From the NCBI RefSeq assembly GCF_900100165.1, contig NZ_FNEO01000005.1, positions 1-64,000 of the forward strand: 64,000 bases of DNA. Reading direction: 5' to 3'. The stretch is from Flavobacterium glycines (lineage in GTDB: Bacteria; Bacteroidota; Bacteroidia; Flavobacteriales; Flavobacteriaceae). The notes beneath the pieces are model-generated. The model saw only the letters and a program-made list of their open reading frames with translations, did no database searches and was not told where the DNA came from. Positions 1 through 64,000 of the stretch are shown one piece after another. Within the stretch, counting starts at the first letter, position 1. Each line of letters begins with the position of its first letter. The position numbers and the translations under genes were made by a program.

Positions 1-1828
1 TTTCTCCATTCACTCCACTAATTGTATACGTTGCTGTATGCGCAGCACCATCATAAGTAACATTGTACGGAGTAACAACAACTGTTGGATTGGCTTTGCT
101 GATTGTTACCGTAACCAGTGTTCTCGTAGTACTTTTACATCCCGTTGTAATGTTTCGGGCTTCAGCATATGCTGAATAAGTTCCAACATTAGTTCCTACA
201 GGAGCCACTGTTGCAGTCTGACCAGTAGCTGTTGTATACCAATCTATCGTTTCTCCTGAATTGATTGTAGCAGAACCACTATGAGAAACTCCATCGTAAA
301 TACCGGAATAGTCAATTGCGATTGGAGCATATGGTAATGCAAGGACATGAACTGTTTTATTTGCTGATTTTGAACAACCTGTATTTACATCAGTGATAGT
401 ATAACTAATACTAACATCTCCAAAAGTTATACCTGTAACTAATCCATTAGTATCGACAGTTGCAATTCCCGTATTTGCGCTACTCCATACTCCTCCTGAA
501 GTTGCATTTGTTAATTGCAAAGTTCCACCAACGCAAACATTAGTAGTCCCCCCCGGCAAAATTGATGCTACAATAGGTAAAGGATTCACTTCATATATTA
601 AAACATTCGATTCCGCAGAACAACTAACACCATTAAGTAGTGAAGTAACAATGCGCTTATAATAAGTCGTTGTCGTTAAGGAAGGAGGATTATATTGACT
701 TGATGTTTCTGAAGAAATCGTTGACCAGTCAGTACCACCATTTGTACTTTGCTGCCATATATAACTAAGAGCACCTGAACCGCTGGCGGCAGTCGAAATA
801 GAAGTTATTCCCGGATCCAAAGTTCCACAACCGGGACCTGGTTGCACAGCACCTTTTCCAATAGTTCCTGGATTGATTCCATTCACCACTACGTCTATTT
901 TTGCCCTTAGACTTTCACAATCTATTGTTTGGCTTACATAATAACTTACTGTTCCCTGTAAAGCAGTAGAAGGTGTTGGCGCTGTAGCACTGCCTGTTCC
1001 TCCAGTTGCAGTAGTATACCATAATAAATTAGCCCCTGTTGCTGATAATACATCAGCAGACGAACCTTGACAATATGTCAAAGGAGTATTTACTGAAGGT
1101 GCTGCTGGTGGAATACATGAAGCATTAACAACTAAAGTACCTGTTTGAGTTGCTGTATTTACATCAGTACCCGAAGCTGTTACTACAAATGGGAAAGTTC
1201 CTGATGGAGTTAAAGCAGTTGTTGTTAATGTTAATGTAAAATTATATGGATTTGCATTACTAGAAACTACTGAAGCAGGGCTAAATGACACCCCTGTTGG
1301 AAGCCCTGTTATTCCTAGATTTATAGTAACCGGAGAACCAGCTCCAGAAATTTTCATTGAGCTATTATAAGTAACGGTACCCGCCGTTCCTGAAGTCAAA
1401 ACACCAGTTTGACTACCTATCGTAAAAGGTGTTAAACTTATTGCATCCGTAAAAAACACCTCATATGTAAATCCAGATGTTTGACCTAAAGCACCAAGCA
1501 ATAAATCAGCGCCTAACTCACAATCATTTACATACCAGGAAGCTGTAAAATTACCTTCATTATCGGCAACTATTGTCCAAGATTCATGCGGCTGAGGGTT
1601 TACAGGTCCGCAATCTACATCGGGATTCGTGAGATTAGCCACTTCGAGCATTACTGTTTCTCCAGGCTGCCAGCCAGAACCCGTTATGTGAACTGTTTCT
1701 CCGGGAGCATAATCCAAATCAGCCTGATCAAGCATTACAATTTGCCCAAAAGAAACATTTACAAAAAACAAATTGGCCAGCAAAAAAACAAAAACTAAAA
1801 AACGAGATTGGGGTAGAATTGTTTTCAT
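1..1828 (-). CDS. Secreted Ig-like/YDG-repeat surface protein, N-terminal part (runs off left edge)
   Basis: An open frame of 609 codons reads leftward from an ATG at 1826-1828 to the edge, so the C-terminus is missing. The first ~30 residues form a signal peptide ending near SFGQ. Next comes a module with the motif YAPGETVHITGSGWQPGETV, known from large secreted proteins, where it opens an Ig-like fold. The rest is Ser/Thr/Gly-rich beta-sandwich repeats containing LWYTTATGG and single Cys residues, plus at least two YDG-type (MBG) modules, one centred on IDYSGIYDGVSHSG and one on VTYDGAAHTATYTISG at the edge. Such proteins in flavobacteria are usually T9SS-exported adhesins, but the sorting domain would lie outside the window. 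Export and surface location are well supported; the binding partner is unknown. Confidence 0.85.
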   Translation of the reverse strand, partial: MKTILPQSRFLVFVFLLANLFFVNVSFGQIVMLDQADLDYAPGETVHITGSGWQPGETVMLEVANLTNPDVDCGPVNPQPHESWTIVADNEGNFTASWYVNDCELGADLLLGALGQTSGFTYEVFFTDAISLTPFTIGSQTGVLTSGTAGTVTYNSSMKISGAGSPVTINLGITGLPTGVSFSPASVVSSNANPYNFTLTLTTTALTPSGTFPFVVTASGTDVNTATQTGTLVVNASCIPPAAPSVNTPLTYCQGSSADVLSATGANLLWYTTATGGTGSATAPTPSTALQGTVSYYVSQTIDCESLRAKIDVVVNGINPGTIGKGAVQPGPGCGTLDPGITSISTAASGSGALSYIWQQSTNGGTDWSTISSETSSQYNPPSLTTTTYYKRIVTSLLNGVSCSAESNVLIYEVNPLPIVASILPGGTTNVCVGGTLQLTNATSGGVWSSANTGIATVDTNGLVTGITFGDVSISYTITDVNTGCSKSANKTVHVLALPYAPIAIDYSGIYDGVSHSGSATINSGETIDWYTTATGQTATVAPVGTNVGTYSAYAEARNITTGCKSTTRTLVTVTISKANPTVVVTPYNVTYDGAAHTATYTISGVNGE

Positions 1829-2028
1829 ACGCAATGATTTTAAATAAAATGTATTGAAGAATAGTAAATGAAATGCTTAGAAACAACTCTGTTTACCTAA
1901 AAAAAGCATTAGGTTTTGCTACCATTTCATTAATTTATTGCTAATTTATACACTCCAATCTTATTTATATTACATTTCCGATGAAAGCACAAAAAAGACT
2001 ACAAACTACATAGGACTATGTTTTTTAA

Positions 2029-3096
2029 TTAATTATGTAAGGTTTTTTGAAAAACAATCGTAAAAATTGCTCCTTTATTTTTTCCTTCACTACTTGCTAT
2101 TAACAAACCATTATTTCTTTCAATAATTTGCTTACACAAATACATTCCAATTCCTGTAGAAGCTTCTTTAAAAGTACCCAATCTGCTCATTTTTGTGAAT
2201 TTGTCAAATATTTTTTGACTATCATCACTATCAAATCCAATACCTTGATCGATTACTTTTATGAAAACACACTTTTCATCGCTGTAAGTATGAATTTTAA
2301 TTTCAGAATCTGAAAAAGAAAACTTGACAGCATTACTAACCAAATTATAAATCACCCGGGTTAATAATTCCGGATTAATTATTAAATCGGCAGATTTCAA
2401 ATCAAATTGCTCCACAAATTTAATTTTCTTTGCATGAGTACATTGTATCGTCTGATTTTCTACAGCATGAATAATTTTTTCCAAATCAATTGTTTTAACT
2501 TCACAACTTGTTTTCAACATTTCATCCTGTTCTTTCAGCATCTTAATAAAATTTTCTATATATTGAAATTGCTCAGTCGTTGATTCACAAATCATTTCAG
2601 CTAATTCTTTTACTTCGTTTGATGGATTGGTTTCTAAAATCATCGTTGCCAACGATTTGGGATTTCCGGCAAAAGTTTTTAAATCATGAGAAAGCAAATA
2701 AATCAGGTTTTGCTTCTCATTCATAAAAGTTTCGCTTTCTAAAATAGAATTATGAATATTTGACAACAATAAACCCGCTTCATCCGAAAAATGAATTGGT
2801 AAATCTGTGATGATTCTTTTTAATTTATATTCATTCAACGCTTTGGAAGCTAATTCAATTGGCTGAATTAATTTTTTCAAAACCAATAAAGTAACTGCTG
2901 TAGCTATCAGGGTCATCACTAAAGAAAAAATAAGTAAGCTTGTGGTAGTAAAATTTGCTTTAGCAAAAAGTACAAAAAACAAAATCCCTATCAATGGAAT
3001 GTGAATACCTATGAAAGCAACGAAAAGAAACTTGAACACATAACTATTTCTTAAGAATCCAATAGACGATAACTTTTGATAAAACTGCATAAACAA
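2029..3096 (-). CDS. Membrane-bound sensor histidine kinase
   Basis: This 355-residue protein has two adjacent membrane segments (about 22-45 and 52-75) with almost no periplasmic loop, then a HAMP-like linker. A HisKA-type dimerisation region carries the phospho-acceptor His at about 137 in SHDLKT. The HATPase domain shows the N box near 240-255 (NLVSNAVKFS), G1 (DQGIGFD) and G2 (GIGMYLC). The short sensor region suggests that it senses within the membrane or through a partner. No response regulator gene is adjacent, so it is an orphan kinase here. A promoter-like TACATTTG lies upstream on the minus strand. The signal is unknown. Confidence 0.88.
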   Translation of the reverse strand: MFMQFYQKLSSIGFLRNSYVFKFLFVAFIGIHIPLIGILFFVLFAKANFTTTSLLIFSLVMTLIATAVTLLVLKKLIQPIELASKALNEYKLKRIITDLPIHFSDEAGLLLSNIHNSILESETFMNEKQNLIYLLSHDLKTFAGNPKSLATMILETNPSNEVKELAEMICESTTEQFQYIENFIKMLKEQDEMLKTSCEVKTIDLEKIIHAVENQTIQCTHAKKIKFVEQFDLKSADLIINPELLTRVIYNLVSNAVKFSFSDSEIKIHTYSDEKCVFIKVIDQGIGFDSDDSQKIFDKFTKMSRLGTFKEASTGIGMYLCKQIIERNNGLLIASSEGKNKGAIFTIVFQKTLHN

Positions 3097-3115
3097 TTAG
3101 ATTTAATGACGAATT

Positions 3116-3123
3116 CAAATGTA
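3116..3123 (-). promoter_or_regulatory. Putative -7 element of the sensor kinase gene
   Basis: On the minus strand this reads TACATTTG, matching the Bacteroidetes -7 consensus TAnnTTTG, about 20 bases upstream of the kinase start. I found no well-spaced TTG -33 element, so only the -7 match supports it. Confidence 0.4.
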
Positions 3124-3200
3124 GTAAAAATAACATTTTTCTTATAAAAAAACATTGTATCACTAACAATTACTTTAGAATAACTTCAAAATAATTTTGT

Positions 3201-3208
3201 TAGCTTTG
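3201..3208 (+). promoter_or_regulatory. Putative -7 element for the SGNH hydrolase/aldo-keto reductase pair
   Basis: TAGCTTTG matches TAnnTTTG and lies about 33 bases before the ATG at 3241. It would drive the hydrolase and the reductase, which follows after 10 bases. No clear -33 TTG was found. Confidence 0.45.
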
Positions 3209-3240
3209 TTTCTAAGATTCACAATATCAAAAATAGTTTA

Positions 3241-3885
3241 ATGAGTGGGAGCACAACAATGCAGGACTGGCCTTATTTAGCAAAATACCGACAAGAAAAT
3301 GCAAAACTTCCGCTTCCGGAATCCGGTGAAAATCGTGTAGTTTTTTTAGGTGATTCGATAACTGAATTTTGGAGTAACGAACAGCCTTTATTTTTTCAGA
3401 ATAAAAGTTACATCAATCGGGGAATTAGCGGACAAACCACACCACAAATGTTACTTCGTTTCAGAGCCGATGTGATTGCATTGCAACCCAAAATAGTTGT
3501 TATTTTAGCCGGCGGAAACGATATTGCAGGAAATACAGGAGCTTCAACCATCGAAATGATTACTGACAATATTTTTTCGATGATTGAATTAGCTCAAATT
3601 CACCAGATAAAAGTGATTCTTTGTTCGGTATTGCCAGCCAATTTTTTCTATTGGAATCCCAAAGAAAAACCTGCTGAGCGAATTATTGAATTAAATGCTA
3701 TTTTAAAAAAGTATGCGCTTTCGAACGGCATTCTATTTGTTGACTATTATTCGCCAATGGCAGACGAAGAAAAAGGCTTAAAAACCGAATTTTCAGAAGA
3801 CCGGGTACATCCCAATGCGGCTGGTTATGAAACCATGAGTCCGTTAATTGAAAAAGCAATTCAACTTACTTTAAAAACTCTATAA
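3241..3885 (+). CDS. SGNH/GDSL-family hydrolase (esterase/acetylhydrolase-like)
   Basis: This 214-residue protein has the SGNH blocks in order: block I GDSI with the nucleophile Ser39, block II Gly in RGISGQ (~62), block III GGND with Asn94, and block V D187-x-x-H190 in EDRVHPNAAGY. The length is typical of the single-domain lysophospholipase L1/platelet-activating-factor acetylhydrolase-like branch. There is no obvious signal peptide at this start, so it is probably cytoplasmic. It precedes an aldo/keto reductase by only 10 bases and is probably cotranscribed with it. The ester substrate cannot be told from sequence; deacetylation of sugars is one possibility for this branch. Confidence 0.88.
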   Translation: MSGSTTMQDWPYLAKYRQENAKLPLPESGENRVVFLGDSITEFWSNEQPLFFQNKSYINRGISGQTTPQMLLRFRADVIALQPKIVVILAGGNDIAGNTGASTIEMITDNIFSMIELAQIHQIKVILCSVLPANFFYWNPKEKPAERIIELNAILKKYALSNGILFVDYYSPMADEEKGLKTEFSEDRVHPNAAGYETMSPLIEKAIQLTLKTL

Positions 3886-3895
3886 AACTTATAAA

Positions 3896-4882
3896 ATGAA
3901 CTATCGTAAACTAGGAAAAACAAACTTTGAAATATCCGAAATCGCCCTTGGTACCTGGCAGGTGGGCGGAAAATGGGGTTCGCCTTTTAATGATAAAACT
4001 GCTGACGAACTGCTAAATACAGCCATTGACAAAGGCATCAATTTTATTGACACTGCCGATGTATACGAAAATGGACTCAGCGAAAAAGCTGTAGGCCGAT
4101 TGCTTCGTTCCCGTTCAGAGCGCATTTATGTAGCTACTAAATGTGGTCGTCATATCAATCCGCATGTTAACGAAGGTTACCAACCTAAGGTTTTACAAAA
4201 ATATGTAGAAGACAGTTTACAAAGATTAGGATTGGAAACACTGGATTTAATTCAATTGCACTGCCCTCCAACTGAGGTTTTTTATCGTCCGGAAATTTTT
4301 GAACTTTTTGACAAATTAAAACAAGAAGGAAAAATTCAAAATCTGGGTGTAAGTGTCGAAAAAGTAGAAGAAGGACTAAAAGCAATGGAATTTGAAAATG
4401 TGACTTCGATTCAGATTATTTTCAATCTTTTCAGACAACGTCCTTCAGAATTACTTTTCGAACAGGCAAAGAAAAAAGATGTCGGGATTATTGCCCGAGT
4501 TCCTTTAGCAAGTGGTTTACTAACGGGAAAATTCTCTGAAAAATCAATTTTTGACAGCAAAGACCATCGTTTTTTTAACCGTGAAGGTACTGCTTTTGAC
4601 AAGGGAGAAACTTTCTCCGGAATTAACTACGAATTGGGCTTAATTGCTGTAAACGAACTTAAAAAATTATTCCCTGAAGTTCAAAATTTAGCTCCTATTG
4701 CCCTGCAATGGATTTTGAATTTTAAAGAAGTAAGCTGTATTATTCCTGGAGCTTCAACTGAAAGTCATGTAGTTTCTAATCTTTCCACTTTAGATTTACC
4801 GGCATTGACTCCTGAAAAAATTGCTGCAATGAATGAAATTTACAATCATTACATCAAAAAAGAAGTGCACAATTTGTGGTAA
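3896..4882 (+). CDS. Aldo/keto reductase
   Basis: This 328-residue single-domain TIM-barrel oxidoreductase uses NAD(P)H to reduce carbonyls. The catalytic tetrad is visible: Asp52 and Tyr57 in DTADVYENG, Lys82 in VATKCGR and His122 in IQLHCPP. The C-terminal cofactor-binding segment IIPGAST is also present. It lies 10 bases downstream of the SGNH hydrolase and is followed by a hairpin terminator. The pairing hints at metabolism of a small acylated sugar or aldehyde, but that is inference only and the substrate is unknown. Confidence 0.92.
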   Translation: MNYRKLGKTNFEISEIALGTWQVGGKWGSPFNDKTADELLNTAIDKGINFIDTADVYENGLSEKAVGRLLRSRSERIYVATKCGRHINPHVNEGYQPKVLQKYVEDSLQRLGLETLDLIQLHCPPTEVFYRPEIFELFDKLKQEGKIQNLGVSVEKVEEGLKAMEFENVTSIQIIFNLFRQRPSELLFEQAKKKDVGIIARVPLASGLLTGKFSEKSIFDSKDHRFFNREGTAFDKGETFSGINYELGLIAVNELKKLFPEVQNLAPIALQWILNFKEVSCIIPGASTESHVVSNLSTLDLPALTPEKIAAMNEIYNHYIKKEVHNLW

Positions 4883-4911
4883 AATTTAGTTATCACATGA
4901 ATAACAAATAG

Positions 4912-4959
4912 AAAATTCAACATAGGTAATAACAATTGTCTGTGTTGAATTTTTATTTT
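4912..4959 (+). terminator. Rho-independent terminator after the aldo/keto reductase
   Basis: AAAATTCAACA (4912-4922) pairs with TGTTGAATTTT (4943-4953) and is followed by a T-rich run. It sits between the convergent reductase and porP-like genes and may serve both. Confidence 0.75.
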
Positions 4960-4983
4960 TAGCTCTCTAAAAAGAATATCCTT

Positions 4984-5988
4984 TTAATACTTACTTTCAT
5001 AGTTTGGACAGCCAAAACATTTGACTCCGAAATCAAATTGATAGGTTAAAGACAACTCATAAATCCCTCCTGTTTTCCCCATTTTAGAAGTTGTAAAATC
5101 ATGAGAAATACCAAATTTTAGATTTTCATATTGCAAACCTCCGTAAACATTAACAGAGCTAACCAAATGACTATCCTGTGCCTTTGCTAAAGGATTCATC
5201 GCGGTAGATACCCCTAAAAAAAGTGTTCTGAACATAATGGAAGAACCTAAATCCAATCGGTTAAATTGTCCCTGATTCATATAATTGGCCGACACCATAA
5301 ACTTTGTTTCATAAGGAAAACTAACCACATCCAAATAATCAACCACTAAAAATTCATATCCTGCACTTGCCGAAAAGAACAGATTCAGCGGCAGATTTTT
5401 TTCATCAACCAAAGAAATATTGGGTTTGTTAATATGTTTTAATGACAATCCAAACCAGGCTTCATCACTATTAAACAACATTCCGGCTGAAAAATCGAAA
5501 AAAGTAAATTTATCATGAAAATTGGAAGGGTCATTAGATATTGGATTAATAGTTCCTGTATCAATATTAATCTGATCTCCTAAAATCAAATTCTTAAACC
5601 CAAAAGATTTTGTCCCAAAACCAACTTCTATTGCCGGTCTAAAACTCCATCTGTCATTTAAAGTTACTTTATAAGCATAATTAAGATTTAACTGAGTAAA
5701 ATTATAATGTGTATTATTCTCTCTGTGACTTAAAATACTACCTCCTATACCACTTTTCATATTCTCACTCCAGGTGTTGAGAAAAGCATAATCGGTATCA
5801 ATTTTTAAATCTAAATCAGGCCATTGGGAACGATGAATGATACCCGCAGAAGTAGTTTCCTGAAAACCGGAATAAGCGGGATTTAATGTTGTGGGTACAA
5901 TAAAATATTGTGTAAATATGGGATCTTGTGCTGTAACTTTTGAGAAAAAGAAACAAATGCATATTGTAAATAGTATTCTAAATTTCAT
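4984..5988 (-). CDS. PorP/SprF-family type IX secretion membrane protein
   Basis: The 334-residue product has an N-terminal signal peptide (about 1-20, ending VTAQ). The family start DPIFTQYFIVPTTLNPAYSGF follows (shown here only to identify the family), then a beta-rich sequence predicted to form an outer-membrane barrel. PorP/SprF proteins are partners for T9SS cargo; in F. johnsoniae, SprF is required for secretion of SprB, whose gene lies just upstream. Here the gene begins 5 bases after the stop of the giant adhesin carrying a type B sorting domain, so it is very probably that adhesin's dedicated export partner. The C-terminal end carries two Cys residues in CFGCPN, possibly a disulfide. 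Confidence 0.92.
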   Translation of the reverse strand: MKFRILFTICICFFFSKVTAQDPIFTQYFIVPTTLNPAYSGFQETTSAGIIHRSQWPDLDLKIDTDYAFLNTWSENMKSGIGGSILSHRENNTHYNFTQLNLNYAYKVTLNDRWSFRPAIEVGFGTKSFGFKNLILGDQINIDTGTINPISNDPSNFHDKFTFFDFSAGMLFNSDEAWFGLSLKHINKPNISLVDEKNLPLNLFFSASAGYEFLVVDYLDVVSFPYETKFMVSANYMNQGQFNRLDLGSSIMFRTLFLGVSTAMNPLAKAQDSHLVSSVNVYGGLQYENLKFGISHDFTTSKMGKTGGIYELSLTYQFDFGVKCFGCPNYESKY

Positions 5989-5993
5989 CTTTA

Positions 5994-8900
5994 TTATTTT
6001 ATAAGTACAAATGCACCCTGATCTTTAATAATTGCTCCGTAAAATGTTTTAGCCGTAACTTTAAAATAATAATTACCATTTTCAGCCTCCTGATTTTTTA
6101 TCATTCCATCCCACCCCTTGATGGTTTCTCCTGTTTCTGAATAGATCAAACCTCCCCAGGTATCATAAACATCAAATACAATCGTTGTCAGGCCTTTAAA
6201 AACCGGAGAAAAATAATCATTGAATCCATCTTTATTAGGCGTAAAAGCATTAGGATACATTAAATTATATCCTTTTTTAATTTCCAGTTTTAGCGTATAA
6301 TTATAAGCACAGCCCAGAGGATAAGTTACTCTTTGGGTTACAATATAGCTTCCTTCTTTTTTAAAAATATGAACCGGATTAATTTCATCTGACAAAGAAC
6401 CATCACCAAAATCCCATGAAACAGCAATAAAACCATCCGTTGCTGTATTGGTAAATTGAACCGGATCTTCGATAGAATAAAAACCATAAGTAGTAAAACC
6501 ATAAGAATTCGTTGTAAACGAAGGAGTTCCTAATGAAGGTATATTAACATTAAAAGTATAATTAGCTTTACAGCCTAAAGCATCGGTAACATTTAATACA
6601 ATAGTCCCGTTTTGACTGGTGCTCATTATTTGATTGTTGGCTCCGCTTACAGTACCACTGGACCAATTTAACTGATACGGAGGAAGACCTCCCGAAACCT
6701 GAGCAGTAAAGTTTTGTTTTACCTCTTTGGTATCACAATTCACATCTGTTTTTGTAGTAACACCAATAACAATCGGTAGCGGTCTGTTTATGGAATATTG
6801 AGCTGTTTTTACACAGCCTCTGGCGTCAGTTACTGTTACCAAATAATTTCCGGCTGGCACATTGTTTAAATCTTCGGTTGTTGCACCATTTGACCATGAA
6901 TACGTAAATGGAGCCGTTCCTCCTGAAACCAAAAGATTGATGGCTCCGCTATTAGCGTTATCACAATCAAATGCATTGGTAACATTGGCTGAAAGTACCA
7001 AAAGTTGAGGCTCCTGAATTACAAATGTTCGAACAATTTGGCAGGGAGTCCCATCAGAAATAGTAGCGGTATAAGTTCCCGCTCCTAAATTATTCCTTGT
7101 CAACCCTGAAGTACTGCCATCACTCCAGACTAAAGTAATCGGTGCTTTTCCTCCAACCAAATTCAAAGCAATACTTCCGTCATGAGCGCCAAAACAACTG
7201 ATATCTTTCTTTACCGGATTAACCGTAAAAATAGGCGCATCAGGAATAGTAATGGTTTGTGACTTTTTACATCCTGCATTATCTGTTACCAAAATAGTAT
7301 AATCTCCCGCTGATAAATTCGTCTGATTTAAAGTTGTGGCTAAATTACTCCACGTATATTGGTATGGCGGAATTCCCCCTGAAATAGCAGCTGTAATCGA
7401 AGCATTGTTAGCGCCATAACACAATATAGGTGTTGTACTGTAAGTAACTTTAATTTCGGTTGATTGTAAAATGGTAACGGCCAGATTTTTAGAACAGAAT
7501 TGACTATCGGTTACTGTTAAATTGTAGGTTCCAGCTACAAGATTAGTTAGATTTTGAATATTACTGCTGAATCCATTAGGTCCTGCCCAGACAAAATTAT
7601 ATCCCGAAGCCGAAGGCACTCCTCCTGAAACATTCACGTTAATGGCTCCTGTTGCATCTCCAAAACAAATAACATCTGTTTTATTAATTAAACTCACAAC
7701 CAAAAGTGGTGGTTCTGTTATGGTGAAAGAAGCTGTTTTAGGACCGCAATTATTAGCATCTTTAACAGACACCTGATAATTCCCAGGAGCTAAATTTGAA
7801 ATGTCTTGTGTTATGGCAAAAGGAGCTCCGTTTTTTGTCCAGGAATAAGTATAATTTCCCGTTCCTCCTGCTACATTAATATCTACGCTTCCATTATTAC
7901 TACCCAAACAACTGATGTCTTTTTTACTAATTACAGAAACAACAATATCAGTGGGTTCCGTAATTGTATACGTTTTGAAAAAAGGACAATTCCCATTGTC
8001 AGTAATGGTTAAATCATAATTTCCCGGTTGCAAATTTGAAATAGTTGTTGCTGAAGAAGTAAAACTATTTGGTCCTACCCACGATATCGTATATGGCGCT
8101 CCTGATGTAAAAGGAATTCCTCCGGTAATATTAGTCGAAATAGAAGCATTATTTGCTCCAAAACATTTATTATCATTAATAACAACATTGGCATTAATAG
8201 CAGGATTTACAGTTACTTTTACTGTAAAAGGGCTTCCAACACAAGTTCCTGACTTAGGAGTCACAGTATATGTTACTACAGAAGGACTTACAGATGTATT
8301 GATTAATGTCTGGCTAATATTTGTTTGCGGAGTTGATTGAGCACTTGCCCCGGTAATAGTTCCGGATGGACTAATCGATGGAGTTGTCCAGGTATACGTA
8401 GTGCCAGACGGAATACTATTCCCTCCTGAATTAGCAGGAGTAACTGTAAATGTGGCGGAACTACAGATAATCGTACTTTCAGCTGCAATACTTGGTTTCT
8501 CATTAACAACCACAGTCGCAGGATTAGTAGTTACAACAGAGCAACCACCTGACAAAGAAGGAAAAGTAATTACACAATAATAATACACTGTTCCAGCAAC
8601 AGTAGCAGGAGGAGAATAAGTAGCACCCGTTTGTCCCGTTATAACTGTTCCTCCTGTATTCGAATTTGTTGTATTGGTCCACCATTGATAAGTAGGCGTT
8701 CCAACACCGTTACTTACTGTGAAAGATAAGGTTGTTGGAGTCCCACCTAAGCAAACCGTACTTGAAAGCGGCTGTGCTGTTATTGTCGGCGACACACTTA
8801 CCTGTACTGCAGCTATAGCACTCGTAACACTGCAACCCGCACCGCTTGACAATATACAATAATAATATTGAGTTCCTGAAGTAGTTGTTAATGGCGTATA

Positions 8901-11900
8901 AGCTGCATTCGTTTCACCTGAAATAGCCGTACCTGTAGTTGTATTATTCTCATTATTTTTATACCATTGGTATGAAAAAGCACCATTTCCTCCCGCACCT
9001 GCCACTACCAACGGAGCAGGAGTTTCACCCTGACACAATACCTGATTAGCTATTGGCTGTGAAGTTATTACAGGCTTGTCTAAAACCGTTACTTGTGCCA
9101 CATTACTGGTAACAGAACCACAACCACTACCGCTGATACTAACCTCAACATAGTAATAATAATTTCCAGCAACAGTATAAACTGCTGGTGTATAATTACT
9201 ATTTGTCGCTCCTGAAATTAAAGTTCCTCCTGCATTAGAATTAGCAGTATTTGTATACCACTGATAAGTTGCAGTTCCTGTCCCCCCCGAAGGAGAAACC
9301 GATAAAGGAGTACTAATTGTTGCCCCGGTACATAATGTTTGTGATGCTACCGGCTGTGATATTGTAGGCTGTGGTGTAACCGTTACTACAGCAATAGTCG
9401 AAGTCAAATTAGAACAACCTCCTGAAGTTAAAGTAACCACACAATAATAATACAAAGTTCCTACTGCACTGGCAGGCGGATCAAAAGTGCTATTAGTTGC
9501 ACCAGAAATCAAAGTGCTCCCTGTTGTTGAATTAGATGTATTAGAATACCATTGGTATGTTGGGGTTCCTACACTTCCACCTAATGCTACTGCTAACTGA
9601 GTTGGCGTACCTCCCAGACAAACGCTGCTGGATACAGGCTGCGTAGTAAAAACAGGCGCCGGATTAACATTGATTGTAAAATTTACCGGAGTCCCCGCAC
9701 AAGTCCCTATTTTAGGAGTTACCACATAAGTAATTGTTCCTGCCGATGCATTAGTAGTGGTTATAATTCTGGCGGGTATTATACTTGTAGTTCCCGAAGC
9801 TGCAAAACCTGAAATTCCTGCTGTTGCCGTAGCCGTCCAGGAAAACGTTGTTGAAGGATCATCTGATGTTATATTAATTGCTGCAGAGGATGTCCCTGAG
9901 CATATCGTCTGACTTAAATCGGTATTGGTAATTGTTGGGGTTTTATTAACCGAAAAAGTTTGAGTTGCAGTAGCCGAGGCACCACATTCATTGGTGACTA
10001 TTAATGAAACGGTATAAGTACCTGTAGTACTATAAGTAATTGTTCCGGGAATAGCAGTAGTTACTGTAGATGGTGAACCTCCAGGAAAACTCCAGGCATA
10101 AGTTAACGTACTCGATGCCGGTGCACAACTAGTAATTGTTGCTGTTGGGTTTATAGATGCCGTGCCGCAGCTATTTGGAATTGCCGCAATAGTTGCTGTT
10201 GGCGGTTTTTTAACTTCAACAGTTTTTGTTGTATTTACACTTCCACAGGAATTAGTAGCTGTTAATTTAATGGTATAAATACCCGGCATTGTAAAGTTAT
10301 ACGAAGCATTTTTAGTTGCCTGACTTGCAATAGTTGTAGTTGTTCCGCAATTTGCAGCTGCATAAGTAACGGTCCAAAGATAAGTTGGAGACAAACAAGC
10401 GTTGGTTTCATCCGTTGTATTGGTTGTTGTAATTGCCAAAGGCGTACAACCTGAAGAATTACTCAGGGTAAATGAAGGTGTTAAAGGTCCTTCAATACAA
10501 ATCGTTTTTGTAACTGGATTTGAAAAACCGCAATATCCTTGAGCGACTAAGGTTACAGTATAAGTTCCTGCTGTTGCATAAGCATGTGTTGGACTAATTG
10601 CAGAAGACGTTGTACCGTCACCAAAATCCCAGGCATAAATTACATTTTGAGTACAACTTTGACCATAACCTGTTGTTGAAGTGTTCGTAAATGTAACATT
10701 CGCATTCAAACAAGCTTTAGGTACTGAAGTAAAATTAGCTATCGGTTTAGAATAAACGGTGATGTTAGAAACCGAACTCTTGGTTTTTCCACAAGCATTC
10801 GAAACATTTAAAACAGCTGTGAATTCTGACTTAGGACAATTTGTTATTGTATAAGAATGAGGAATTGGGAAGTTAAGCGAAGCCGAAGGATTGGATGCAT
10901 TAAAATAAACAGAACTTTCTAAATTGGTTTGAGTATAACGTACAACAGCAGAACCATCTCCATAATCGATATCGTAAACAGTTCCTAATGAATTGGCTCC
11001 CCAATTTGAAATTGTAAAATTGATAGGAGTCGTTGGGGCGCATAAATTTTGGGTAGTTCCGGGGCTAACAATTCCACCCGAAGGATTGGTTACGTTTTTA
11101 ATAACATAGGTTACCGAATTACTACAGCCATTTGTTCCCAAAGCTGTTATAACCATATTATAAGCTCCCACTAAATTATAAGTATGAGAAGCCGGAAAGG
11201 TAGCATTGGGAGTTACAGCACTTCCGTCTCCCCAATCTATCGAATACGAACTTACACAAGTTGAAGTCGTCGTATTTCCAACCTTAATTGCAAATACAGG
11301 ATTGGTTGCTGCGTTCGAACAGTTGTTAAACATATCTACTGCAAAAGGATTATTTGCATCATTAAAACTAATATCCGGTTTTTGTTTTACAGTAATTGTT
11401 TTTGCTTTTGTAGCAGTACAACCATTTACTACAACTGTCAATACTACCGTAAATGTTGAAGTACCACAACCTAAGGCTGTAAATTGATGAATTGGATTTT
11501 GCAAATTTGACACTGCCGTTCCATCCCCAAAGTCCCAGGAATAAATTGCAGTTCCCATTCCTGAAATTGATGAATTAAACTGAATGGCTGTCTCAGAACA
11601 TGTATTATCATTATTAAATGTAAAATCGACCGTAGTTGGTGAACCTACTATTACCGTTGCCGTTCCTGATTGTGTCATTTCATCCACAGGAGTCGCTGTA
11701 TCGTGGACACTTACTAAATCATAAACAAATGTACCTGCTGTTGCCGTACTAACTGCCAATGTTACGGAGTCGTTTGTTCCTGAAGTTGAAATTGTTTGTG
11801 AAACACCATTTAATGTATAGGTGAAAGTATAGGGTGCTGTTCCTCCTGCACCCGTAAAAGTAATTACCGGACTTGTTGCTCCCTGACAAACTGATGTAGT

Positions 11901-12056
11901 ACCTGTTATGGTTGCGGTTGCTGAAGATAAAGCAGCTGATTTTTCATATTCGGCATTATGATAGGAATCCGGAGAAAGCTTTCTATTTTCAGCATTTAAT
12001 TTAGTAATCGAAGTAAATAAAATTGAAAATAAAATAATCGTGTAGAGTTGTTTCAT
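5994..12056 (-). CDS. Giant T9SS type B adhesin with PKD, Ig-like and SprB repeats
   Basis: This 2020-residue protein starts with a signal peptide (about 1-22). PKD-type domains follow, marked by WDFGDG, DWGDGS and DYGDGS signatures and spread over about 150-700. Next come PKD-like modules and four Ig-like repeats built on TYQWY/TYQWW and YYYC (about 830-1260). Seven SprB-like repeats of about 75 residues (CFGxNNGSI ... GG ... AGNYxxxVTD ... GC) occupy about 1330-1860. After one more PKD domain, the last ~85 residues form the gliding-motility-associated type B sorting domain beginning YPNAFTPNKDGFND. The protein should be exported by the T9SS and held at the cell surface as an adhesin. It shares a transcript with the PorP/SprF-like gene. 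Its ligand is unknown. Confidence 0.95.
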   Translation of the reverse strand: MKQLYTIILFSILFTSITKLNAENRKLSPDSYHNAEYEKSAALSSATATITGTTSVCQGATSPVITFTGAGGTAPYTFTYTLNGVSQTISTSGTNDSVTLAVSTATAGTFVYDLVSVHDTATPVDEMTQSGTATVIVGSPTTVDFTFNNDNTCSETAIQFNSSISGMGTAIYSWDFGDGTAVSNLQNPIHQFTALGCGTSTFTVVLTVVVNGCTATKAKTITVKQKPDISFNDANNPFAVDMFNNCSNAATNPVFAIKVGNTTTSTCVSSYSIDWGDGSAVTPNATFPASHTYNLVGAYNMVITALGTNGCSNSVTYVIKNVTNPSGGIVSPGTTQNLCAPTTPINFTISNWGANSLGTVYDIDYGDGSAVVRYTQTNLESSVYFNASNPSASLNFPIPHSYTITNCPKSEFTAVLNVSNACGKTKSSVSNITVYSKPIANFTSVPKACLNANVTFTNTSTTGYGQSCTQNVIYAWDFGDGTTSSAISPTHAYATAGTYTVTLVAQGYCGFSNPVTKTICIEGPLTPSFTLSNSSGCTPLAITTTNTTDETNACLSPTYLWTVTYAAANCGTTTTIASQATKNASYNFTMPGIYTIKLTATNSCGSVNTTKTVEVKKPPTATIAAIPNSCGTASINPTATITSCAPASSTLTYAWSFPGGSPSTVTTAIPGTITYSTTGTYTVSLIVTNECGASATATQTFSVNKTPTITNTDLSQTICSGTSSAAINITSDDPSTTFSWTATATAGISGFAASGTTSIIPARIITTTNASAGTITYVVTPKIGTCAGTPVNFTINVNPAPVFTTQPVSSSVCLGGTPTQLAVALGGSVGTPTYQWYSNTSNSTTGSTLISGATNSTFDPPASAVGTLYYYCVVTLTSGGCSNLTSTIAVVTVTPQPTISQPVASQTLCTGATISTPLSVSPSGGTGTATYQWYTNTANSNAGGTLISGATNSNYTPAVYTVAGNYYYYVEVSISGSGCGSVTSNVAQVTVLDKPVITSQPIANQVLCQGETPAPLVVAGAGGNGAFSYQWYKNNENNTTTGTAISGETNAAYTPLTTTSGTQYYYCILSSGAGCSVTSAIAAVQVSVSPTITAQPLSSTVCLGGTPTTLSFTVSNGVGTPTYQWWTNTTNSNTGGTVITGQTGATYSPPATVAGTVYYYCVITFPSLSGGCSVVTTNPATVVVNEKPSIAAESTIICSSATFTVTPANSGGNSIPSGTTYTWTTPSISPSGTITGASAQSTPQTNISQTLINTSVSPSVVTYTVTPKSGTCVGSPFTVKVTVNPAINANVVINDNKCFGANNASISTNITGGIPFTSGAPYTISWVGPNSFTSSATTISNLQPGNYDLTITDNGNCPFFKTYTITEPTDIVVSVISKKDISCLGSNNGSVDINVAGGTGNYTYSWTKNGAPFAITQDISNLAPGNYQVSVKDANNCGPKTASFTITEPPLLVVSLINKTDVICFGDATGAINVNVSGGVPSASGYNFVWAGPNGFSSNIQNLTNLVAGTYNLTVTDSQFCSKNLAVTILQSTEIKVTYSTTPILCYGANNASITAAISGGIPPYQYTWSNLATTLNQTNLSAGDYTILVTDNAGCKKSQTITIPDAPIFTVNPVKKDISCFGAHDGSIALNLVGGKAPITLVWSDGSTSGLTRNNLGAGTYTATISDGTPCQIVRTFVIQEPQLLVLSANVTNAFDCDNANSGAINLLVSGGTAPFTYSWSNGATTEDLNNVPAGNYLVTVTDARGCVKTAQYSINRPLPIVIGVTTKTDVNCDTKEVKQNFTAQVSGGLPPYQLNWSSGTVSGANNQIMSTSQNGTIVLNVTDALGCKANYTFNVNIPSLGTPSFTTNSYGFTTYGFYSIEDPVQFTNTATDGFIAVSWDFGDGSLSDEINPVHIFKKEGSYIVTQRVTYPLGCAYNYTLKLEIKKGYNLMYPNAFTPNKDGFNDYFSPVFKGLTTIVFDVYDTWGGLIYSETGETIKGWDGMIKNQEAENGNYYFKVTAKTFYGAIIKDQGAFVLIK

Positions 12057-12099
12057 AATGCTTCTTTTAAATTTCTTGGGGGAAAATTTTTAAAGTCCA

Positions 12100-12107
12100 C
12101 AAATATA
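12100..12107 (-). promoter_or_regulatory. Putative -7 element for the adhesin/porP-like operon
   Basis: On the minus strand this reads TATATTTG, a match to TAnnTTTG, about 45 bases upstream of the adhesin start. No convincing -33 TTG is present. Confidence 0.45.
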
Positions 12108-12278
12108 CTCTATATCCTTTTCAGTACTTTATTATTTCGATGATTTGTATCATCAAAACCATTTTTATAACATAAAAACACTCTTTGGTTACCAAGCTGA
12201 CAACAAAATAAAACACTAACAATCAAACAAAAAGAAAAGCATTATCAATATATCAAATTCTATATTTCAGAAAAGAAG

Positions 12279-12728
12279 CTATTTCTTTATTTCCTCAAAT
12301 ACAAACTCCGGTTTAGAATAATCAATTGTATCCCCTTTTAAAAAAGAAGGAATCCCCATATAAACCGAAATTACACCTTTGCCTAATAACAATTTATTTT
12401 TCCGTTTCAACAAAGCAATAGGATACCTTTTTAAAACCCCACCGCCATAAGGCGAGTAATAAAAACTGCCCTTGATGGTATCGCCAACGATAATACCTCT
12501 TACCTCACCCGAATCTTTTCTGACTCCTTCGTATCGAATTTCATACTGGCCAAAAAAACTATTATTCTCTAATTTGGTAAAACGAAGCAGTGCTGTATCT
12601 TTATTATTAATAGCACGATAAAAATACTGCTTACCATTTTTTATGCTGTTATCACAACTAGAAAATACGACACAAAAAATAATTCCTATCTGAATTACTG
12701 CTTTTTTGGGTTTTAAGAAACTGTTCAT
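12279..12728 (-). CDS. Small hypothetical lipoprotein
   Basis: This 149-residue protein has a hydrophobic N-terminal segment ending in a lipobox-like FSSC-DN (Cys about 25), so it is probably a lipoprotein. The rest is beta-rich, with a segment RFTKLENNSFFGQYEIRY followed by a second stretch around GDTIKGSFYY. This pattern suggests a small lipocalin-like or beta-sandwich fold. I do not recognise a named family. It is divergently placed from ilvD across a ~195-base gap and has its own TATCTTTG promoter element. Confidence 0.7.
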   Translation of the reverse strand: MNSFLKPKKAVIQIGIIFCVVFSSCDNSIKNGKQYFYRAINNKDTALLRFTKLENNSFFGQYEIRYEGVRKDSGEVRGIIVGDTIKGSFYYSPYGGGVLKRYPIALLKRKNKLLLGKGVISVYMGIPSFLKGDTIDYSKPEFVFEEIKK

Positions 12729-12745
12729 TTTTATAAATCTTAAAA

Positions 12746-12753
12746 CAAAGATA
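12746..12753 (-). promoter_or_regulatory. Putative -7 element of the small lipoprotein gene
   Basis: The minus strand reads TATCTTTG, a match to TAnnTTTG, only 18 bases before the start codon, implying a leader of about 10-14 bases. Confidence 0.45.
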
Positions 12754-12860
12754 TTAATCGCTCTTTTAAATTAGTCAAAACTTTTCCAAATAAGCCGGTT
12801 TAACTTTATATTATCACAGCTTTTTCCAAAAACGGTAAGAAATAAACCTAAAAGATTACT

Positions 12861-12868
12861 TATCTTTG
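12861..12868 (+). promoter_or_regulatory. Putative -7 element of ilvD
   Basis: TATCTTTG matches TAnnTTTG and lies 55 bases upstream of the ilvD ATG. No clear -33 TTG and no attenuator-like leader peptide were seen. Confidence 0.5.
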
Positions 12869-12923
12869 CCACCGAAAAAAAATAAAACATACAAATTTTA
12901 AAAGCATATAAAAACGGCGTATT

Positions 12924-14612
12924 ATGAGAAGTGATGAAGTAAAAAAAGGACATCAAAGAACACCGCACAGATCATTATTCAGAGCAACAGGATTAGTGGA
13001 TGAAGATTTTGACAAACCATTCATTGGAGTTGCCAATTCTTATATCGAAATTATTCCCGGACATTTCTTTTTAGATCGTGTTTCAAGAATTATCAAAGAA
13101 GAAATTAAAGCTAACGGCTGTGTACCTTTTGAATTCAACACTATCGGAGTAGATGATGGGATTGCTATGGGACATGACGGAATGCTTTTTTCATTGCCTT
13201 CAAGAGAAATCATTGCTAACTCAATCGAATCGGTAATGAATGCTCATAAACTGGATGCTATGATTGCGATTCCTAACTGTGACAAAATTGTTCCGGGTAT
13301 GATTATGGGGGCTTTACGTGTAGACGTTCCTACTATTTTTGTGAGTGGTGGACCAATGAAAAAAGGACATACTAAAGACGGAGTGCCTATCGATTTGGCT
13401 ACCGCTTTTGAAGCCGTTGGAAAACACGAATTAGGTGAAATCACTGATGAGGAATTAAAAGATATCGAGTGTAATGCCTGTCCTTCAGGAGGAAGTTGTT
13501 CCGGAATGTTTACAGCTAACTCGATGAATACGTTGATGGAAGCAATGGGAATTGCTCTTCCTGGAAACGGAACTATCTTAGCTTTAACAAAAGAGCGTGA
13601 AGAATTATACCGTCAGGCTGCAAGAAGAATTTGCGAAATTGCAAAAGACGCTGCACAAACTGAAAAATTTAAATTGAAAAACATCCTTAACGAAAAAGCT
13701 GTTCGAAATGCATTTGCTGTAGACATGGCTATGGGTGGAAGTTCAAATACTGTTTTACACATGTTGGCTATCGCCAAAGAAGCTAACGTTGACTTCAACT
13801 TAGAAGACATCAACAGCATCTCTAAAAGAGTTTCGCATATTGCTAAAATCTCTCCGAGTTTATCAACCGTTCACATGGAAGACATCAACACTGCAGGAGG
13901 TGTAAATGCAGTGATGAAAGAAATGACAAAACGTGGTGATGATATCTTGTTAGACAACTTAACGATAACAGGAGAAACTTTATTAGAAAAAATCAAAGAC
14001 GCTTACATCAAAGATACTAATATCATTCACACTATTGACAATCCTTATTCTGAGGTAGGTGGATTAGCTGTTTTATACGGAAATTTAGCCGAGCAGGGAG
14101 CTGTTATCAAAACTGCCGGAATTACCGGAGACCGAGTTTTCACAGGTAAAGCAGTTTGTTTTGACGGACAACCGGAAGCTATCGAAGGAATTTTAGGCGG
14201 AAAAGTAAAAGCAGGTGATGTGGTAGTTATCCGTTACGAAGGTCCAAAAGGAGGACCTGGAATGCAGGAAATGCTTGCTCCTACTTCTTTAATCATGGGA
14301 ATGGGATTAGGAAGCAAAGTAGCTTTAATTACTGATGGTCGTTTTAGTGGAGCCACTCGTGGAGCTTCTATTGGTCACGTTTCTCCGGAAGCTGCCGAAG
14401 GCGGAATGATTGGTTTATTGAAAGACGGTGACGAAATCCACATTGATGTTGACCAATACATCTTATCAGTAAACTTATCTGACGAAGAAATTGCAAAAAG
14501 AAAAACAGAATTTGTTCCGTTGAAAAAAGAATTAACTTCAAGATGGTTAGGACAATACCGTTCTTTAGTTACTAACGCTAGTAACGGAGCTATCTTAAGA
14601 TCGGATTTGTAG
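12924..14612 (+). CDS. ilvD: Dihydroxy-acid dehydratase
   Basis: This 562-residue protein is full length for IlvD, which dehydrates 2,3-dihydroxy-3-methylbutanoate and -pentanoate in the valine/isoleucine pathway using an iron-sulfur cluster. Visible signatures are the N-terminal MRSD...[22 protein letters not shown] (about 71-84), the cluster Cys119 in IPNCDK, Cys192 in [16 protein letters not shown], and the C-terminal [20 protein letters not shown]. The position equivalent to the third Cys of [2Fe-2S] homologues is not Cys ([11 protein letters not shown]), so it resembles the E. coli-like [4Fe-4S] branch. No ilvB, ilvN, ilvC or ilvA lies next to it: a terminator follows and unrelated genes flank it. 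Confidence 0.96.
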
Positions 14613-14618
14613 TTTTTT

Positions 14619-14658
14619 AGATTGAAAGATTAAAAGATTGAAGGATTTAAAAATTCAA
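14619..14658. repeat. 8-base periodic array (unit about AGATTGAA, 5 copies)
   Basis: Five contiguous 8-base units (AGATTGAA, AGATTAAA, AGATTGAA, GGATTTAA, AAATTCAA) start 6 bases after the ilvD stop. The array belongs to the set of 7/8-base periodic spacers found in gaps throughout the window. Confidence 0.7.
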
Positions 14659-14673
14659 TCTTTTTAAAATACC

Positions 14674-14714
14674 AAACCTCGTTTTACTCACTATGAGATA
14701 AAACGAGGTTTTTT
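14674..14714 (+). terminator. Rho-independent terminator after ilvD
   Basis: AAACCTCGTTTTA (14674-14686) pairs with TAAAACGAGGTTT (14699-14711), followed by a T run. Confidence 0.88.
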
Positions 14715-14734
14715 ATTATCAATCATTCTTTCAC

Positions 14735-14742
14735 TATATTTG
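14735..14742 (+). promoter_or_regulatory. Putative -7 element of the serine hydrolase gene
   Basis: TATATTTG matches TAnnTTTG, 57 bases before the ATG at 14800. It covers the upstream in-frame TTG at 14740, which argues against that codon being the start. Confidence 0.5.
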
Positions 14743-14799
14743 AAATCAAACTTTTGCTCTTTTCTCACCAATATTGTCAATTCGAAGCTTGCAGATACA

Positions 14800-16122
14800 A
14801 TGAACAAAATAATTACTCTTCTATTTTTATGTACTTTTTTCCATTTTTCCTGTTATAGCCAAAAAATAAACAAAAAGAAAATTGACCAGTTTCTTGATGT
14901 GCTTGCTTCACAAAACTTAGCAATGGGCAGTTTGAGTATTTTTCAAAATGGAAAAATAAGCTATCAAAAAGCAATTGGCTACTCTTCTATTGACAATAAT
15001 AAAAAAACTGCCACGACCATTGCAACACAATACCGAATTGGTTCCACTACCAAAATGTTTACAGCCGTCCTGATATTCCAACTTATAGAAGAAGGAAAAA
15101 TCAAACTGGAACAAAAATTAAGTGATTTCTATCCCCAACTTCCTAATGCAAATAAAATTAGCATTGCCGATATGCTTTACCACCGAAGCGGTTTGCATGA
15201 TTATACTAAAGACACTAATTATTCTGATTGGATGGATAAATCCAAAACTCCTGACGAACTTCTGGAGATTATAAAAGAAAAAGGCAGTGATTTTGAACCC
15301 AGAACAAAAAACGATTACTCTAACAGCAACTATCTTTTATTAGGTTATATCATCGAAATTAACTTCAAAATGCCTTATGCCAATGCGGTTGAGAAAAGAA
15401 TTAGCTCTAAACTCAAACTTAATGACACCTATTACGGAAGCATTTCAAATTTAAAAAACAACAGCATCAGTTCTTATAAATATGCTGAAAACAAATGGAA
15501 TCCGGTTGCAAAAACAAATTTGGATACTCATGGAGGAGCTGGTGCGCTTATCTCGACACCAACGGATATGGTTCGGTTTATTGATGCTTTATTTTCTAAT
15601 AAATTGGTCAATAAATCCAGCTTATCTAAGATGAAAACCATTATTAATGAATACGGTATGGGACTATTTTCAGATAAATACGGTTCCGAAAACAGTTTTG
15701 GACACAACGGAAGAGTCGAAGAATTTTACACCGCAGCCTGGTATTTCCCCAAGCAAAAATTGTCATTAGTCTATTGCACTAACGGAATCGATTATCCAAG
15801 AGTCGACTTGATTGAAGGGATTCTGAAAATTTGTTTCAACCAGCCCTTTACAATTCCTTTTTCTAAAAACACCAATTTAAAATCCGAAGATTTAGACAAA
15901 TACCTTGGCCAATATTCTTCCGATCAAATAGTGGTGAATTGTACCAAAAACAACACTAAATTATTGATTGAATCAAAAGGTAAAACATTTGAAGTTGAAG
16001 CCATTGCTGATAATTATTTCATGAATAAAGAATTAGGCTATTTTTTTGAGTTTCATCCCGAAAAAAGAAGCCTGCAAATTAAAGAAACCGACAATATTTA
16101 TTTCCTAAAAAAAGTGAATTAA
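14800..16122 (+). CDS. Class C beta-lactamase-like serine hydrolase (exported)
   Basis: This is a 440-residue protein from the ATG at 14800. That start gives a clean signal peptide (MNKIITLLFLCTFFHFSCYS), whereas the frame extends upstream only through a TTG inside the promoter element. The penicillin-binding/beta-lactamase fold shows S82-T-T-K85 (catalytic Ser and Lys), Y173-S-N175 and H302-N-G304 in place of KTG. A C-terminal ~90-residue beta-rich domain (about 355-440) follows. The HNG triad is typical of esterase or D-aminopeptidase/Pab87-like members, so it may act on peptides or esters rather than beta-lactams. It is likely periplasmic and transcribed alone or with the DUF1905 gene that follows. 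Confidence 0.88.
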   Translation: MNKIITLLFLCTFFHFSCYSQKINKKKIDQFLDVLASQNLAMGSLSIFQNGKISYQKAIGYSSIDNNKKTATTIATQYRIGSTTKMFTAVLIFQLIEEGKIKLEQKLSDFYPQLPNANKISIADMLYHRSGLHDYTKDTNYSDWMDKSKTPDELLEIIKEKGSDFEPRTKNDYSNSNYLLLGYIIEINFKMPYANAVEKRISSKLKLNDTYYGSISNLKNNSISSYKYAENKWNPVAKTNLDTHGGAGALISTPTDMVRFIDALFSNKLVNKSSLSKMKTIINEYGMGLFSDKYGSENSFGHNGRVEEFYTAAWYFPKQKLSLVYCTNGIDYPRVDLIEGILKICFNQPFTIPFSKNTNLKSEDLDKYLGQYSSDQIVVNCTKNNTKLLIESKGKTFEVEAIADNYFMNKELGYFFEFHPEKRSLQIKETDNIYFLKKVN

Positions 16123-16152
16123 CTTTAATTCCAATATTTTAATACCTGCTTT

Positions 16153-16650
16153 ATGACAACAGCAACAGCCTATACTTTTACAGCAACCATTGAAATTATA
16201 GGTATCAATCCTTTTGTTTTTGTACCCGAAGAAATACTGAACCACATCTTTGAAAAAGCATCTAAATCCAAAGGTCCGATTCCTGTAAAAGGTGCTGTAA
16301 ACTCCATTCCTTACACCCAAACCTTAATGAAATTTAAAAGCGAATGGCGACTGTATATCAACACCAAAATGCTTAAAAATTCCCCGAAACGAATTGGCGA
16401 ACAAATAACAATAAGCATTGACTACAATGCTGAAAAAAGAGCAATCCCCATTCACCCGAAACTTTTAAAAGCTCTAAACGACGACGAAGCTGCCAATAGC
16501 GTTTTCCAAAAATTACGTCCATCCTTACAGCATGAAATCATCCGTTATATTGCCCACTTAAAAACCGAAGAAAGTATCGATAAAAACATTTTAAAAGCGA
16601 TTGATTTTTTATTAGGCAAAGGAAAATTTGTGGGGAGAGAAAAGCCTTAA
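16153..16650 (+). CDS. DUF1905 / YdeI-type protein
   Basis: The 165-residue product has an N-terminal DUF1905 small beta-barrel (about 5-95; motifs FVFVPEEI, VKGAVNSIPYTQTL and GEQITISIDYN). A C-terminal helical YdeI/OmpD-associated segment follows (about 100-160; LKALNDDEAANSVFQKLRPSLQHEIIRYI is the diagnostic region, not quoted in full). Members are small cytoplasmic proteins of unknown biochemical role; some YdeI homologues have been linked to antimicrobial-peptide tolerance. It lies 30 bases after the serine hydrolase and may be cotranscribed with it. The family call is good; the function is unknown. Confidence 0.8.
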   Translation: MTTATAYTFTATIEIIGINPFVFVPEEILNHIFEKASKSKGPIPVKGAVNSIPYTQTLMKFKSEWRLYINTKMLKNSPKRIGEQITISIDYNAEKRAIPIHPKLLKALNDDEAANSVFQKLRPSLQHEIIRYIAHLKTEESIDKNILKAIDFLLGKGKFVGREKP

Positions 16651-16905
16651 AAAAACCTCTTATTTAAGGAATATCCTCAATTATTTAAAGATAGTGCGGA
16701 ATTATATATTCCATGCCCATAAAATTGAGCAATTATAAAGCTTATCAACAACACGAAGACTTGACAGCTTTTGGGAATAAAACACTCAAACTAACAGTTG
16801 TACAATTACAATTATCATAAAAAACAGCTTTCTAATATCAATTTCATATTACAAATATTTTTCAAAACGATGCAGAGAATCAAATAATATCTTACTTTTG
16901 TCTTT
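16651..16905. other. Intergenic region before the metal-resistance operon
   Basis: These 255 bases hold no credible gene. The only signal I see is the TACTTTTG promoter element at 16893-16900. I saw no att-like repeats or integrase remnant that would mark an island boundary. Confidence 0.5.
16893..16900 (+). promoter_or_regulatory. Putative -7 element of the RND efflux operon
   Basis: TACTTTTG matches TAnnTTTG and ends 5 bases before the GTG at 16906. If used, transcription would start at or next to the start codon, making a leaderless or near-leaderless mRNA. Confidence 0.45.
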
Positions 16906-17298
16906 GTGAAAAAAATAATTGCGATATCATTCCTATTTGTATTTCTCTCTGCCAATACAGAGTTAGGACAGTTATTGAAATTACCCAACTTAATTGAACA
17001 CTTCGCAGAACATCGCAATCACAAAGGCGAAAACAATGTAACATTTCTTGATTTCGTAAAAAGTCATTATAGTGATAATTGTCAACATTCTGATACTGAC
17101 AAACACGACGAGCATAAAAACTTACCTTTCAAAACAATCAATACAAACATCAATACGGTTATTGCTTTTGAGAATCAACCTTATATTTTTTTCAAAAAAC
17201 CAATCAATATTAGCATAAAAAATACTGTTCCTCTTTACAAAGAGTTTTATACCTCTAACGTTTTTACTTGTATTTGGCTTCCTCCTAAATTGAGTTAA
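16906..17298 (+). CDS. Small exported His-rich protein heading the metal efflux operon
   Basis: The 130-residue frame begins with GTG; no ATG lies near enough to preserve the signal-peptide-like start (KKIIAISFLFVFLSANTELG). The middle is rich in His and acidic residues (HFAEHRNHKGEN about 28-40 and SHYSDNCQHSDTDKHDEHK about 53-71), suggesting transient binding of a divalent metal in the periplasm. The last third is hydrophobic. It is the first gene of a putative operon with the fused CzcA-type pump (122 bases downstream) and its adaptor. Similar small proteins of unknown function head heavy-metal RND operons in Bacteroidetes. A metal-binding or sensing role is inferred. Confidence 0.65.
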   Translation: MKKIIAISFLFVFLSANTELGQLLKLPNLIEHFAEHRNHKGENNVTFLDFVKSHYSDNCQHSDTDKHDEHKNLPFKTINTNINTVIAFENQPYIFFKKPINISIKNTVPLYKEFYTSNVFTCIWLPPKLS

Positions 17299-17316
17299 TG
17301 ATTTTTTTTATAATAG

Positions 17317-17349
17317 CTAATTAGTAATTTTCATAAAAATACTAATTAG
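17317..17349. promoter_or_regulatory. Inverted repeat between the small His-rich gene and czcA-like gene
   Basis: CTAATTAGTA (17317-17326) is the reverse complement of TACTAATTAG (17340-17349). The inner arms TTTT/AAAA also pair, giving a 15-position stem with one mismatch. It lacks a following T run, so it is more likely an operator or an mRNA-processing hairpin than a terminator. Confidence 0.5.
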
Positions 17350-17420
17350 ATGTTAGAATGCTGTTTGCTATTTATTTGTAGCGATATGGCCGTTTTATCA
17401 ATTTCATTAATTTCAAAATT

Positions 17421-20400
17421 ATGTTGAATAAAATCATAGAATTTTCTATAAAAAATAAACTCATAGTAGCTTTATTTACCCTTGCGCTTATTGGTTATGG
17501 TATCTATCAATTTACCAAATTACCGATTGATGCAGTTCCCGATATCACAGACAATCAGGTACAACTAATCACTTCTGCCCCATCTTTGGGTGCCACCGAT
17601 ATTGAACGTTTAATCACATTTCCAATTGAACAGGCTAATAGTAATATTCCGGGGCTAAAAGAAATTAGAAGTTTCTCCCGTTTTGGTTTATCAGTAGTTA
17701 CCATCGTTTTTGATGACGCAACCGATGTTTATTGGGCAAGACAACAAGTAGCCGAAAGACTGAGTACTGTAAAAGACCAAATTCCAAACGGAATTGGAGA
17801 ACCCTTTCTGGCACCCGTAACCACAGGTTTAGGCGAAATTTATCAATATGCGATAAGAGCCAAACCCGGATTTGAGAAAAAATACAATGAAACCGAATTA
17901 AGAACGATACAGGACTGGATTGTACGCCGTCAATTGTTAAGTGTTGAAGGTGTTGCCGAAGTGAGCAGTTTTGGCGGAAAACTAAAGCAATTTGAAATTG
18001 CAATTGACCCAAACAAACTACAATCTTACAATATTACCATTGCTGATGTTTTCACCGCTTTAGAAAAAAACAACCAAAATACAGGAGGTGCCTATATCGA
18101 AAAAGGTCCAACTGTTTTATATATCCGAAGCGAAGGGCTAATCAATACAATCGAAAATATAAAAGACATTGCTATAAAAAACACCAATAACGGAAGTCCT
18201 TTATTTATCCGTGATGTTGCAGATGTACGTATTGGCAGTGCTATTCGTTACGGAGCAATGACCTATAACGGTAAAGGAGAAGTTTCCGGTGCTGTAGTAA
18301 TGATGTTAAAAGGTGCTAACAGTAATGTTGTTATTCAAAATATTAAAGAAAGAATTGCACAAATTGAAAAAACATTACCTGACGGAGTGATAATAGAACC
18401 GTTTTTAGATCGTACCAAAATGGTTAATAATTCGATTGCTACCGTTGGTAAAAACTTAATTGAAGGAGCCTTAATTGTTCTGTTTGTTTTAATATTCTTT
18501 TTAGGAAATGTAAGAGCCGGTTTAATTGTGGCTTCTGTAATTCCATTGGCAATGTTATTTGCTGTAATACTGATGAATATATTTGGCGTAAGCGGAAACT
18601 TAATGAGTTTAGGCGCATTAGATTTTGGTTTAATTGTCGATGGCGCTGTAATTATTGTCGAAGCCTGTTTGTTTAGTTTACACAGCCGAAAGCAGGGAGA
18701 AATTACACAAAATCAAATGGATGACGTTGTTTTAGAAACTTCAACACGAATGCGAAATGTTGCCGTTTTTGGCGAGTTAATTATCTTAATTGTTTACATT
18801 CCAATCTTCACATTAAGAGGTATCGAAGGAAAAATGTTTTTGCCAATGGCGCAAACAATTGCTTTTGCTCTGTTTGGTGCTTTCGTTTTATCATTGACTT
18901 ATGTTCCTATGATGACATCTTTATTTTTGAATAAAAAGATCATTCATAAACAAACTTTTTCAGACAGAATGGTGGAAAAATTGGAAAATTTCTATCAGCC
19001 GCTTTTAGAAAAAGCATTAGCGATCCCAAGAAAAATAATTGGAGTCACACTAACATTATTCGTTTTGGCTATCATTACACTTTCGTTTATGGGTGGGGAG
19101 TTTATTCCGTCACTAGAGGAAGGAGATTTTGCGGTAGAAACCCGTGTTTTGCCCGGAAGTAATTTACAGACTTCAATGACAGCCATCTCACAGGGTGCAA
19201 AAATATTATTAGAGAAATTTCCGGAAGTAGAAAAAGTAGTAGGTAAAACAGGAAGTTCCGAAGTACCTACTGACCCAATGCCAATTGATGCCAGCGATAT
19301 GATGGTTATTCTAAAAGATAAATCCGAATGGACATCTGCAGCAACTTTCGATGAATTATCAGAAAAAATGGCAAAGGAGCTTGAAGCTGTTCCGGGTGTT
19401 TCTTATGGTTTTCAATATCCTGTTCAAATGCGTTTCAACGAATTAATGACCGGTGCCAGACAGGATGTAGTTTGTAAAATATTTGGCGAAAACCTCGATA
19501 CTTTAGCGTTATATGCTAACAAATTAGGAAAAATTGTAAATACCGTCAAAGGTACTTCCGACCTTTATATAGAAAGCGTTACCGGAATGCCTCAGATTGT
19601 AATTGATTATAACCGGGCTGCCATTGCTCAATACAATCTCAATATCGAAGATATTAATCGAATTGTAAACACAGCATTTGCAGGACAAAGCACAGGATTA
19701 ATTTATGAAGATGAAAAGCGTTTTGACTTAGTGGTTCGTCTGGCAGGAGAAAAAAGAAAGGATTTAGCAGACGTTCAAAATTTATTGATTCCTACGCCAA
19801 ACGGTTCACAAATTCCTTTATCGCAATTGGCAAAAGTAGCCATTACAGAAGGGCCAAATCAAATACAAAGAGAAGATGCCAAACGCAGAATTGTAGTTGG
19901 GTTTAATGTGCGTGGTCGTGATGTGCAAAGTATCGTAAAAGAATTACAGGACAAAGTAGGCGCACAAATTAAGTTCCCGGCAGGCTATTACCCTACTTAT
20001 GGCGGTGCTTTTGAAAACTTAAATGCAGCCAAACAACGATTAATGATTGCTGTTCCTATTTCATTATTATTAATTTTTATTTTGTTGTATTTCGCTTTCA
20101 AATCTCTTAAACAAGGATTATTGATTTACTCTGCAATTCCTTTGTCAATGATTGGTGGAATATTCTTTTTAGCATTGCGTGGAATGCCTTTCAGTATCAG
20201 TGCGGGAGTTGGATTTATTGCTTTATTTGGTGTGGCGGTTTTAAATGGCTTGGTTTTAATAGCCGAATTCAACCGTATAAAAAAATCAGGCGAAACCGAC
20301 TTAAAAGCAATTGTATTACAGGGAACAAAAATACGTTTGCGACCTGTGTTAATGACAGCACTTGTAGCATCATTAGGATTTTTACCAATGGCAATAAGTA

Positions 20401-21749
20401 ACGGTTCAGGAGCAGAAGTACAAAAGCCATTAGCAACTGTTGTTATTGGAGGACTTATTGTTGCTACATTCCTAACCTTATTTGTTTTACCTATCTTATA
20501 CATTATGTTTGAAAAAGGAATTAAATTAAAACCGGGAAAAATAAAATCGATTACTTCTATCATTGTGTTGGGATTGTTTCTCTCCTTTCAAAATACAAAT
20601 GCTCAGGAAAAAATTACAATTGACAAAGCCGTTGAAACAGCATTGCAAAACAATTTGAAAGTCAAAAACCAAAAACTCAATTCAGATTATTTGCAAAAAA
20701 TGGCTAAAACAGCTTATGATATTCCCAATACAGGAATTGTCAGCGAATACGGTCAGTTTAACACCAATATGAATGATATAAAAATTGGTGTTTCCCAAAG
20801 CATAAAATTCCCGACAGTTTACAAAAGACAAAAACAGCTTTTGGCAGAACAAGCCAAAGCTGGGGAATGGAACGAAGCTTTGCAAAAAAAGGAACTGACC
20901 AAGCAGGTTACAACCGTATTTTATGAAATGGTTTACTTAAAAGAAAAAGAAAGATTACTGCTTAAAAGCGACAGTATTTACTCCGAATTTTTAAGAAAAT
21001 CAACACTTCGTTTTGACAGAGGAGAAAGCAATGTTTTAGAAAAAGCAACTGCCGAAAACCAATCAGCTCAAATCAAAATACAATTGCAGGAAGTCGTGAG
21101 CGATTATAAAATGCTTCAGGCTCAATTCAGGTATTTATTAAATGACGACAAAGATTTTGTGCCTGTTTGGAATCAATACAAAATGACTTTTGAAGAAAAT
21201 GCAGATAAAAATAGCATTTCAAATCTGCCAGGCATAAAACTAAAAGAGCAGGAAGTAAATAGTAGCAAAGCCGAAATTGCATTAGAAAAATCAAAAAAAA
21301 TGCCTGAACTTATCGGTGGTGTATATTGGCAGACTTTCAAAACCAATACTGCTTTACAAGACAGCTACAATGGTGTTTATGGTCAGTTTGGTGTTGCTTT
21401 GCCCTTATTCAATTCGTCTATAAAAAACAGACAAAAGGCATTAGAAATCAATACTCAAATTGCCGAAAATAATTTGAATAGCGAAAAATTGAAACTGCAA
21501 ACTCAATATCAGGAATTGCTTCAGGAGTACAAAAAAAACAAAGGAACAATTACTTACTATGAAAACCAGGCATTGAAAAATGTAGATATAGTAACTAATG
21601 CTGCCAATAAAAAATTCATCAATGGTGATATCAATTATTTAGAATGGGTGATGCTAAACAATCAGAATATCGAAATTCAAAGTAATTATATTGAAGCTGT
21701 CAGAAAGTTGAACAATAGCATTATTGAACTCAATTCATTAACTAAATAA
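17421..21749 (+). CDS. Heavy-metal RND efflux pump (CzcA/CusA type) fused to TolC-like outer-membrane factor
   Basis: The 1442-residue protein has two parts. Residues 1 to about 1035 are a complete HME-family RND pump with 12 membrane segments, an N-terminal segment ending LPIDAVPDI, and the proton-relay signature D401-FGLIV-D407-GAVIIV-E414. From about 1040 a hydrophobic stretch (SITSIIVLGLFLSF) ends NTNAQ. It looks like a signal peptide and leads into ~380 residues of TolC/CzcC-like outer-membrane factor with long coiled coils (KAVETALQNNLKVKNQKL). RND pumps end in the cytoplasm, so this extra segment would carry the TolC part across the inner membrane. The adaptor gene follows. Exported metal is not determined; Co/Zn/Cd or Cu/Ag are the family substrates. 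Confidence 0.93.
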   Translation: MLNKIIEFSIKNKLIVALFTLALIGYGIYQFTKLPIDAVPDITDNQVQLITSAPSLGATDIERLITFPIEQANSNIPGLKEIRSFSRFGLSVVTIVFDDATDVYWARQQVAERLSTVKDQIPNGIGEPFLAPVTTGLGEIYQYAIRAKPGFEKKYNETELRTIQDWIVRRQLLSVEGVAEVSSFGGKLKQFEIAIDPNKLQSYNITIADVFTALEKNNQNTGGAYIEKGPTVLYIRSEGLINTIENIKDIAIKNTNNGSPLFIRDVADVRIGSAIRYGAMTYNGKGEVSGAVVMMLKGANSNVVIQNIKERIAQIEKTLPDGVIIEPFLDRTKMVNNSIATVGKNLIEGALIVLFVLIFFLGNVRAGLIVASVIPLAMLFAVILMNIFGVSGNLMSLGALDFGLIVDGAVIIVEACLFSLHSRKQGEITQNQMDDVVLETSTRMRNVAVFGELIILIVYIPIFTLRGIEGKMFLPMAQTIAFALFGAFVLSLTYVPMMTSLFLNKKIIHKQTFSDRMVEKLENFYQPLLEKALAIPRKIIGVTLTLFVLAIITLSFMGGEFIPSLEEGDFAVETRVLPGSNLQTSMTAISQGAKILLEKFPEVEKVVGKTGSSEVPTDPMPIDASDMMVILKDKSEWTSAATFDELSEKMAKELEAVPGVSYGFQYPVQMRFNELMTGARQDVVCKIFGENLDTLALYANKLGKIVNTVKGTSDLYIESVTGMPQIVIDYNRAAIAQYNLNIEDINRIVNTAFAGQSTGLIYEDEKRFDLVVRLAGEKRKDLADVQNLLIPTPNGSQIPLSQLAKVAITEGPNQIQREDAKRRIVVGFNVRGRDVQSIVKELQDKVGAQIKFPAGYYPTYGGAFENLNAAKQRLMIAVPISLLLIFILLYFAFKSLKQGLLIYSAIPLSMIGGIFFLALRGMPFSISAGVGFIALFGVAVLNGLVLIAEFNRIKKSGETDLKAIVLQGTKIRLRPVLMTALVASLGFLPMAISNGSGAEVQKPLATVVIGGLIVATFLTLFVLPILYIMFEKGIKLKPGKIKSITSIIVLGLFLSFQNTNAQEKITIDKAVETALQNNLKVKNQKLNSDYLQKMAKTAYDIPNTGIVSEYGQFNTNMNDIKIGVSQSIKFPTVYKRQKQLLAEQAKAGEWNEALQKKELTKQVTTVFYEMVYLKEKERLLLKSDSIYSEFLRKSTLRFDRGESNVLEKATAENQSAQIKIQLQEVVSDYKMLQAQFRYLLNDDKDFVPVWNQYKMTFEENADKNSISNLPGIKLKEQEVNSSKAEIALEKSKKMPELIGGVYWQTFKTNTALQDSYNGVYGQFGVALPLFNSSIKNRQKALEINTQIAENNLNSEKLKLQTQYQELLQEYKKNKGTITYYENQALKNVDIVTNAANKKFINGDINYLEWVMLNNQNIEIQSNYIEAVRKLNNSIIELNSLTK

Positions 21750-21816
21750 TGCCAGCGAAATGAATTCAAAAAAACATCAAACATTTGCAAAAAATCGAAA
21801 ACAAAATATAAAAGCT

Positions 21817-22944
21817 ATGAGCAAAAATATATTGATAACAATTACAGCTCTTCTATTCCTTACTTCTTGCGGAAACAAAAAAGCAGAGGAGGAAACAACA
21901 GAAAAAGCAACGATTGAAAACACAACAACACTTACCGATGCACAGATAAAAAATGCAGGTATTCAAACAGGAAAAATTGAGCAAAAAGAAATTTCCGCAA
22001 CATTAAAACTAAATGGTAAAATAGATGTACCGCCTCAAAATTTAGTTTCTATAAGTGTGCCTATGGGTGGTTATTTAAAAAGCACTAAACTTTTAGAAGG
22101 AATGCATGTTACCAAAGGACAGGTTTTATGCATTGTCGAAGATCAACAATACATACAATTGCAAGAAGATTATTTATTAGCCAAAGCAAAAATTGGTTAT
22201 GCCAAAGCAGAATTTGAACGTCAAAAAGAACTCAATCAAAGCAAAGCGAGTAGTGATAAAGTCTATCAGCAAGCACAAGCTGAGTACAATTCATTGGCTG
22301 TAATGGTGCAATCCTATGGTGAAAAATTAAAGTTTGCAGGAATAAATCCAAACAATATATCGGCAAAAAACATTTCAAAAAGTATTAATGTCTATTCGCC
22401 AATAAGCGGTTATATTTCTAAAGTAAACGTAAATACGGGTAAATATGTAAACCCAAGTGATATTTTATTTGAAATCGTAAATCCGGCCGACATTCATTTG
22501 GCATTGACTGTTTTTGAAAAAGACATCGATAAATTAGCCATTGGCCAATCGTTATTGGCTTACACCAATACTGACCCGGAGAAAAAACATCCTTGCAAAA
22601 TAATATTAATTGGTAAGGATTTTACCGAAAACCGAAGCACTGAAATACACTGTTATTTTACCAATTATGACAAAACACTTTTACCGGGAATGTATATGAA
22701 TGCCGAAGTTGAAGTGAAAAATCAGCAATCGAATGTTTTGCCTTCTGATGCCATTGTTACTTATGAAAATAAAAACTATATTTTTGTAGCAAAGTCAGAC
22801 AAAGAATTTGAAATGAAAAAAGTAACAACAGGAAATACCGAAAATGGTTTTACAGAAATTCTTTCAAATGATTTGAATGAAGCCACAATAGTGACAAAAG
22901 GAGCTTATTCTTTATTGATGAAAATGAAGAATGTGGAAGAATAA
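21817..22944 (+). CDS. Efflux RND periplasmic adaptor (CzcB/CusB type), lipoprotein
   Basis: This is 375 residues from the ATG at 21817, chosen because it gives a lipoprotein signal with lipobox LTSC (Cys18). The longer in-frame start at 21760 would add 19 charged residues before it. Membrane-fusion features follow in order: beta-barrel/lipoyl half (SVPMGGYLKSTKLLEGMHVTKG), alpha-helical hairpin (about 110-160), second lipoyl half (VYSPISGYISKVNVNTGKYV), beta barrel and membrane-proximal domain. It bridges the inner-membrane RND pump and the TolC-like factor and is the last gene of the operon, before a strong terminator. Confidence 0.93.
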   Translation: MSKNILITITALLFLTSCGNKKAEEETTEKATIENTTTLTDAQIKNAGIQTGKIEQKEISATLKLNGKIDVPPQNLVSISVPMGGYLKSTKLLEGMHVTKGQVLCIVEDQQYIQLQEDYLLAKAKIGYAKAEFERQKELNQSKASSDKVYQQAQAEYNSLAVMVQSYGEKLKFAGINPNNISAKNISKSINVYSPISGYISKVNVNTGKYVNPSDILFEIVNPADIHLALTVFEKDIDKLAIGQSLLAYTNTDPEKKHPCKIILIGKDFTENRSTEIHCYFTNYDKTLLPGMYMNAEVEVKNQQSNVLPSDAIVTYENKNYIFVAKSDKEFEMKKVTTGNTENGFTEILSNDLNEATIVTKGAYSLLMKMKNVEE

Positions 22945-23032
22945 TTGGTATATATTTGTTACCAATTATAATGTAATTATTGCTATAAAATTACCAAAAT
23001 ACTGTAATTGTAATTTTTAATTCAGTTTATTA

Positions 23033-23064
23033 AACAGCCTTTCAAATGAAAGGCTGTTGATTTT
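23033..23064 (+). terminator. Rho-independent terminator of the RND efflux operon
   Basis: A perfect 12-base-pair stem (AACAGCCTTTCA at 23033-23044 with TGAAAGGCTGTT at 23047-23058) and a two-base loop precede a T-rich tail. The loop is shorter than usual, so the top pairs are probably open. Confidence 0.8.
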
Positions 23065-23108
23065 AAGATATATCAGTAAATTAGAAAACAATATTAAAAA
23101 CTTACAAC

Positions 23109-23957
23109 ATGAAATGGATTACCAGAGAACGTCCAAAAATTGACCGAATAGCCTCTCCTTGGCTAATAAAAACTTTTGTCGATAAAGATGCTGAATTTAT
23201 TTATGTTCCATTTAGCGAAGTTTTGGATAAAGCAAAAGAATTAAATGCCATCCCATTTGACATTCCTAATGTCGAATTTACACACTATGAGGAAAAAAGC
23301 ACGTTTGATTACATTGTGAAAAAATATCAAATCACAGACCCTGCTATCCTGATTATTGCTGACATTGTTCGTGGCGCAGACACCGACAGACACGATATTG
23401 CAAAAGAATCGGCGGGACTTTGGGCAATTTCAGCGGGACTTTCCTATAACATTACCGATGATTATAAGTTATTAGAAAACGGAATAATTATTTACGATGC
23501 ATTATACAGTTGGGCAACACATTTATACAAACAAAATCATTTACAAAATAGCCCTTTCGAAAATCTGTTGCACGAAGTGTATCTTAAATTTTTAAAGGAG
23601 AAAAAAACAACTAATAAAAAAGCACCGGCTTGGGTCAAAGATTTAAAAGCAATTATTCAGGATCAGATTGATACTCAATTTACTTTTGATTTAAAAAAAA
23701 TTTCTAATGATTTAGAAATCAACCCCTCTTATTTATCAAGAGAGTTTTCCAAGTATTTTGATGATCTTAATTTTGGTGATTATGTTAGAAAATTACGAAT
23801 CGAAAAGGCAATTAATCTAATTGAGAACTCATCCTACACGCTAACGGAAATAGCCTATATGACCGGATTTTCAGACCAAAGTCATTTTACGAGAATTTTC
23901 AAAATACATACAGGAAAAAATCCATCTTCTTACCGTAAAAAAAACACAAAAAAGTAA
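23109..23957 (+). CDS. Chromate-resistance ChrB domain fused to an AraC-type DNA-binding domain
   Basis: This is a 282-residue two-domain protein. Residues 1 to about 135 match the chromate-resistance exported/ChrB family (MKWITRERPKIDRIASPWLI, FDIPNVEFTHY, IVRGADTDRHDIA, GIIIYDALYSWA). Residues about 190-278 are a double helix-turn-helix of the AraC family (SYLSREFSKYF, YTLTEIAYMTGFSDQSHFTRIFK). In proteobacteria, ChrB acts as a chromate-responsive regulator of chrA. Here the ChrB domain probably senses chromate and the AraC domain binds DNA. It lies 80 bases upstream of chrA in the same direction. Sensor-regulator coupling in one chain is inferred. Confidence 0.85.
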   Translation: MKWITRERPKIDRIASPWLIKTFVDKDAEFIYVPFSEVLDKAKELNAIPFDIPNVEFTHYEEKSTFDYIVKKYQITDPAILIIADIVRGADTDRHDIAKESAGLWAISAGLSYNITDDYKLLENGIIIYDALYSWATHLYKQNHLQNSPFENLLHEVYLKFLKEKKTTNKKAPAWVKDLKAIIQDQIDTQFTFDLKKISNDLEINPSYLSREFSKYFDDLNFGDYVRKLRIEKAINLIENSSYTLTEIAYMTGFSDQSHFTRIFKIHTGKNPSSYRKKNTKK

Positions 23958-24037
23958 TTCAGATACAAAAAGTAAACAGCATACTATTTCTATTTTATTA
24001 GCATTTATAGTTTTGTTTTCTTTAATAGAAAACAGAA

Positions 24038-25204
24038 ATGAAACATACTCCAACATACTCGTTAAAAGAATTAGTATTGTATTTCCTAAAGTTAGGAACA
24101 ATTGGATTTGGTGGTCCAGTTGCTTTAGTCGGCTATATGCATAAGAATTTAGTCGAAGATCGAAAGTGGATATCAGAAGAAGAATACAAAGAAGGTTTAG
24201 CTTTAGCACAATTGGCTCCTGGTCCATTAGCCGCACAATTAGCAATTTATCTTGGTTTTGTACATTACAGTTTTCTGGGAGCAACTTTAGTGGGATTTGC
24301 CTTTATTCTACCATCTTTTATAATGGTTGTATTATTGGGAATCGTTTATAAATTATACGGAGGATTGTCTTGGATACAAGCTGTCTTTTATGGTGTAGGT
24401 GCCGCCGTTATTGGTATTATTGTAATGAGTTCTTATAAACTTACTACAAAATCTATTGGAAAATTTAATTTATCCTCTTTTAAAACCAATTGGTTATTAT
24501 GGCTGTTTTTTATAGTTGCGGTAGTGATAACATTGGTTACACAACAGGAACAGGTTTTATTATTTGTATTTGCCGGACTTTTGTATATGTTTTTCAAAGC
24601 TCCTCCAAAATGGTTCAATAACAAAACCGCCAATTCTGTTGTTCTCTTGCAAATGGGCTTTTGGAGCTATGATAATTCAACCCTAATAAAAATTGCCCTC
24701 TTTTTTGCGGAAGCCGGAGCATTTGTATTTGGTAGCGGACTGGCAATTGTACCCTTTTTGCATTCGGGAGTTGTGGTAGAAAATCAATGGCTGTCAGAAC
24801 ATCAATTTGTAGATGCCGTTGCCGTTGCAATGATTACTCCTGGTCCTGTTGTTATTACAGTTGGTTTTATTGGTTATTTAGTTGCTGGTTTTCCAGGTGC
24901 TATGGTTGCTGCTTTAGCCACATTTTTACCTTGTTATTTATTTACAATTGCTTTAGCACCATCCTTTAAAAAAATTGCACAAAATCAATCTATCAAAGCT
25001 TTTGTAGATGGTATTACAGCCGCTGTTGTGGGGGCTTTGGTTGGAGCTGTAGGAGTAATTGCTTCCAGAAGTATTTTAGATATTCCAACAACACTTATAG
25101 CTATTGCAACAATTTTTGCTTTACTTTATATCAAGAAAATCCAAGAACCTTATATTATTGCTGTTGCGGCAGTTGTAGGGGTTGTTATAAAATTACTACT
25201 ATGA
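24038..25204 (+). CDS. chrA: Chromate transporter ChrA (two-domain form)
   Basis: This 388-residue membrane protein is the long form of the CHR family, with two homologous halves. The N half carries GFGGPVALVGYMH and LAPGPLAAQLA; the C half carries FGSGLAIVPFLH and MITPGPVVITVGF, which are the paired CHR signatures. About ten to twelve membrane segments are evident. The family exports chromate from the cytoplasm. Its stop overlaps the start of the superoxide dismutase gene by four bases (ATGA), so the two are translationally linked. The upstream ChrB-AraC gene supports the chromate assignment. Confidence 0.93.
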   Translation: MKHTPTYSLKELVLYFLKLGTIGFGGPVALVGYMHKNLVEDRKWISEEEYKEGLALAQLAPGPLAAQLAIYLGFVHYSFLGATLVGFAFILPSFIMVVLLGIVYKLYGGLSWIQAVFYGVGAAVIGIIVMSSYKLTTKSIGKFNLSSFKTNWLLWLFFIVAVVITLVTQQEQVLLFVFAGLLYMFFKAPPKWFNNKTANSVVLLQMGFWSYDNSTLIKIALFFAEAGAFVFGSGLAIVPFLHSGVVVENQWLSEHQFVDAVAVAMITPGPVVITVGFIGYLVAGFPGAMVAALATFLPCYLFTIALAPSFKKIAQNQSIKAFVDGITAAVVGALVGAVGVIASRSILDIPTTLIAIATIFALLYIKKIQEPYIIAVAAVVGVVIKLLL

Positions 25205-25929
25205 ACAGAAAAGATTTTTTAAAATCGGGTACATTGTTTGGTGCAGCTGCGTTAGTGCTTCCAACTACCAATGCGTTTGCTGAAAATTTAACAGATAATT
25301 CGATTGACAAATTAGTAGATGCCAATGGTAATTATATTCAACAAACCTTACCTTATAGCGAAAGTTTTTTAGAACCTTATATGGATGCAGAAACCTTGCA
25401 TCTCCATTATACTTTTCATCACGGCGGAGCAGTGAAAGGAGCTAACAAAGATTTACAAATGATAAAAAAAGCTTTGGATGAAAATAATCTGGAGACTGTT
25501 GATTTTTGGACAAAAAAACTATCTTATCATTTTTCATCTCATATTTTGCATTCAATTTTTTGGACAAATCTAACCAATAAAAGTAATTTGCCGAAAGGTG
25601 ATTTATTAAAGCGAATTGAAAAAAGCTTTGGCAGTTTCGAAAGATTAAAAGTATTAATTGCTGCAACTGCCAAAAATGTTGATGGCAATGGTTGGGGTAT
25701 TGTGGCATACCAGCCTTATAGTGATAGTCTTGTAGTTTTACAATGCGAAAACCACGAAAAATTAACACAATGGGGTGCGATTCCAATATTAGTCATTGAT
25801 GTTTGGGAACATGCTTATTATTTAAAATACAAAAACAAACGTACCGATTTTGTAGATGCTCTCTTCAATATTATTAATTGGGACAATGTAGCGTTGCGAT
25901 TAAATGATGCCTTAAAATTAACATTGTAA
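25201..25929 (+). CDS. Exported Fe/Mn superoxide dismutase of the chromate cluster
   Basis: The 242-residue protein starts with an export signal with Tat-like features (MNRKDFLKSG, then a hydrophobic Ala/Leu run ending NAFA, about residue 27). The usual SOD fold follows. All four metal ligands are visible: His69 in HYTFHH, His117 in ILHSIFW, Asp200 and His204 in DVWEHAYYLKY. It overlaps chrA by four bases. Chromate reduction in cells generates superoxide, and a superoxide dismutase (ChrC) is part of the chrBACF cluster in Ochrobactrum. An exported SOD here would remove superoxide outside the cytoplasm. Whether it uses iron or manganese cannot be read safely. Confidence 0.9.
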   Translation: MNRKDFLKSGTLFGAAALVLPTTNAFAENLTDNSIDKLVDANGNYIQQTLPYSESFLEPYMDAETLHLHYTFHHGGAVKGANKDLQMIKKALDENNLETVDFWTKKLSYHFSSHILHSIFWTNLTNKSNLPKGDLLKRIEKSFGSFERLKVLIAATAKNVDGNGWGIVAYQPYSDSLVVLQCENHEKLTQWGAIPILVIDVWEHAYYLKYKNKRTDFVDALFNIINWDNVALRLNDALKLTL

Positions 25930-26172
25930 ACTTTAAAGTTAACTCTATAGCCTGATTCTGAAATTATTAAAAGACAATCAAGCTATCTCTCCACAGTTAT
26001 TTGTTTTATTTCTATTGTTTGTGTCTCTCTCCTTTCCACAAACACAGCACAGTCACGATAAAAAGAGTAGTTCCTTGCTAACAAATATTTGTTCTAAAAG
26101 TGAATTAGCTACAAAAAACATCTGTTTTCAAAAATATTTCCCAAATTGAATTTATAAAAGCGTACAAAAACT

Positions 26173-26180
26173 TATTTTTG
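26173..26180 (+). promoter_or_regulatory. Putative -7 element of rlmD
   Basis: TATTTTTG matches TAnnTTTG and ends only 4 bases before the ATG at 26185, with a TTG at 26146-26148 (24-base spacer). If real, the transcript would be leaderless or nearly so. Confidence 0.45.
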
Positions 26181-26184
26181 CGCC

Positions 26185-27597
26185 ATGGGTAGAAAAAATA
26201 CAGACAAAGTTGTCTTTCATCAGATAAAAGTCCTTGATGCAGGTGCAAAAGGCGTTTCGGTAGCGAAAGCTCCCGATGGTAAAGTAGTGTTTATCCCGAA
26301 TGTGGTTCCGGGTGATGTGGTGGATGTGCAAACATTCAAGAAACGCAAGGCGTATTACGAGGGAAAAGCAGTGAAATTTCACGAACTTTCAGAACACCGT
26401 GTGGATCCAATTTGTGAGCACTTTGGAGTTTGCGGCGGTTGCAAATGGCAAAACATGAACTACGACCAACAGTTGTTTTACAAACACAATGAGGTAAAAA
26501 ACCACCTGCAACGCATTGGAAAAATTGAACTTCCTGAGTTTGAACCAATCTTAGGTTCGGAGAAAAAGTTTTTCTACAGAAATAAAATGGAATTTTCGTT
26601 TTCAAACAGCCGTTGGTTAACCGAAGCTGAAATTGGAAGCGATGAAGATTTAGGAAACAGAAATGCCCTTGGTTTTCATATTCCAAAAATGTGGGACAAA
26701 ATCCTGGACATCAAAAAATGTCATTTACAGGAAGATCCATCGAACGCGATTAGAAACGAAATTCGTGATTTTGCTAATGCAAATAATCTGACTTTCTTTA
26801 ATCCAAGAGAACATTCCGGTTTGTTAAGAACGGTGATGTTACGTACGGCTTCGACTGGTGAAATCATGCTTTTGATTCAGTTTTTCGAAGATGATAAAGC
26901 TAATAGAGAATTGTTATTGGATCATATGTATGCCAAATTCCCGCAAATTACTTCGTTGCAATATGTGGTGAACAATAAGGCGAATGATACGCTGTATGAT
27001 CAGGACATTAAATTATACAAAGGACGCGATTACATCCTGGAAGAAATGGAAGGTTTGAAATTTAGCATTAATGCGAAATCTTTTTACCAAACCAACTCGG
27101 ATCAGGCTTACGAATTATACAAAATTACCCGAGATTTTGCCGGATTAACCGGAAATGAAACTGTTTACGATTTATATACCGGAACGGGAACTATTGCACA
27201 GTTTGTTTCTAAAAAAGCTAAAAAAGTTATTGGTGTAGAAAGCGTTCCTGACGCAATTAAGGATGCTAAAGCCAATGCTGAACGCAATAACATTGACAAT
27301 TGTGAGTTTTTTGTTGGTGATATGAAAGTAGTTTTCAACGATGCTTTCATTGCACAACACGGACAACCGGACGTAATTATCACCGATCCGCCACGTGACG
27401 GAATGCACAAAGATGTGATTGAACAAATCCTGAAAATTGCTCCTGAAAAAGTGGTATATGTAAGCTGTAATTCGGCTACACAAGCCCGTGATTTAGCTTT
27501 AATGGACGAAAAATACAAGGTAACTAAAGTGCGTCCTGTAGACATGTTCCCGCAAACGCATCACGTGGAGAATGTGGTATTGTTAGAAAGACGATAA
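26185..27597 (+). CDS. rlmD: 23S rRNA (uracil-C5)-methyltransferase RlmD/RumA type
   Basis: The 470-residue protein makes 5-methyluridine in 23S rRNA using S-adenosylmethionine. An N-terminal TRAM domain (about 8-65) is followed by four Cys for a [4Fe-4S] cluster: Cys77, Cys83 and Cys86 in CEHFGVCGGC, then Cys in IKKCHLQ. The methyltransferase part shows DLYTGTGTIAQF, TDPPRDGMH, the catalytic Cys428 in YVSCNSATQARDL and the conserved Glu462 in HHVEN. Length and motif order fit RlmD. The start is fixed by the TRAM domain and the nearby promoter. The two DUF genes that follow are commonly next to it in flavobacteria. Confidence 0.94.
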   Translation: MGRKNTDKVVFHQIKVLDAGAKGVSVAKAPDGKVVFIPNVVPGDVVDVQTFKKRKAYYEGKAVKFHELSEHRVDPICEHFGVCGGCKWQNMNYDQQLFYKHNEVKNHLQRIGKIELPEFEPILGSEKKFFYRNKMEFSFSNSRWLTEAEIGSDEDLGNRNALGFHIPKMWDKILDIKKCHLQEDPSNAIRNEIRDFANANNLTFFNPREHSGLLRTVMLRTASTGEIMLLIQFFEDDKANRELLLDHMYAKFPQITSLQYVVNNKANDTLYDQDIKLYKGRDYILEEMEGLKFSINAKSFYQTNSDQAYELYKITRDFAGLTGNETVYDLYTGTGTIAQFVSKKAKKVIGVESVPDAIKDAKANAERNNIDNCEFFVGDMKVVFNDAFIAQHGQPDVIITDPPRDGMHKDVIEQILKIAPEKVVYVSCNSATQARDLALMDEKYKVTKVRPVDMFPQTHHVENVVLLERR

Positions 27598-27607
27598 AAA
27601 AAGTTGG

Positions 27608-27683
27608 CAGTATGCAGTAGCAGTAATCAGTATTAACCATGCTGAACACTCAAAACTGAACACTCAAAACTGAACACTGAATA
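27608..27683. repeat. 7-base periodic array between rlmD and the DUF6452-like gene
   Basis: About eleven 7-base units fill this gap. The first four have the form CAGTNNT (one unit is 6 bases) and the last six alternate CTGAACA and CTCAAAA, ending CTGAATA. Two perfect 14-base copies (CTGAACACTCAAAA) lie at 27642-27655 and 27656-27669. The array starts 10 bases after the rlmD stop and ends 8 bases before the next ATG. Confidence 0.75.
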
Positions 27684-27691
27684 ATTATTAC

Positions 27692-28216
27692 ATGAAGAAA
27701 ATAATAGTACTCTTATTGATTAGCTGCCTCTCCTTCTCCGGTTGTGAGAAAGACGATATTTGTGACGCTAACACAGTAACTACTCCCCGATTGGTGATTA
27801 CTTTTTACGATTACAACAATGCTTCTGTTGAAAAAAACGTAACCAATCTGAGCATCTTTGCTGACGGAATGGAAGAAGCTGTTACCTTTAGTGGAAGCAC
27901 TTTAATCAATGGAAGTACGGTTTCCATCCCATTAAAAGTAAATGCTGAAACTACCAAATTTCATTTTATTTTGAATTATGGAAGTACCAATGTAATAGTA
28001 CCCGCAAACGAAGACATTATTACTTTTAATTACACAACCGAAAACATTTATGTGTCACGTGCCTGTGGTTTTAAAACTAATTATACCTTAAAATCAGACA
28101 ATCCATTTGTTCACACCGATGCAGCCACTCCTGATTTGAAATGGATGCAATATGTTGCCGTAAAAAATAGTCTTATAGCTAACGAAAATGAAACACACCT
28201 TGAAATCTATTTTTAG
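27692..28216 (+). CDS. DUF6452-like lipoprotein
   Basis: This 174-residue protein has a lipoprotein signal ending FSGC (Cys about 18), then CEKDDICDANTVTTPRL, a Cys-containing start typical of a flavobacterial family I recall as DUF6452. A beta-rich domain with YYDYNNASV-like and TTENIYVSRACGF segments follows. It overlaps the next gene by 29 bases and shares its operon. It is presumably anchored in the outer or inner membrane facing the periplasm. The function is unknown and the DUF number is from memory. Confidence 0.75.
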   Translation: MKKIIVLLLISCLSFSGCEKDDICDANTVTTPRLVITFYDYNNASVEKNVTNLSIFADGMEEAVTFSGSTLINGSTVSIPLKVNAETTKFHFILNYGSTNVIVPANEDIITFNYTTENIYVSRACGFKTNYTLKSDNPFVHTDAATPDLKWMQYVAVKNSLIANENETHLEIYF

Positions 28217-29015
28217 TAGCTTTCTGTTTTTGTTTTTGCTTTTTGCAAATGCTCAAGAAACCAAAGCACCCGTAAAAGAGAATTTGAACGAAGGTAGCAT
28301 ACCTAAAAATGCTCCTGTAGCCAAAAAAAACACAGCAACTACTCCCAAAACCGATTCTATCATTACTCCTGTAAAAAAAGACCGTTACGGAGTGCGTGTA
28401 GGTGTCGATTTATTCAAACTTAGCCGTAGTTTTTATGACAAAGATTATAAAGGAATCGAATTAGTGGGTGATTATCGTTGGGATAAAAAACACTATATCG
28501 CCGCCGAAGTGGGTAACGAAAATAAAACTACCGACGACGAACGTTTAAATTTCACCACCAAAGGTTCTTATCTAAAAGTAGGTTTTGACTATAACGGCTA
28601 CGAAAACTGGCTGGACATGGAAAATATCATTTCTATTGGTTTACGTTACGGTTTTAGTACTTTCAACCAAGAATTGAATACTTTTAAAATTTACAATACC
28701 AATCAGTATTTTGGAGAAATTCCTCCTTTAACATCCGGACAAAAATACAATGGTTTAACCGCCAGCTGGATTGAAGTAGTCGCCGGAATGAAAGCCAAAG
28801 TTTTCAACAATATATTTGTAGGTTTCAGTCTTCGCTTTAATAGGTTAATCAATAACAAACAACCTGCTAATTTTGAAAACCTATATATTCCGGGCTTTAA
28901 CAGGACTTATAACGGCGATTTTGGAGTAGGTTTCAATTACACGGTAACTTATTTTGTTCCTATCTTTAAAAAAGTGGTAAAAGCTCCTGAAACTAAAAAA
29001 ACAGAGAAAAAGTAA
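28188..29015 (+). CDS. DUF6048-like outer-membrane barrel protein
   Basis: The 275-residue product has a signal peptide (MKHTLKSIFSSFLFLFLLFANAQ), a Thr/Lys/Pro-rich linker (about 24-68) and a beta-strand-rich domain with alternating aromatic residues (RYGVRVGVDLFKLSR, YKGIELVGDYRWD, GFNYTVTYFVPIF) that suggests an outer-membrane barrel. It starts inside the 3' end of the preceding lipoprotein gene (29-base overlap), so the two are probably a functional pair. I recall the family as DUF6048, usually next to the DUF6452-like gene and rlmD. The function is unknown. Confidence 0.75.
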   Translation: MKHTLKSIFSSFLFLFLLFANAQETKAPVKENLNEGSIPKNAPVAKKNTATTPKTDSIITPVKKDRYGVRVGVDLFKLSRSFYDKDYKGIELVGDYRWDKKHYIAAEVGNENKTTDDERLNFTTKGSYLKVGFDYNGYENWLDMENIISIGLRYGFSTFNQELNTFKIYNTNQYFGEIPPLTSGQKYNGLTASWIEVVAGMKAKVFNNIFVGFSLRFNRLINNKQPANFENLYIPGFNRTYNGDFGVGFNYTVTYFVPIFKKVVKAPETKKTEKK

Positions 29016-29016
29016 G

Positions 29017-29044
29017 CAGTTTTCAGTCTTCAGAAAGCAGACTT
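29017..29044. repeat. 7-base periodic array after the DUF6048-like gene (4 copies)
   Basis: Four units (CAGTTTT, CAGTCTT, CAGAAAG, CAGACTT) start 1 base after the stop codon. They are in inverted orientation to the CTG array at 29120-29184 on the other side of the terminator. Confidence 0.7.
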
Positions 29045-29055
29045 AGTGTAAAAAT

Positions 29056-29103
29056 AAAAACCGCAAATTCGCAAATTATATAATTTGCGAATTTGCGGTT
29101 TTT
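29056..29103. terminator. 48-base perfect palindrome, bidirectional terminator
   Basis: Positions 29056-29079 are the exact reverse complement of 29080-29103, beginning AAAAACCGC and ending GCGGTTTTT. A T run is present on both strands. It sits between two convergent genes and should terminate both. Confidence 0.9.
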
Positions 29104-29119
29104 CGTTATGTTGACATTT

Positions 29120-29184
29120 CTGAATACTGAAACTGTTTTTTGCTTTCTGATCAATGCCTTCTGCAGACTGAAAACTGAACACTT
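29120..29184. repeat. 7-base periodic array (CTG-phased, about 9 copies)
   Basis: TG dinucleotides recur every 7 bases (29121, 29128, then a one-base slip to 29134, 29141, 29148, 29155, 29162, 29169, 29176), mostly as CTGNNNN. The array ends one base before the stop of the minus-strand gene. Confidence 0.7.
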
Positions 29185-29185
29185 A

Positions 29186-29422
29186 TTATCCTATTTCCCT
29201 AATCCCTTTTAGAAAAATCCATTTCATAAATAATTTTTCGCCATCCTTAGTTTTTACAGCCTGAAATTTTGGACCAATTAATGTTGCTACTACAAAAGCC
29301 GTAAACGGTTCCCAAAAGCCGCTAAGTCCGCTATAAGAGTGTATTAAATAACGGAATAAAATAAACAAACAGGCAAAAGTTCCCAGCTGATATAAAAATG
29401 CTCTTAATTGTAATTTTGTCAT
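29186..29422 (-). CDS. Small membrane protein
   Basis: This 78-residue protein has two predicted membrane segments (about 12-30, GTFACLFILFRYL, and 36-52, FWEPFTAFVVATLIG), then a charged cytoplasmic tail (AVKTKDGEKLFMKWIFLKG). It starts MTKLQLRAFLYQLG. I recognise no named function; small proteins of this pattern recur in flavobacteria. It lies 118 bases downstream of the RlmL-like gene in the same direction, with two 8-base arrays between them. Confidence 0.7.
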   Translation of the reverse strand: MTKLQLRAFLYQLGTFACLFILFRYLIHSYSGLSGFWEPFTAFVVATLIGPKFQAVKTKDGEKLFMKWIFLKGIREIG

Positions 29423-29436
29423 TGTTTTTAATGTTG

Positions 29437-29468
29437 CTAAGGCTCTGAGATACTAAGTTCCTGAGAAT
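29437..29468. repeat. 8-base periodic array (CTRAGNNN, 4 copies)
   Basis: CTAAGGCT, CTGAGATA, CTAAGTTC and CTGAGAAT are contiguous. The array lies upstream of the small membrane protein gene and shares its unit with the arrays at 29509 and 33332. Confidence 0.7.
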
Positions 29469-29508
29469 TTTATCCTGACTCCTTAATTAATATTTATTAC
29501 TAACTTTT

Positions 29509-29540
29509 CTTAGCTACTTAGAAGCTTAGTAACTTAGAAA
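29509..29540. repeat. 8-base periodic array (CTTAGNNN, 4 copies)
   Basis: CTTAGCTA, CTTAGAAG, CTTAGTAA and CTTAGAAA are contiguous and abut the stop codon of the RlmL-like gene (29541-29543). Confidence 0.75.
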
Positions 29541-30698
29541 CTACTGTTGAAATTTCGTTCTCTTGCTACCTTCGTACATTTCGTATTTTACCAAACGTGC
29601 TTCCAATCCGGCGTTGAATAATTTTATTTTTCGCGATGGTCGCAAACCTACAAACTTCAATGCATCCAGATTTCCTGTAATAAACCAGGCATTGGTTCCC
29701 GGATAACTTTGCTTCAAAGTATCGCCTATATTTTTATAGAATTCTTCCATGTGGATATCCAAACGCTCATCATAAGGCGGATTAAATACAATATGCAATT
29801 TCCCTTCCGATGTTTTTTCGGTATCAAAGAAATTATTGCCTTCAATACTCACATATTCTTCCAGATTTGCATTTCGGATATTTTCCTTCGCCTTACTCAC
29901 TGCCGATGGCGCTTTGTCATAACCTTTTATCGTATGATGAAACTCACGCACCTTCCCAAGCAAGCTATCGGTGATTTTGTCAAACAAATCATTATCCCAG
30001 TCTTTCCATTTTTCGAAAGCAAATTCTTTACGGTTAATGTTAGCCGGAATATTGCAGGCAATCATCGCTGCTTCAGCAAGGAAAGTTCCCGAACCACACA
30101 TAGGATCTAAAAAATCCGTTTGTCCGTCCCAACCTGAAAGCAATAAAATTCCCGCTGCCAAAACTTCGTTTATCGGAGCGATATTAGTCGAACTTCGATA
30201 ACCTCTTTGATTCAAAGGCTTTCCGGAAGTATCTAAAGCTACCGAAACCTGGTCTTTATCGATATGAATGTTGATTCTTAAATCAGGATGTACTTTATCA
30301 ATACTTGGACGCTGTCCGGTTCTTTCTCTAAACTGATCCACAATGGCATCTTTACATTTTTGAGAAACAAATTCGGTGTGATTGAAATATTCCGAATGCA
30401 CTGTCGCATCAATCACAAAAGTCTGATTGGCATTGATAAACTTAGACCAGTTTACACTGGAAACTCCTTTGTACAATGCTTTTTCATTATTGGCTCTGAA
30501 AGAATAAATCGGTTTTAAGATTTTTAAAGCAGTTCGTAAAGACAAATTGGCCTTGTACATAAAACCTTTGTCCCCTTTAAAACTCACCATTCTCACTCCC
30601 TGATCTACGTCCTGTGCTCCTAAATTTCGTAATTCAGTTGCTAATATTTCTTCAAAACCAAAAAAGGTTTTGGCTATCATCTTAAAATTTTCTTCCAT
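29541..30698 (-). CDS. THUMP-domain class I rRNA methyltransferase (RlmL N-terminal-like)
   Basis: The 385-residue protein begins with a ferredoxin-like/THUMP RNA-binding region (about 1-160; KTFFGFEEILATELRNLG and the DQVSVALDTSG segment). A Rossmann methyltransferase follows, with FLDPMCGSGTFLAEAA (about 197-212) and the N6/N2-type catalytic motif NPPYDERL (about 306). This is the architecture of the RlmL half of E. coli RlmKL, which makes N2-methylguanosine in 23S rRNA; the RlmK half is absent, as is usual outside gammaproteobacteria. The start agrees with the family N-terminus. It is cytoplasmic and acts on ribosomal RNA. Confidence 0.9.
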   Translation of the reverse strand: MEENFKMIAKTFFGFEEILATELRNLGAQDVDQGVRMVSFKGDKGFMYKANLSLRTALKILKPIYSFRANNEKALYKGVSSVNWSKFINANQTFVIDATVHSEYFNHTEFVSQKCKDAIVDQFRERTGQRPSIDKVHPDLRINIHIDKDQVSVALDTSGKPLNQRGYRSSTNIAPINEVLAAGILLLSGWDGQTDFLDPMCGSGTFLAEAAMIACNIPANINRKEFAFEKWKDWDNDLFDKITDSLLGKVREFHHTIKGYDKAPSAVSKAKENIRNANLEEYVSIEGNNFFDTEKTSEGKLHIVFNPPYDERLDIHMEEFYKNIGDTLKQSYPGTNAWFITGNLDALKFVGLRPSRKIKLFNAGLEARLVKYEMYEGSKRTKFQQ

Positions 30699-30822
30699 CT
30701 TTTGCGTCTATTCAAACAGATTGCTTTGCAGGAAATACAATCTGTAATAAAATTTATCTTTTTTTTACCAATTGAATCGTGTTGTATCGACTCTGTTTGG
30801 CTATTTTTCCGCAAAAATACAC

Positions 30823-30830
30823 TAAATTTG
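30823..30830 (+). promoter_or_regulatory. Putative -7 element of the SAM methyltransferase gene
   Basis: TAAATTTG matches TAnnTTTG, 27 bases before the ATG, with TTG at 30797-30799 giving a 23-base spacer, at the long end of the described range. Confidence 0.5.
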
Positions 30831-30857
30831 CGGGATAGAATTAATTGAACAACATAA

Positions 30858-31622
30858 ATGTCTGCAGCACAAAAAACAACTATACCAAATCAAGACCAAA
30901 CAAACGAAACATGGTTTAGCTCTTGGTTTGACACTCCTTATTATCACATTCTTTACAAAGAACGCAATGACAAAGAAGCGCAGCTTTTCATGGATAATTT
31001 AACCCATTATTTAAATCTTCCTGAAAACGCTAAGGTTTTGGATTTAGCCTGTGGCAAAGGTCGTCACGCGATTTATCTGAACCAATTGGGGTTTGATGTT
31101 ATTGGTGCTGATTTATCTGAAAACAGTATTGCCGAAGCCAGCAAAAATGCGAATGAAACCCTGCATTTTAAAGTACACGACATGCGTGAGGAATTCGAAG
31201 AAAAATACGATGCTATTTTTAATTTGTTTACCAGTTTTGGTTATTTCGAAAACGACGATGACAATCTTACAACATTAAAAGCCATCAAAAACAGCCTGTC
31301 CGACTACGGATTTGCGGTTATTGACTTTATGAATGTACATCAGGTAATTGACACTCTGGTTCCCGAAGAAGTAAAAACCGTGGATGGCATCGATTTTCAC
31401 CTGAAACGTTATGTAGCCGACGGTCATATTTTTAAAGAAATTGATTTTGAAGATAAAGGTCAGAAATACCATTTCACCGAAAAAGTAAAAGCCCTGACTT
31501 TACAGGATTTTGAAGCCATGATGGAAGAAGCGGGGATTTATCTTTTAGACATCTTTGGCGATTATAAATTAAAGAAGTTTCATAAAACAGAAAGTGAACG
31601 ACTTATTCTTATCTTTAAATAG
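30858..31622 (+). CDS. Class I SAM-dependent methyltransferase
   Basis: The 254-residue protein has motif I VLDLACGKGRHAIYL (about 60-74), motif II VIGADLSENSI and motif IV YDAIFNLFTSFGYF, all typical of a Rossmann-fold methyltransferase acting on a small molecule. The N-terminus WFSSWFDTPYYHILYKERND is a hallmark of a conserved Bacteroidetes subgroup with no assigned substrate. It is followed after a 64-base periodic array by a ZIP transporter gene in the same direction. The substrate is unknown. Confidence 0.88.
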   Translation: MSAAQKTTIPNQDQTNETWFSSWFDTPYYHILYKERNDKEAQLFMDNLTHYLNLPENAKVLDLACGKGRHAIYLNQLGFDVIGADLSENSIAEASKNANETLHFKVHDMREEFEEKYDAIFNLFTSFGYFENDDDNLTTLKAIKNSLSDYGFAVIDFMNVHQVIDTLVPEEVKTVDGIDFHLKRYVADGHIFKEIDFEDKGQKYHFTEKVKALTLQDFEAMMEEAGIYLLDIFGDYKLKKFHKTESERLILIFK

Positions 31623-31623
31623 T

Positions 31624-31687
31624 TTACTTGTTTAATCGTTGAATTGTTTAACCGATTCTACGATTAACCTATTAACCGATTCAACAA
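31624..31687. repeat. 8-base periodic array (unit about TTAACCGA, 8 copies)
   Basis: Eight contiguous units run TTACTTGT, TTAATCGT, TGAATTGT, TTAACCGA, TTCTACGA, TTAACCTA, TTAACCGA, TTCAACAA. The array starts 1 base after the methyltransferase stop and ends 5 bases before the ZIP start, so it makes up almost the whole gap. Confidence 0.8.
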
Positions 31688-31692
31688 AAAAA

Positions 31693-32388
31693 ATGAATTA
31701 CCTTTTACCCTTACTTTCTGTACTCTTAGGCTACCTGATTGCATTGGTTTTGAAACCAAAAAACAAAAGCAACCTCAAACTGCTATTAGCTTTTAGTGGT
31801 TCGTTTTTACTTTCTTTGACGGTAATGCATTTATTACCTGAAATCTACGAAAGTCACGAACATGCTCTTGGTGAAAGTCATGAACAGAATGCGGGAATTT
31901 TTATCATGATGGGGATTTTGTTCCAGATTATTCTGGAATTTTTCTCTAAAGGTGCCGAACATGGTCACGTTCACGGACATCCAAATATGTCACATATTCC
32001 GTGGTTATTGTTCATCAGTTTGTGTATCCACGCTTTTCTGGAAGGATTTCCTGTAGGTCATAATCATGATAATTTAGCACTGGGAATTGCCATTCATCAC
32101 CTTCCTATTGCGATTATTTTGACTACATTTTTCATCAATTCACACCTGAACAAACAGGCTATTTTTGCTTTCATGCTTACTTTTGCTTTGATGACACCGC
32201 TGGGAACTTTCGCCTCTGATTATCTGACAGGATTAAATGAATACCATAGCGAAATTACCGCTGTAGTAATCGGGATATTATTCCATATTTCGTCAACTAT
32301 TATTTTCGAAAGCAGCGAAGGACATAAATTTAATATTGCCAAAGTTTCGATGATTGTGTTAGGAATCGCGCTGGCTTATTTTTTATAA
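31693..32388 (+). CDS. ZIP-family metal transporter
   Basis: This is 231 residues from the ATG at 31693; a longer in-frame start would translate part of the repeat array and is rejected. About eight membrane segments are seen, with a His-rich loop (ESHEHALGESHEQ and HGHVHGHPNMSH). The ZIP metal site sits in two helices: HAFLEGFPVGHNHDN and GIAIHHLPIAIIL. ZIP proteins bring zinc, iron or manganese into the cytoplasm. The next gene starts 3 bases downstream. Confidence 0.9.
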   Translation: MNYLLPLLSVLLGYLIALVLKPKNKSNLKLLLAFSGSFLLSLTVMHLLPEIYESHEHALGESHEQNAGIFIMMGILFQIILEFFSKGAEHGHVHGHPNMSHIPWLLFISLCIHAFLEGFPVGHNHDNLALGIAIHHLPIAIILTTFFINSHLNKQAIFAFMLTFALMTPLGTFASDYLTGLNEYHSEITAVVIGILFHISSTIIFESSEGHKFNIAKVSMIVLGIALAYFL

Positions 32389-32391
32389 AAG

Positions 32392-33309
32392 ATGGAAATC
32401 ACTTCAAAAAGACATCCTTATAAGTTCTATTTAACTTTAATTTTGTGTAATATAGTTCTAACTATATTCGCTTCTTTTTTATTAATAAAAAGTCTAGAAT
32501 TAAATAATGGCAAATATGGTCTTGGAACTTTATTTATTTTCGGAATCGCAATTTCAATAACAATTGGATTTATAAAAAATGCATCAAATTTTGTACTAAA
32601 TACAAAAGGCTTATTTTTTAAAAATATTTTTTATCCCTGGGAAGATTTAACCACTGTAAAATTAACGGGGAAAGGTGATATGGTATTCACCACTGGTGAA
32701 TGCGCTACTTTAATTTTTAAAGACAATAAAAAAATTGAAATATTCGATGATTTCTATTCTAATATCTCTGATATAAAATGTTATATCCAAAAAAACGTCG
32801 TAGACAAGAATGAACAAACAGAAATCTCAACAGAAAAACAATCTTTCATAGATATTAATCAGGAATTCTTTATTCCTTACAAAGGAAATCCTGTTTTTTC
32901 ATTCAGAGGAATTATGACATGGGGAGTAATCTTGTTTTTCATTCTTATTCCTTTTTTTTCAAAAAAACCCAACAATTCTACTGGGCTTACTTTTATAAGT
33001 TTGATTAGCTTGATTTGGTTCTTATTGAACTCAAGAGCAATGTATTTTTTTGAAATATCTGAAAACTTTTTTATCATAAGAAATCATTATTACTTTTGGG
33101 TAAAAGACATTTACAATATTTCAGACATCAGAGAAGTTGTTTATGACAGACAACATAAACAGCCTAATAATTTAAGAATAATTTCAAAAGATTTTAATAC
33201 TAAAACTTACTTTGCCGGTTCCTTAACCGATAAAACTTGGCTAGAAATGAAACAAGAACTAGAAAGTAAAAACATATCAGTAAGAAATCATTGTATTCCA
33301 GAAAACTGA
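32392..33309 (+). CDS. Membrane protein with two repeated TM-pair/PH-like units
   Basis: This 305-residue protein looks internally duplicated. Residues about 12-62 hold two membrane segments, followed by a soluble region (KGLFFKNIFYPWEDLTTVKL). Residues about 170-215 hold two more membrane segments, followed by a similar soluble region (ISENFFIIRNHYYFWVKDI, then ISDIREVVYD). The soluble parts resemble bacterial PH-like domains in pattern (a strand, an aromatic-Trp turn and the segment after it), but this is from inspection only. It follows the ZIP gene by 3 bases and is low in GC. No function is assigned. Confidence 0.7.
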   Translation: MEITSKRHPYKFYLTLILCNIVLTIFASFLLIKSLELNNGKYGLGTLFIFGIAISITIGFIKNASNFVLNTKGLFFKNIFYPWEDLTTVKLTGKGDMVFTTGECATLIFKDNKKIEIFDDFYSNISDIKCYIQKNVVDKNEQTEISTEKQSFIDINQEFFIPYKGNPVFSFRGIMTWGVILFFILIPFFSKKPNNSTGLTFISLISLIWFLLNSRAMYFFEISENFFIIRNHYYFWVKDIYNISDIREVVYDRQHKQPNNLRIISKDFNTKTYFAGSLTDKTWLEMKQELESKNISVRNHCIPEN

Positions 33310-33331
33310 ATTAAGTTAAACTTCGATTTAA

Positions 33332-33371
33332 CTTAGTACCTTTGAATCTTTGCAACTCAGAAACTCAAAAA
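33332..33371. repeat. 8-base periodic array (CTYWGNNN, 5 copies) upstream of murQ
   Basis: CTTAGTAC, CTTTGAAT, CTTTGCAA, CTCAGAAA and CTCAAAAA are contiguous and end 5 bases before the murQ ATG. The array contains TACCTTTG (33337-33344), a match to the TAnnTTTG promoter element. Confidence 0.75.
33337..33344 (+). promoter_or_regulatory. Putative -7 element of murQ, within the repeat array
   Basis: TACCTTTG matches TAnnTTTG, 32 bases before the ATG. It is formed by the junction of two array units. No -33 TTG was found. Confidence 0.35.
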
Positions 33372-33376
33372 TAAAA

Positions 33377-34195
33377 ATGACCTTCATAAAAACCACCGAA
33401 CAATCCTCGAAATACGAACATTTAGAAAAAATGTCGGTTACTGAATTATTGACCAATATCAATAACGAAGACAAAACCGTTCCGCTTGCTGTAGAAAAAG
33501 CTTTACCCCAAATTGAAACTTTAGTCACTCAGATTGTTGCTAAAATGAAACAAGGCGGACGTTTATTTTACATTGGCGCCGGAACTTCGGGACGTTTAGG
33601 GGTGGTGGATGCTTCGGAATGTCCTCCTACTTTTGGAGTTCCTTTTGATTTGGTTGTAGGAATAATAGCCGGAGGCGACAAAGCCATTCGCAAAGCGGTG
33701 GAAAACGCCGAGGACAATGCAACTCAGGCCTGGATTGATTTACAGGAATTCAATATTAACGAAAATGATGTGGTGGTAGGAATTGCCGCTTCGGGAACAA
33801 CGCCTTATGTTATTGGCGGATTAGAGGCTTGTAACAAAAATAATATTATCACGGGAAGCATTTCCTGCAATGCAGCGAGTCCGCTTTCACAAAAAGCACA
33901 ATTCCCTATTGATGTGGTCGTAGGACCGGAGTTTGTAACGGGAAGTTCGAGAATGAAAGCCGGAACAGCTCAAAAATTGGTTTTAAACATGATTTCGACT
34001 GCCACAATGATCCAATTAGGAAAAGTTAAAGGCAACAAAATGGTCGATATGCAATTGAGCAACAACAAACTCGTTGATCGCGGAACCAAAATGATTATGG
34101 GCGAAATTCCCGTAAGCTACGAGGAAGCCGCTCAATTATTAAAAGAACACGGCAGCGTGCGCAAAGCTGTTGATTTTTATAATTCCAAGTTGTGA
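33377..34195 (+). CDS. murQ: N-acetylmuramic acid 6-phosphate etherase
   Basis: This is 272 residues from the ATG at 33377; the upstream in-frame TTG at 33350 lies inside the repeat array. MurQ cleaves the lactyl ether of MurNAc-6-phosphate to give GlcNAc-6-phosphate in cell-wall sugar recycling. The SIS domain shows GAGTSGRLGVVDASECPPTFG-type phosphosugar binding (about 60-80), AASGTTPYVIGG and the conserved KAGTAQKLVLNMIST. It is full length for the shorter murQ forms. Nothing else of the MurNAc pathway is adjacent. The DUF6095 gene follows after 61 bases. Confidence 0.94.
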   Translation: MTFIKTTEQSSKYEHLEKMSVTELLTNINNEDKTVPLAVEKALPQIETLVTQIVAKMKQGGRLFYIGAGTSGRLGVVDASECPPTFGVPFDLVVGIIAGGDKAIRKAVENAEDNATQAWIDLQEFNINENDVVVGIAASGTTPYVIGGLEACNKNNIITGSISCNAASPLSQKAQFPIDVVVGPEFVTGSSRMKAGTAQKLVLNMISTATMIQLGKVKGNKMVDMQLSNNKLVDRGTKMIMGEIPVSYEEAAQLLKEHGSVRKAVDFYNSKL

Positions 34196-34223
34196 GTTGA
34201 ACGTTATGCGTTATATGTCTCTC

Positions 34224-34251
34224 CCTACTTCTAACTTCTAACTTCTAACTT
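34224..34251. repeat. 7-base periodic array (CTAACTT, about 4 copies)
   Basis: Three perfect CTAACTT units (34231-34251) are preceded by a near copy, CCTACTT. The array ends 5 bases before the next ATG. Confidence 0.75.
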
Positions 34252-34256
34252 TAGCC

Positions 34257-34478
34257 ATGGCTACAAACAAAGAATTATTATCCAAAGGCGTAAAATACTT
34301 AGCAGGGGCTTTGCCTTTGCTTTTTATAGGACCTTCATTCATTCACAATGCTTTTATGAACCAGCAAAATGTGTGGCATTATCTGGTTTTGGGATTCGGA
34401 ATAGCATTTTGTATTACTGCAGTAATTTTAGCTTTTAAAGGCTTACAATTCATGATGAAAGCTTTATTTAACGATTAA
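34257..34478 (+). CDS. DUF6095-like small membrane protein
   Basis: This 73-residue protein has two membrane segments (about 12-30 and 42-62). The sequence GVKYLAGALPLLFIGPSFIHNAF is characteristic of a small flavobacterial family that I recall as DUF6095 and that often follows murQ. The next gene starts on the base right after its stop, so they are cotranscribed. The function is unknown; the DUF number is from memory. Confidence 0.8.
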   Translation: MATNKELLSKGVKYLAGALPLLFIGPSFIHNAFMNQQNVWHYLVLGFGIAFCITAVILAFKGLQFMMKALFND

Positions 34479-35051
34479 ATGGAAGATTTAATTCACATCC
34501 AAAAGACATTTGAAAAAGTAGTTTTCATTAATAAAAAAGTAAGCAATCGCGAATTTGAAGATTGTGTTTTTAAAAACTGTGATTTCTCTAACAGCGATTT
34601 TTCAAACAATACTTTTATGGATTGCGAGTTTATCAACTGCAATCTTTCGATGACTTCTTTGGGAGAAACAAGCTTAAAAACCGTGCATTTCTCCAATTGT
34701 AAACTATTGGGAATTCAATTTAACCTATGCGCTGATTTTATGTTTGCCGTGAGTTTCAATGACTGCATTTTGGATTATGCTTCTTTTTCGAATAAAAAAA
34801 TGCCTAAAAGCATTTTCCGTTGCTGTTCAATGAAAGAAGTGAGTTTTATTGGGAGCAATCTTTCGAATTCGGTTTTTGATAATTGCAATTTAGACAATGC
34901 GGTTTTTAATGATACCCAATTAAAAGAAGTCAATTTCCTGACAGCATACAACTATAAAATTGATCCCGAATTCAACCCAATGCGAAAAGCAAAGTTTTCG
35001 ATGCAAGGAATTCCGGGACTTTTAGACAAATACGATATTAAAATTCAATAA
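34479..35051 (+). CDS. Pentapeptide-repeat protein
   Basis: The 190-residue protein consists mostly of five-residue repeats with Phe or Leu in the centre and Cys/Asn/Asp around it (FEDCVFKNCDFSNSDFSNN at about 26-44, then FDNCNLDNAVFNDTQL at about 129-144). This forms a right-handed quadrilateral beta-helix. The tail NPMRKAKFSMQGIPGLLDKY is typical of the Qnr/McbG-like branch that protects topoisomerases from poisons. A role at DNA gyrase or topoisomerase IV is possible but unproven. It starts directly after the DUF6095-like gene. Confidence 0.88.
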   Translation: MEDLIHIQKTFEKVVFINKKVSNREFEDCVFKNCDFSNSDFSNNTFMDCEFINCNLSMTSLGETSLKTVHFSNCKLLGIQFNLCADFMFAVSFNDCILDYASFSNKKMPKSIFRCCSMKEVSFIGSNLSNSVFDNCNLDNAVFNDTQLKEVNFLTAYNYKIDPEFNPMRKAKFSMQGIPGLLDKYDIKIQ

Positions 35052-35099
35052 ATGCACACCCCCTACTCCCTTAGAGAGGAATCTAAACTGATAAATCGA

Positions 35100-35474
35100 A
35101 TGAAAAAAATCATACTACTTCCACTACTCTTGCTTTTTGCTTCCTGCTATCAAGCCGAACACAATTGCAAAGATTTTAAAACCGGTAAATTTCGTTTTGA
35201 ATATGAAGTAAATGGTGAAAAAAAAGTAACACTTTTTGAACGTAACGACAGCATAGAAATTGAAACTTTCGAAGGAAAAACAGATACTGCTTCGATAAGA
35301 TGGGTAAGTGATTGTGAATACATTCTGAGAAAACTCCACCCTAAAAATATGGCCGAAGAAAAATCAATTAATATGAAAATCTTGACGACTTCGGGAAAAT
35401 CCTATACCTTTGAATTTGGTATAGTAGGCTCTGACCAAAAACAAAAAGGAACCGTAACTAAAATTTCAGATTAA
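35100..35474 (+). CDS. Small lipoprotein
   Basis: This is 124 residues from the ATG at 35100, which gives the lipoprotein signal MKKIILLPLLLLFASC (Cys about 16); the earlier in-frame ATG at 35052 would mask it. After NCKDFKTGKFRFEYEVNGEK comes a beta-rich domain with alternating charged residues (IRWVSDCEYILRKLHP, YTFEFGIVGSDQKQKG). The two later Cys residues may form a disulfide. It is conserved in pattern among flavobacteria but has no assigned function. It probably belongs to the operon running from murQ or the DUF6095-like gene. Confidence 0.75.
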   Translation: MKKIILLPLLLLFASCYQAEHNCKDFKTGKFRFEYEVNGEKKVTLFERNDSIEIETFEGKTDTASIRWVSDCEYILRKLHPKNMAEEKSINMKILTTSGKSYTFEFGIVGSDQKQKGTVTKISD

Positions 35475-35485
35475 ACAAAAAACCT

Positions 35486-35513
35486 ATAACTCATAACCCA
35501 TAACTCATAACTC
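35486..35513. repeat. 7-base periodic array (ATAACTC, 4 copies)
   Basis: ATAACTC, ATAACCC, ATAACTC and ATAACTC are contiguous and end 3 bases before the terC ATG. Confidence 0.8.
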
Positions 35514-35516
35514 AAA

Positions 35517-36287
35517 ATGGAAGTATTTTTAAATCCCGATGCCTGGATTGCTTTGTTAACATTAACTTTTCTAGAAATTGTACTAGGGATTGACAACATC
35601 ATTTTCATATCGATAGCCACAGGAAAATTACCCGAAGAAAGCCGTAAAAAAGCCACCAAAATAGGAATGTTTTTAGCCATGTTCATGCGTATCGTTCTTC
35701 TTTTTGGAATTACTGTTTTAATTGCAATGAAAGAGCCTTGGTTTACGTTTAATTTTAGTTGGATGCACGCAGAAGTTTCCGGGCAAAGTATTATTCTTTT
35801 ATTAGGAGGATTGTTCCTGATTTACAAAAGCACTAACGAAATCAGAGAAAAAGTAGACCATAAAGGTGAAGAAGAACAAGAAATTAAAAAGTCGGCGACC
35901 AAATCGTTCAGCAGTGTTATTGTACAAATCATTTTAATTGACATTGTATTCTCATTCGATAGTATTTTAACAGCAGTAGGAATGACTAACGGAGTTACCG
36001 GTGCCTTATACATTATGATTGCTGCGGTAGTTGTCTCGGTTTTAATCATGATGCAATTTGCCGTTCCTGTTGGAACTTTTGTCAATAAACATCCTTCTAT
36101 TCAAATCTTAGGATTGTCTTTCTTAATATTAATTGGTTTGATGTTATTGACCGAAAGTGCTCATTTATCAAACGCCTTAATTTTTGGCAGTCATGTAACC
36201 CCGATTCCTAAAGGCTATTTGTATTTTGCTATTTCATTCTCATTACTGGTAGAAGTATTGAACATGAAAGTTTCAAAAAAGAAATAA
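35517..36287 (+). CDS. TerC-family integral membrane protein
   Basis: This 256-residue protein has about seven membrane segments and the TerC signature LEIVLGIDNIIFIS (about 20-33), repeated as IDIVFSFDSILTAVG (about 140-154). Acidic residues in both copies are thought to bind a divalent metal. TerC homologues work in tellurium resistance or in export of excess manganese (Alx/MntY type) and may supply metal to exported enzymes. The first acidic loop between segments 3 and 4 (KVDHKGEEEQEIKKS) is cytoplasmic. It is followed by a terminator. The manganese link is family knowledge. Confidence 0.9.
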   Translation: MEVFLNPDAWIALLTLTFLEIVLGIDNIIFISIATGKLPEESRKKATKIGMFLAMFMRIVLLFGITVLIAMKEPWFTFNFSWMHAEVSGQSIILLLGGLFLIYKSTNEIREKVDHKGEEEQEIKKSATKSFSSVIVQIILIDIVFSFDSILTAVGMTNGVTGALYIMIAAVVVSVLIMMQFAVPVGTFVNKHPSIQILGLSFLILIGLMLLTESAHLSNALIFGSHVTPIPKGYLYFAISFSLLVEVLNMKVSKKK

Positions 36288-36305
36288 ATTCTCTAAATAA
36301 TATCA

Positions 36306-36333
36306 AAGAAGCTCCTTAATTAGGGGCTTTTTT
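36306..36333 (+). terminator. Rho-independent terminator after the TerC gene
   Basis: GCTCCT pairs with AGGGGC through one G-T pair around a TAATT-type loop, followed by six Ts. Confidence 0.75.
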
Positions 36334-36435
36334 GCTTTATAAAACATAAAAATTAATAAATTAGCGTACTAAGAAAACGAGCAACTAGCTTTCTTTTCTC
36401 AAACAGATACCAATATAGCCCAAAATATTTTTTTA

Positions 36436-38373
36436 ATGAAAAATACCATTTCGCAAAGAGTAGCCGACTTTTTAAAACACTTTCCACCTTTTAACTTTTT
36501 AGATCAATATGATATTGAAAAACTATCTGAAAAAGTTTCCATTATCTACAAGGAAAAAGGTGCTATTATTTTTGAAGAAAACGAAGAAACGCATGACTCT
36601 TTTTACGTGGTTCATAAAGGAGCAGTAGAATTACGCAGAAAATCACAAAACAACATTCTGGACATGTGTGATGAAGGTGATATTTTTGGTTTACGTCCCT
36701 TAATTGCACACGAAAATTATAAGATGGAAGCCATCGCTCACGAAGAAAGCATTTTGTACGCAATCCCGATTGCTATTTTTAAACCTTATGCTATTAAAAA
36801 TCATAATGTAGGCGGTTTTATTATTGATAGCTTTGCTTCAAATACCCAAAATCCTTTTTCCAAAAGTCATAGTAAAAAGCTTTACGGAGAGTTTCTTGAA
36901 GACGAAAACATGGGAGCTGATGTTATTGATACTGATAACAAGATTTTAGACTTACAACCTATTAAATATTCCAAAAAAATCATTACCTGCTCCAGAGTTG
37001 CTACGGCTAAGGAAATTGCAAAAACCATGACAAAGAAAAACGTGGGAGCCATGCTGGTTGTTGAAGATATGTTACCAATAGGTATCATTACCGATAAAGA
37101 TTTAAGGAATAAAATTGTCACCGGAGATTATTCTATCAATACCACAGCAGATGTAATTATGAATTCGCCCGTAATTACCTATTCTAAAAAAATGACCATT
37201 ACTCAGGCACAAATGGCGATGATGAAAAGTAATATCAGCCATTTATGTCTTACTAAAGACGGAACGCCAAACACCAAAGTTGTAGGGATTTTATCCAAAC
37301 ACGATGTCATGGTTGCCTTAGGAAACAATCCTGCGGTTTTAATCAAAGCCCTGAAAAGAGTAAAAAAAGTAAAAGAAATAAAACCCATTCGGGCTAAAAT
37401 CATGCAATTATTGCAGGGCTATTTAGATCAAAACATTCCTATAACCCTTACTTCTAAAATAATTACCGAATTAAATGACACCTGTATTCAAAGAGTAATA
37501 GAGTTATCATTGGCAAAAATGAAGACCTCTCCTCCTGCCCGCTTTTCGTGGTTAGCCTTAGGCAGTCAGGGACGTAGTGAACAATTATTACATACGGATC
37601 AGGATAATGCGCTTATTTATGAAGATGTACCAGAAATAATTCAAGAAAAAACCAGAAAATATTTTCTGGAATTAGCCTCAGAAGTTAACAAAGGACTTTT
37701 TGAAATTGGTTATGAATATTGTCCTGCCGAAATGATGGCTTCTAACCCTAAATGGTGCTTAAGTTTAAAACAATGGAAAGAATTAGTTCATAACTGGATT
37801 AGTAAACCCGGAAAAGATGAAGTATTACTTTCTTTCATCTTTTTTGATTATAGTTTATCCTACGGAGACAGAGATCTTGCTAACCAATTATCGGATTATA
37901 TTTTTGGAGATATTGATGCTAATCCAATTTTTTATGTTCATTTGGTGAGTGGTGCTTTGCAAAGTCCTTCGCCAACAGGTTTTTTCAGACAGTTTTTAGT
38001 AGAACAAGACGGTGCGCATAAAGATTTCTTTGATATTAAACGAAGAGCTTTAATGCCGCTGGCAGATGCCGCAAGAGTTTTAATTCTATCACATTCTGTT
38101 AAAGGAATTAGTAATACTCCGGAACGATTTGAAAAACTGGCCGAACTCGAACCTCAAAACAAAGATTTGTATTTATCTTGTGCTTATTCGTATAAAACCT
38201 TACTCAAATTCCGAACAAAACAAGGCCTATTACACCATGATTCAGGACAATTTATCGAATTAGAAGCGCTAACCAAATTAGAAAAAGTAAAACTTAAAGC
38301 TACTTTTAAAACCATCAAAGAATTACAGGAAGTGATTTCAATACGTTTTAATCCCGGAAAAATTACTATATAA
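36436..38373 (+). CDS. cNMP-binding/CBS/DUF294 nucleotidyltransferase-like signalling protein
   Basis: The 645-residue protein has four parts: a cyclic-nucleotide-binding domain (about 15-125; FDQYDIEKL, GAIIFEENEE, GDIFGLRPLI), a CBS pair (about 175-300; VGAMLVVEDMLPIGIITDKDLR), a DUF294 nucleotidyltransferase-like domain with LALGSQGRSEQLLHTDQDNA (about 374-393), and a C-terminal DUF294_C helical domain to about 625. Related bacterial proteins are annotated as GlnD-like putative nucleotidyltransferases. The ligand of the sensor domains is unknown. Its last base is the first base of the next gene (TAATG), so it is translationally coupled to a DEDDh exonuclease, a pairing found widely. Confidence 0.88.
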   Translation: MKNTISQRVADFLKHFPPFNFLDQYDIEKLSEKVSIIYKEKGAIIFEENEETHDSFYVVHKGAVELRRKSQNNILDMCDEGDIFGLRPLIAHENYKMEAIAHEESILYAIPIAIFKPYAIKNHNVGGFIIDSFASNTQNPFSKSHSKKLYGEFLEDENMGADVIDTDNKILDLQPIKYSKKIITCSRVATAKEIAKTMTKKNVGAMLVVEDMLPIGIITDKDLRNKIVTGDYSINTTADVIMNSPVITYSKKMTITQAQMAMMKSNISHLCLTKDGTPNTKVVGILSKHDVMVALGNNPAVLIKALKRVKKVKEIKPIRAKIMQLLQGYLDQNIPITLTSKIITELNDTCIQRVIELSLAKMKTSPPARFSWLALGSQGRSEQLLHTDQDNALIYEDVPEIIQEKTRKYFLELASEVNKGLFEIGYEYCPAEMMASNPKWCLSLKQWKELVHNWISKPGKDEVLLSFIFFDYSLSYGDRDLANQLSDYIFGDIDANPIFYVHLVSGALQSPSPTGFFRQFLVEQDGAHKDFFDIKRRALMPLADAARVLILSHSVKGISNTPERFEKLAELEPQNKDLYLSCAYSYKTLLKFRTKQGLLHHDSGQFIELEALTKLEKVKLKATFKTIKELQEVISIRFNPGKITI

Positions 38374-39029
38374 TGACTCTCAAAGAAAGAATTATAGAAT
38401 CACTTCAGATATTGGGAATCCTAAAAGAACCCATTGATGAAAAATTAAACAGAACAATCGAATCCGAACGTTTTGTTGTGCTGGATACCGAAACTACGGG
38501 TTTTGATTACAACAATGACCGTATTCTTTGCATTGGTGCATTAACATTAGAAAATGGAGTCATTAATTTAGAAAATGTTTTCGAACATTATATAGATCAG
38601 GAACATTTTGATAAATCCAGCGTACAAATTCATGGAATTATCCGTAGTGATGTATTGGATCATAAGTCTGAAATTCAGGTTTTACAACTGTTTTTAGACT
38701 ATATTGGCGATTCAATTATTATTGCACATCATACCTTGTTTGACATGACAATGATTAATAATGCTTTGGCAAGAAACGGTTTAGATAAAATTAAAAATCG
38801 AACTTTGGACACAGCCACGTTGTATAAAAGAACTTTAATAAAATCCAACCTGATACAGCATAAGGATCATTACAGCTTAGACGACTTGGCTGACAAATTT
38901 GATATAGCAAAAACCGATCGTCATACCGCTGTGGGAGATGCTTACATCACAGCAATTGCGTTTCTTAAAATCATAAAAAAATTGAAAGGAAAAGATCCTG
39001 CAATTATGTTGTATCATCTTTTCAGATAA
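38373..39029 (+). CDS. DEDDh 3'-5' exonuclease (DnaQ/PolC epsilon-like)
   Basis: The 218-residue protein has the three exonuclease motifs: ExoI D38-T-E40 in VVLDTETTGFD, ExoII with Asp in IIAHHTLFDMTMIN (about 123), and ExoIII H184-x4-D189 in RHTAVGDAY. It is a member of the DnaQ-like family with about 25 extra residues at the N-terminus. It removes nucleotides from DNA or RNA 3' ends. It is coupled by a one-base stop/start overlap to the DUF294 signalling protein, which may regulate or modify it (inference). A terminator follows. Confidence 0.92.
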   Translation: MTLKERIIESLQILGILKEPIDEKLNRTIESERFVVLDTETTGFDYNNDRILCIGALTLENGVINLENVFEHYIDQEHFDKSSVQIHGIIRSDVLDHKSEIQVLQLFLDYIGDSIIIAHHTLFDMTMINNALARNGLDKIKNRTLDTATLYKRTLIKSNLIQHKDHYSLDDLADKFDIAKTDRHTAVGDAYITAIAFLKIIKKLKGKDPAIMLYHLFR

Positions 39030-39033
39030 AATA

Positions 39034-39074
39034 AAATACCCCAAAAGTGTAACTTACTTTTGGGGTATTTTTTT
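39034..39074. terminator. Bidirectional Rho-independent terminator
   Basis: AAATACCCCAAAAGT (39034-39048) pairs perfectly with ACTTTTGGGGTATTT (39056-39070) around a 7-base loop, with a T run on the plus side. It separates the convergent exonuclease and kup genes. Confidence 0.9.
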
Positions 39075-39079
39075 GATTA

Positions 39080-41026
39080 TTAGTTTGCTGCTATTTTTCT
39101 TTCTAATTCTAAATTCACAATCGGCTGATAGACGATAGGAATCTCTTCAATTTCAACATCACTTTTATCCAATCCGAAAGCTCTTATATCCGAAAGCGAA
39201 CAATTTTTAAGCATATAATAAGAGTTCATTAAAAGTGCATCTTTAACGGTAAATTCATTTTCAACAGATAAGAATTTCTCCAGAATAACAAATTTAAAAT
39301 CAGGTTCAGGATTGTATTTTGTGGATCCATCAGGACGAATATGTAAATTCAACTCTTTTTTATTTACCAAATCCTGAACGATTTTTTTGAAATACAATTC
39401 CACTTTAGGCTGAATTCTAAACCCAATATTCAACACAATTTTGATTACTTTATCGTCTAATAATTCTATTACTTCATAATTCAATGTAAAGGGTTCATTC
39501 GTCCTGTTGATATGAAAAAACCAGTAAACATCAGCTCTTTTTGGTTTTTTCGAAAAAATAGATTTTAATATTTTTTCTTCAATTTCATAATTTCTATCCG
39601 CTTTAGACAAATAAATTAAATGGGTAGCATATTTTGGAATACTGTCATCATTACTCAATTCCTGAAATTGCTGTGTGTGCTCCACAAGATTCGTAAATTT
39701 TAAAAATTTATTATTGATTTTTCTGGAAAAGAACCACACATACATGGTCATAAAAATAAACAGCTCAAAGAACAAAAACATCCATCTTTCTTTGATTTTA
39801 ACAATGTTGGCAACAAAAAAAGCAATCTCAATAACAGCAAAAACTGCTATAATACCGGCTATTAAAATACGGTTTAGCTTTTTGATGTAAATCAAATAAT
39901 AATTTAAAAGCACCGTTGTCATCAGCATGGCTATGGTTATCGAAAATCCATAAGCTGCCTCCATGTGAGTTGAATTTTTAAAATACAAAATCATTAAAAT
40001 ACAGCCTATCCAAAGAATAGTGTTGACCGACGGAATATAGATTTGCCCTTTAAGATTGGTGGGATTTCGCATGGAAACTCTTGGCCAGAAATTAAGCGAA
40101 ACCGCTTCATTTATCAATGTATAAGAGCCACTAATCAATGCCTGAGAAGCGATAATTGCTGCCAAAGTTGCGATAATGATACCCGAAAAAAGGAACCAAT
40201 GAGGCATAATCTGGTAAAAAGGATTCCTGTCCTCCAGAAATGATTTCCCTTGTGTCATAAGCCAGGCTGCCTGTCCTAAATAGTTAACCACCAATGCGGT
40301 TTTGACAAAAATCCAGGTAATCCGGATGTTCTTTTTACCACAATGTCCCAAATCAGAATACAAAGCTTCTGCCCCTGTTGTACAAAGAAAAACACCTCCC
40401 AATAACCAAAATCCATGAGGATATTCAACTAATAATTCATAAGCGTACATTGGATTCAACGCTTTTAAAATGGAAGGATGTTCTAAAATTTGTACAAATC
40501 CCAATATGAATAGCATAGAAAACCAAACGACCATTGCGGGACCAAAAAAAGAACCTACTTTTTGTGTTCCAAAGCGCTGAAAAAAGAACAATGCCGATAA
40601 AATTACAATCACAATGGGTAAAGTTGGGATATGCGGAAAAACAACTTCGATACCTTCTACTGCCGAAGCTACTGAAATGGGTGGTGTAATAATACCATCC
40701 GCCAATAGTGTTGTTGCACCCAGAATTGTAGGAATTACTAATCTTCCCTTTCCAAAACGTTTTACTAGTGCATAAAGAGAAAAAACACCACCTTCGCCAT
40801 GATTATCTGCCGAGAGTGTTAAAAAGATATATTTAATTGTTGTTTGAAAGGTAAGCGTCCAAAAAACACAGGAAATCCCACCATATACCAATAATTCGGA
40901 TATCTCTTTGGTGCCTATTATTGATTTCATAACATATAACGGACTCGTTCCGATATCACCATAAATGATCCCGAGAGCGACCAAAAGTGAGGCAGCCGTT
41001 ACTTTTTCTATTACAGATTTATTCAT
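39080..41026 (-). CDS. kup: KUP-family potassium uptake protein
   Basis: This is 648 residues from the ATG at 41026 (MNKSVIEKVTAASLLVALG); an upstream in-frame start adds 19 residues not typical of the family. About twelve membrane segments occupy the first ~430 residues, with hallmark GIIYGDIGTSPLYVM (about 19-33), GEGGVFSLYAL and GVFLCTTGAEALYSDLGHCG. The C-terminal ~200 residues form the soluble domain. Kup takes up K+ with protons, mostly at low pH or low K+. It is next to a KdpDE-like two-component system transcribed in the same direction, which probably controls it. Confidence 0.94.
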   Translation of the reverse strand: MNKSVIEKVTAASLLVALGIIYGDIGTSPLYVMKSIIGTKEISELLVYGGISCVFWTLTFQTTIKYIFLTLSADNHGEGGVFSLYALVKRFGKGRLVIPTILGATTLLADGIITPPISVASAVEGIEVVFPHIPTLPIVIVILSALFFFQRFGTQKVGSFFGPAMVVWFSMLFILGFVQILEHPSILKALNPMYAYELLVEYPHGFWLLGGVFLCTTGAEALYSDLGHCGKKNIRITWIFVKTALVVNYLGQAAWLMTQGKSFLEDRNPFYQIMPHWFLFSGIIIATLAAIIASQALISGSYTLINEAVSLNFWPRVSMRNPTNLKGQIYIPSVNTILWIGCILMILYFKNSTHMEAAYGFSITIAMLMTTVLLNYYLIYIKKLNRILIAGIIAVFAVIEIAFFVANIVKIKERWMFLFFELFIFMTMYVWFFSRKINNKFLKFTNLVEHTQQFQELSNDDSIPKYATHLIYLSKADRNYEIEEKILKSIFSKKPKRADVYWFFHINRTNEPFTLNYEVIELLDDKVIKIVLNIGFRIQPKVELYFKKIVQDLVNKKELNLHIRPDGSTKYNPEPDFKFVILEKFLSVENEFTVKDALLMNSYYMLKNCSLSDIRAFGLDKSDVEIEEIPIVYQPIVNLELERKIAAN

Positions 41027-41138
41027 TTTTATTATAGTTTTTAATTTTAAAATAAGTTCATTTTTGAGCATAGATATCCCCATCGCAATAACATAAGTTC
41101 TCGTAATACAAGTTTTTTCAGCTATTTTTTTTTAGATT

Positions 41139-41825
41139 TTAGCCCGTATTAAATCGGTATCCTACACCCGATTCTGTAATGATAAATTTGGGATGATTAG
41201 AGTCTTCTTCTATTTTTTTGCGAAGCTGCGCCACAAAAACACGTAAGTATTGCGTTTGATCGGAATAGCTATTCCCCCAAACTTCTTTAAGTAAATACTG
41301 GTGTGTGAGTACCCTGCCTTCATTTTTCACCAAAATAGAAAGCAAATTATATTCGGTAGTAGTTAATTTTAAAATCTCCTCTTTTTGCTTAACAATCCTG
41401 GAAGTAAAATCAATTGAAATGTCACCAAATTCAATAATGGGTTCAATTGCATTCTCATTTGTATTTCTTAATGCTGTACGGATTCTGGCAAGCAATTCCT
41501 GTGTTCTGAACGGCTTTGTCAAATAATCATTCGCTCCATTATCAAGGGCTTTTACGATTTCTTCTTCAGTATTTTTAACCGTTAAAATGATAATCGGTTT
41601 TTTATACCATTCTCTTAATCGTTTCAAAACCTGTTGTCCGTCCTCGTCAGGCAATCCTAAATCCAGAATAATTAAATCAGGCTGATGATTTGCAGTAAGA
41701 GATAATCCTTCTTTAGCATTTACTGCAAAAAAAGTTTTGTATCCATTGGAATCCAAAGCAATTTCGAGCAATTTTCTAATTTGGACTTCATCATCTACAA
41801 TTAATATTTCTACCGGATTACTCAT
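41139..41825 (-). CDS. KdpE-like response regulator
   Basis: This 228-residue OmpR-type regulator has a receiver domain (about 5-118) with the phospho-acceptor Asp55 in IILDLGLPDEDG, then a winged-helix DNA-binding domain (about 130-226; LTTTEYNLLSILVKNEGRVLTH is the recognition region). The motif WGNSYSDQTQYLRVFVAQLRKKIE is typical of KdpE. The start overlaps the kinase gene by 8 bases. It lies 112 bases upstream of kup, so it is expected to activate kup or potassium transport genes when K+ is limiting. Confidence 0.92.
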   Translation of the reverse strand: MSNPVEILIVDDEVQIRKLLEIALDSNGYKTFFAVNAKEGLSLTANHQPDLIILDLGLPDEDGQQVLKRLREWYKKPIIILTVKNTEEEIVKALDNGANDYLTKPFRTQELLARIRTALRNTNENAIEPIIEFGDISIDFTSRIVKQKEEILKLTTTEYNLLSILVKNEGRVLTHQYLLKEVWGNSYSDQTQYLRVFVAQLRKKIEEDSNHPKFIITESGVGYRFNTG

Positions 41826-42930
41826 TTGAAATTTCTTTAGGGTTCATTACTAATGCCGGAAAAGATAATGTAAAAACAGAACCTCCATCTTCTTTATTTT
41901 CCAGAGTTACCATACCGTTTTGAGCTTCGACAAAACCTTTTACAATAGATAGTCCGAGTCCTGTCCCTCCTGTTTTTGAATTATGAAGTCGGTAAAATTT
42001 ATCAAAAACCTGATCGATTTCTTCCTCTGGGAAGCCCAAACCATCATCAGAAACTGTTATAACACATGATTCTAATTTTTCTGAATTATAATCAAAATCT
42101 ACATCAGGATTATAAACTGCACTCAATTCTATCTTGGCTCCTTTGGGCGTATATTGGGAGGCATTAAAAACCAAATTGTAAATAATTTGCTCCATCAAAC
42201 CATAATCCAATTTAAAAAGCGGCAAATTCTCATCGGTACTGACCTTAACTTTATGAAATTTCAAATCTTCTTTGAGATTATCTAAAACATTATAAAACAA
42301 CTCGTTTATATCACACCAATCCATCTTAGGTTCAACAACCCCCGATTCTAATCGAGACATATTGAGTAAATTTTCTACCTGATGATTGAGTCGTAAAGAA
42401 GCCTTCTCAATTTCTGAATACAATTGTAATTTATTCTCTTCAGAAATAGTTACATTTTGACTCTGAATCGTATCAATTGCTCCCATAATTGCAGAAATAG
42501 GTGTTCGCAATTCATGTGATAATGAATCTAATAATGCGTTATACAATTTCATTGTATTAGACCGAACTTGCTTAATTTGAAGCATTTTCTCTGTCTTTCT
42601 AATTTTATGAGTCAAAACGCCATTAAGAAAAGCAATAACAAAAAATAAGACAAACAATAAAGTATCTTCGGCATTACTGATATGGAAGGTATAATAAGGC
42701 TTGATGAATAAGAAATTCAAAATCAATGCGCTCAGAAAAGCACTCAGTAAAACCGGAAAAATATCTAAAAACATGGCCAATAAAGACACCACTACAAGCA
42801 ATATATAAGCTGCTATTTTATAGTCTAAATAATCTCTTGTAAATAAACACAATAGCGACACAATGCTTACAGAACATAAGCTTATCAAGTATTGATTTTT
42901 AATCTTTATTTGTCTTAAAATACTTTTCAT
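41818..42930 (-). CDS. KdpD-like sensor histidine kinase lacking the KdpD/USP input domains
   Basis: The 370-residue protein starts with a four-helix membrane DUF4118 domain (about 15-105; TRDYLDYKIAAYILLVVVSLL) as in the middle of KdpD. HisKA with His139 in SLSHELRTPISAIMG and a HATPase domain follow (YNLVFNASQYTP, SDDGLGFP, GGTGLGLSIV). The long N-terminal KdpD sensor and USP domains of E. coli KdpD are absent, as in shortened KdpD forms of several phyla. It overlaps the regulator gene by 8 bases. With kup next door, potassium or osmotic sensing is the likely task. No kdpFABC pump genes are in the window. Confidence 0.9.
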   Translation of the reverse strand: MKSILRQIKIKNQYLISLCSVSIVSLLCLFTRDYLDYKIAAYILLVVVSLLAMFLDIFPVLLSAFLSALILNFLFIKPYYTFHISNAEDTLLFVLFFVIAFLNGVLTHKIRKTEKMLQIKQVRSNTMKLYNALLDSLSHELRTPISAIMGAIDTIQSQNVTISEENKLQLYSEIEKASLRLNHQVENLLNMSRLESGVVEPKMDWCDINELFYNVLDNLKEDLKFHKVKVSTDENLPLFKLDYGLMEQIIYNLVFNASQYTPKGAKIELSAVYNPDVDFDYNSEKLESCVITVSDDGLGFPEEEIDQVFDKFYRLHNSKTGGTGLGLSIVKGFVEAQNGMVTLENKEDGGSVFTLSFPALVMNPKEISNE

Positions 42931-42955
42931 TTTAATTCTCTGATTATTTACAAGA

Positions 42956-42963
42956 CAAAGTTA
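42956..42963 (-). promoter_or_regulatory. Putative -7 element of the KdpDE-like genes
   Basis: On the minus strand this reads TAACTTTG, a match to TAnnTTTG, 25 bases upstream of the kinase start. No well-placed -33 TTG was seen. Confidence 0.45.
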
Positions 42964-43022
42964 AATGATATGTTATAAGTATTTTATAATAAAAACAAAC
43001 CGGATATAAAGATTTTATAAAG

Positions 43023-43063
43023 ATTGTAATGACTGCCTGTAAAACCAGCACAGTCATTACAAT
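43023..43063 (-). terminator. Hairpin after parC
   Basis: ATTGTAATGACTG (43023-43035) is the exact reverse complement of 43051-43063, giving a 13-base-pair stem with a 15-base loop downstream of the parC stop on the minus strand. The following T run is weak, so terminator strength is uncertain. Confidence 0.5.
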
Positions 43064-43085
43064 TTACCCTAAAAGACAGGGATTT

Positions 43086-45818
43086 TTATTCTAAAACCAG
43101 ACCAATTTGGCCATCATCTTCGAGTTGAATAGAACTATCGTCGGCATTTAATTCGCCTCTAACTTCCAATTCTTCGGCTATAACTTCTTCCGGCTCTTCA
43201 TAAGGCAACGGTGCTAAAGCGTTTACCTGTTTTAATTTATCCGTAGTTAGTTGATTACCTAACGCTTTAAATCCTTTTATTGCTATAAAATTTTCAACAT
43301 CTACCGTAATACTCTCTTTTTGAACTCCTTTGACTTTAGGAAAAACCAATTCCACCAAAGGTCTGTAATCGGTAGATACCAATTCCAGTTGCGAATTAGG
43401 ATGTTCGGTAATAAAACTTTCTTCTTTACCTTCATTCTCTACTAAAAATCGCTTCAAATAGTAGCGCTCTTTTTCTCCATCATAATAAATGGCTGAAATA
43501 GGTTTTTTAGGAATCCATTTCTCCAAAACGATCATATCTTCGTCAAAGTGAGTAGACAATTCAGGAATGATTACTTTTAATTTTCCAGATTGCTGAATAA
43601 TCAAAATTTTATCACTTGGCCTGAATTCACCTAATAATTCTCCTCTGGCATCAACATTCAAACGTTGTACGGTATCATCATACCAAATTTTTCTTGGTAA
43701 CAAAGTAGAAATTCCTTTCTCCTTAATTTCGATTTTCTTAATTGGATATTTGGTTACTAAATTTCCTTTGGAAGCACGACCTTTAATAGCCAATTTAGCA
43801 AAATCCAAATCGAATTTTAACTTCTTAATACTGCTTATTTGACGTAAAAGAATTGTAATAACCTCAGCTTCTCCATTTGGATTACAGGTAAAATACAATA
43901 CCTGAGAACCTTTGGTTCCATTGGTCAAATCATACAATTTATCTCTGGTAACTCCGGAAACATTAAATCGTTTAATATAAGATGGTCCTGATTTTCCATC
44001 GCGATACACCAGATTATAAATAGTACGTTTATCACTTTTGTCAAAAACAGCTACATGAATAATGTCTTTCCCAACAAAAGTTTTAGCATCGACTTTAGTC
44101 ACCATCATACTTCCGTCACGAAGAAAAACAATCACATCATCGATATCCGAGCAATCGGTAACATATTCGTCTTTTTTCAAATTGGTTCCTACAAAACCTT
44201 CTGCTCTGTCCACATATAATTTAGTATTTCGCAACACTACTTTTGTAGCTTCGATATCATCAAAAATACGCAGTTCCGTTTGACGCTCGCGTCCTTTACC
44301 ATATTTCTCTTTTAACTTGGTAAAATAGGTAATGGCAAAATCAATAATATGTTCCAAATTGTATTCTACCTCCTTCATTTCATCTTCCAACTTAGCGATA
44401 AATTCATCGGCCTTATCAGAATCAAAACGGGTAATACGAATCATCGGAATTTGAGTCAATCGCTGTAAATCGTCGTCGTTGATTTCTCGAACAAAGGATT
44501 TTTTGAAAGGCTCAAATCTATCGTACATGTATTGGAACAAAGATTCTTTATCATGATACAATTTGAAATCAATGTACATTTCTTCACGGATGAAGATTTT
44601 TTCCAAAGTAGAAAAATGCCATTTGTTTTTTAATTCCTCTAAGTGAATCTCTAATTCCTGACGAAGCAAATCGACTGTTCTGTTAGTCGAAATTTTCAAC
44701 ATCGCCGAAACCCCAATAAACAAAGGCTTATTGTCTTCAATCACACAGCCCAAAGGTGCTACCGAAGTTTCACAGGCAGTGAAAGCAAACAATGCATCAA
44801 TAGTTTTATCCGGAGAAACTCCCGGATATAAGTGAATTAAAATCTCAACATCGGCGGCGGTATTGTCTTCAATTTTCTTGATTTTGATTTTGCCTTTATC
44901 ATTGGCTTTCAAAATACTGTCAATCAAAGTCGAAGTATTGGTCGAAAACGGAATTTGAGTAATTGCCAGTGTATTTTTGTCTATCTGGGCAATTTTAGCA
45001 CGCACACGCACACGCCCGCCACGCATTCCGTCATTATAATTAGAAACGTCGGCAATACCGGCAGTCATAAAATCCGGATACAACGTAAACGGCTTTCCTT
45101 TTAATATTTTAATCGAAGCATCGATTAATTCGTTAAAATTATGAGGTAAAACTTTAGTCGATAAACCTACCGCGATACCTTCTGCCCCCTGTGCTAAAAG
45201 CAACGGAAACTTTACCGGAAGATTGTTGGGTTCAGCACGACGACCATCATAAGAAACTCCCCAATCGGTGATTTTTGGAGAATACAAAACCTCCAAAGCA
45301 AATTTTGACAAACGTGCTTCGATATAACGGGAAGCTGCAGCTCCGTCTCCGGTTAAAATATTCCCCCAGTTTCCCTGACAGTCAATCAATAAATCTTTTT
45401 GCCCTATCTGCACCATCGCATCAGCAATACTCGCATCTCCGTGCGGATGATACTGCATAGTGTGACCTACAACATTGGCAACTTTATTATAACGACCATC
45501 ATCCAACTCTTTCAAAGAGTGCATGATTCGGCGTTGAACGGGCTTAAATCCGTCCTCGATAGCAGGAACAGCACGCTCTAAAATTACATAAGAAGCATAA
45601 TCCAAAAACCAGTCTTTATACATACCGGTAACTTTGGTAATGGTATCATTTGCATCTTCTTCTTCATTATCGTAAAAATGCTCCCCTTCAAAATGTTTAG
45701 CCTCTACATCAATAATTTCATCAGCTTCTTCCCCATCCTGATTTTCATCAATAGGATTCTCTTCTGAATTATTTTCTTCGTTGTTTGGAATGATGTTATC
45801 GTCTTCTTCGTCTTTCAT
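43086..45818 (-). CDS. parC: DNA topoisomerase IV subunit A (GyrA/ParC family)
   Basis: The 910-residue protein carries an acidic N-terminal extension (about 1-60, rich in Glu/Asp/Asn), then the breakage-reunion domain with the active-site Tyr165 in AAASRYIEARL and the quinolone-region sequence MQYHPHGDASIADAM (about 121-135). A C-terminal beta-pinwheel-like region follows (about 560-830). The gyrase box QRRGGKG is absent, which supports topoisomerase IV (decatenation) rather than gyrase. It is the last gene of an operon parE-HEPN-MNT-parC, 16 bases after the MNT gene. The acidic N- and C-terminal ends are unusual compared with E. coli ParC but common in flavobacteria. Confidence 0.92.
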   Translation of the reverse strand: MKDEEDDNIIPNNEENNSEENPIDENQDGEEADEIIDVEAKHFEGEHFYDNEEEDANDTITKVTGMYKDWFLDYASYVILERAVPAIEDGFKPVQRRIMHSLKELDDGRYNKVANVVGHTMQYHPHGDASIADAMVQIGQKDLLIDCQGNWGNILTGDGAAASRYIEARLSKFALEVLYSPKITDWGVSYDGRRAEPNNLPVKFPLLLAQGAEGIAVGLSTKVLPHNFNELIDASIKILKGKPFTLYPDFMTAGIADVSNYNDGMRGGRVRVRAKIAQIDKNTLAITQIPFSTNTSTLIDSILKANDKGKIKIKKIEDNTAADVEILIHLYPGVSPDKTIDALFAFTACETSVAPLGCVIEDNKPLFIGVSAMLKISTNRTVDLLRQELEIHLEELKNKWHFSTLEKIFIREEMYIDFKLYHDKESLFQYMYDRFEPFKKSFVREINDDDLQRLTQIPMIRITRFDSDKADEFIAKLEDEMKEVEYNLEHIIDFAITYFTKLKEKYGKGRERQTELRIFDDIEATKVVLRNTKLYVDRAEGFVGTNLKKDEYVTDCSDIDDVIVFLRDGSMMVTKVDAKTFVGKDIIHVAVFDKSDKRTIYNLVYRDGKSGPSYIKRFNVSGVTRDKLYDLTNGTKGSQVLYFTCNPNGEAEVITILLRQISSIKKLKFDLDFAKLAIKGRASKGNLVTKYPIKKIEIKEKGISTLLPRKIWYDDTVQRLNVDARGELLGEFRPSDKILIIQQSGKLKVIIPELSTHFDEDMIVLEKWIPKKPISAIYYDGEKERYYLKRFLVENEGKEESFITEHPNSQLELVSTDYRPLVELVFPKVKGVQKESITVDVENFIAIKGFKALGNQLTTDKLKQVNALAPLPYEEPEEVIAEELEVRGELNADDSSIQLEDDGQIGLVLE

Positions 45819-45834
45819 TTATGCTGAATTTATT

Positions 45835-46137
45835 TCAGTTTTCTCTTTTATAAAAAGTTTTACCAACTCTTTCAATATGCTCTATTAAACTTTGAGATTT
45901 TAAATCCTTATAAATGGATATGTCAAATTTATAAGGGATAAAACTATCATCTAATTTATGCCATAACTTATTTAAATCTTCTTTTGTCACATCACCTTTT
46001 AACGTAATATCAATGTCTGAACCTTCCCTGTAATTTCCCTTCGCTCTGGAACCATAGATTACTACCTCATCAATAGAAAGGCAATCTTCAAAAATCACCA
46101 AAATTTCCTGATAACTTTTAGGATAGATTCCAAACAT
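45835..46137 (-). CDS. MNT-type minimal nucleotidyltransferase antitoxin (MntA-like)
   Basis: The 100-residue protein has the polymerase-beta-like nucleotidyltransferase signature G29-S30-RAKGNYREGS-D41-I-D43 and a third acidic residue (Asp72 in FDISIY), so the active site looks complete. Such MNT proteins neutralise HEPN toxins, by adding AMP to the toxin's Tyr in the MntA-HepT case. Its ATG overlaps the stop of the HEPN gene by one base (TAATG), so the pair is coupled. It lies between parE and parC in the same direction. The length fits the family. Enzyme activity is inferred. Confidence 0.9.
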   Translation of the reverse strand: MFGIYPKSYQEILVIFEDCLSIDEVVIYGSRAKGNYREGSDIDITLKGDVTKEDLNKLWHKLDDSFIPYKFDISIYKDLKSQSLIEHIERVGKTFYKREN

Positions 46138-46547
46138 TATAAAAGGCTTTTCATTTTATTTTCAAAATCGATGAAAACAGGAAAATAATCATTCAAAATA
46201 ATTTCTAAAATGGCCAAAACCTCTTTTTCATCATAAATATGAGAAGTTAGATTTCTACTTTTAATCATGTCTAACCAAATATCTCCTTTAGAAATAAGTC
46301 CTACATTAAAAGCTTCTTTAACTGCATTTTTACTACCAAACAAGTCTGTTTTTCCTTGCTCCTCCAGAAAATCTTTCATTACTTTCCAAGACAATTCCTG
46401 AGAAACCTCAAATGCCTGAATTACCCCTTGAAGTTCTAATTCGGTAAAGTCTCTTTCTTCTTTAAGTTGCTTAGCATTTTTTAATTGCTTAAACGCATTT
46501 ACAAAATGTTCAAACCTCTGTTTCCAACGAATATCCTGATTCTCCAT
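46137..46547 (-). CDS. HEPN-type toxin (HepT-like, HI0074/NTase substrate-binding family)
   Basis: This 136-residue all-helical protein carries the HEPN RNase motif R98-NLTS-H103-I-Y105, that is RX4HXY, in which the Tyr is the residue AMPylated by MntA in characterised systems. The N-terminus (QRFEHFVNAFKQL) and the motif WKVMKDFLEEQG identify the HI0074/nucleotidyltransferase substrate-binding family. HEPN toxins are usually RNases. It starts 18 bases downstream of parE, and its stop overlaps the MNT start by one base. Its location inside the topoisomerase IV operon is unusual. Toxicity is inferred from the family. Confidence 0.88.
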   Translation of the reverse strand: MENQDIRWKQRFEHFVNAFKQLKNAKQLKEERDFTELELQGVIQAFEVSQELSWKVMKDFLEEQGKTDLFGSKNAVKEAFNVGLISKGDIWLDMIKSRNLTSHIYDEKEVLAILEIILNDYFPVFIDFENKMKSLL

Positions 46548-46565
46548 ACTTAATTATTTTTAAAA

Positions 46566-48428
46566 TTAAGCTTCTTCAATGGTATCCAATTCCACCTTCA
46601 GATTCTTGATGATAAACTCTTGTCGGTCCGGCGTATTTTTACCCATATAAAAAGATAATAATTGCTCTACCGATGTATGTTTGTCCATCATAACAGGATC
46701 CAGTCTAATATCTTCACCAATAAAAAACTGAAATTCATTTGGCGAAATCTCTCCCAATCCCTTGAATCGGGTGATTTCAGGTTTAGGTTTTAATTTCTCG
46801 ATAGCTGCTTTTCGTTCTTCTTCCGAATAGCAATAAATCGTTTCTTTTTTATTTCGAACCCTAAACAAAGGTGTTTGCAATATGTACAAATGCCCTTCTT
46901 TGATTAATTCCGGGAAAAATTGCAGGAAAAAGGTAATTAACAATAATCGAATGTGCATTCCGTCGACATCGGCATCGGTAGCGATAACAATGTTGTTGTA
47001 ACGCAGGTTTTCCATATCATCCTCAATATCCAAAGCCGCCTGTAACAAGTTGAATTCCTCATTTTCATAAACAATTTTCTTGCTCATACCATACGAATTC
47101 AACGGTTTTCCACGCAAACTAAAAACAGCCTGTGTGTTCACATCGCGCGACTTGGTAATCGATCCGGAAGCCGAATCCCCCTCGGTAATAAACAAAGTAC
47201 TTTCTAAATATCTTGGATTTTTAATATCCGGTAAATGCACACGACAATCACGCAACTTTTTATTATGCAAACTGGCTTTCTTAGCTCTGTCTTTAGCTAA
47301 TTTTCGAATACCAGAAAGTTCTTTACGCTCTCTTTCAGCTTGTAAAATTTTACGCAGCAACAAATCGGCAGTTTCCGGATTTTTGTGCAAATAATTGTCT
47401 AAATTATTTTTGACAAAATCATTTACAAAAGTTCGCACCGACGGCATTCCCGGCTCAGAACCTACTTCGGTAGAACCTAATTTGGTTTTGGTTTGCGATT
47501 CAAAAACCGGTTCCATCACCTTAATACTCACCGCCCCTACAATAGATTTTCGAATATCTGAAGGTTCGAAACCTTTGTTGTAAAACTCTCTGACTGTTTT
47601 TACAATAGCTTCACGAAAAGCAACCAAGTGTGTTCCTCCCTGAGTCGTATTTTGTCCGTTTACAAAAGAGTGGTATTCCTCACTGTATTGTGATTTACTA
47701 TGCGTCATCGCAATTTCGATATCATCTCCTTTTAGATGAATGATATCATAAACTTTGTCTTCTTCGGCTATATTTTCGTTTAATAAATCTTTTAATCCGT
47801 AATCTGAGAAGAATTTTTCACCGTTGTAGATAATTGTTAATCCGGTATTCAGATAACAATAATTTTTGAGCATTTTCACTACATATTCATTACGAAATTT
47901 GTAGTTTTTAAAAATAGCCTCATCGGGAGTAAAAGTAACTTTGGTTCCTTTACGTTTGGTCGTTTCAATAATATCTTCTTCCAGAACCAAATTCCCGGCT
48001 GAAAATTCGGCTGCTTTTTGTTTGTCTTCTCTCACCGATTCTACACGGAAATAATTAGACAAGGCATTCACCGCCTTAGTACCCACCCCATTCAAACCCA
48101 CAGATTTCTTAAATGCCAGGGAATCATACTTACCTCCGGTATTCATTTTAGAAACCACATCAACCACTTTTCCTAATGGAATTCCACGACCATAATCACG
48201 AACAGCCACGGTTTTGTCCTTGATAGTCACTTCGATAGTTTTTCCTGAGCCCATAACAAACTCATCGATACAGTTATCGAGTACTTCTTTCAATAAAATA
48301 TAGATACCATCATCCGGTGAAGAACCATCACCTAATTTCCCGATATACATACCGGGACGCATACGAATATGCTCTTTCCAGTCTAATGACCGAATATTAT
48401 CTTCGGTATATTTACTTTGATCTGACAT
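46566..48428 (-). CDS. parE: DNA topoisomerase IV subunit B
   Basis: This is 620 residues from the ATG at 48428 ([21 protein letters not shown]); an upstream in-frame ATG would add 13 residues. The GHKL ATPase domain shows DNCIDE, RGIPLG and [17 protein letters not shown]. The transducer domain follows with QTKTKLGS. The TOPRIM domain carries [10 protein letters not shown] and [13 protein letters not shown], and ends RFKGLGEI. The short length and the absence of the ~170-residue GyrB insertion support ParE. It heads an operon with the HEPN/MNT pair and parC and has a promoter with a -33 TTG. Confidence 0.93.
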
Positions 48429-48490
48429 TAAATTTTGTGGATTTTTTGCTAATATAGCATATATCACCCTATTTTAAAAAGGCTAACGAA

Positions 48491-48517
48491 CAAAGTTATC
48501 AAAAATGATATTGACAA
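48491..48517 (-). promoter_or_regulatory. Putative promoter of the parE operon
   Basis: On the minus strand TTG (48517-48515), a 16-base spacer and TAACTTTG (48498-48491) match the Bacteroidetes TTG/TAnnTTTG promoter, about 63 bases upstream of parE. Confidence 0.55.
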
Positions 48518-48545
48518 AAGAAAATTGGATTTTAAATTACAGGCT

Positions 48546-48947
48546 TTATAAATTTCCTTTCTCTGCTAATTTTTCAATCATTTCAATTCGCAACGGTTTG
48601 GTAAAAAAATCAATCACAACTTCAAAATTCATTGCTCTTTTAATATCGTTTGGATTATCTGACGAACTTAGCATAACCACAGCGCATTGTTTTTCAATAG
48701 TCTGAGGGAACTTTATTATTTCTTCCAGAAATCCGAATCCATCCATTACAGGCATTGATATGTCTAAAAAAATTAATTCAGGAAATTCCACGGTACCTCC
48801 TTCTGTGTTTTTTAAATATTCCAATGCCGCCATAGCAGATTTTTTTACAGTAATTTTTTCAGCAATTTTACTTTTAGTAATAATATGATTGTTTACATAA
48901 TTATCTATCTCATTATCATCTATCAGGAGAATATTTTTGACTTTCAT
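48546..48947 (-). CDS. Single-domain response regulator
   Basis: This 133-residue CheY/Rcp1-like receiver has acidic residues Asp11/Asp12 in LIDDNEID, phospho-acceptor Asp62 in LDISMPVMDG, Ser/Ser near 91-92 (VMLSSSDN) and Lys in FTKPLR. The spacing between Asp62 and the switch residues suits a receiver that accepts phosphate but has no output domain. It starts 4 bases after the PAS kinase stop and so is its likely partner. What it acts on downstream is unknown. Confidence 0.9.
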   Translation of the reverse strand: MKVKNILLIDDNEIDNYVNNHIITKSKIAEKITVKKSAMAALEYLKNTEGGTVEFPELIFLDISMPVMDGFGFLEEIIKFPQTIEKQCAVVMLSSSDNPNDIKRAMNFEVVIDFFTKPLRIEMIEKLAEKGNL

Positions 48948-48951
48948 AAAA

Positions 48952-51459
48952 TTAATTTAAATTACTAATTTGATTAGGAATTTCAACAATAAACTTAGTT
49001 CCTTTATCCTGCTCAGACTCTACATTAATTGTCCCTTCTAGTTTTTCCAGAGCTTCTTTTACAATATACAAACCAAGACCTGAACCCGAAGAAAGCGTGG
49101 TTGCTCTATAAAACATTTCAAATATTTTCTCTTTGTCATTATTAGCAATACCTACTCCATTATCTTCAACAACAATAACTGCATTGGTTTTATCGCTACG
49201 AATGATAATATTCACAAAAGACTTTTCTTTAGAAACATCTCTGTATTTCAAAGCATTAGAAAGAAGATTATTCAAAACCACACCTAACCTTCGATAATCA
49301 GAAACAAACAATCCACTCGAACTGATCTCTACATGGAATTGCACCCCTTTTATCCCTTCTATAAATTTATGACTTCCTTTAATTTCTTCAATTATTTTTC
49401 CAAAATTAATTTCATCTTTATCTAACCCCATACGGGCATTTCTGGAATAATGGAGTATATCTTCAATAAAATCATCCAATTTCCCCACACTATTATTAAG
49501 CATTGCCAGCCTTTCATGTAACTCACTATCTTCCGGATCAGCACATTCTTTAGTCACATAAATAAGACCCAACATCGATTTTAACGGTGCACGCAAATCA
49601 TGAGAAGCACTGTAAACAAAACGATCCAATTCGGCATTTGTTTTTTTCAATTCTGAATTATAGCGAATTAATTCATTTTCAAATATTTTATTATCAGTAA
49701 CATCTCTATAATTTAGAATGATTGCTTTAACACTTTCATTTTCTAATAAATTAATAGCTGTTCCTTCAATCCAGATTTCATGTCCTTTTTTATGATTAAT
49801 CCTAAATTGGTTTTGTTTAGGCATATTAGGATTTTCTAAAATTTCTTTCAAAAAAAGTTGCCCACGAAACAACTCATCTGAAACTAAAAATTCGGTAATA
49901 CTTTTTTCTTTGACATCTTCAAAACTATATCCTGAAATTCGTTCGGCCGAGGGACTTTGATACAAAATTTTACCTTCTTTGTCTAAAAGCAAAATAGCAT
50001 CACTTATATTTTCGGTCAAAACGCGATGTTTTTCCTCACTTTGTTTTAGTTTCTCTTCGGCTTTGATTTGCATTGTAACATCATTCGCTAATGACAATAT
50101 GGCCTTTCGATTATTATAATCAATTTTATGAGAAGCAATTTCCATTATCATTTTATCTCCATTCTTCTTATAATGCGACCAGTTTCTTGTTACAATTGGA
50201 TCATCATGTACCAACATATATTTTGCAAATTCTTCTATTTTAGAATAATCTTCTTTTGGACGATAATCCAAGACTGACATTCTCGACCACTCTTCTTTAC
50301 TATAGCCATACTTACACAATACAGCATTATTAATTTCTAAAACTTCCAGTGTTTCTAAATCCCAAATTATAATATAAGCAGGGTTATTATCAAACAGATA
50401 ACGATACTTTTCTTCTGATTTTTTTATTACTTCTTCAGCATTTTTTCGAGCAGTAACATCTCTTAAAATGGCAAAAAAACCTTTTCCATCCATCGATCTA
50501 TTACTGATTTCTGTCTGAATAAAAGAACCGTCTTTTCTTTTTATTTTTCTGCTTATTTGTGCAAATTTGTCCTTTCTTATTAAAGCAACATCTTCTGCTT
50601 GTTTTTCAATTTCGTCGGAAGGTACTAATTCGGATATATTAATATTAAGTAATTCTTCCCGCGTGTAACCAAACAAAGTGCAAGCTTCTTCATTCAAATC
50701 AATAATTTCAGTCTCTTCATTTAGAATTAAAATAGCTTCCCCGGCATATTCAATTAAGTTGCGATAATTCTTCTCGGTAAGAAACAATTTAGCCTTATTT
50801 AATTTTAAATTATTTACAATAGCACTATTTTTCTTTATCAGGTAATACAAAAACGGAACTGCAAATCCAAAAGCAATTAGTATAATCCAAATAATTTCAG
50901 AAGTATAGGTTTTATAATTACTATCATTATTTTGATTAATTGCTTCGCCAATTTTAACTTGCAAACGAAGCAAATTACTCACTTCAATAACAACCAAATT
51001 CAAATTAGGATATAACTCATTTTTAAGAATGGAATCAAGCAAATTGGCATCTTCTTTTTTCAACGCCAATTTCAATCTTTCAATAGCCCTATCTGATTTA
51101 TCAATTTGTATTTTGGCATTTAAAGCCAATTGTTTTTCTTGATCTGTAAGGTAACTTTTTTGATATTTTTTCCAGTTTATTCTGATACTATCCTGTGATT
51201 GAACAATCTTTCGCAAAGCATCATTGTAGGCAATTTTTTTTCCATCAATTTGACGAGCAGTTGCTATAATATTAGAAGTGTAAAAACGAATATCCGCCAA
51301 TTGGTCCATTGGCAATATCCTATCAGTATATAATTCTTTTGAACTATTATTTGATTCTCTAATCTTTATAAAACCAAAAATTCCGACCCCAATAACAAAT
51401 AGAGACATGATAAACACCAACAAAGTCAGTTCTAAAGATAATTGCTTGCTATTTACCAT
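48952..51459 (-). CDS. Multi-PAS sensor histidine kinase with 4HB sensor
   Basis: The 835-residue protein has two membrane segments (about 10-31 and 185-207) enclosing a helical periplasmic domain of the four-helix-bundle (4HB_MCP) type. Three PAS domains with PAC segments follow (about 225-345, 345-470 and 470-590; EEACTLFGYTREELL, LDYRPKEDYSKI, SPSAERISGYSFEDV). Then come HisKA with the acceptor His near 617 in SASHDLRAPLKSMLG and a HATPase domain (NNLLSNALKYRD, VEDNGVGI, GSGLGLYIV). This is typical of phytochrome-like or stress-sensing kinases of Bacteroidetes. The signal is unknown; the adjacent receiver is its likely phosphate acceptor. Confidence 0.9.
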   Translation of the reverse strand: MVNSKQLSLELTLLVFIMSLFVIGVGIFGFIKIRESNNSSKELYTDRILPMDQLADIRFYTSNIIATARQIDGKKIAYNDALRKIVQSQDSIRINWKKYQKSYLTDQEKQLALNAKIQIDKSDRAIERLKLALKKEDANLLDSILKNELYPNLNLVVIEVSNLLRLQVKIGEAINQNNDSNYKTYTSEIIWIILIAFGFAVPFLYYLIKKNSAIVNNLKLNKAKLFLTEKNYRNLIEYAGEAILILNEETEIIDLNEEACTLFGYTREELLNINISELVPSDEIEKQAEDVALIRKDKFAQISRKIKRKDGSFIQTEISNRSMDGKGFFAILRDVTARKNAEEVIKKSEEKYRYLFDNNPAYIIIWDLETLEVLEINNAVLCKYGYSKEEWSRMSVLDYRPKEDYSKIEEFAKYMLVHDDPIVTRNWSHYKKNGDKMIMEIASHKIDYNNRKAILSLANDVTMQIKAEEKLKQSEEKHRVLTENISDAILLLDKEGKILYQSPSAERISGYSFEDVKEKSITEFLVSDELFRGQLFLKEILENPNMPKQNQFRINHKKGHEIWIEGTAINLLENESVKAIILNYRDVTDNKIFENELIRYNSELKKTNAELDRFVYSASHDLRAPLKSMLGLIYVTKECADPEDSELHERLAMLNNSVGKLDDFIEDILHYSRNARMGLDKDEINFGKIIEEIKGSHKFIEGIKGVQFHVEISSSGLFVSDYRRLGVVLNNLLSNALKYRDVSKEKSFVNIIIRSDKTNAVIVVEDNGVGIANNDKEKIFEMFYRATTLSSGSGLGLYIVKEALEKLEGTINVESEQDKGTKFIVEIPNQISNLN

Positions 51460-51529
51460 ATTTACCCATTAGCTAAATCAATATTTAGACTATTTTCTAT
51501 ATTTAAAAGACTATAAAGAGATAGTGTAG

Positions 51530-51537
51530 CAAATATA
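51530..51537 (-). promoter_or_regulatory. Putative -7 element of the PAS kinase/regulator genes
   Basis: On the minus strand this reads TATATTTG, a match to TAnnTTTG, about 70 bases upstream of the kinase start. No -33 TTG at a good distance. Confidence 0.4.
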
Positions 51538-51610
51538 AAAATTATCCATACTAAACCTAAAACTATCAGATAGAAACATTAAATTAATTAATACCTATTA
51601 ATTTACACTT

Positions 51611-52138
51611 TTAACTTCCCAGACTCTTAACAATCTCCCTCAACTGATTATCAAATTCCGGATTAGCTATTTTGCCGTTTTCAACATCAAAATTTGCATC
51701 AAAACTTGGCAAAGAAAAAGTTGCTTTAATATCCGCACCATATCGCGGAAAAGCATTTTTGGCTATTTCCAATACCGAAGCACCTCCTCTGGCTCCCGGC
51801 GATGTAGCCATTAATAACATTGGCTTATTTTGAAATACTTTCCCCGTGATTCGAGAACACCAATCATATACATTTTTAAAAGCGGCAGAATAATTCCCGT
51901 TATTTTCTGCCAAAGAAACCACTAAAAAATCAGCTGATTCAATTTTAGCCAAAAAGGCTTTTGCTAACTCATGCTGACCAATTTCTGCTTCAACGTCCAC
52001 ACTAAACAATGGCATTTGATAATTATTTAAATCCAAAATTTCTACTTCGGCATTTTCAAAAAGTGAAGCTGCATAAGTCGCTAATTTTTTATTGATAGAG
52101 TTTTTACTTGGGCTTCCGCCAAAAGCGATTATTTTCAT
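51611..52138 (-). CDS. NADPH-dependent FMN reductase-like flavoprotein
   Basis: The 175-residue protein has a flavodoxin-like fold with the FMN phosphate loop FGGSPSKNSINKKLA (about 5-19), and PLFSVDVE and SPGARGGASVLEIA further along. It resembles NADPH:FMN reductases/azoreductase-like proteins (SsuE/YdeI-unrelated flavoproteins of about 170-190 residues). It reduces flavin or quinone with NADPH. It is transcribed alone on the minus strand, after the terminator of the ychF unit. Substrate unknown. Confidence 0.88.
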   Translation of the reverse strand: MKIIAFGGSPSKNSINKKLATYAASLFENAEVEILDLNNYQMPLFSVDVEAEIGQHELAKAFLAKIESADFLVVSLAENNGNYSAAFKNVYDWCSRITGKVFQNKPMLLMATSPGARGGASVLEIAKNAFPRYGADIKATFSLPSFDANFDVENGKIANPEFDNQLREIVKSLGS

Positions 52139-52173
52139 GTTTTTTTTTTATAAATGTAGTAAAATTTGAAAAC

Positions 52174-52206
52174 AAAAAAAGCCACTAAATCTCTTTAGTA
52201 GCTTTC
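52174..52206 (-). terminator. Terminator after the outer-membrane barrel gene
   Basis: On the minus strand AAAGCTACTAAA pairs with TTTAGTGGCTTT (one A-C mismatch), followed by a run of Ts. It ends the ychF and barrel-protein transcript. Confidence 0.8.
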
Positions 52207-52226
52207 TACAAAAAAACAAATATGTA

Positions 52227-52934
52227 TTACAAATTAAATGACCAACTAGTAATTAAACTCAAAGAATTAGTTTTAATACCCCCTGACACACCTTGATTAA
52301 AAGTCCCATCAATAGTATTACACAAACCTAAATTATCCCTTAGTTCTATCAAAATTGTATTTCTATTATCCAACTCAAATATTTTCCCTAGTCCCAACGA
52401 CACACCATAATCACTCGAAACATCATTTGCTAAAGGAAAATTTATTCCTGAAGGTGAATACACTATACTACCTCCATTCTTATTAACGAAATGTGATTTT
52501 TGTTTATGACTTTGCCAAAACGAGATAAAACCACCTCCATTTACAAAAAAAGATTTGCTTTTCCCGAAGCTATACTTCACCAACAAAGGAATAGTCAAAT
52601 ATTTATACTTATTGATTGTTTTTACATTAATATCTTCAACAAAATATTCAAAAGTCTGATTATCAAAATAACTTATAGTATAATCTGTTTCGTATTTTAT
52701 TGACTTTTGCTCCAAGTTTAAACCTGAATTAATAGAAAAATTTTTATTAATCCTATACTCAACAAAAAGACCTGCTAAATAACCAAATCCTGAATCTGTG
52801 TGATCTAAAATATCGCTTCCCCTAAAACTTGTATAATTGGAACCAAAATTCACCCCTACACTATAGTTACTTTGAGCTAAACCTACGACATTAAAAACGA
52901 CAACAAGGAAAACAGTCAATAAAGCTTTTTTCAT
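52227..52934 (-). CDS. PorT-like outer-membrane beta-barrel protein
   Basis: The 235-residue protein has a signal peptide (MKKALLTVFLVVVFNVVGLAQ) and an eight-strand-like barrel pattern with alternating aromatic residues (YSVGVNFGSNYTSFRG, GYLAGLFVEYRINKNFSINSG, WSFNL at the end). The C-terminal aromatic residue followed by Leu fits outer-membrane insertion. The family is generic outer-membrane beta-barrel (OmpW/PorT-like) proteins of Bacteroidetes. Its start is 3 bases after the ychF stop, which places it on the ychF transcript. Function unknown. Confidence 0.82.
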   Translation of the reverse strand: MKKALLTVFLVVVFNVVGLAQSNYSVGVNFGSNYTSFRGSDILDHTDSGFGYLAGLFVEYRINKNFSINSGLNLEQKSIKYETDYTISYFDNQTFEYFVEDINVKTINKYKYLTIPLLVKYSFGKSKSFFVNGGGFISFWQSHKQKSHFVNKNGGSIVYSPSGINFPLANDVSSDYGVSLGLGKIFELDNRNTILIELRDNLGLCNTIDGTFNQGVSGGIKTNSLSLITSWSFNL

Positions 52935-52937
52935 AGA

Positions 52938-54032
52938 TTAAACATTAAACCTAAAGTGCATTACGTCACCATCCTTTACAATGTATTCTTTTCCTTCCAC
53001 ACGCAATTTTCCAGCTTCCTTCACTTTAGATTCCGAACCATAGTTCGAAAAATCTTCATAAGCAATTACCTCCGCACGAATAAAACCTTTTTCAAAATCG
53101 GTGTGGATAACTCCAGCCGCTTTGGGAGCAGTATCCCCAATGTTGATTGTCCAGGCACGAACTTCTTTAACTCCGGCAGTAAAATAAGTTTGTAAATTCA
53201 ATAATTTATAAGCCGCACGAATCAATACTGCCGAACCTGGCTCAGTTAATCCTAAATCTTCCAGGAAAACCTGACGCTCTTCGTAACTTTCTAATTCGGT
53301 AATATCAGCCTCAGCACCAACAGAAAGCACAATTACCTCTGCATTTTCATCTTTTACTAATTCACGTACCTGATCTACATATTTATTTCCGTTTACCGCC
53401 GAAGCTTCATCTACATTACAAACATATAAAACCGGTTTGGTAGTAATCAATTGGAATTCTTCCATCAAAACCTCTTCTTCATTCGATTGCGGAACAACTG
53501 TTCTGGCAGATTTTGCCTGTAATAAAGCGTCTTTAATTCGGTCCAAAAGCGCTTTTTCAGTCTGCGCTTCCTTATTTCCGGTTTTAGCCGCACGATTTAC
53601 TTTTTCCAAACGTTTTTCAACCGTTTCTAAGTCTTTCAACTGCAATTCGATATCTATTGTTTCTTTATCACGAATAGGATTCACATTTCCGTCAACGTGT
53701 ACAATATTATCATTATCAAAACAACGCAACACATGAATAATAGCATTACACTCACGAATATTTCCAAGAAACTGATTTCCAAGACCTTCACCTTTACTAG
53801 CCCCTTTTACCAAACCTGCAATATCAACAATATCAACAGTAGCCATCTGAACACGCTCCGGTTTTACTAATTCTTCTAACCTTGCGATTCTTGGATCCGG
53901 CACATTTACCACACCAATATTAGGCTCGATAGTACAAAATGGAAAATTGGCACTTTGCGCCTTAGCATTTGACAAACAATTAAATAAAGTTGATTTCCCT
54001 ACATTTGGTAATCCTACAATTCCTGCTTTCAT
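52938..54032 (-). CDS. ychF: Ribosome-associated ATPase YchF/Obg-like
   Basis: The 364-residue full-length protein has an OBG-type nucleotide-binding domain (G1 GLPNVGKST about 7-15, G3 DIAGLVKGASKGEGLGN about 69-85), a coiled-coil insertion (about 130-200) and a C-terminal TGS domain ending DGDVMHFRFNV. YchF binds ATP rather than GTP, associates with ribosomes and restrains translation under oxidative stress. G4 reads NVDE rather than NKxD, which is typical of the ATP-binding branch. It is on the minus strand and heads a two-gene unit with the barrel protein. Confidence 0.96.
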   Translation of the reverse strand: MKAGIVGLPNVGKSTLFNCLSNAKAQSANFPFCTIEPNIGVVNVPDPRIARLEELVKPERVQMATVDIVDIAGLVKGASKGEGLGNQFLGNIRECNAIIHVLRCFDNDNIVHVDGNVNPIRDKETIDIELQLKDLETVEKRLEKVNRAAKTGNKEAQTEKALLDRIKDALLQAKSARTVVPQSNEEEVLMEEFQLITTKPVLYVCNVDEASAVNGNKYVDQVRELVKDENAEVIVLSVGAEADITELESYEERQVFLEDLGLTEPGSAVLIRAAYKLLNLQTYFTAGVKEVRAWTINIGDTAPKAAGVIHTDFEKGFIRAEVIAYEDFSNYGSESKVKEAGKLRVEGKEYIVKDGDVMHFRFNV

Positions 54033-54356
54033 GATCGTATTGTTTACAGCCGGACTTTTTATAGCCAGACTTTTTTTTAGTTTTTTAATTTAAACGGTTG
54101 CAAATATAAGATATAAAAATCTATAGATAGCATATTTGCAAAATTAATCCAACACTACTTTCAAGACTGCAAAACAAGCTGTCCAAACACTTTTTTCTTA
54201 TCTCTTTTTCTAATTCAGAGCCGGATATTTTAAGATTATAAAACCAATGCTTTCAGCAAAAAATCTTATCTTGCAATTGCCTTTTTCAACCGAATTAACT
54301 TCGATTTATTTAAAGATTTTATAGCAAAGCTATCAACAATATTAATTGTATAATTT
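54033..54356. other. Divergent intergenic region between ychF and a methyltransferase
   Basis: These 324 bases hold no credible gene. The only clear signal is a TATATTTG element on the minus strand (54101-54108). A partly repeated segment, GGACTTTTT/AGACTTTTTTTT, lies at about 54052-54079. I found no clear promoter for the plus-strand methyltransferase. Confidence 0.5.
54101..54108 (-). promoter_or_regulatory. Putative -7 element of ychF
   Basis: On the minus strand this reads TATATTTG, matching TAnnTTTG, about 70 bases upstream of the ychF start. Confidence 0.45.
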
Positions 54357-55100
54357 ATGACTAATCTTTATCCTGATAAAATGGCCGAAATATATGACGC
54401 TATGTATCAAAGCTTCATAGACTACGACAGGGAATATACTTTTTACAACAACTTACTGCAAAAAAACAAACCTAAAAACATCTTAGAAATAGGCAGCGGA
54501 ACCGGGAATCTGGCTCAACGCTTTATCGAAAACAAACAAAACTACATCGGTCTTGATTACAGCAAAAGCATGATTAGCATTGCACAAAAAAGGAATCCCG
54601 GATGTCACTTTATTCACGCCGATATGCGCGATTTTAATCTCGAAAAGAAAGTTGATGCTATAATTATCACCAGTCGTTCTACGAGTTACTTAATTTCAAA
54701 CAACGACATCAATGATACTTTTAACTGTCTGCATAACAATCTTAATACAGATGGTGTGATAATTTTTGATTTCATAGACGCCAACAGGTTCATTCCATAT
54801 ATCAAAGAAAACAGCCCTATTGTTCACTCAGCCCAACACAAAGGTGTTAATTATAGTCGAAAAAGCAGCTGGGAAGTAAGCCTGCACGACAATTTTTTAC
54901 TCGAATGGACCGCTAAATATTATAGTGATACAATAGACGATACTAAAATAATTGCAAATGACTACGCCACCGTAAGAGTCTTTACACTAAACGAAATGCA
55001 GCTATTTCTCTATCTCAACCACTTTGAAATCATTGAAATTATTGACAGAAAAACTTATGCTTACGATACTTTTGTAATTGTAGCGCAAAAAAAATCCTGA
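54357..55100 (+). CDS. Class I SAM-dependent methyltransferase
   Basis: The 247-residue protein has motif I ILEIGSGTGNLAQRF (about 42-56), motif II YIGLDYSKSMISIA and an HADMRDFNL segment, the pattern of small-molecule methyltransferases. The residues after that (SRSTSYLISNNDINDTFNCL) replace the usual motif IV Asn-Pro-Pro-Tyr, so it is not an N6-adenine enzyme. It is unrelated in sequence to the other methyltransferase at 30858. It is followed by a terminator and then the convergent ferredoxin gene. Substrate unknown. Confidence 0.85.
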   Translation: MTNLYPDKMAEIYDAMYQSFIDYDREYTFYNNLLQKNKPKNILEIGSGTGNLAQRFIENKQNYIGLDYSKSMISIAQKRNPGCHFIHADMRDFNLEKKVDAIIITSRSTSYLISNNDINDTFNCLHNNLNTDGVIIFDFIDANRFIPYIKENSPIVHSAQHKGVNYSRKSSWEVSLHDNFLLEWTAKYYSDTIDDTKIIANDYATVRVFTLNEMQLFLYLNHFEIIEIIDRKTYAYDTFVIVAQKKS

Positions 55101-55120
55101 GTGGTTCACTCAGGATTTTT
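55089..55120. terminator. Bidirectional terminator overlapping the methyltransferase stop codon
   Basis: AAAAATCCTGAGTG (55090-55103) pairs with CACTCAGGATTTTT (55107-55120), with only a GTT loop. The TGA stop (55098-55100) of the methyltransferase lies inside the left arm. It separates that gene from the convergent ferredoxin gene. Confidence 0.85.
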
Positions 55121-55143
55121 AAATTGAAATTATATATAATCAA

Positions 55144-55494
55144 CTATTCATTATGCAAGAAAGCCTGTCTGTTTAACAAGGTTTCTTCATCCTCTACATG
55201 ATTATCATCAGGAACACAACAATCCACAGGACATACAGCAGCACATTGTGGCTCGTCATGAAACCCTTTACACTCTGTACATTTACCCGGAACAATATAA
55301 TACACCTCATCAGAAATTGGAGTTTGAGCCTCATCAGCATCTACTTCAGTTCCGTCAGGAAGCACTACTTTTCCTTTTAATGTTGTACCATCTTTATATC
55401 TCCAATCGTCAGCTCCTTCATAGATTGCTGTATTTGGACATTCCGGTTCACATGCACCACAATTGATACATTCGTCTGTTATGATAATTGCCAT
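55144..55494 (-). CDS. Ferredoxin with two [4Fe-4S]-type sites
   Basis: The 116-residue protein has a first cluster motif [12 protein letters not shown] (Cys9, 12, 15, 19) and a second, [22 protein letters not shown], with an eight-residue insertion between the second and third Cys, as in the 2[4Fe-4S] ferredoxins of the Alvin/FdxN type. An inserted loop (about 25-70) is acidic. It carries electrons for soluble redox enzymes. It is divergently transcribed from the acyl-CoA reductase gene across a gap of about 135 bases. Confidence 0.9.
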
Positions 55495-55560
55495 TTTATT
55501 CTGTATTTATTTTTTAAAAGTTAAAATCACACAACCAAAAAAACATTTGATAGAAGACTT

Positions 55561-55591
55561 TTGACTTTCGACTTATTAAATCTTACTTTTG
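55561..55591 (+). promoter_or_regulatory. Putative promoter of the acyl-CoA reductase gene
   Basis: TTG (55561-55563), a 20-base spacer and TACTTTTG (55584-55591) match the Bacteroidetes promoter consensus closely, 38 bases before the ATG at 55630. Confidence 0.6.
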
Positions 55592-55629
55592 TGCAAAATT
55601 ACAATCAAAACATTTCATAAACAAACATT

Positions 55630-56688
55630 ATGACATTAGAAAATAAAAAAAATGCGTTTATCGAATTGGGAAAATTTTTAAGTCAATTTTCCGAAGCCGA
55701 AAATAGTCCCAAAAAAGACGTTTTAGGCAATGCTGTTTTTTTTGATTCCTTTGTTGATTTAATTCACTTATCTCAATCTCATAATGGCTGGTACACACCT
55801 GAACAAGTGTATTATGCAATTCAATCCTGGGCAAATGCCCTGACTGAAGAAAACCTGAACATCTGGTTAAACACTTATGATTTTACGAATGTAAAACCAA
55901 AGAAAATTGCACTAATATTAGCCGGAAACATTCCGTTAGTTGGTTTTCACGATTTCCTGTCGGTATTAATCACCGGTCATGATGTTTTAGCAAAAACCTC
56001 ATCAAATGATCAACATTTATTGCCTTTTTTAGCAAAATATTTGATTCATATTGCTCCTGAATTAGAAAATAAAATTACTTTCACTGAAGGAAAATTAGAA
56101 AATTTTGATGCTGTAATTGCCACTGGAAGCAACAATACCGCCCGTTATTTTGAATATTATTTTAAAGACAAACCGTCTATTATTCGTAAAAGCCGCAATT
56201 CAGTAGCTGTATTAAACGGTGAAGAAACCAAAGAGCAATTAATTGCTTTAGGAGAAGATATTTTCAGGTATTTTGGCTTAGGTTGCCGCAATGTATCCAA
56301 ACTTTTTGTTCCAAAAGGATATAACTTTGATGCTTTTTTCGAAGCTATGTTTGAATATCAGGATATCATCAAATATGAAAAATACGCTAACAATTACGAC
56401 TATAACAAAGCGGTTTTTTTAATGAGTAATTTCAAATTACTTGACAATGGTTTTTTAACTATCAAAGAAGATAATAGCCATGCCTCTCCTATTTCGAGTA
56501 TTTTTTATGAATATTACGATGACCTATCAGAGGTTGAAAAAAAACTAGAACAAAACACTGATAATATCCAATGTATAGTTAGCAATAATTTAATTAAAAA
56601 CAGCATTGCTTTCGGACAAACACAACAGCCTAAATTATGGGATTATGCCGATAATGTCGATACTATATCGTTTTTGTTAATAACATAG
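55630..56688 (+). CDS. LuxC-like acyl-CoA reductase
   Basis: The 352-residue protein belongs to the LuxC/acyl-CoA reductase family of the aldehyde dehydrogenase superfamily. It shows the NAD(P) site region KKIALILAGNIPLVGFHDFLS (about 90-110), ATGSNNTARYFEYYF, the Arg-rich KPSIIRKSRNSVAVL and GLGCRNVSKLFVP, with the active-site Cys expected in the last segment. It is shorter than LuxC (about 480), as is usual for the Bacteroidetes form. It reduces an acyl-CoA or acyl-enzyme to an aldehyde with NAD(P)H. The substrate is unknown; it lies next to serine-synthesis genes and a ferredoxin in a common flavobacterial gene order. Confidence 0.85.
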   Translation: MTLENKKNAFIELGKFLSQFSEAENSPKKDVLGNAVFFDSFVDLIHLSQSHNGWYTPEQVYYAIQSWANALTEENLNIWLNTYDFTNVKPKKIALILAGNIPLVGFHDFLSVLITGHDVLAKTSSNDQHLLPFLAKYLIHIAPELENKITFTEGKLENFDAVIATGSNNTARYFEYYFKDKPSIIRKSRNSVAVLNGEETKEQLIALGEDIFRYFGLGCRNVSKLFVPKGYNFDAFFEAMFEYQDIIKYEKYANNYDYNKAVFLMSNFKLLDNGFLTIKEDNSHASPISSIFYEYYDDLSEVEKKLEQNTDNIQCIVSNNLIKNSIAFGQTQQPKLWDYADNVDTISFLLIT

Positions 56689-56780
56689 AAAAAATTTTAA
56701 TAATTATTACGAATATTTTAATGCTTATTCAACTCCTATTACCGAAATTTGCATTTTAATTTTTTGGACTTAAATACACC

Positions 56781-57851
56781 ATGAAAAAACACAACTACAG
56801 CGCAGGACCATCTATCTTACCACAAGAAGTTTTTGAAAAATCAGCACAAGCTGTTTTAAACTTCAATAATTCAGGATTATCTATCTTAGAAATTTCGCAC
56901 CGCAGCAAAGACTTTGTTGCTGTTATGGACGAAGCAAGAGCTTTGGCTCTTGAATTACTAGGATTAGAAGGAAAAGGATACAAAGCTCTTTTTCTTGGAG
57001 GTGGAGCAAGCCTTGAATTTTTAATGGTTCCTTACAACTTGATGAAAGAAAACGGGAAAGCCGCTTATTTAGATTCAGGAACTTGGGCTACTGCAGCTAT
57101 TAAAGAAGCTAAATTCTTTGGAGAAACTGTAATTGTTGCTTCATCAAAAGAAGACAACTACACTTATGTACCTAAAGATTATGAAATTCCTGCTGATGCA
57201 GATTATTTCCACTGTACTTCTAACAATACCATTTTTGGCACACAAATGAAATCATTCCCAAAAACTAATATTCCAATGGTTTGCGATATGAGTTCAGATA
57301 TCTTTTCAAGAGTAATTGATTTTTCTCAATTTGACATTATCTATGCCGGAGCTCAAAAAAACATGGGACCTGCAGGAACAACTTTAGTAGTTGTTAAAGA
57401 AGAAATCCTTGGTAAAAACGGCCGTGTTATTCCAAGTATGTTAGACTACGCTAAACATATCAAAGCAGACAGTATGTACAATACACCACCTGTTTTCTCT
57501 GTTTACGCTTCTTTATTGACTATGAAATGGATTAAAGAAAAAGGCGGAGTTGCAGCTGTTGAAAAATTAAACAACGCAAAAGCGGAATTACTTTACGGAG
57601 AAATCGACAGAAATCCATTATTTAAAGGTGCTGCTGTTGTTGAAGACCGTTCTAATATGAATGTTACTTTCTTACTAACTAACCCGGAGCATACTGAAAC
57701 ATTTGACAAAATGTGGAAAGAAGCCGGAATTTCAGGATTACCTGGACACCGTTCAGTAGGTGGTTACAGAGCTTCTATCTACAATGCTATGCCAATTGAA
57801 AGCGTACAAGTGTTAGTAGATGTAATGCAAGCTTTAGAAAAAAACGTTTAA
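56781..57851 (+). CDS. serC: Phosphoserine aminotransferase
   Basis: The 356-residue PLP enzyme of class V converts 3-phosphohydroxypyruvate and glutamate to phosphoserine and 2-oxoglutarate. The N-terminus KKHNYSAGPSILPQEV, the phosphate-binding LFLGGGASLEF, the Schiff-base Lys in YAGAQKNMGPAG (about 195) and the C-terminal GLPGHRSVGGYRASIYNA all match. It is followed after 105 bases, including a terminator, by serA, so the second pathway step can be made separately. The start is the conserved one. Confidence 0.97.
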   Translation: MKKHNYSAGPSILPQEVFEKSAQAVLNFNNSGLSILEISHRSKDFVAVMDEARALALELLGLEGKGYKALFLGGGASLEFLMVPYNLMKENGKAAYLDSGTWATAAIKEAKFFGETVIVASSKEDNYTYVPKDYEIPADADYFHCTSNNTIFGTQMKSFPKTNIPMVCDMSSDIFSRVIDFSQFDIIYAGAQKNMGPAGTTLVVVKEEILGKNGRVIPSMLDYAKHIKADSMYNTPPVFSVYASLLTMKWIKEKGGVAAVEKLNNAKAELLYGEIDRNPLFKGAAVVEDRSNMNVTFLLTNPEHTETFDKMWKEAGISGLPGHRSVGGYRASIYNAMPIESVQVLVDVMQALEKNV

Positions 57852-57872
57852 AAACAAAACATACAAACAAAG

Positions 57873-57909
57873 AGAACGATTAAAGGTCAAAAACTTTTAA
57901 TCGTTCTTT
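57873..57909 (+). terminator. Rho-independent terminator between serC and serA
   Basis: AGAACGATTAAAGG (57873-57886) pairs with CTTTTAATCGTTCT (57894-57907) with one G-T pair, followed by a short T run. Because serA follows, it may act as a partial or regulatory terminator. Confidence 0.8.
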
Positions 57910-57956
57910 ATTTCAACCAAAAAGAATTCGAATCTTTAAAAATAAAAAAAAAAGAA

Positions 57957-58907
57957 ATGAAAGTATTAGCAAACGACGGGATTTCAAAAAGTGGAATCTT
58001 AGCTTTAGAAAAAGGTGGTTTTGAAGTAATCACTACAAAAGTAGCTCAGGAACAAGTAGCTAACTTTGTAAACGAAAACAACGTAAGCGTAGTTTTAGTA
58101 AGAAGTGCAACTAAAGTTCGTAAAGATATTATCGATGCTTGTCCAGGACTAAAAATCATCGGTCGTGGTGGTGTAGGTATGGATAACATTGATGTGGATT
58201 ATGCTAAAAGCAAAGGAATTCACGTAATCAATACTCCTGCTTCATCTTCAGAATCTGTAGCTGAATTGGTTTTTGCTCATTTATTAACAGGTGTACGTTT
58301 CTTACACGATTCTAACAGAAACATGCCTTTAGAAGGAGACACTAAATTCAACGACTTGAAAAAAGCCTATGCTAACGGTGTTGAATTAAGAGGTAAAACT
58401 TTAGGAATTGTAGGTATTGGTCGTATTGGTCAGGCTACAGCTAAAATGGCTCTTGGTTTAGGTATGAAAGTGATTGCTGCGGATAGTTTTATTCCTCAGG
58501 TAGATGTAAAAGTTGAATTCTTTGACGGACAATCTATCACAACTACCATCAAAACTCAGTCATTAGAATCTGTATTCGCTGAATCTGATTTCATCACATT
58601 ACACGTTCCTGCACAAAACGGTTATATTGTAACTGAAAAAGAATTCGCTACAATGAAAAACGGAGTTGGAATTGTAAACTGTGCTCGTGGTGGAGTTATC
58701 AACGAAGTGGATTTAGTTAAAGCTTTAGACAGTGGAAAAGTTGCTTTTGCCGGTTTAGATGTTTTTGAAAACGAACCAACTCCTGCTACTCAACTTTTAA
58801 TGCACCCAAAAATCTCTTTGACTCCACACATTGGAGCTGCAACTGGAGAAGCTCAGGACAGAATTGGAACTGAATTAGCATCTCAAATCATTAGCATTTT
58901 GAGCTAA
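57957..58907 (+). CDS. serA: D-3-phosphoglycerate dehydrogenase (short form)
   Basis: The 316-residue D-isomer 2-hydroxyacid dehydrogenase has the NAD site TLGIVGIGRIGQATAKMALG (about 143-162), Arg in NCARGGVIN (about 241), Glu in DVFENEPTP (about 270) and His in TPHIGAAT (about 288). It lacks the C-terminal ACT/ASB domains, so it is probably not feedback-inhibited by serine in the E. coli way. It oxidises 3-phosphoglycerate as the first step to serine. Its neighbour serC supports the pathway call. serB is not in the window. Confidence 0.95.
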   Translation: MKVLANDGISKSGILALEKGGFEVITTKVAQEQVANFVNENNVSVVLVRSATKVRKDIIDACPGLKIIGRGGVGMDNIDVDYAKSKGIHVINTPASSSESVAELVFAHLLTGVRFLHDSNRNMPLEGDTKFNDLKKAYANGVELRGKTLGIVGIGRIGQATAKMALGLGMKVIAADSFIPQVDVKVEFFDGQSITTTIKTQSLESVFAESDFITLHVPAQNGYIVTEKEFATMKNGVGIVNCARGGVINEVDLVKALDSGKVAFAGLDVFENEPTPATQLLMHPKISLTPHIGAATGEAQDRIGTELASQIISILS

Positions 58908-58929
58908 TCGTTTAAGAATTATATAACAC

Positions 58930-58967
58930 AAAAGGACTCTTTATCAATTGGTAATGAGTCCTTTTTT
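58930..58967 (+). terminator. Rho-independent terminator after serA
   Basis: AAAAGGACTC (58930-58939) pairs with GAGTCCTTTT (58956-58965), followed by more Ts. The loop contains the -33 TTG of the next promoter. Confidence 0.8.
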
Positions 58968-58978
58968 CATTATATTTG
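58948..58978 (+). promoter_or_regulatory. Putative promoter of the EF-hand/DUF937-like gene
   Basis: TTG (58948-58950), a 20-base spacer and TATATTTG (58971-58978) match the Bacteroidetes consensus. The -33 element lies in the loop of the serA terminator, so the two elements overlap. Confidence 0.6.
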
Positions 58979-59003
58979 ATTAAACCATTTTAAAAAAAAG
59001 CTC

Positions 59004-59561
59004 ATGTTAGAACAATTAAATCAACTAGTACAAGAATTTGGACAAGATGCTGTTGTAAAAAACGAGGCTATCCCAAACGAACAAAATGAGGCAGTTTTAA
59101 AAGAAACCAGCAGTTCTATATTTTCAAGCTTACAAAAAATAGCAACCGAAGCTGATTTATCTCAAATTGCGGGCTTATTACAAGGTAAGGACATTAATAA
59201 AAATGATCCCACCATACAAAAAATCACCAATGAAGTATCCAATTCATTGACCCAAAAATTAGGAATTAATTCTACTACTGCCATTAGCACAGCTACAAGC
59301 ATGATTCCTAAAGTACTCAGTTCCTTAATTAACAAAGCTAACGACCCAAAAGACAAAAGCATTAGCCTTTCCGGATTACTGGATGCCTTAACCGGTGGCG
59401 ACAGTCCTGAACATGCCAGTATCATGGATGCTATAGGTAAATACGGACTTCATTTTGGTTTAGATCAAAACTCCGATGGAAAAATTGACTTAGAAGATGC
59501 CAAAGAACTAACTAAAAAAGGAGGTTTAGGCGGAATGCTGGGAAAACTTTTCGGGAAGTAA
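59004..59561 (+). CDS. DUF937-like protein with an EF-hand-type calcium loop
   Basis: The 185-residue protein is mostly helical and rich in Leu/Ile/Ser, with repeated segments like IFSSLQKIATEADLSQIAGLLQG and NSLTQKLGINSTTAISTAT, similar to DUF937 proteins. Near the C-terminus a 12-residue calcium-binding loop, DQNSDGKIDLED (about 152-163), fits one EF-hand. It ends with a Gly/Lys-rich tail (GGLGGMLGKLFGK). No signal peptide is seen. The function is unknown. It follows serA with its own promoter and terminator. Confidence 0.8.
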   Translation: MLEQLNQLVQEFGQDAVVKNEAIPNEQNEAVLKETSSSIFSSLQKIATEADLSQIAGLLQGKDINKNDPTIQKITNEVSNSLTQKLGINSTTAISTATSMIPKVLSSLINKANDPKDKSISLSGLLDALTGGDSPEHASIMDAIGKYGLHFGLDQNSDGKIDLEDAKELTKKGGLGGMLGKLFGK

Positions 59562-59581
59562 ATATCAAATAAAATTCTTTT

Positions 59582-59618
59582 AAAAATGCCATTTGTCTTA
59601 TTCACAAATGGCATTTTT
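59582..59618 (+). terminator. Rho-independent terminator after the DUF937-like gene
   Basis: AAAAATGCCATTTGT (59582-59596) pairs perfectly with ACAAATGGCATTTTT (59604-59618) around a 7-base loop. Confidence 0.88.
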
Positions 59619-59684
59619 GATAAAAACCGACTTATATCAGCGATTTAATTCGTAAATTTAAGTAACTCAAATCCGGCTAATATC

Positions 59685-60122
59685 ATGAAAAATAAACTTT
59701 ACATATTAACATTGATTTTAGGACTCATACTACTAAGTTGTGCCAGTCAAAAAACAACTATTCCTCAAAAAGAAGCTTTAACTTCGGGCAGTAACGACAC
59801 AATTAAAATTGCTAACAAAGACTTAGAATATGAAGTAATCATTATTGATCCCGGTTTTAATATGTGGCTTAATTCTATGGCTTATCCTCGAGGCTTTTAC
59901 ACCCAAAGTTATTTAGAAAACAAAAATAGATTATATATAAGTGAATGGAATAATCGCTTTTTGCAACCACAACGTTACAGCAGAAATTTATACGAAATGA
60001 CCATTGATTACGACCCTAATATTGATTATGGCTATGAAGTAAATTATTTGATTTACAATTATATGATTTATTTTCAAAATAATTACCGTCAAAAACTATG
60101 GGGTCACGTTCCTTTAAGATAA
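59685..60122 (+). CDS. DUF6146-like lipoprotein
   Basis: The 145-residue protein has a lipobox at LLSC (Cys about 19), a Lys/Thr-rich linker, and then a conserved domain with YEVIIIDPGFNMWLNSMAYPRGFYTQ at about 48-73 and YGYEVNYLIYNYMIYFQNNYRQKLW near the end. I recall this family as DUF6146 in flavobacteria. Many aromatic residues suggest a small surface-exposed domain. It is followed after 33 bases by the DUF6787-like gene, which is probably cotranscribed. Function unknown; DUF number from memory. Confidence 0.75.
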   Translation: MKNKLYILTLILGLILLSCASQKTTIPQKEALTSGSNDTIKIANKDLEYEVIIIDPGFNMWLNSMAYPRGFYTQSYLENKNRLYISEWNNRFLQPQRYSRNLYEMTIDYDPNIDYGYEVNYLIYNYMIYFQNNYRQKLWGHVPLR

Positions 60123-60155
60123 TCTTTACTACATTTGTTATCATTATAAATAAAG

Positions 60156-60467
60156 ATGAAGGGATTAAAAAAACGTTGGGGAATTACTTCTAATTTTCAA
60201 CTTACAATAGTTTTTATAGTTTTTGCCATTACAGGATCAGCTTCGGCATGGATTTCAAAACCAGTATGTATTTGGTTAGGGATTTTAAAAGAAGATTTTG
60301 GATTCTGGCATACTCCTGTCCGATTGTTAATTGTACTTCCTCTGTATCAAATTTTACTTGTAATTATCGGATTTTTATTTGGCCAATTCAAATTTTTCTG
60401 GGCATTCGAAAAAAAGATGCTCCGCAAAATGGGACTGGGATTTTTATTCAAAAACAACCCGTCTTAA
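60156..60467 (+). CDS. DUF6787-like membrane protein
   Basis: The 103-residue protein has two membrane segments (about 16-40, TIVFIVFAITGSASAWIS, and 58-80, LLIVLPLYQILLVIIGFLFGQ) with charged ends (MKGLKKRWGI and FEKKMLRKMGLGFLFKN). I recall the family as DUF6787, conserved in Bacteroidetes next to the DUF6146-like gene. Its stop codon interlocks with that of the convergent gene (they share TTAA at 60464-60467). Function unknown. Confidence 0.75.
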   Translation: MKGLKKRWGITSNFQLTIVFIVFAITGSASAWISKPVCIWLGILKEDFGFWHTPVRLLIVLPLYQILLVIIGFLFGQFKFFWAFEKKMLRKMGLGFLFKNNPS

Positions 60468-60730
60468 TCATTCTTTTTAATACTATAATTATAAATCCAC
60501 ATAAGTGTAAAAGTGGGAATAAAATCTGTAAAAGGGAAAAACTCTTCTACAAAAGAAATGATACCGCTTATCCTTCCCGGCCTGCCTTTATACATTTTAG
60601 TCATTAAAAAACCTGACAAGGGAGCCCAAACCACATCGGAGAACTCACCTATAAAAGGAATGGAAAAAGATAACATCCCGATAATATCGAAAACAATTCC
60701 CAGAATAAGCTTTTTATTTTTATTATCCAT
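60464..60730 (-). CDS. Small membrane protein
   Basis: This 88-residue protein has three hydrophobic segments (about 7-24, KLILGIVFDIIGMLSFSIP; 29-45; and 65-82) with a basic loop KMYKGRPGRISG between them. It is followed by charged Lys/Asn at the C-terminus (SIKKND). It could be a distant relative of small flavobacterial membrane proteins. It starts 9 bases after the msrA stop and may be on its transcript. Function unknown. Confidence 0.65.
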   Translation of the reverse strand: MDNKNKKLILGIVFDIIGMLSFSIPFIGEFSDVVWAPLSGFLMTKMYKGRPGRISGIISFVEEFFPFTDFIPTFTLMWIYNYSIKKND

Positions 60731-60739
60731 AAAGCCCTT

Positions 60740-61288
60740 CTATCCTTTTAACTTATCTTTAAAATAAGCTCTTACTTTGTTAATTTTTGGTGTAATTACA
60801 AAAGAGCAATACCCTTGACTTTTATTTTGATTGTAATAATTCTGATGATACTCTTCTGCATCATAAAAAGTCGAAGCTGGTGAAACTTTAGTGACAATAG
60901 GCTTATCAAAAACAGCTTCCTGAGTTAAAAATCGAATAAAGTCTTCCGATATTTCACGTTGCTCCTCATTATGATAAAAAATCTCACTTCTATATTGAGT
61001 CCCCACATCATTCCCCTGACGGTTTAAAGTAGTAGGATCATGGGTTGCAAAAAACAGTTCTAAAAGTTCACCAAACGAAATTACATTAGGATCAAAAGTA
61101 ATCTGAATTGCTTCGGCATGACCTGTATCACCCTGACATATTTCTTTGTAAGTAGGATTTACGGTCTTACCACCTATATATCCGGAAACCACTTTTTGGA
61201 CTCCTTTTAATTCTAAAAAAACAGCTTCTGTACACCAGAAACAACCTCCTGCTAATGTTGCTACTTCTGTCATTATTTCTTTTTCCAT
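60740..61288 (-). CDS. msrA: Peptide methionine-(S)-S-oxide reductase
   Basis: The 182-residue protein shows the catalytic motif GGCFWC (about 14-19, with the active Cys first), TEAVFLELKGV, GYIGGKTVNPTYKEIC, GHAEAIQITFDP and the late NQNKSQGYCSF with the resolving Cys. It reduces methionine sulfoxide in proteins using thioredoxin. It is a stand-alone MsrA without an MsrB fusion. The gene is on the minus strand ahead of the small membrane protein gene, and both may be one unit. Confidence 0.96.
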   Translation of the reverse strand: MEKEIMTEVATLAGGCFWCTEAVFLELKGVQKVVSGYIGGKTVNPTYKEICQGDTGHAEAIQITFDPNVISFGELLELFFATHDPTTLNRQGNDVGTQYRSEIFYHNEEQREISEDFIRFLTQEAVFDKPIVTKVSPASTFYDAEEYHQNYYNQNKSQGYCSFVITPKINKVRAYFKDKLKG

Positions 61289-61333
61289 AAATACTTATTA
61301 AATTAGAAAACAATTGGTTCATTTCCATTAACT

Positions 61334-61341
61334 CAAATTTA
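61334..61341 (-). promoter_or_regulatory. Putative -7 element of msrA
   Basis: On the minus strand this reads TAAATTTG, matching TAnnTTTG, 45 bases upstream of msrA. No -33 TTG at a good distance. Confidence 0.4.
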
Positions 61342-61420
61342 TGCTTTTTTAAACCAAAAATATAATAGTGTCAATTTTATAATCGTTAAAATCTTTGTTT
61401 CTTTGTAAAAACTGCAAACC

Positions 61421-62086
61421 ATGATACAAGCCAAAAACTTACATAAATATTACGACCAGCTTCACGTTTTGAAAGGTGTTGATTTACATATTCAAAAAGG
61501 AGAAATCGTTTCGATTGTAGGTGCTTCAGGGGCAGGAAAAACAACACTTTTACAAATTTTAGGTACACTAGACAAACCTAATAGCGACATCGGCATTGAA
61601 CTTCGCATCAACAACGAAGACATTTTATCAATGAATGACAAAAATTTATCCAGGTTCAGAAATCTAAACTTAGGATTTATTTTTCAATTTCATCAATTGC
61701 TGCCTGAGTTTACAGCTCTTGAAAATGTTTGCATTCCGGCTTATATTGCTAAAAAATCTAAAAAAGAAACTGAGGAAGAAGCAATTAAACTACTGACCTA
61801 TTTAGGACTTTCGCATCGAATTAACCACAAACCAAGTGAACTTTCAGGAGGTGAACAACAACGTGTGGCTGTAGCCAGAGCACTAATCAATAAACCGGCG
61901 GTAATTTTTGCCGATGAACCTTCGGGGAATTTAGACACCCATTCGGCAGAAAATTTACACCAATTGTTCTTTAAACTTAGAGATGAATTTGGACAAACCT
62001 TTGTTATTGTTACTCACAATGAAGAACTAGCCAATATGGCCGACAGAAAACTAGTCATGATTGATGGATTGATTAGCAATTCATAA
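61421..62086 (+). CDS. LolD-type ABC transporter ATP-binding protein
   Basis: This 221-residue ATPase has Walker [12 protein letters not shown] (about 34-44), signature [15 protein letters not shown] (about 139-153), Walker [13 protein letters not shown] and the H-loop VTHNEE. The Q-loop [17 protein letters not shown] and overall pattern match LolD/MacB-type ATPases that move lipoproteins or drugs; no membrane component is next to it. The next gene starts 19 bases downstream and may be cotranscribed. Lipoprotein release is the most likely role but is not proven here. Confidence 0.9.
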
Positions 62087-62105
62087 ATCTTATTAAAGTC
62101 AAAAA

Positions 62106-62870
62106 ATGACACAAGCCGAACTCAAAGATTTTCTGGACGAAAAAGTATTGCAATATAACACCTTAGATTTTATCGAAAGTGATCCTGTACAAATTCCACA
62201 TCTATTTACGCAAAAAGAAGATATTGAAATAGCCGGTTTCCTTAGCGCCACTATTGCCTGGGGCAATCGAAAAATGATTATCAAAAACAGCCATCGCATG
62301 ATGGAAATAATGGGAAATACCCCTTATGATTTTGTGATGTCCCACAGTGAAACCGATTTAGAAAGATTAGAATCATTTGTACATCGTACATTTAATGGTC
62401 AGGATTTTGTAGGTTTTATCAAAAGTTTGCAAAACATCTACAAAAATCACGGCGGACTGGAAGCTGTCTTTTCAAAAAACCAAGAAGTCAATTCGATGCA
62501 AAAAAGCATCTCCGAATTCAAAAAAATCTTTTTCGAAATTCCTCATTTAGCCCGAACACAAAAACATATTTCGGATCCTTTGAATAATTCGGCAGCCAAA
62601 CGCATTAACATGTATTTACGTTGGATGTGTCGTCAGGACAACAAAGGAGTCGATTTAGGCATTTGGAAATCAATTTCTTCCTCAAAACTTTCCTGCCCTT
62701 TAGACGTTCACTCAGGAAATGTTGCCCGAAAATTAGGATTGCTGGAACGCAAACAAAATGACGCTAAAGCACTTTTGGAACTAGATACCAATCTTAGAGA
62801 ATTAGACCCAAATGATCCTGTAAAATACGATTTTGCTCTTTTTGGACTTGGTGTATTTGAAGGATTTTAG
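62106..62870 (+). CDS. TIGR02757-family protein
   Basis: The 254-residue protein matches a conserved Bacteroidetes family (TIGR02757) of unknown function. Features include DFIESDPVQIPHLF (about 17-30), AGFLSATIAWGNRKMIIKN (about 42-60), the late segment KRINMYLRWMCRQDNKGVDLG (about 173-193) and the C-terminal CPLDVHSGNVARKLGLLERK. The late segments recall helix-hairpin-helix DNA glycosylases, a hint only. It follows a LolD-like gene by 19 bases. Confidence 0.88.
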   Translation: MTQAELKDFLDEKVLQYNTLDFIESDPVQIPHLFTQKEDIEIAGFLSATIAWGNRKMIIKNSHRMMEIMGNTPYDFVMSHSETDLERLESFVHRTFNGQDFVGFIKSLQNIYKNHGGLEAVFSKNQEVNSMQKSISEFKKIFFEIPHLARTQKHISDPLNNSAAKRINMYLRWMCRQDNKGVDLGIWKSISSSKLSCPLDVHSGNVARKLGLLERKQNDAKALLELDTNLRELDPNDPVKYDFALFGLGVFEGF

Positions 62871-63242
62871 ACCGATTTACTATCGATCATCGTTAGTCTC
62901 AATTAAAGTAAATTAAAAAGTATAGTACTAGCCAATAAGTCTTTTTGGCTTAGTAATCATTGTGAAAACAAATGCTTTTATTTAAGATTCTATTTTCACA
63001 TGTAAAAAAAACTTTTTTTGTCAATTTACCTCTGTTTTAGCATCAAATTGCGATTTGCCCCTGCTTTAAAAACAATTTTTACCCCTAATTTATTTTTTGT
63101 ATATCTAATTTTATCCCCGAACAGAATAACTAAACGTTTTTTTATTACTTCATGTAAACGTTTACAAAAAATTAAATCAAAAAAAAAATGAGTAAAAAAT
63201 TTTAAACAATAAATAGAATTATTAACCCAAAACCTACATTAA
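62871..63242. other. Regulatory-looking intergenic region before the right-end secreted gene
   Basis: These 372 bases hold no gene. They contain a perfect 14-base palindrome (63153-63166), a second AAACGTTT core (63132-63139) and three CCCC-centred elements (63058, 63082 and 63115) in a T/A-rich setting. It is a likely site of carbohydrate-responsive control for the gene that follows. Confidence 0.6.
63153..63166. promoter_or_regulatory. LacI-type operator palindrome
   Basis: TGTAAACGTTTACA is a perfect 14-base palindrome with the central CG typical of LacI-family operators. A second AAACGTTT core lies 24 bases upstream (63132-63139). It sits about 77 bases before the ATG of the secreted protein at 63243. 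A LacI-family regulator gene is not in the window. Confidence 0.65.
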
Positions 63243-64000
63243 ATGCTAAAAAATTACATGAAACCATCATTTGTAAAGGCAATAGCCTGCCTTACAATGA
63301 CAACCACCGCAATGTTTGCGCAGAATCCTGTAGTCAAGATTGATTTTGACCAATCAGGAAGACAATCGGCCGAAGTAAGTGAACCAGGATATACTCCCTG
63401 GGTAGTTACTACAAATACAGCCACTAAGATACTAAATGGAGTTACATTCACAGTAACCAGAGTTGGAGACAAAGGAGACAACTTAGGAACCAACTGGGAA
63501 AAAGTAGGAATCCAGGCTCCTTATTACGCAAGATTAGTATGTGACGGACTTACCGTAAAAGGAACAACTGCAAATCAGGGCGGAAAAATAGAACTTCGAA
63601 TCAAAGGATTAGAAACAGGAACTCATACTTTAATGGCTTTTTTAAATGTGGTAGACAGCCCCGTATTTACCTATAGTCCAATTGATGTTTCTGTAGATGG
63701 GAATTTAGTTTTTAATAACGTAATTCCAACTATCAGAGCTCATAAAACCGCTGACGCAAAATCAGTTTATCTAACTTTTCAAGCCACGACAGGAAACGAT
63801 GTGGTCATCCTTTTTGCGGCAGAAAGGTCAGGTACTGAAGCCAACAAAAATGTCATGTTAAACGGAATCGAATTGAATACCCCTAATATTTTTAATCAGG
63901 CTACCAATCCGTCTCCAAGCAACAATGACGAACACGTAGAATTAAATTCCGGAGGTACGGTTTTGAGTTGGACTTCTGCTATTAATGCTGTATCACATAA
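63243..64000 (+). CDS. Secreted, probably polysaccharide-acting protein, N-terminal part (runs off right edge)
   Basis: This partial frame of 252 codons starts at ATG 63243 with a signal peptide (MLKNYMKPSFVKAIACLT, cleaved near MFAQ, about residue 27). The mature part starts NPVVKIDFDQSGRQSAEVSE and is beta-rich, with LRIKGLETGTHTLMAFLN and DGNLVFNNVIPT, resembling a carbohydrate-binding or malectin-like module. A second Fn3-like module begins PSPSNNDEHVELNSGGTVLS. Such N-termini occur in flavobacterial lyases and glycosidases, but the catalytic part lies outside. The LacI-type operator upstream supports carbohydrate control. It is cut by the window edge. Confidence 0.8.
   Translation, partial: MLKNYMKPSFVKAIACLTMTTTAMFAQNPVVKIDFDQSGRQSAEVSEPGYTPWVVTTNTATKILNGVTFTVTRVGDKGDNLGTNWEKVGIQAPYYARLVCDGLTVKGTTANQGGKIELRIKGLETGTHTLMAFLNVVDSPVFTYSPIDVSVDGNLVFNNVIPTIRAHKTADAKSVYLTFQATTGNDVVILFAAERSGTEANKNVMLNGIELNTPNIFNQATNPSPSNNDEHVELNSGGTVLSWTSAINAVSH

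Follow-up and report, generated by a model that had tools for sequence, protein, structure and literature searches.

The gene at positions 23109–23957 (forward strand) of the window, the whole stretch of 64,000 nucleotides analysed here, encodes a genuine fusion of a ChrB_C domain with an AraC-type DNA-binding domain. On balance, the protein probably controls transcription of a chr-type operon as a one-component regulator that responds to an oxyanion. In relatives, the gene found most regularly beside it codes for a small predicted outer-membrane barrel, not for the chromate pump. The regulator is divided as follows:

23109..23957 (+): regulator gene, ChrF-type ChrB_C domain plus AraC-type DNA-binding domain, 282 aa (open reading frame, Pfam, relatives)
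23115..23513 (+): ChrB_C domain, putative oxyanion/metal sensor, residues 3–135 (PF09828, E 1.6e-47; pLDDT 85–97 in the block of residues 1–130)
23526..23693 (+): helical linker from sensor to DNA-binding domain, approximately residues 140–195 (low-confidence model, block pLDDT ~46–61)
23703..23939 (+): AraC-type double helix-turn-helix (HTH), residues 199–277 (PF12833, E 7.8e-20; PF00165, E 1.1e-12; best Foldseek matches are AraC-type DNA-binding domains)

The frame starts with ATG. The matches to HTH_18 (PF12833, residues 199–277; 71.4 bits against a curated cut-off of 33.6) and HTH_AraC (PF00165, residues 239–277; 48.1 bits against 26.6) exceed the Pfam thresholds, as does the match to ChrB_C. 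NCBIfam gives 27 matches, and the 25 listed are all AraC-type models, each below its own cut-off. ChrB_N was not matched in the window protein by Pfam, nor in its first 151 residues at E≤10, the N-terminus being ChrB_C; a ChrB-type control protein (L161) gives PF20229 in the same profile search. None of the Pfam sensor families of AraC-type proteins was matched either. The regulator is the single PF09828 match in its own genome. The original prediction of a ChrB domain joined to a double AraC HTH, of a type different from described ChrB regulators, is thus borne out: both domains lie in one frame, ChrB_N has no match, and the AraC HTH is at the C-terminus.

The predicted model is confident for residues 1–130 and weak in the linker and the first HTH. 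Foldseek returned three matches at E≤0.001, two AraC-type and one titled as of unknown function, all belonging to the HTH half by length; one of them, 3lsg (E 8.9e-5), has the AraC DNA-binding fold and matches the C-terminal part of the model. ToxT superimposes on the same part by VIA with a Z-score of 12.6 and an rmsd of 1.5 over 65 residues, where the first HTH is of low confidence.

The fusion and its gene neighbours

The search for this domain order in other genomes, proposed with the original prediction, was run. A scan of genome contigs located relatives in titled genome records, and the best 80 of 271 loci carry the same fusion, with best segments 68–91% identical over nearly the whole query. 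Most of their hosts are Flavobacterium; the others include Pedobacter, Emticicia, Chryseolinea and Chitinophagaceae. Of the 249 genomes in the genus sample, 43 match the regulator at E≤1e-60, most in one open frame of 282–316 aa. The best copy is broken in two of these (G615 and G810); in G585 the match stops at residue 255, in G755 one TAG is counted within the match, and in G753 and G767 extra copies are broken or partial. PF09828 was found in 3 of 199 genomes of the family sample and 19 of 392 of the phylum sample. Among the latter 19, G389 encodes a ChrB-type protein followed by chrA (L108), the copy in G552 is broken and that in G487 partial; the remaining 16, own genome included, have open frames of 282–355 aa, with ORFs of 280–304 aa matching the window protein. 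On plasmids, 865 of 72,556 records match some part of the window protein and two cover at least 80% of it, Pedobacter pA27BH1 and a Spirosoma oryzicola plasmid, both from Bacteroidota. Coverage outside Bacteroidota was that of the plasmid collection and of the pattern-based scan of genome contigs. Judging from these sequences, the fusion is common to many Bacteroidota.

That the fusion is an artefact of sequencing or assembly, or the gene dead, can to all intents be ruled out, because the fusion is read in one frame in relatives: the same fused protein occurs in the best 80 of the 271 loci and in most of the 43 genus genomes with a match, and invariant residues are found all along it. These single frames exclude the case, raised with the original prediction, of an error that joined genes separate in relatives. 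Nothing in the window speaks for such an artefact; a few relatives (G615, G810) have broken copies. The regulator without chrA showed no significant sign of relaxed selection (broken best copies in 2 of 13 genomes versus 0 of 30, p 0.086).

The surroundings of the regulator in the window comprise the following:

23033..23058 (no strand): perfect inverted repeat of 12 bp, located after the RND efflux genes and before the regulator, a terminator-like hairpin or possible operator (repeat search)
23958..24037 (+): gap where most relatives carry a gene for a predicted barrel of ~166 aa, absent here (neighbour comparison)
24038..25204 (+): chrA, chromate transporter family, 388 aa, two Chromate_transp stretches (PF02417, E 1.8e-79; TIGR00937, E 2e-114)
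25201..25929 (+): Fe/Mn superoxide dismutase (SOD) in a chrC-like position (PF02777, E 5.3e-33; PF00081, E 5.4e-15)

The chrA and SOD genes overlap by 4 bases, and the N-terminus of the SOD resembles a signal peptide by eye. A second chromate-transporter gene of the genome lies on another contig. Upstream of the regulator, at a distance of 164 bases, are two efflux genes, one for a membrane-fusion protein and one in which an RND pump is joined to an outer-membrane-factor domain. The latter (17421–21749) encodes one polypeptide of 1442 aa, with the RND pump (ACR_tran) at residues 5–1030 and OEP, best stretch, at 1263–1441. Just upstream of it, 16906–17298 encodes a 130-aa protein with a His-rich stretch (by eye) and no Pfam family at E≤0.001. 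Further away, 5994–12056 on the reverse strand encodes an adhesin-like protein of 2020 aa, with many repeated domains and, by eye, a secretion-type C-terminus.

The repeat at 23033–23058 is not among the terminators listed by a terminator scan. Its arm is peculiar to the window, being missing from all 93 upstream stretches of the other loci; perfect hairpins of at least 10 bp are present in 5 of the 94. A shared operator could not be named from the upstream stretches of the 93 loci and the window, where promoter-like blocks recur within clades (by eye), nor from a comparison by eye with one orphan barrel-chrA promoter. Sigma-70 and terminator scans gave no more hits than shuffled sequences.

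Among the best 80 of the 271 loci, a gene for a predicted outer-membrane barrel of ~166 aa follows the regulator in 69, chrA lies within 1.5 kb after the regulator in 38, and a SOD gene is downstream in 14. These counts include a shortened barrel frame (L067), a broken chrA (L088) and a broken SOD frame (L043), and L071, with a chrA truncated at the end of its contig, is not part of the chrA count. SOD was accordingly rejected as a constant partner. Barrel homologues also follow the regulator in the distant loci L100, L107 and L109 and in Spirosoma (L187). The regulator is followed by chrA without a barrel gene, as in the window, at L013, L016, L045, L052 and L080. A barrel model found no match in the own genome at E≤1e-10, nor in the six frames of the window at E≤10; the window genome has apparently lost this gene. 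At L027 (6001–8488) regulator, barrel and SOD stand in order with no chrA between them, and the genome (G819) has a chromate-transporter match elsewhere. The place of the barrel after the regulator is taken by a DUF2490 protein at L089 (6912–7679, Pfam) and by a similar one, by eye, at L091 (6927–7676).

Pfam assigned none of four barrel proteins above its cut-off, the best match being OMP_b-brl at 14.4 bits against 28.7, and a sequence search for a solved relative gave three matches at E 0.5–0.67, of no use. The model of the L012 protein (pLDDT 91.5) has a signal-like helix and a beta barrel. Its best structural matches are a designed barrel (Z 16.2) and the OprF N-domain, NspA, OmpA and OmpW (Z 14–16).

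Regulator and barrel also coincide across the 249 genus genomes: 43 have the regulator, 46 have the barrel and 39 have the two together (Fisher p 1e-33, uncorrected for relatedness). Seven genomes have the barrel without the regulator, six of them with chrA, and at the five such loci inspected (L118–L121 and L123) the barrel adjoins chrA. In the seventh, G718 (L122:3397–3909), the barrel is flanked by a TonB receptor and a siroheme-synthase/TauE gene, and a gene resembling sulfite reductase was recognised by eye upstream; the cluster as a whole is sulfur-assimilation-like. At L119 a DUF2490 protein (3437–4192, Pfam) is found beside barrel and chrA. The genome of L123 (G582) has no regulator match, and at 3139–5299 of that locus are a truncated barrel, a chrA split in two frames and an intact-looking SOD frame behind. 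The Pedobacter plasmid carries a Tn3 transposase and a recombinase, followed by regulator, barrel, chrA and ChrF. DUF1259 genes are annotated near ChrB_C or chrA genes on plasmids of Aminobacter, Rhodococcus, Sphingomonas and Pedobacter (L155, L160, L163 and L093).

A chromate-transporter match is present in 30 of the 43 regulator genomes of the genus sample versus 71 of the 206 others (Fisher p 2.9e-5, uncorrected for relatedness). The 13 regulator genomes with no such match are all 99–100% complete, and 12 of them have the barrel. In a second set, 40 genomes taken from the 41 loci without chrA in reach among the best 80 of 271 (L071 left out), 20 have no PF02417 match (their completeness is not given), and one of the other 20 has only broken PF02417 pieces. 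The chrA label requires 21 changes on the regulator tree, at least 16 of them forced, compared with a mean of 28.9 after shuffling; 2 of 500 shuffles were as low. The link to chrA has therefore often been gained or lost, yet is clustered.

The original prediction of a chromate sensor for chrA and the exported SOD gene is plausible in the window, where the order regulator-chrA-SOD parallels chrB-chrA-SOD on a P. putida plasmid. As a general statement it is too narrow for the family, because the barrel is more constant than chrA or SOD and many genomes, including half of those without a neighbouring chrA, have no match to a chromate transporter.

The constancy of the barrel gene bears on another reading, in which the regulator senses something other than chromate, either an oxyanion that occurs naturally in sulfur metabolism, such as sulfate or sulfite, or the sulfur or oxidative stress that chromate causes. 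Chromate resistance would then be one use of an older sulfur/envelope response, with the barrel gene as its constant output. We regard this as unlikely, if far from negligible. In its favour, no partner is as constant as the barrel (69 of the best 80 of 271 loci, and 39 of the 43 regulator genomes), 12 genus genomes combine regulator and barrel with no chrA (the regulator being broken in G615 and G810), and the barrel of G718 has the neighbours described above. Rrf2 regulators are near in L118 and L089 (Pfam) and L121 (by eye); rhodanese is another fusion partner of ChrB_C (L156) and is encoded after the regulator in L106. However, the links to sulfur come from few loci, 38 of the best 80 of 271 loci, as well as the window, link the regulator directly to chrA, and a chr cluster is found in a plasmid/transposon setting. 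The gene neighbourhoods give arguments for chromate as the ligand and for a sulfur oxyanion alike.

Kinship, conserved residues and possible fold of the sensor half

Residues 1–135 of the window protein are 66–67% identical to two single-domain proteins of Bacteroidota, 54–58% to three proteobacterial ones (ChrF-type) and 39% to one of Rhodococcus. Identity to four rhodanese-fused proteins (Pfam-checked in L156, otherwise labelled by annotation or likeness) is 43–50%, and to eight ChrB-type proteins (ChrB_N Pfam-checked in L161, otherwise by length and annotation) 27–38%. The eight form one clade in a tree of 40 ChrB_C sequences, with support of 98/93. The AraC-fused, rhodanese-fused and five of the six single-domain sequences are on the other side, while the Rhodococcus sequence joins the ChrB side. 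Thus, by tree and identities, the window ChrB_C is closer to ChrF and the rhodanese-fused proteins than to classical ChrB, and the sensor domain, a ChrB domain in the original prediction, is better described as ChrF-like than as ChrB-like. Single-domain sequences from Chryseolinea and Pedobacter nest among the AraC-fused ones, so that the fused label takes two changes on the tree; the HTH may have been lost in these two.

In O. tritici ChrB, R180, R187 and H229 are reported to be required for chromate induction and C213 is dispensable, while the N-terminal R18 and R23 are thought to bind DNA (PMC3817168). With R180 as anchor, positions 175, 180, 182, 187, 195, 196, 213, 229, 241 and 244 have the same letters in P. 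putida ChrB; relative to the published O. tritici positions, H258 is shifted by one residue, and no match is seen for R18, R23 and R252. ChrB R180, R187 and H229 align with R6, R13 and H59 of the window protein. The latter are invariant in all of 98 sequences (two of them ChrF; 93 of the 98 distinct), a count that leaves out seven loci whose start fell outside the search pattern (L077, L103 and L108–L112). Across the broader set of ChrB_C sequences, R6, D12, R13, D51, H59 and D91 are invariant in 40 of 40, and the position of ChrB H258, R88 in the window protein, is R in 31 and H in 9. Cysteines are found at position 16 in 85 and at position 64 in 71 of the 98 sequences; both are serine in the window protein, and tabulating the two cysteines against chrA presence over these sequences gave no clear pattern.

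The conservation of R6, R13 and H59 agrees with a role in oxyanion sensing and with the original prediction of a possible chromate sensor. The same residues occur in ChrF, reported as an enzyme and not a regulator, and therefore they do not single out sensing. For O. tritici ChrF, reported to be a dimer, SOD activity and an Mn content of 1.0 per mole have been described (PMC4779226); its identity as a ChrB_C protein is inferred from a published primer encoding MKWITRE (translated by eye), the same letters as in the window protein. These data bear on a further reading, in which ChrB_C is mainly enzyme-like and the window protein is a redox- or metal-controlled regulator that senses superoxide or Mn and not chromate. 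The Mn-SOD report, the higher identity of the window ChrB_C to the three proteobacterial ChrF-type proteins than to the eight ChrB-type ones and the SOD gene within the operon would fit. Against these stand the lack of a Sod_Fe match to ChrB_C in seven proteins (hmmscan to E 10, where filters drop most weak matches), the fact that one report was found for the SOD activity of ChrF (PMC4779226), and the lack of both cysteines in the window copy. We judge this reading improbable.

A free-standing ChrB_C protein is not new, since Arthrobacter FB24 is reported to encode the two parts of ChrB, N- and C-terminal, in separate genes that chromate induces along with the remainder of the cluster (PMC2751784).

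A search by sequence for a solved relative of ChrB_C gave two matches at E 0.64–0.79, of no use. By structure, a second pass of VIA over Foldseek's list contains 12 rows, of 50 listed, that start at model residue 1. All 12 are proteins that we take to be of the DHH type, with Z-scores of 7.8–4.8. The best is PAP phosphatase 8a8k (Z 7.8, rmsd 3.8, 128 aligned residues), and the other 11 are PggH, three NrN entries, four of Cdc45 or RecJ-Cdc45 (some assigned by title), two family II pyrophosphatases and DhhP. We treat the resemblance of ChrB_C to DHH phosphoesterases as a structural lead, because Z-scores of this size can be background; since VIA was a second look at Foldseek's list, nothing follows from the absence of other folds.

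The ChrB_C model consists of a strand (residues 2–6) with R6–R13 behind it, then helix, strand and helix, a strand (48–50) followed at once by D51, H59, a helix (65–72) with T/S-x-D/E, and a helix (78–92) with D91-T92 at its end. This order of elements agrees with the DHH domain as we assume it to be. The DHH motifs and ligands used here are those we presume for family II pyrophosphatase, apart from a consensus of 20 NrnA-type sequences. On that assumption, D12, D51, H59 and D91, the four invariant in 40 of 40 sequences, would be the second D of motif I and motifs II, III and IV. The H and first D of motif I correspond to R6 and K10, and therefore at most one metal site would remain.

Homology to DHH proteins could not be established by sequence: hhalign of ChrB_C against the 20 NrnA-type sequences gave probabilities of 0.5% and 0.03–0.1%, not significant, and hmmscan found no DHH match in seven ChrB_C proteins. 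The best Viterbi local alignment places ITRERPKIDRIAS on TTHKNPDGDAMGS in the expected register, at a probability of 0.1%; the rest of it departs from the proposed placing of the motifs, and two global hhalign runs aligned nothing.

Tentatively, and with the balance somewhat against it, we propose that ChrB_C and ChrF are converted DHH phosphoesterases that kept one metal site and turned the second into an oxyanion pocket, and that in Bacteroidota this unit was coupled to an AraC domain, controlling an outer-membrane barrel for the handling of chromate or sulfur oxyanions at the envelope. If so, D12, D51, H59 and D91 would form the retained four-ligand metal site, and the second site would have been swapped for basic residues, R6 and often K10, with R13. 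This would account for the 1.0 Mn per mole of ChrF and for the chromate-blind ChrB mutants of R180, R187 and H229. Should the resemblance hold, it would offer a testable structural model of chromate and Mn binding by ChrB and ChrF.

Proposed mechanism and comparison with known systems

Returning to the reading as an oxyanion-responsive regulator, the N-terminal ChrF-type ChrB_C domain would be the sensor. Its ligand is probably chromate or an oxyanion like it, and a metal may be bound as well. The ligand pocket would be formed by R6, R13, D12, D51, H59 and D91, and the C-terminal AraC double HTH would bind an operator near the gene's own promoter. Most AraC proteins activate transcription when ligand-bound. 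By analogy, the ligand-bound regulator probably activates rather than represses. Its target in the window would be its own transcription unit, regulator-chrA-SOD, presumably a single unit, with efflux and the removal of chromate-made superoxide as output. In most relatives, the barrel gene would be the first target, and chrA comes after it, lies elsewhere or is missing.

This reading is favoured by the domains, the order regulator-chrA-SOD, the conservation of the two arginines and the histidine, the enrichment of chromate transporters, the adjacency of barrel and chrA, and the cluster on the Pedobacter plasmid. Against it, chrA is missing from about half of the relatives' loci, 20 of 40 such genomes and 13 of the 43 regulator genomes of the genus sample lack any match to a chromate transporter, the conserved triad also occurs in ChrF, no operator was identified, and the window protein is without the cysteines (positions 16 and 64) found in most relatives. 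The same sensor family on an AraC DNA-binding domain in a different phylum is a natural domain swap relative to the ChrB_N/ChrB_C plan of the well-studied ChrB regulator, suggesting a ready-made part for biosensors. That an unnamed outer-membrane barrel so regularly accompanies the regulator suggests that the handling of chromate or sulfur oxyanions includes a step at the envelope.

Public annotation already labels such proteins "chromate resistance protein ChrB domain-containing". No description of the fusion or its use was found in the open-access literature searched, beyond which most subscription papers lie.

ChrB of O. tritici (TnOtChr) and Cupriavidus metallidurans resembles the window protein in having a ChrB_C domain with the residues required for induction and in being encoded by the first gene of a chr operon with chrA and SOD. 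The chr set of O. tritici consists of chrB, chrA, chrC and chrF (PMC3817168), chrC being an Fe-SOD (PMC4779226); for vanadate tolerance in O. tritici, chrA and, slightly, chrC mattered and chrF did not (PMC7039435). P. putida pTmex-577K has the order chrB-chrA-SOD-ChrF, parallel to that in the window. However, ChrB combines ChrB_N with ChrB_C and binds DNA with its N-terminal half, whereas the window protein has no ChrB_N and a C-terminal AraC HTH, and its ChrB_C belongs to another subclade, with 27–38% identity to the eight ChrB-type sequences.

Outside the fused proteins, the closest relative of the sensor half is ChrF, a single ChrB_C domain of ~150 aa (54–67% identity for five of the six single-domain sequences, 39% for that of Rhodococcus). 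ChrF of P. putida has the N-terminal motif MKWITRERPKIDRIA, the same as in the window protein. ChrF has no HTH and is reported as an Mn-SOD and not a regulator (PMC4779226), in contrast to the 282-aa window protein with its HTH. The rhodanese-ChrB_C ("sulfurtransferase/chromate resistance") proteins, which are on the same side of the ChrB_C tree and are encoded upstream of chrA, have an N-terminal rhodanese partner and no HTH (Pfam-checked in L156), whereas the HTH of the window protein is C-terminal. One-component regulators of the AraC/XylS type share with the window protein a C-terminal double HTH and an N-terminal sensor, and it differs from them in that the sensor is ChrB_C. By its domains, the window protein is thus assigned to the AraC family and is neither a ChrB in domain plan nor a ChrF, although its sensor half is ChrF-like.
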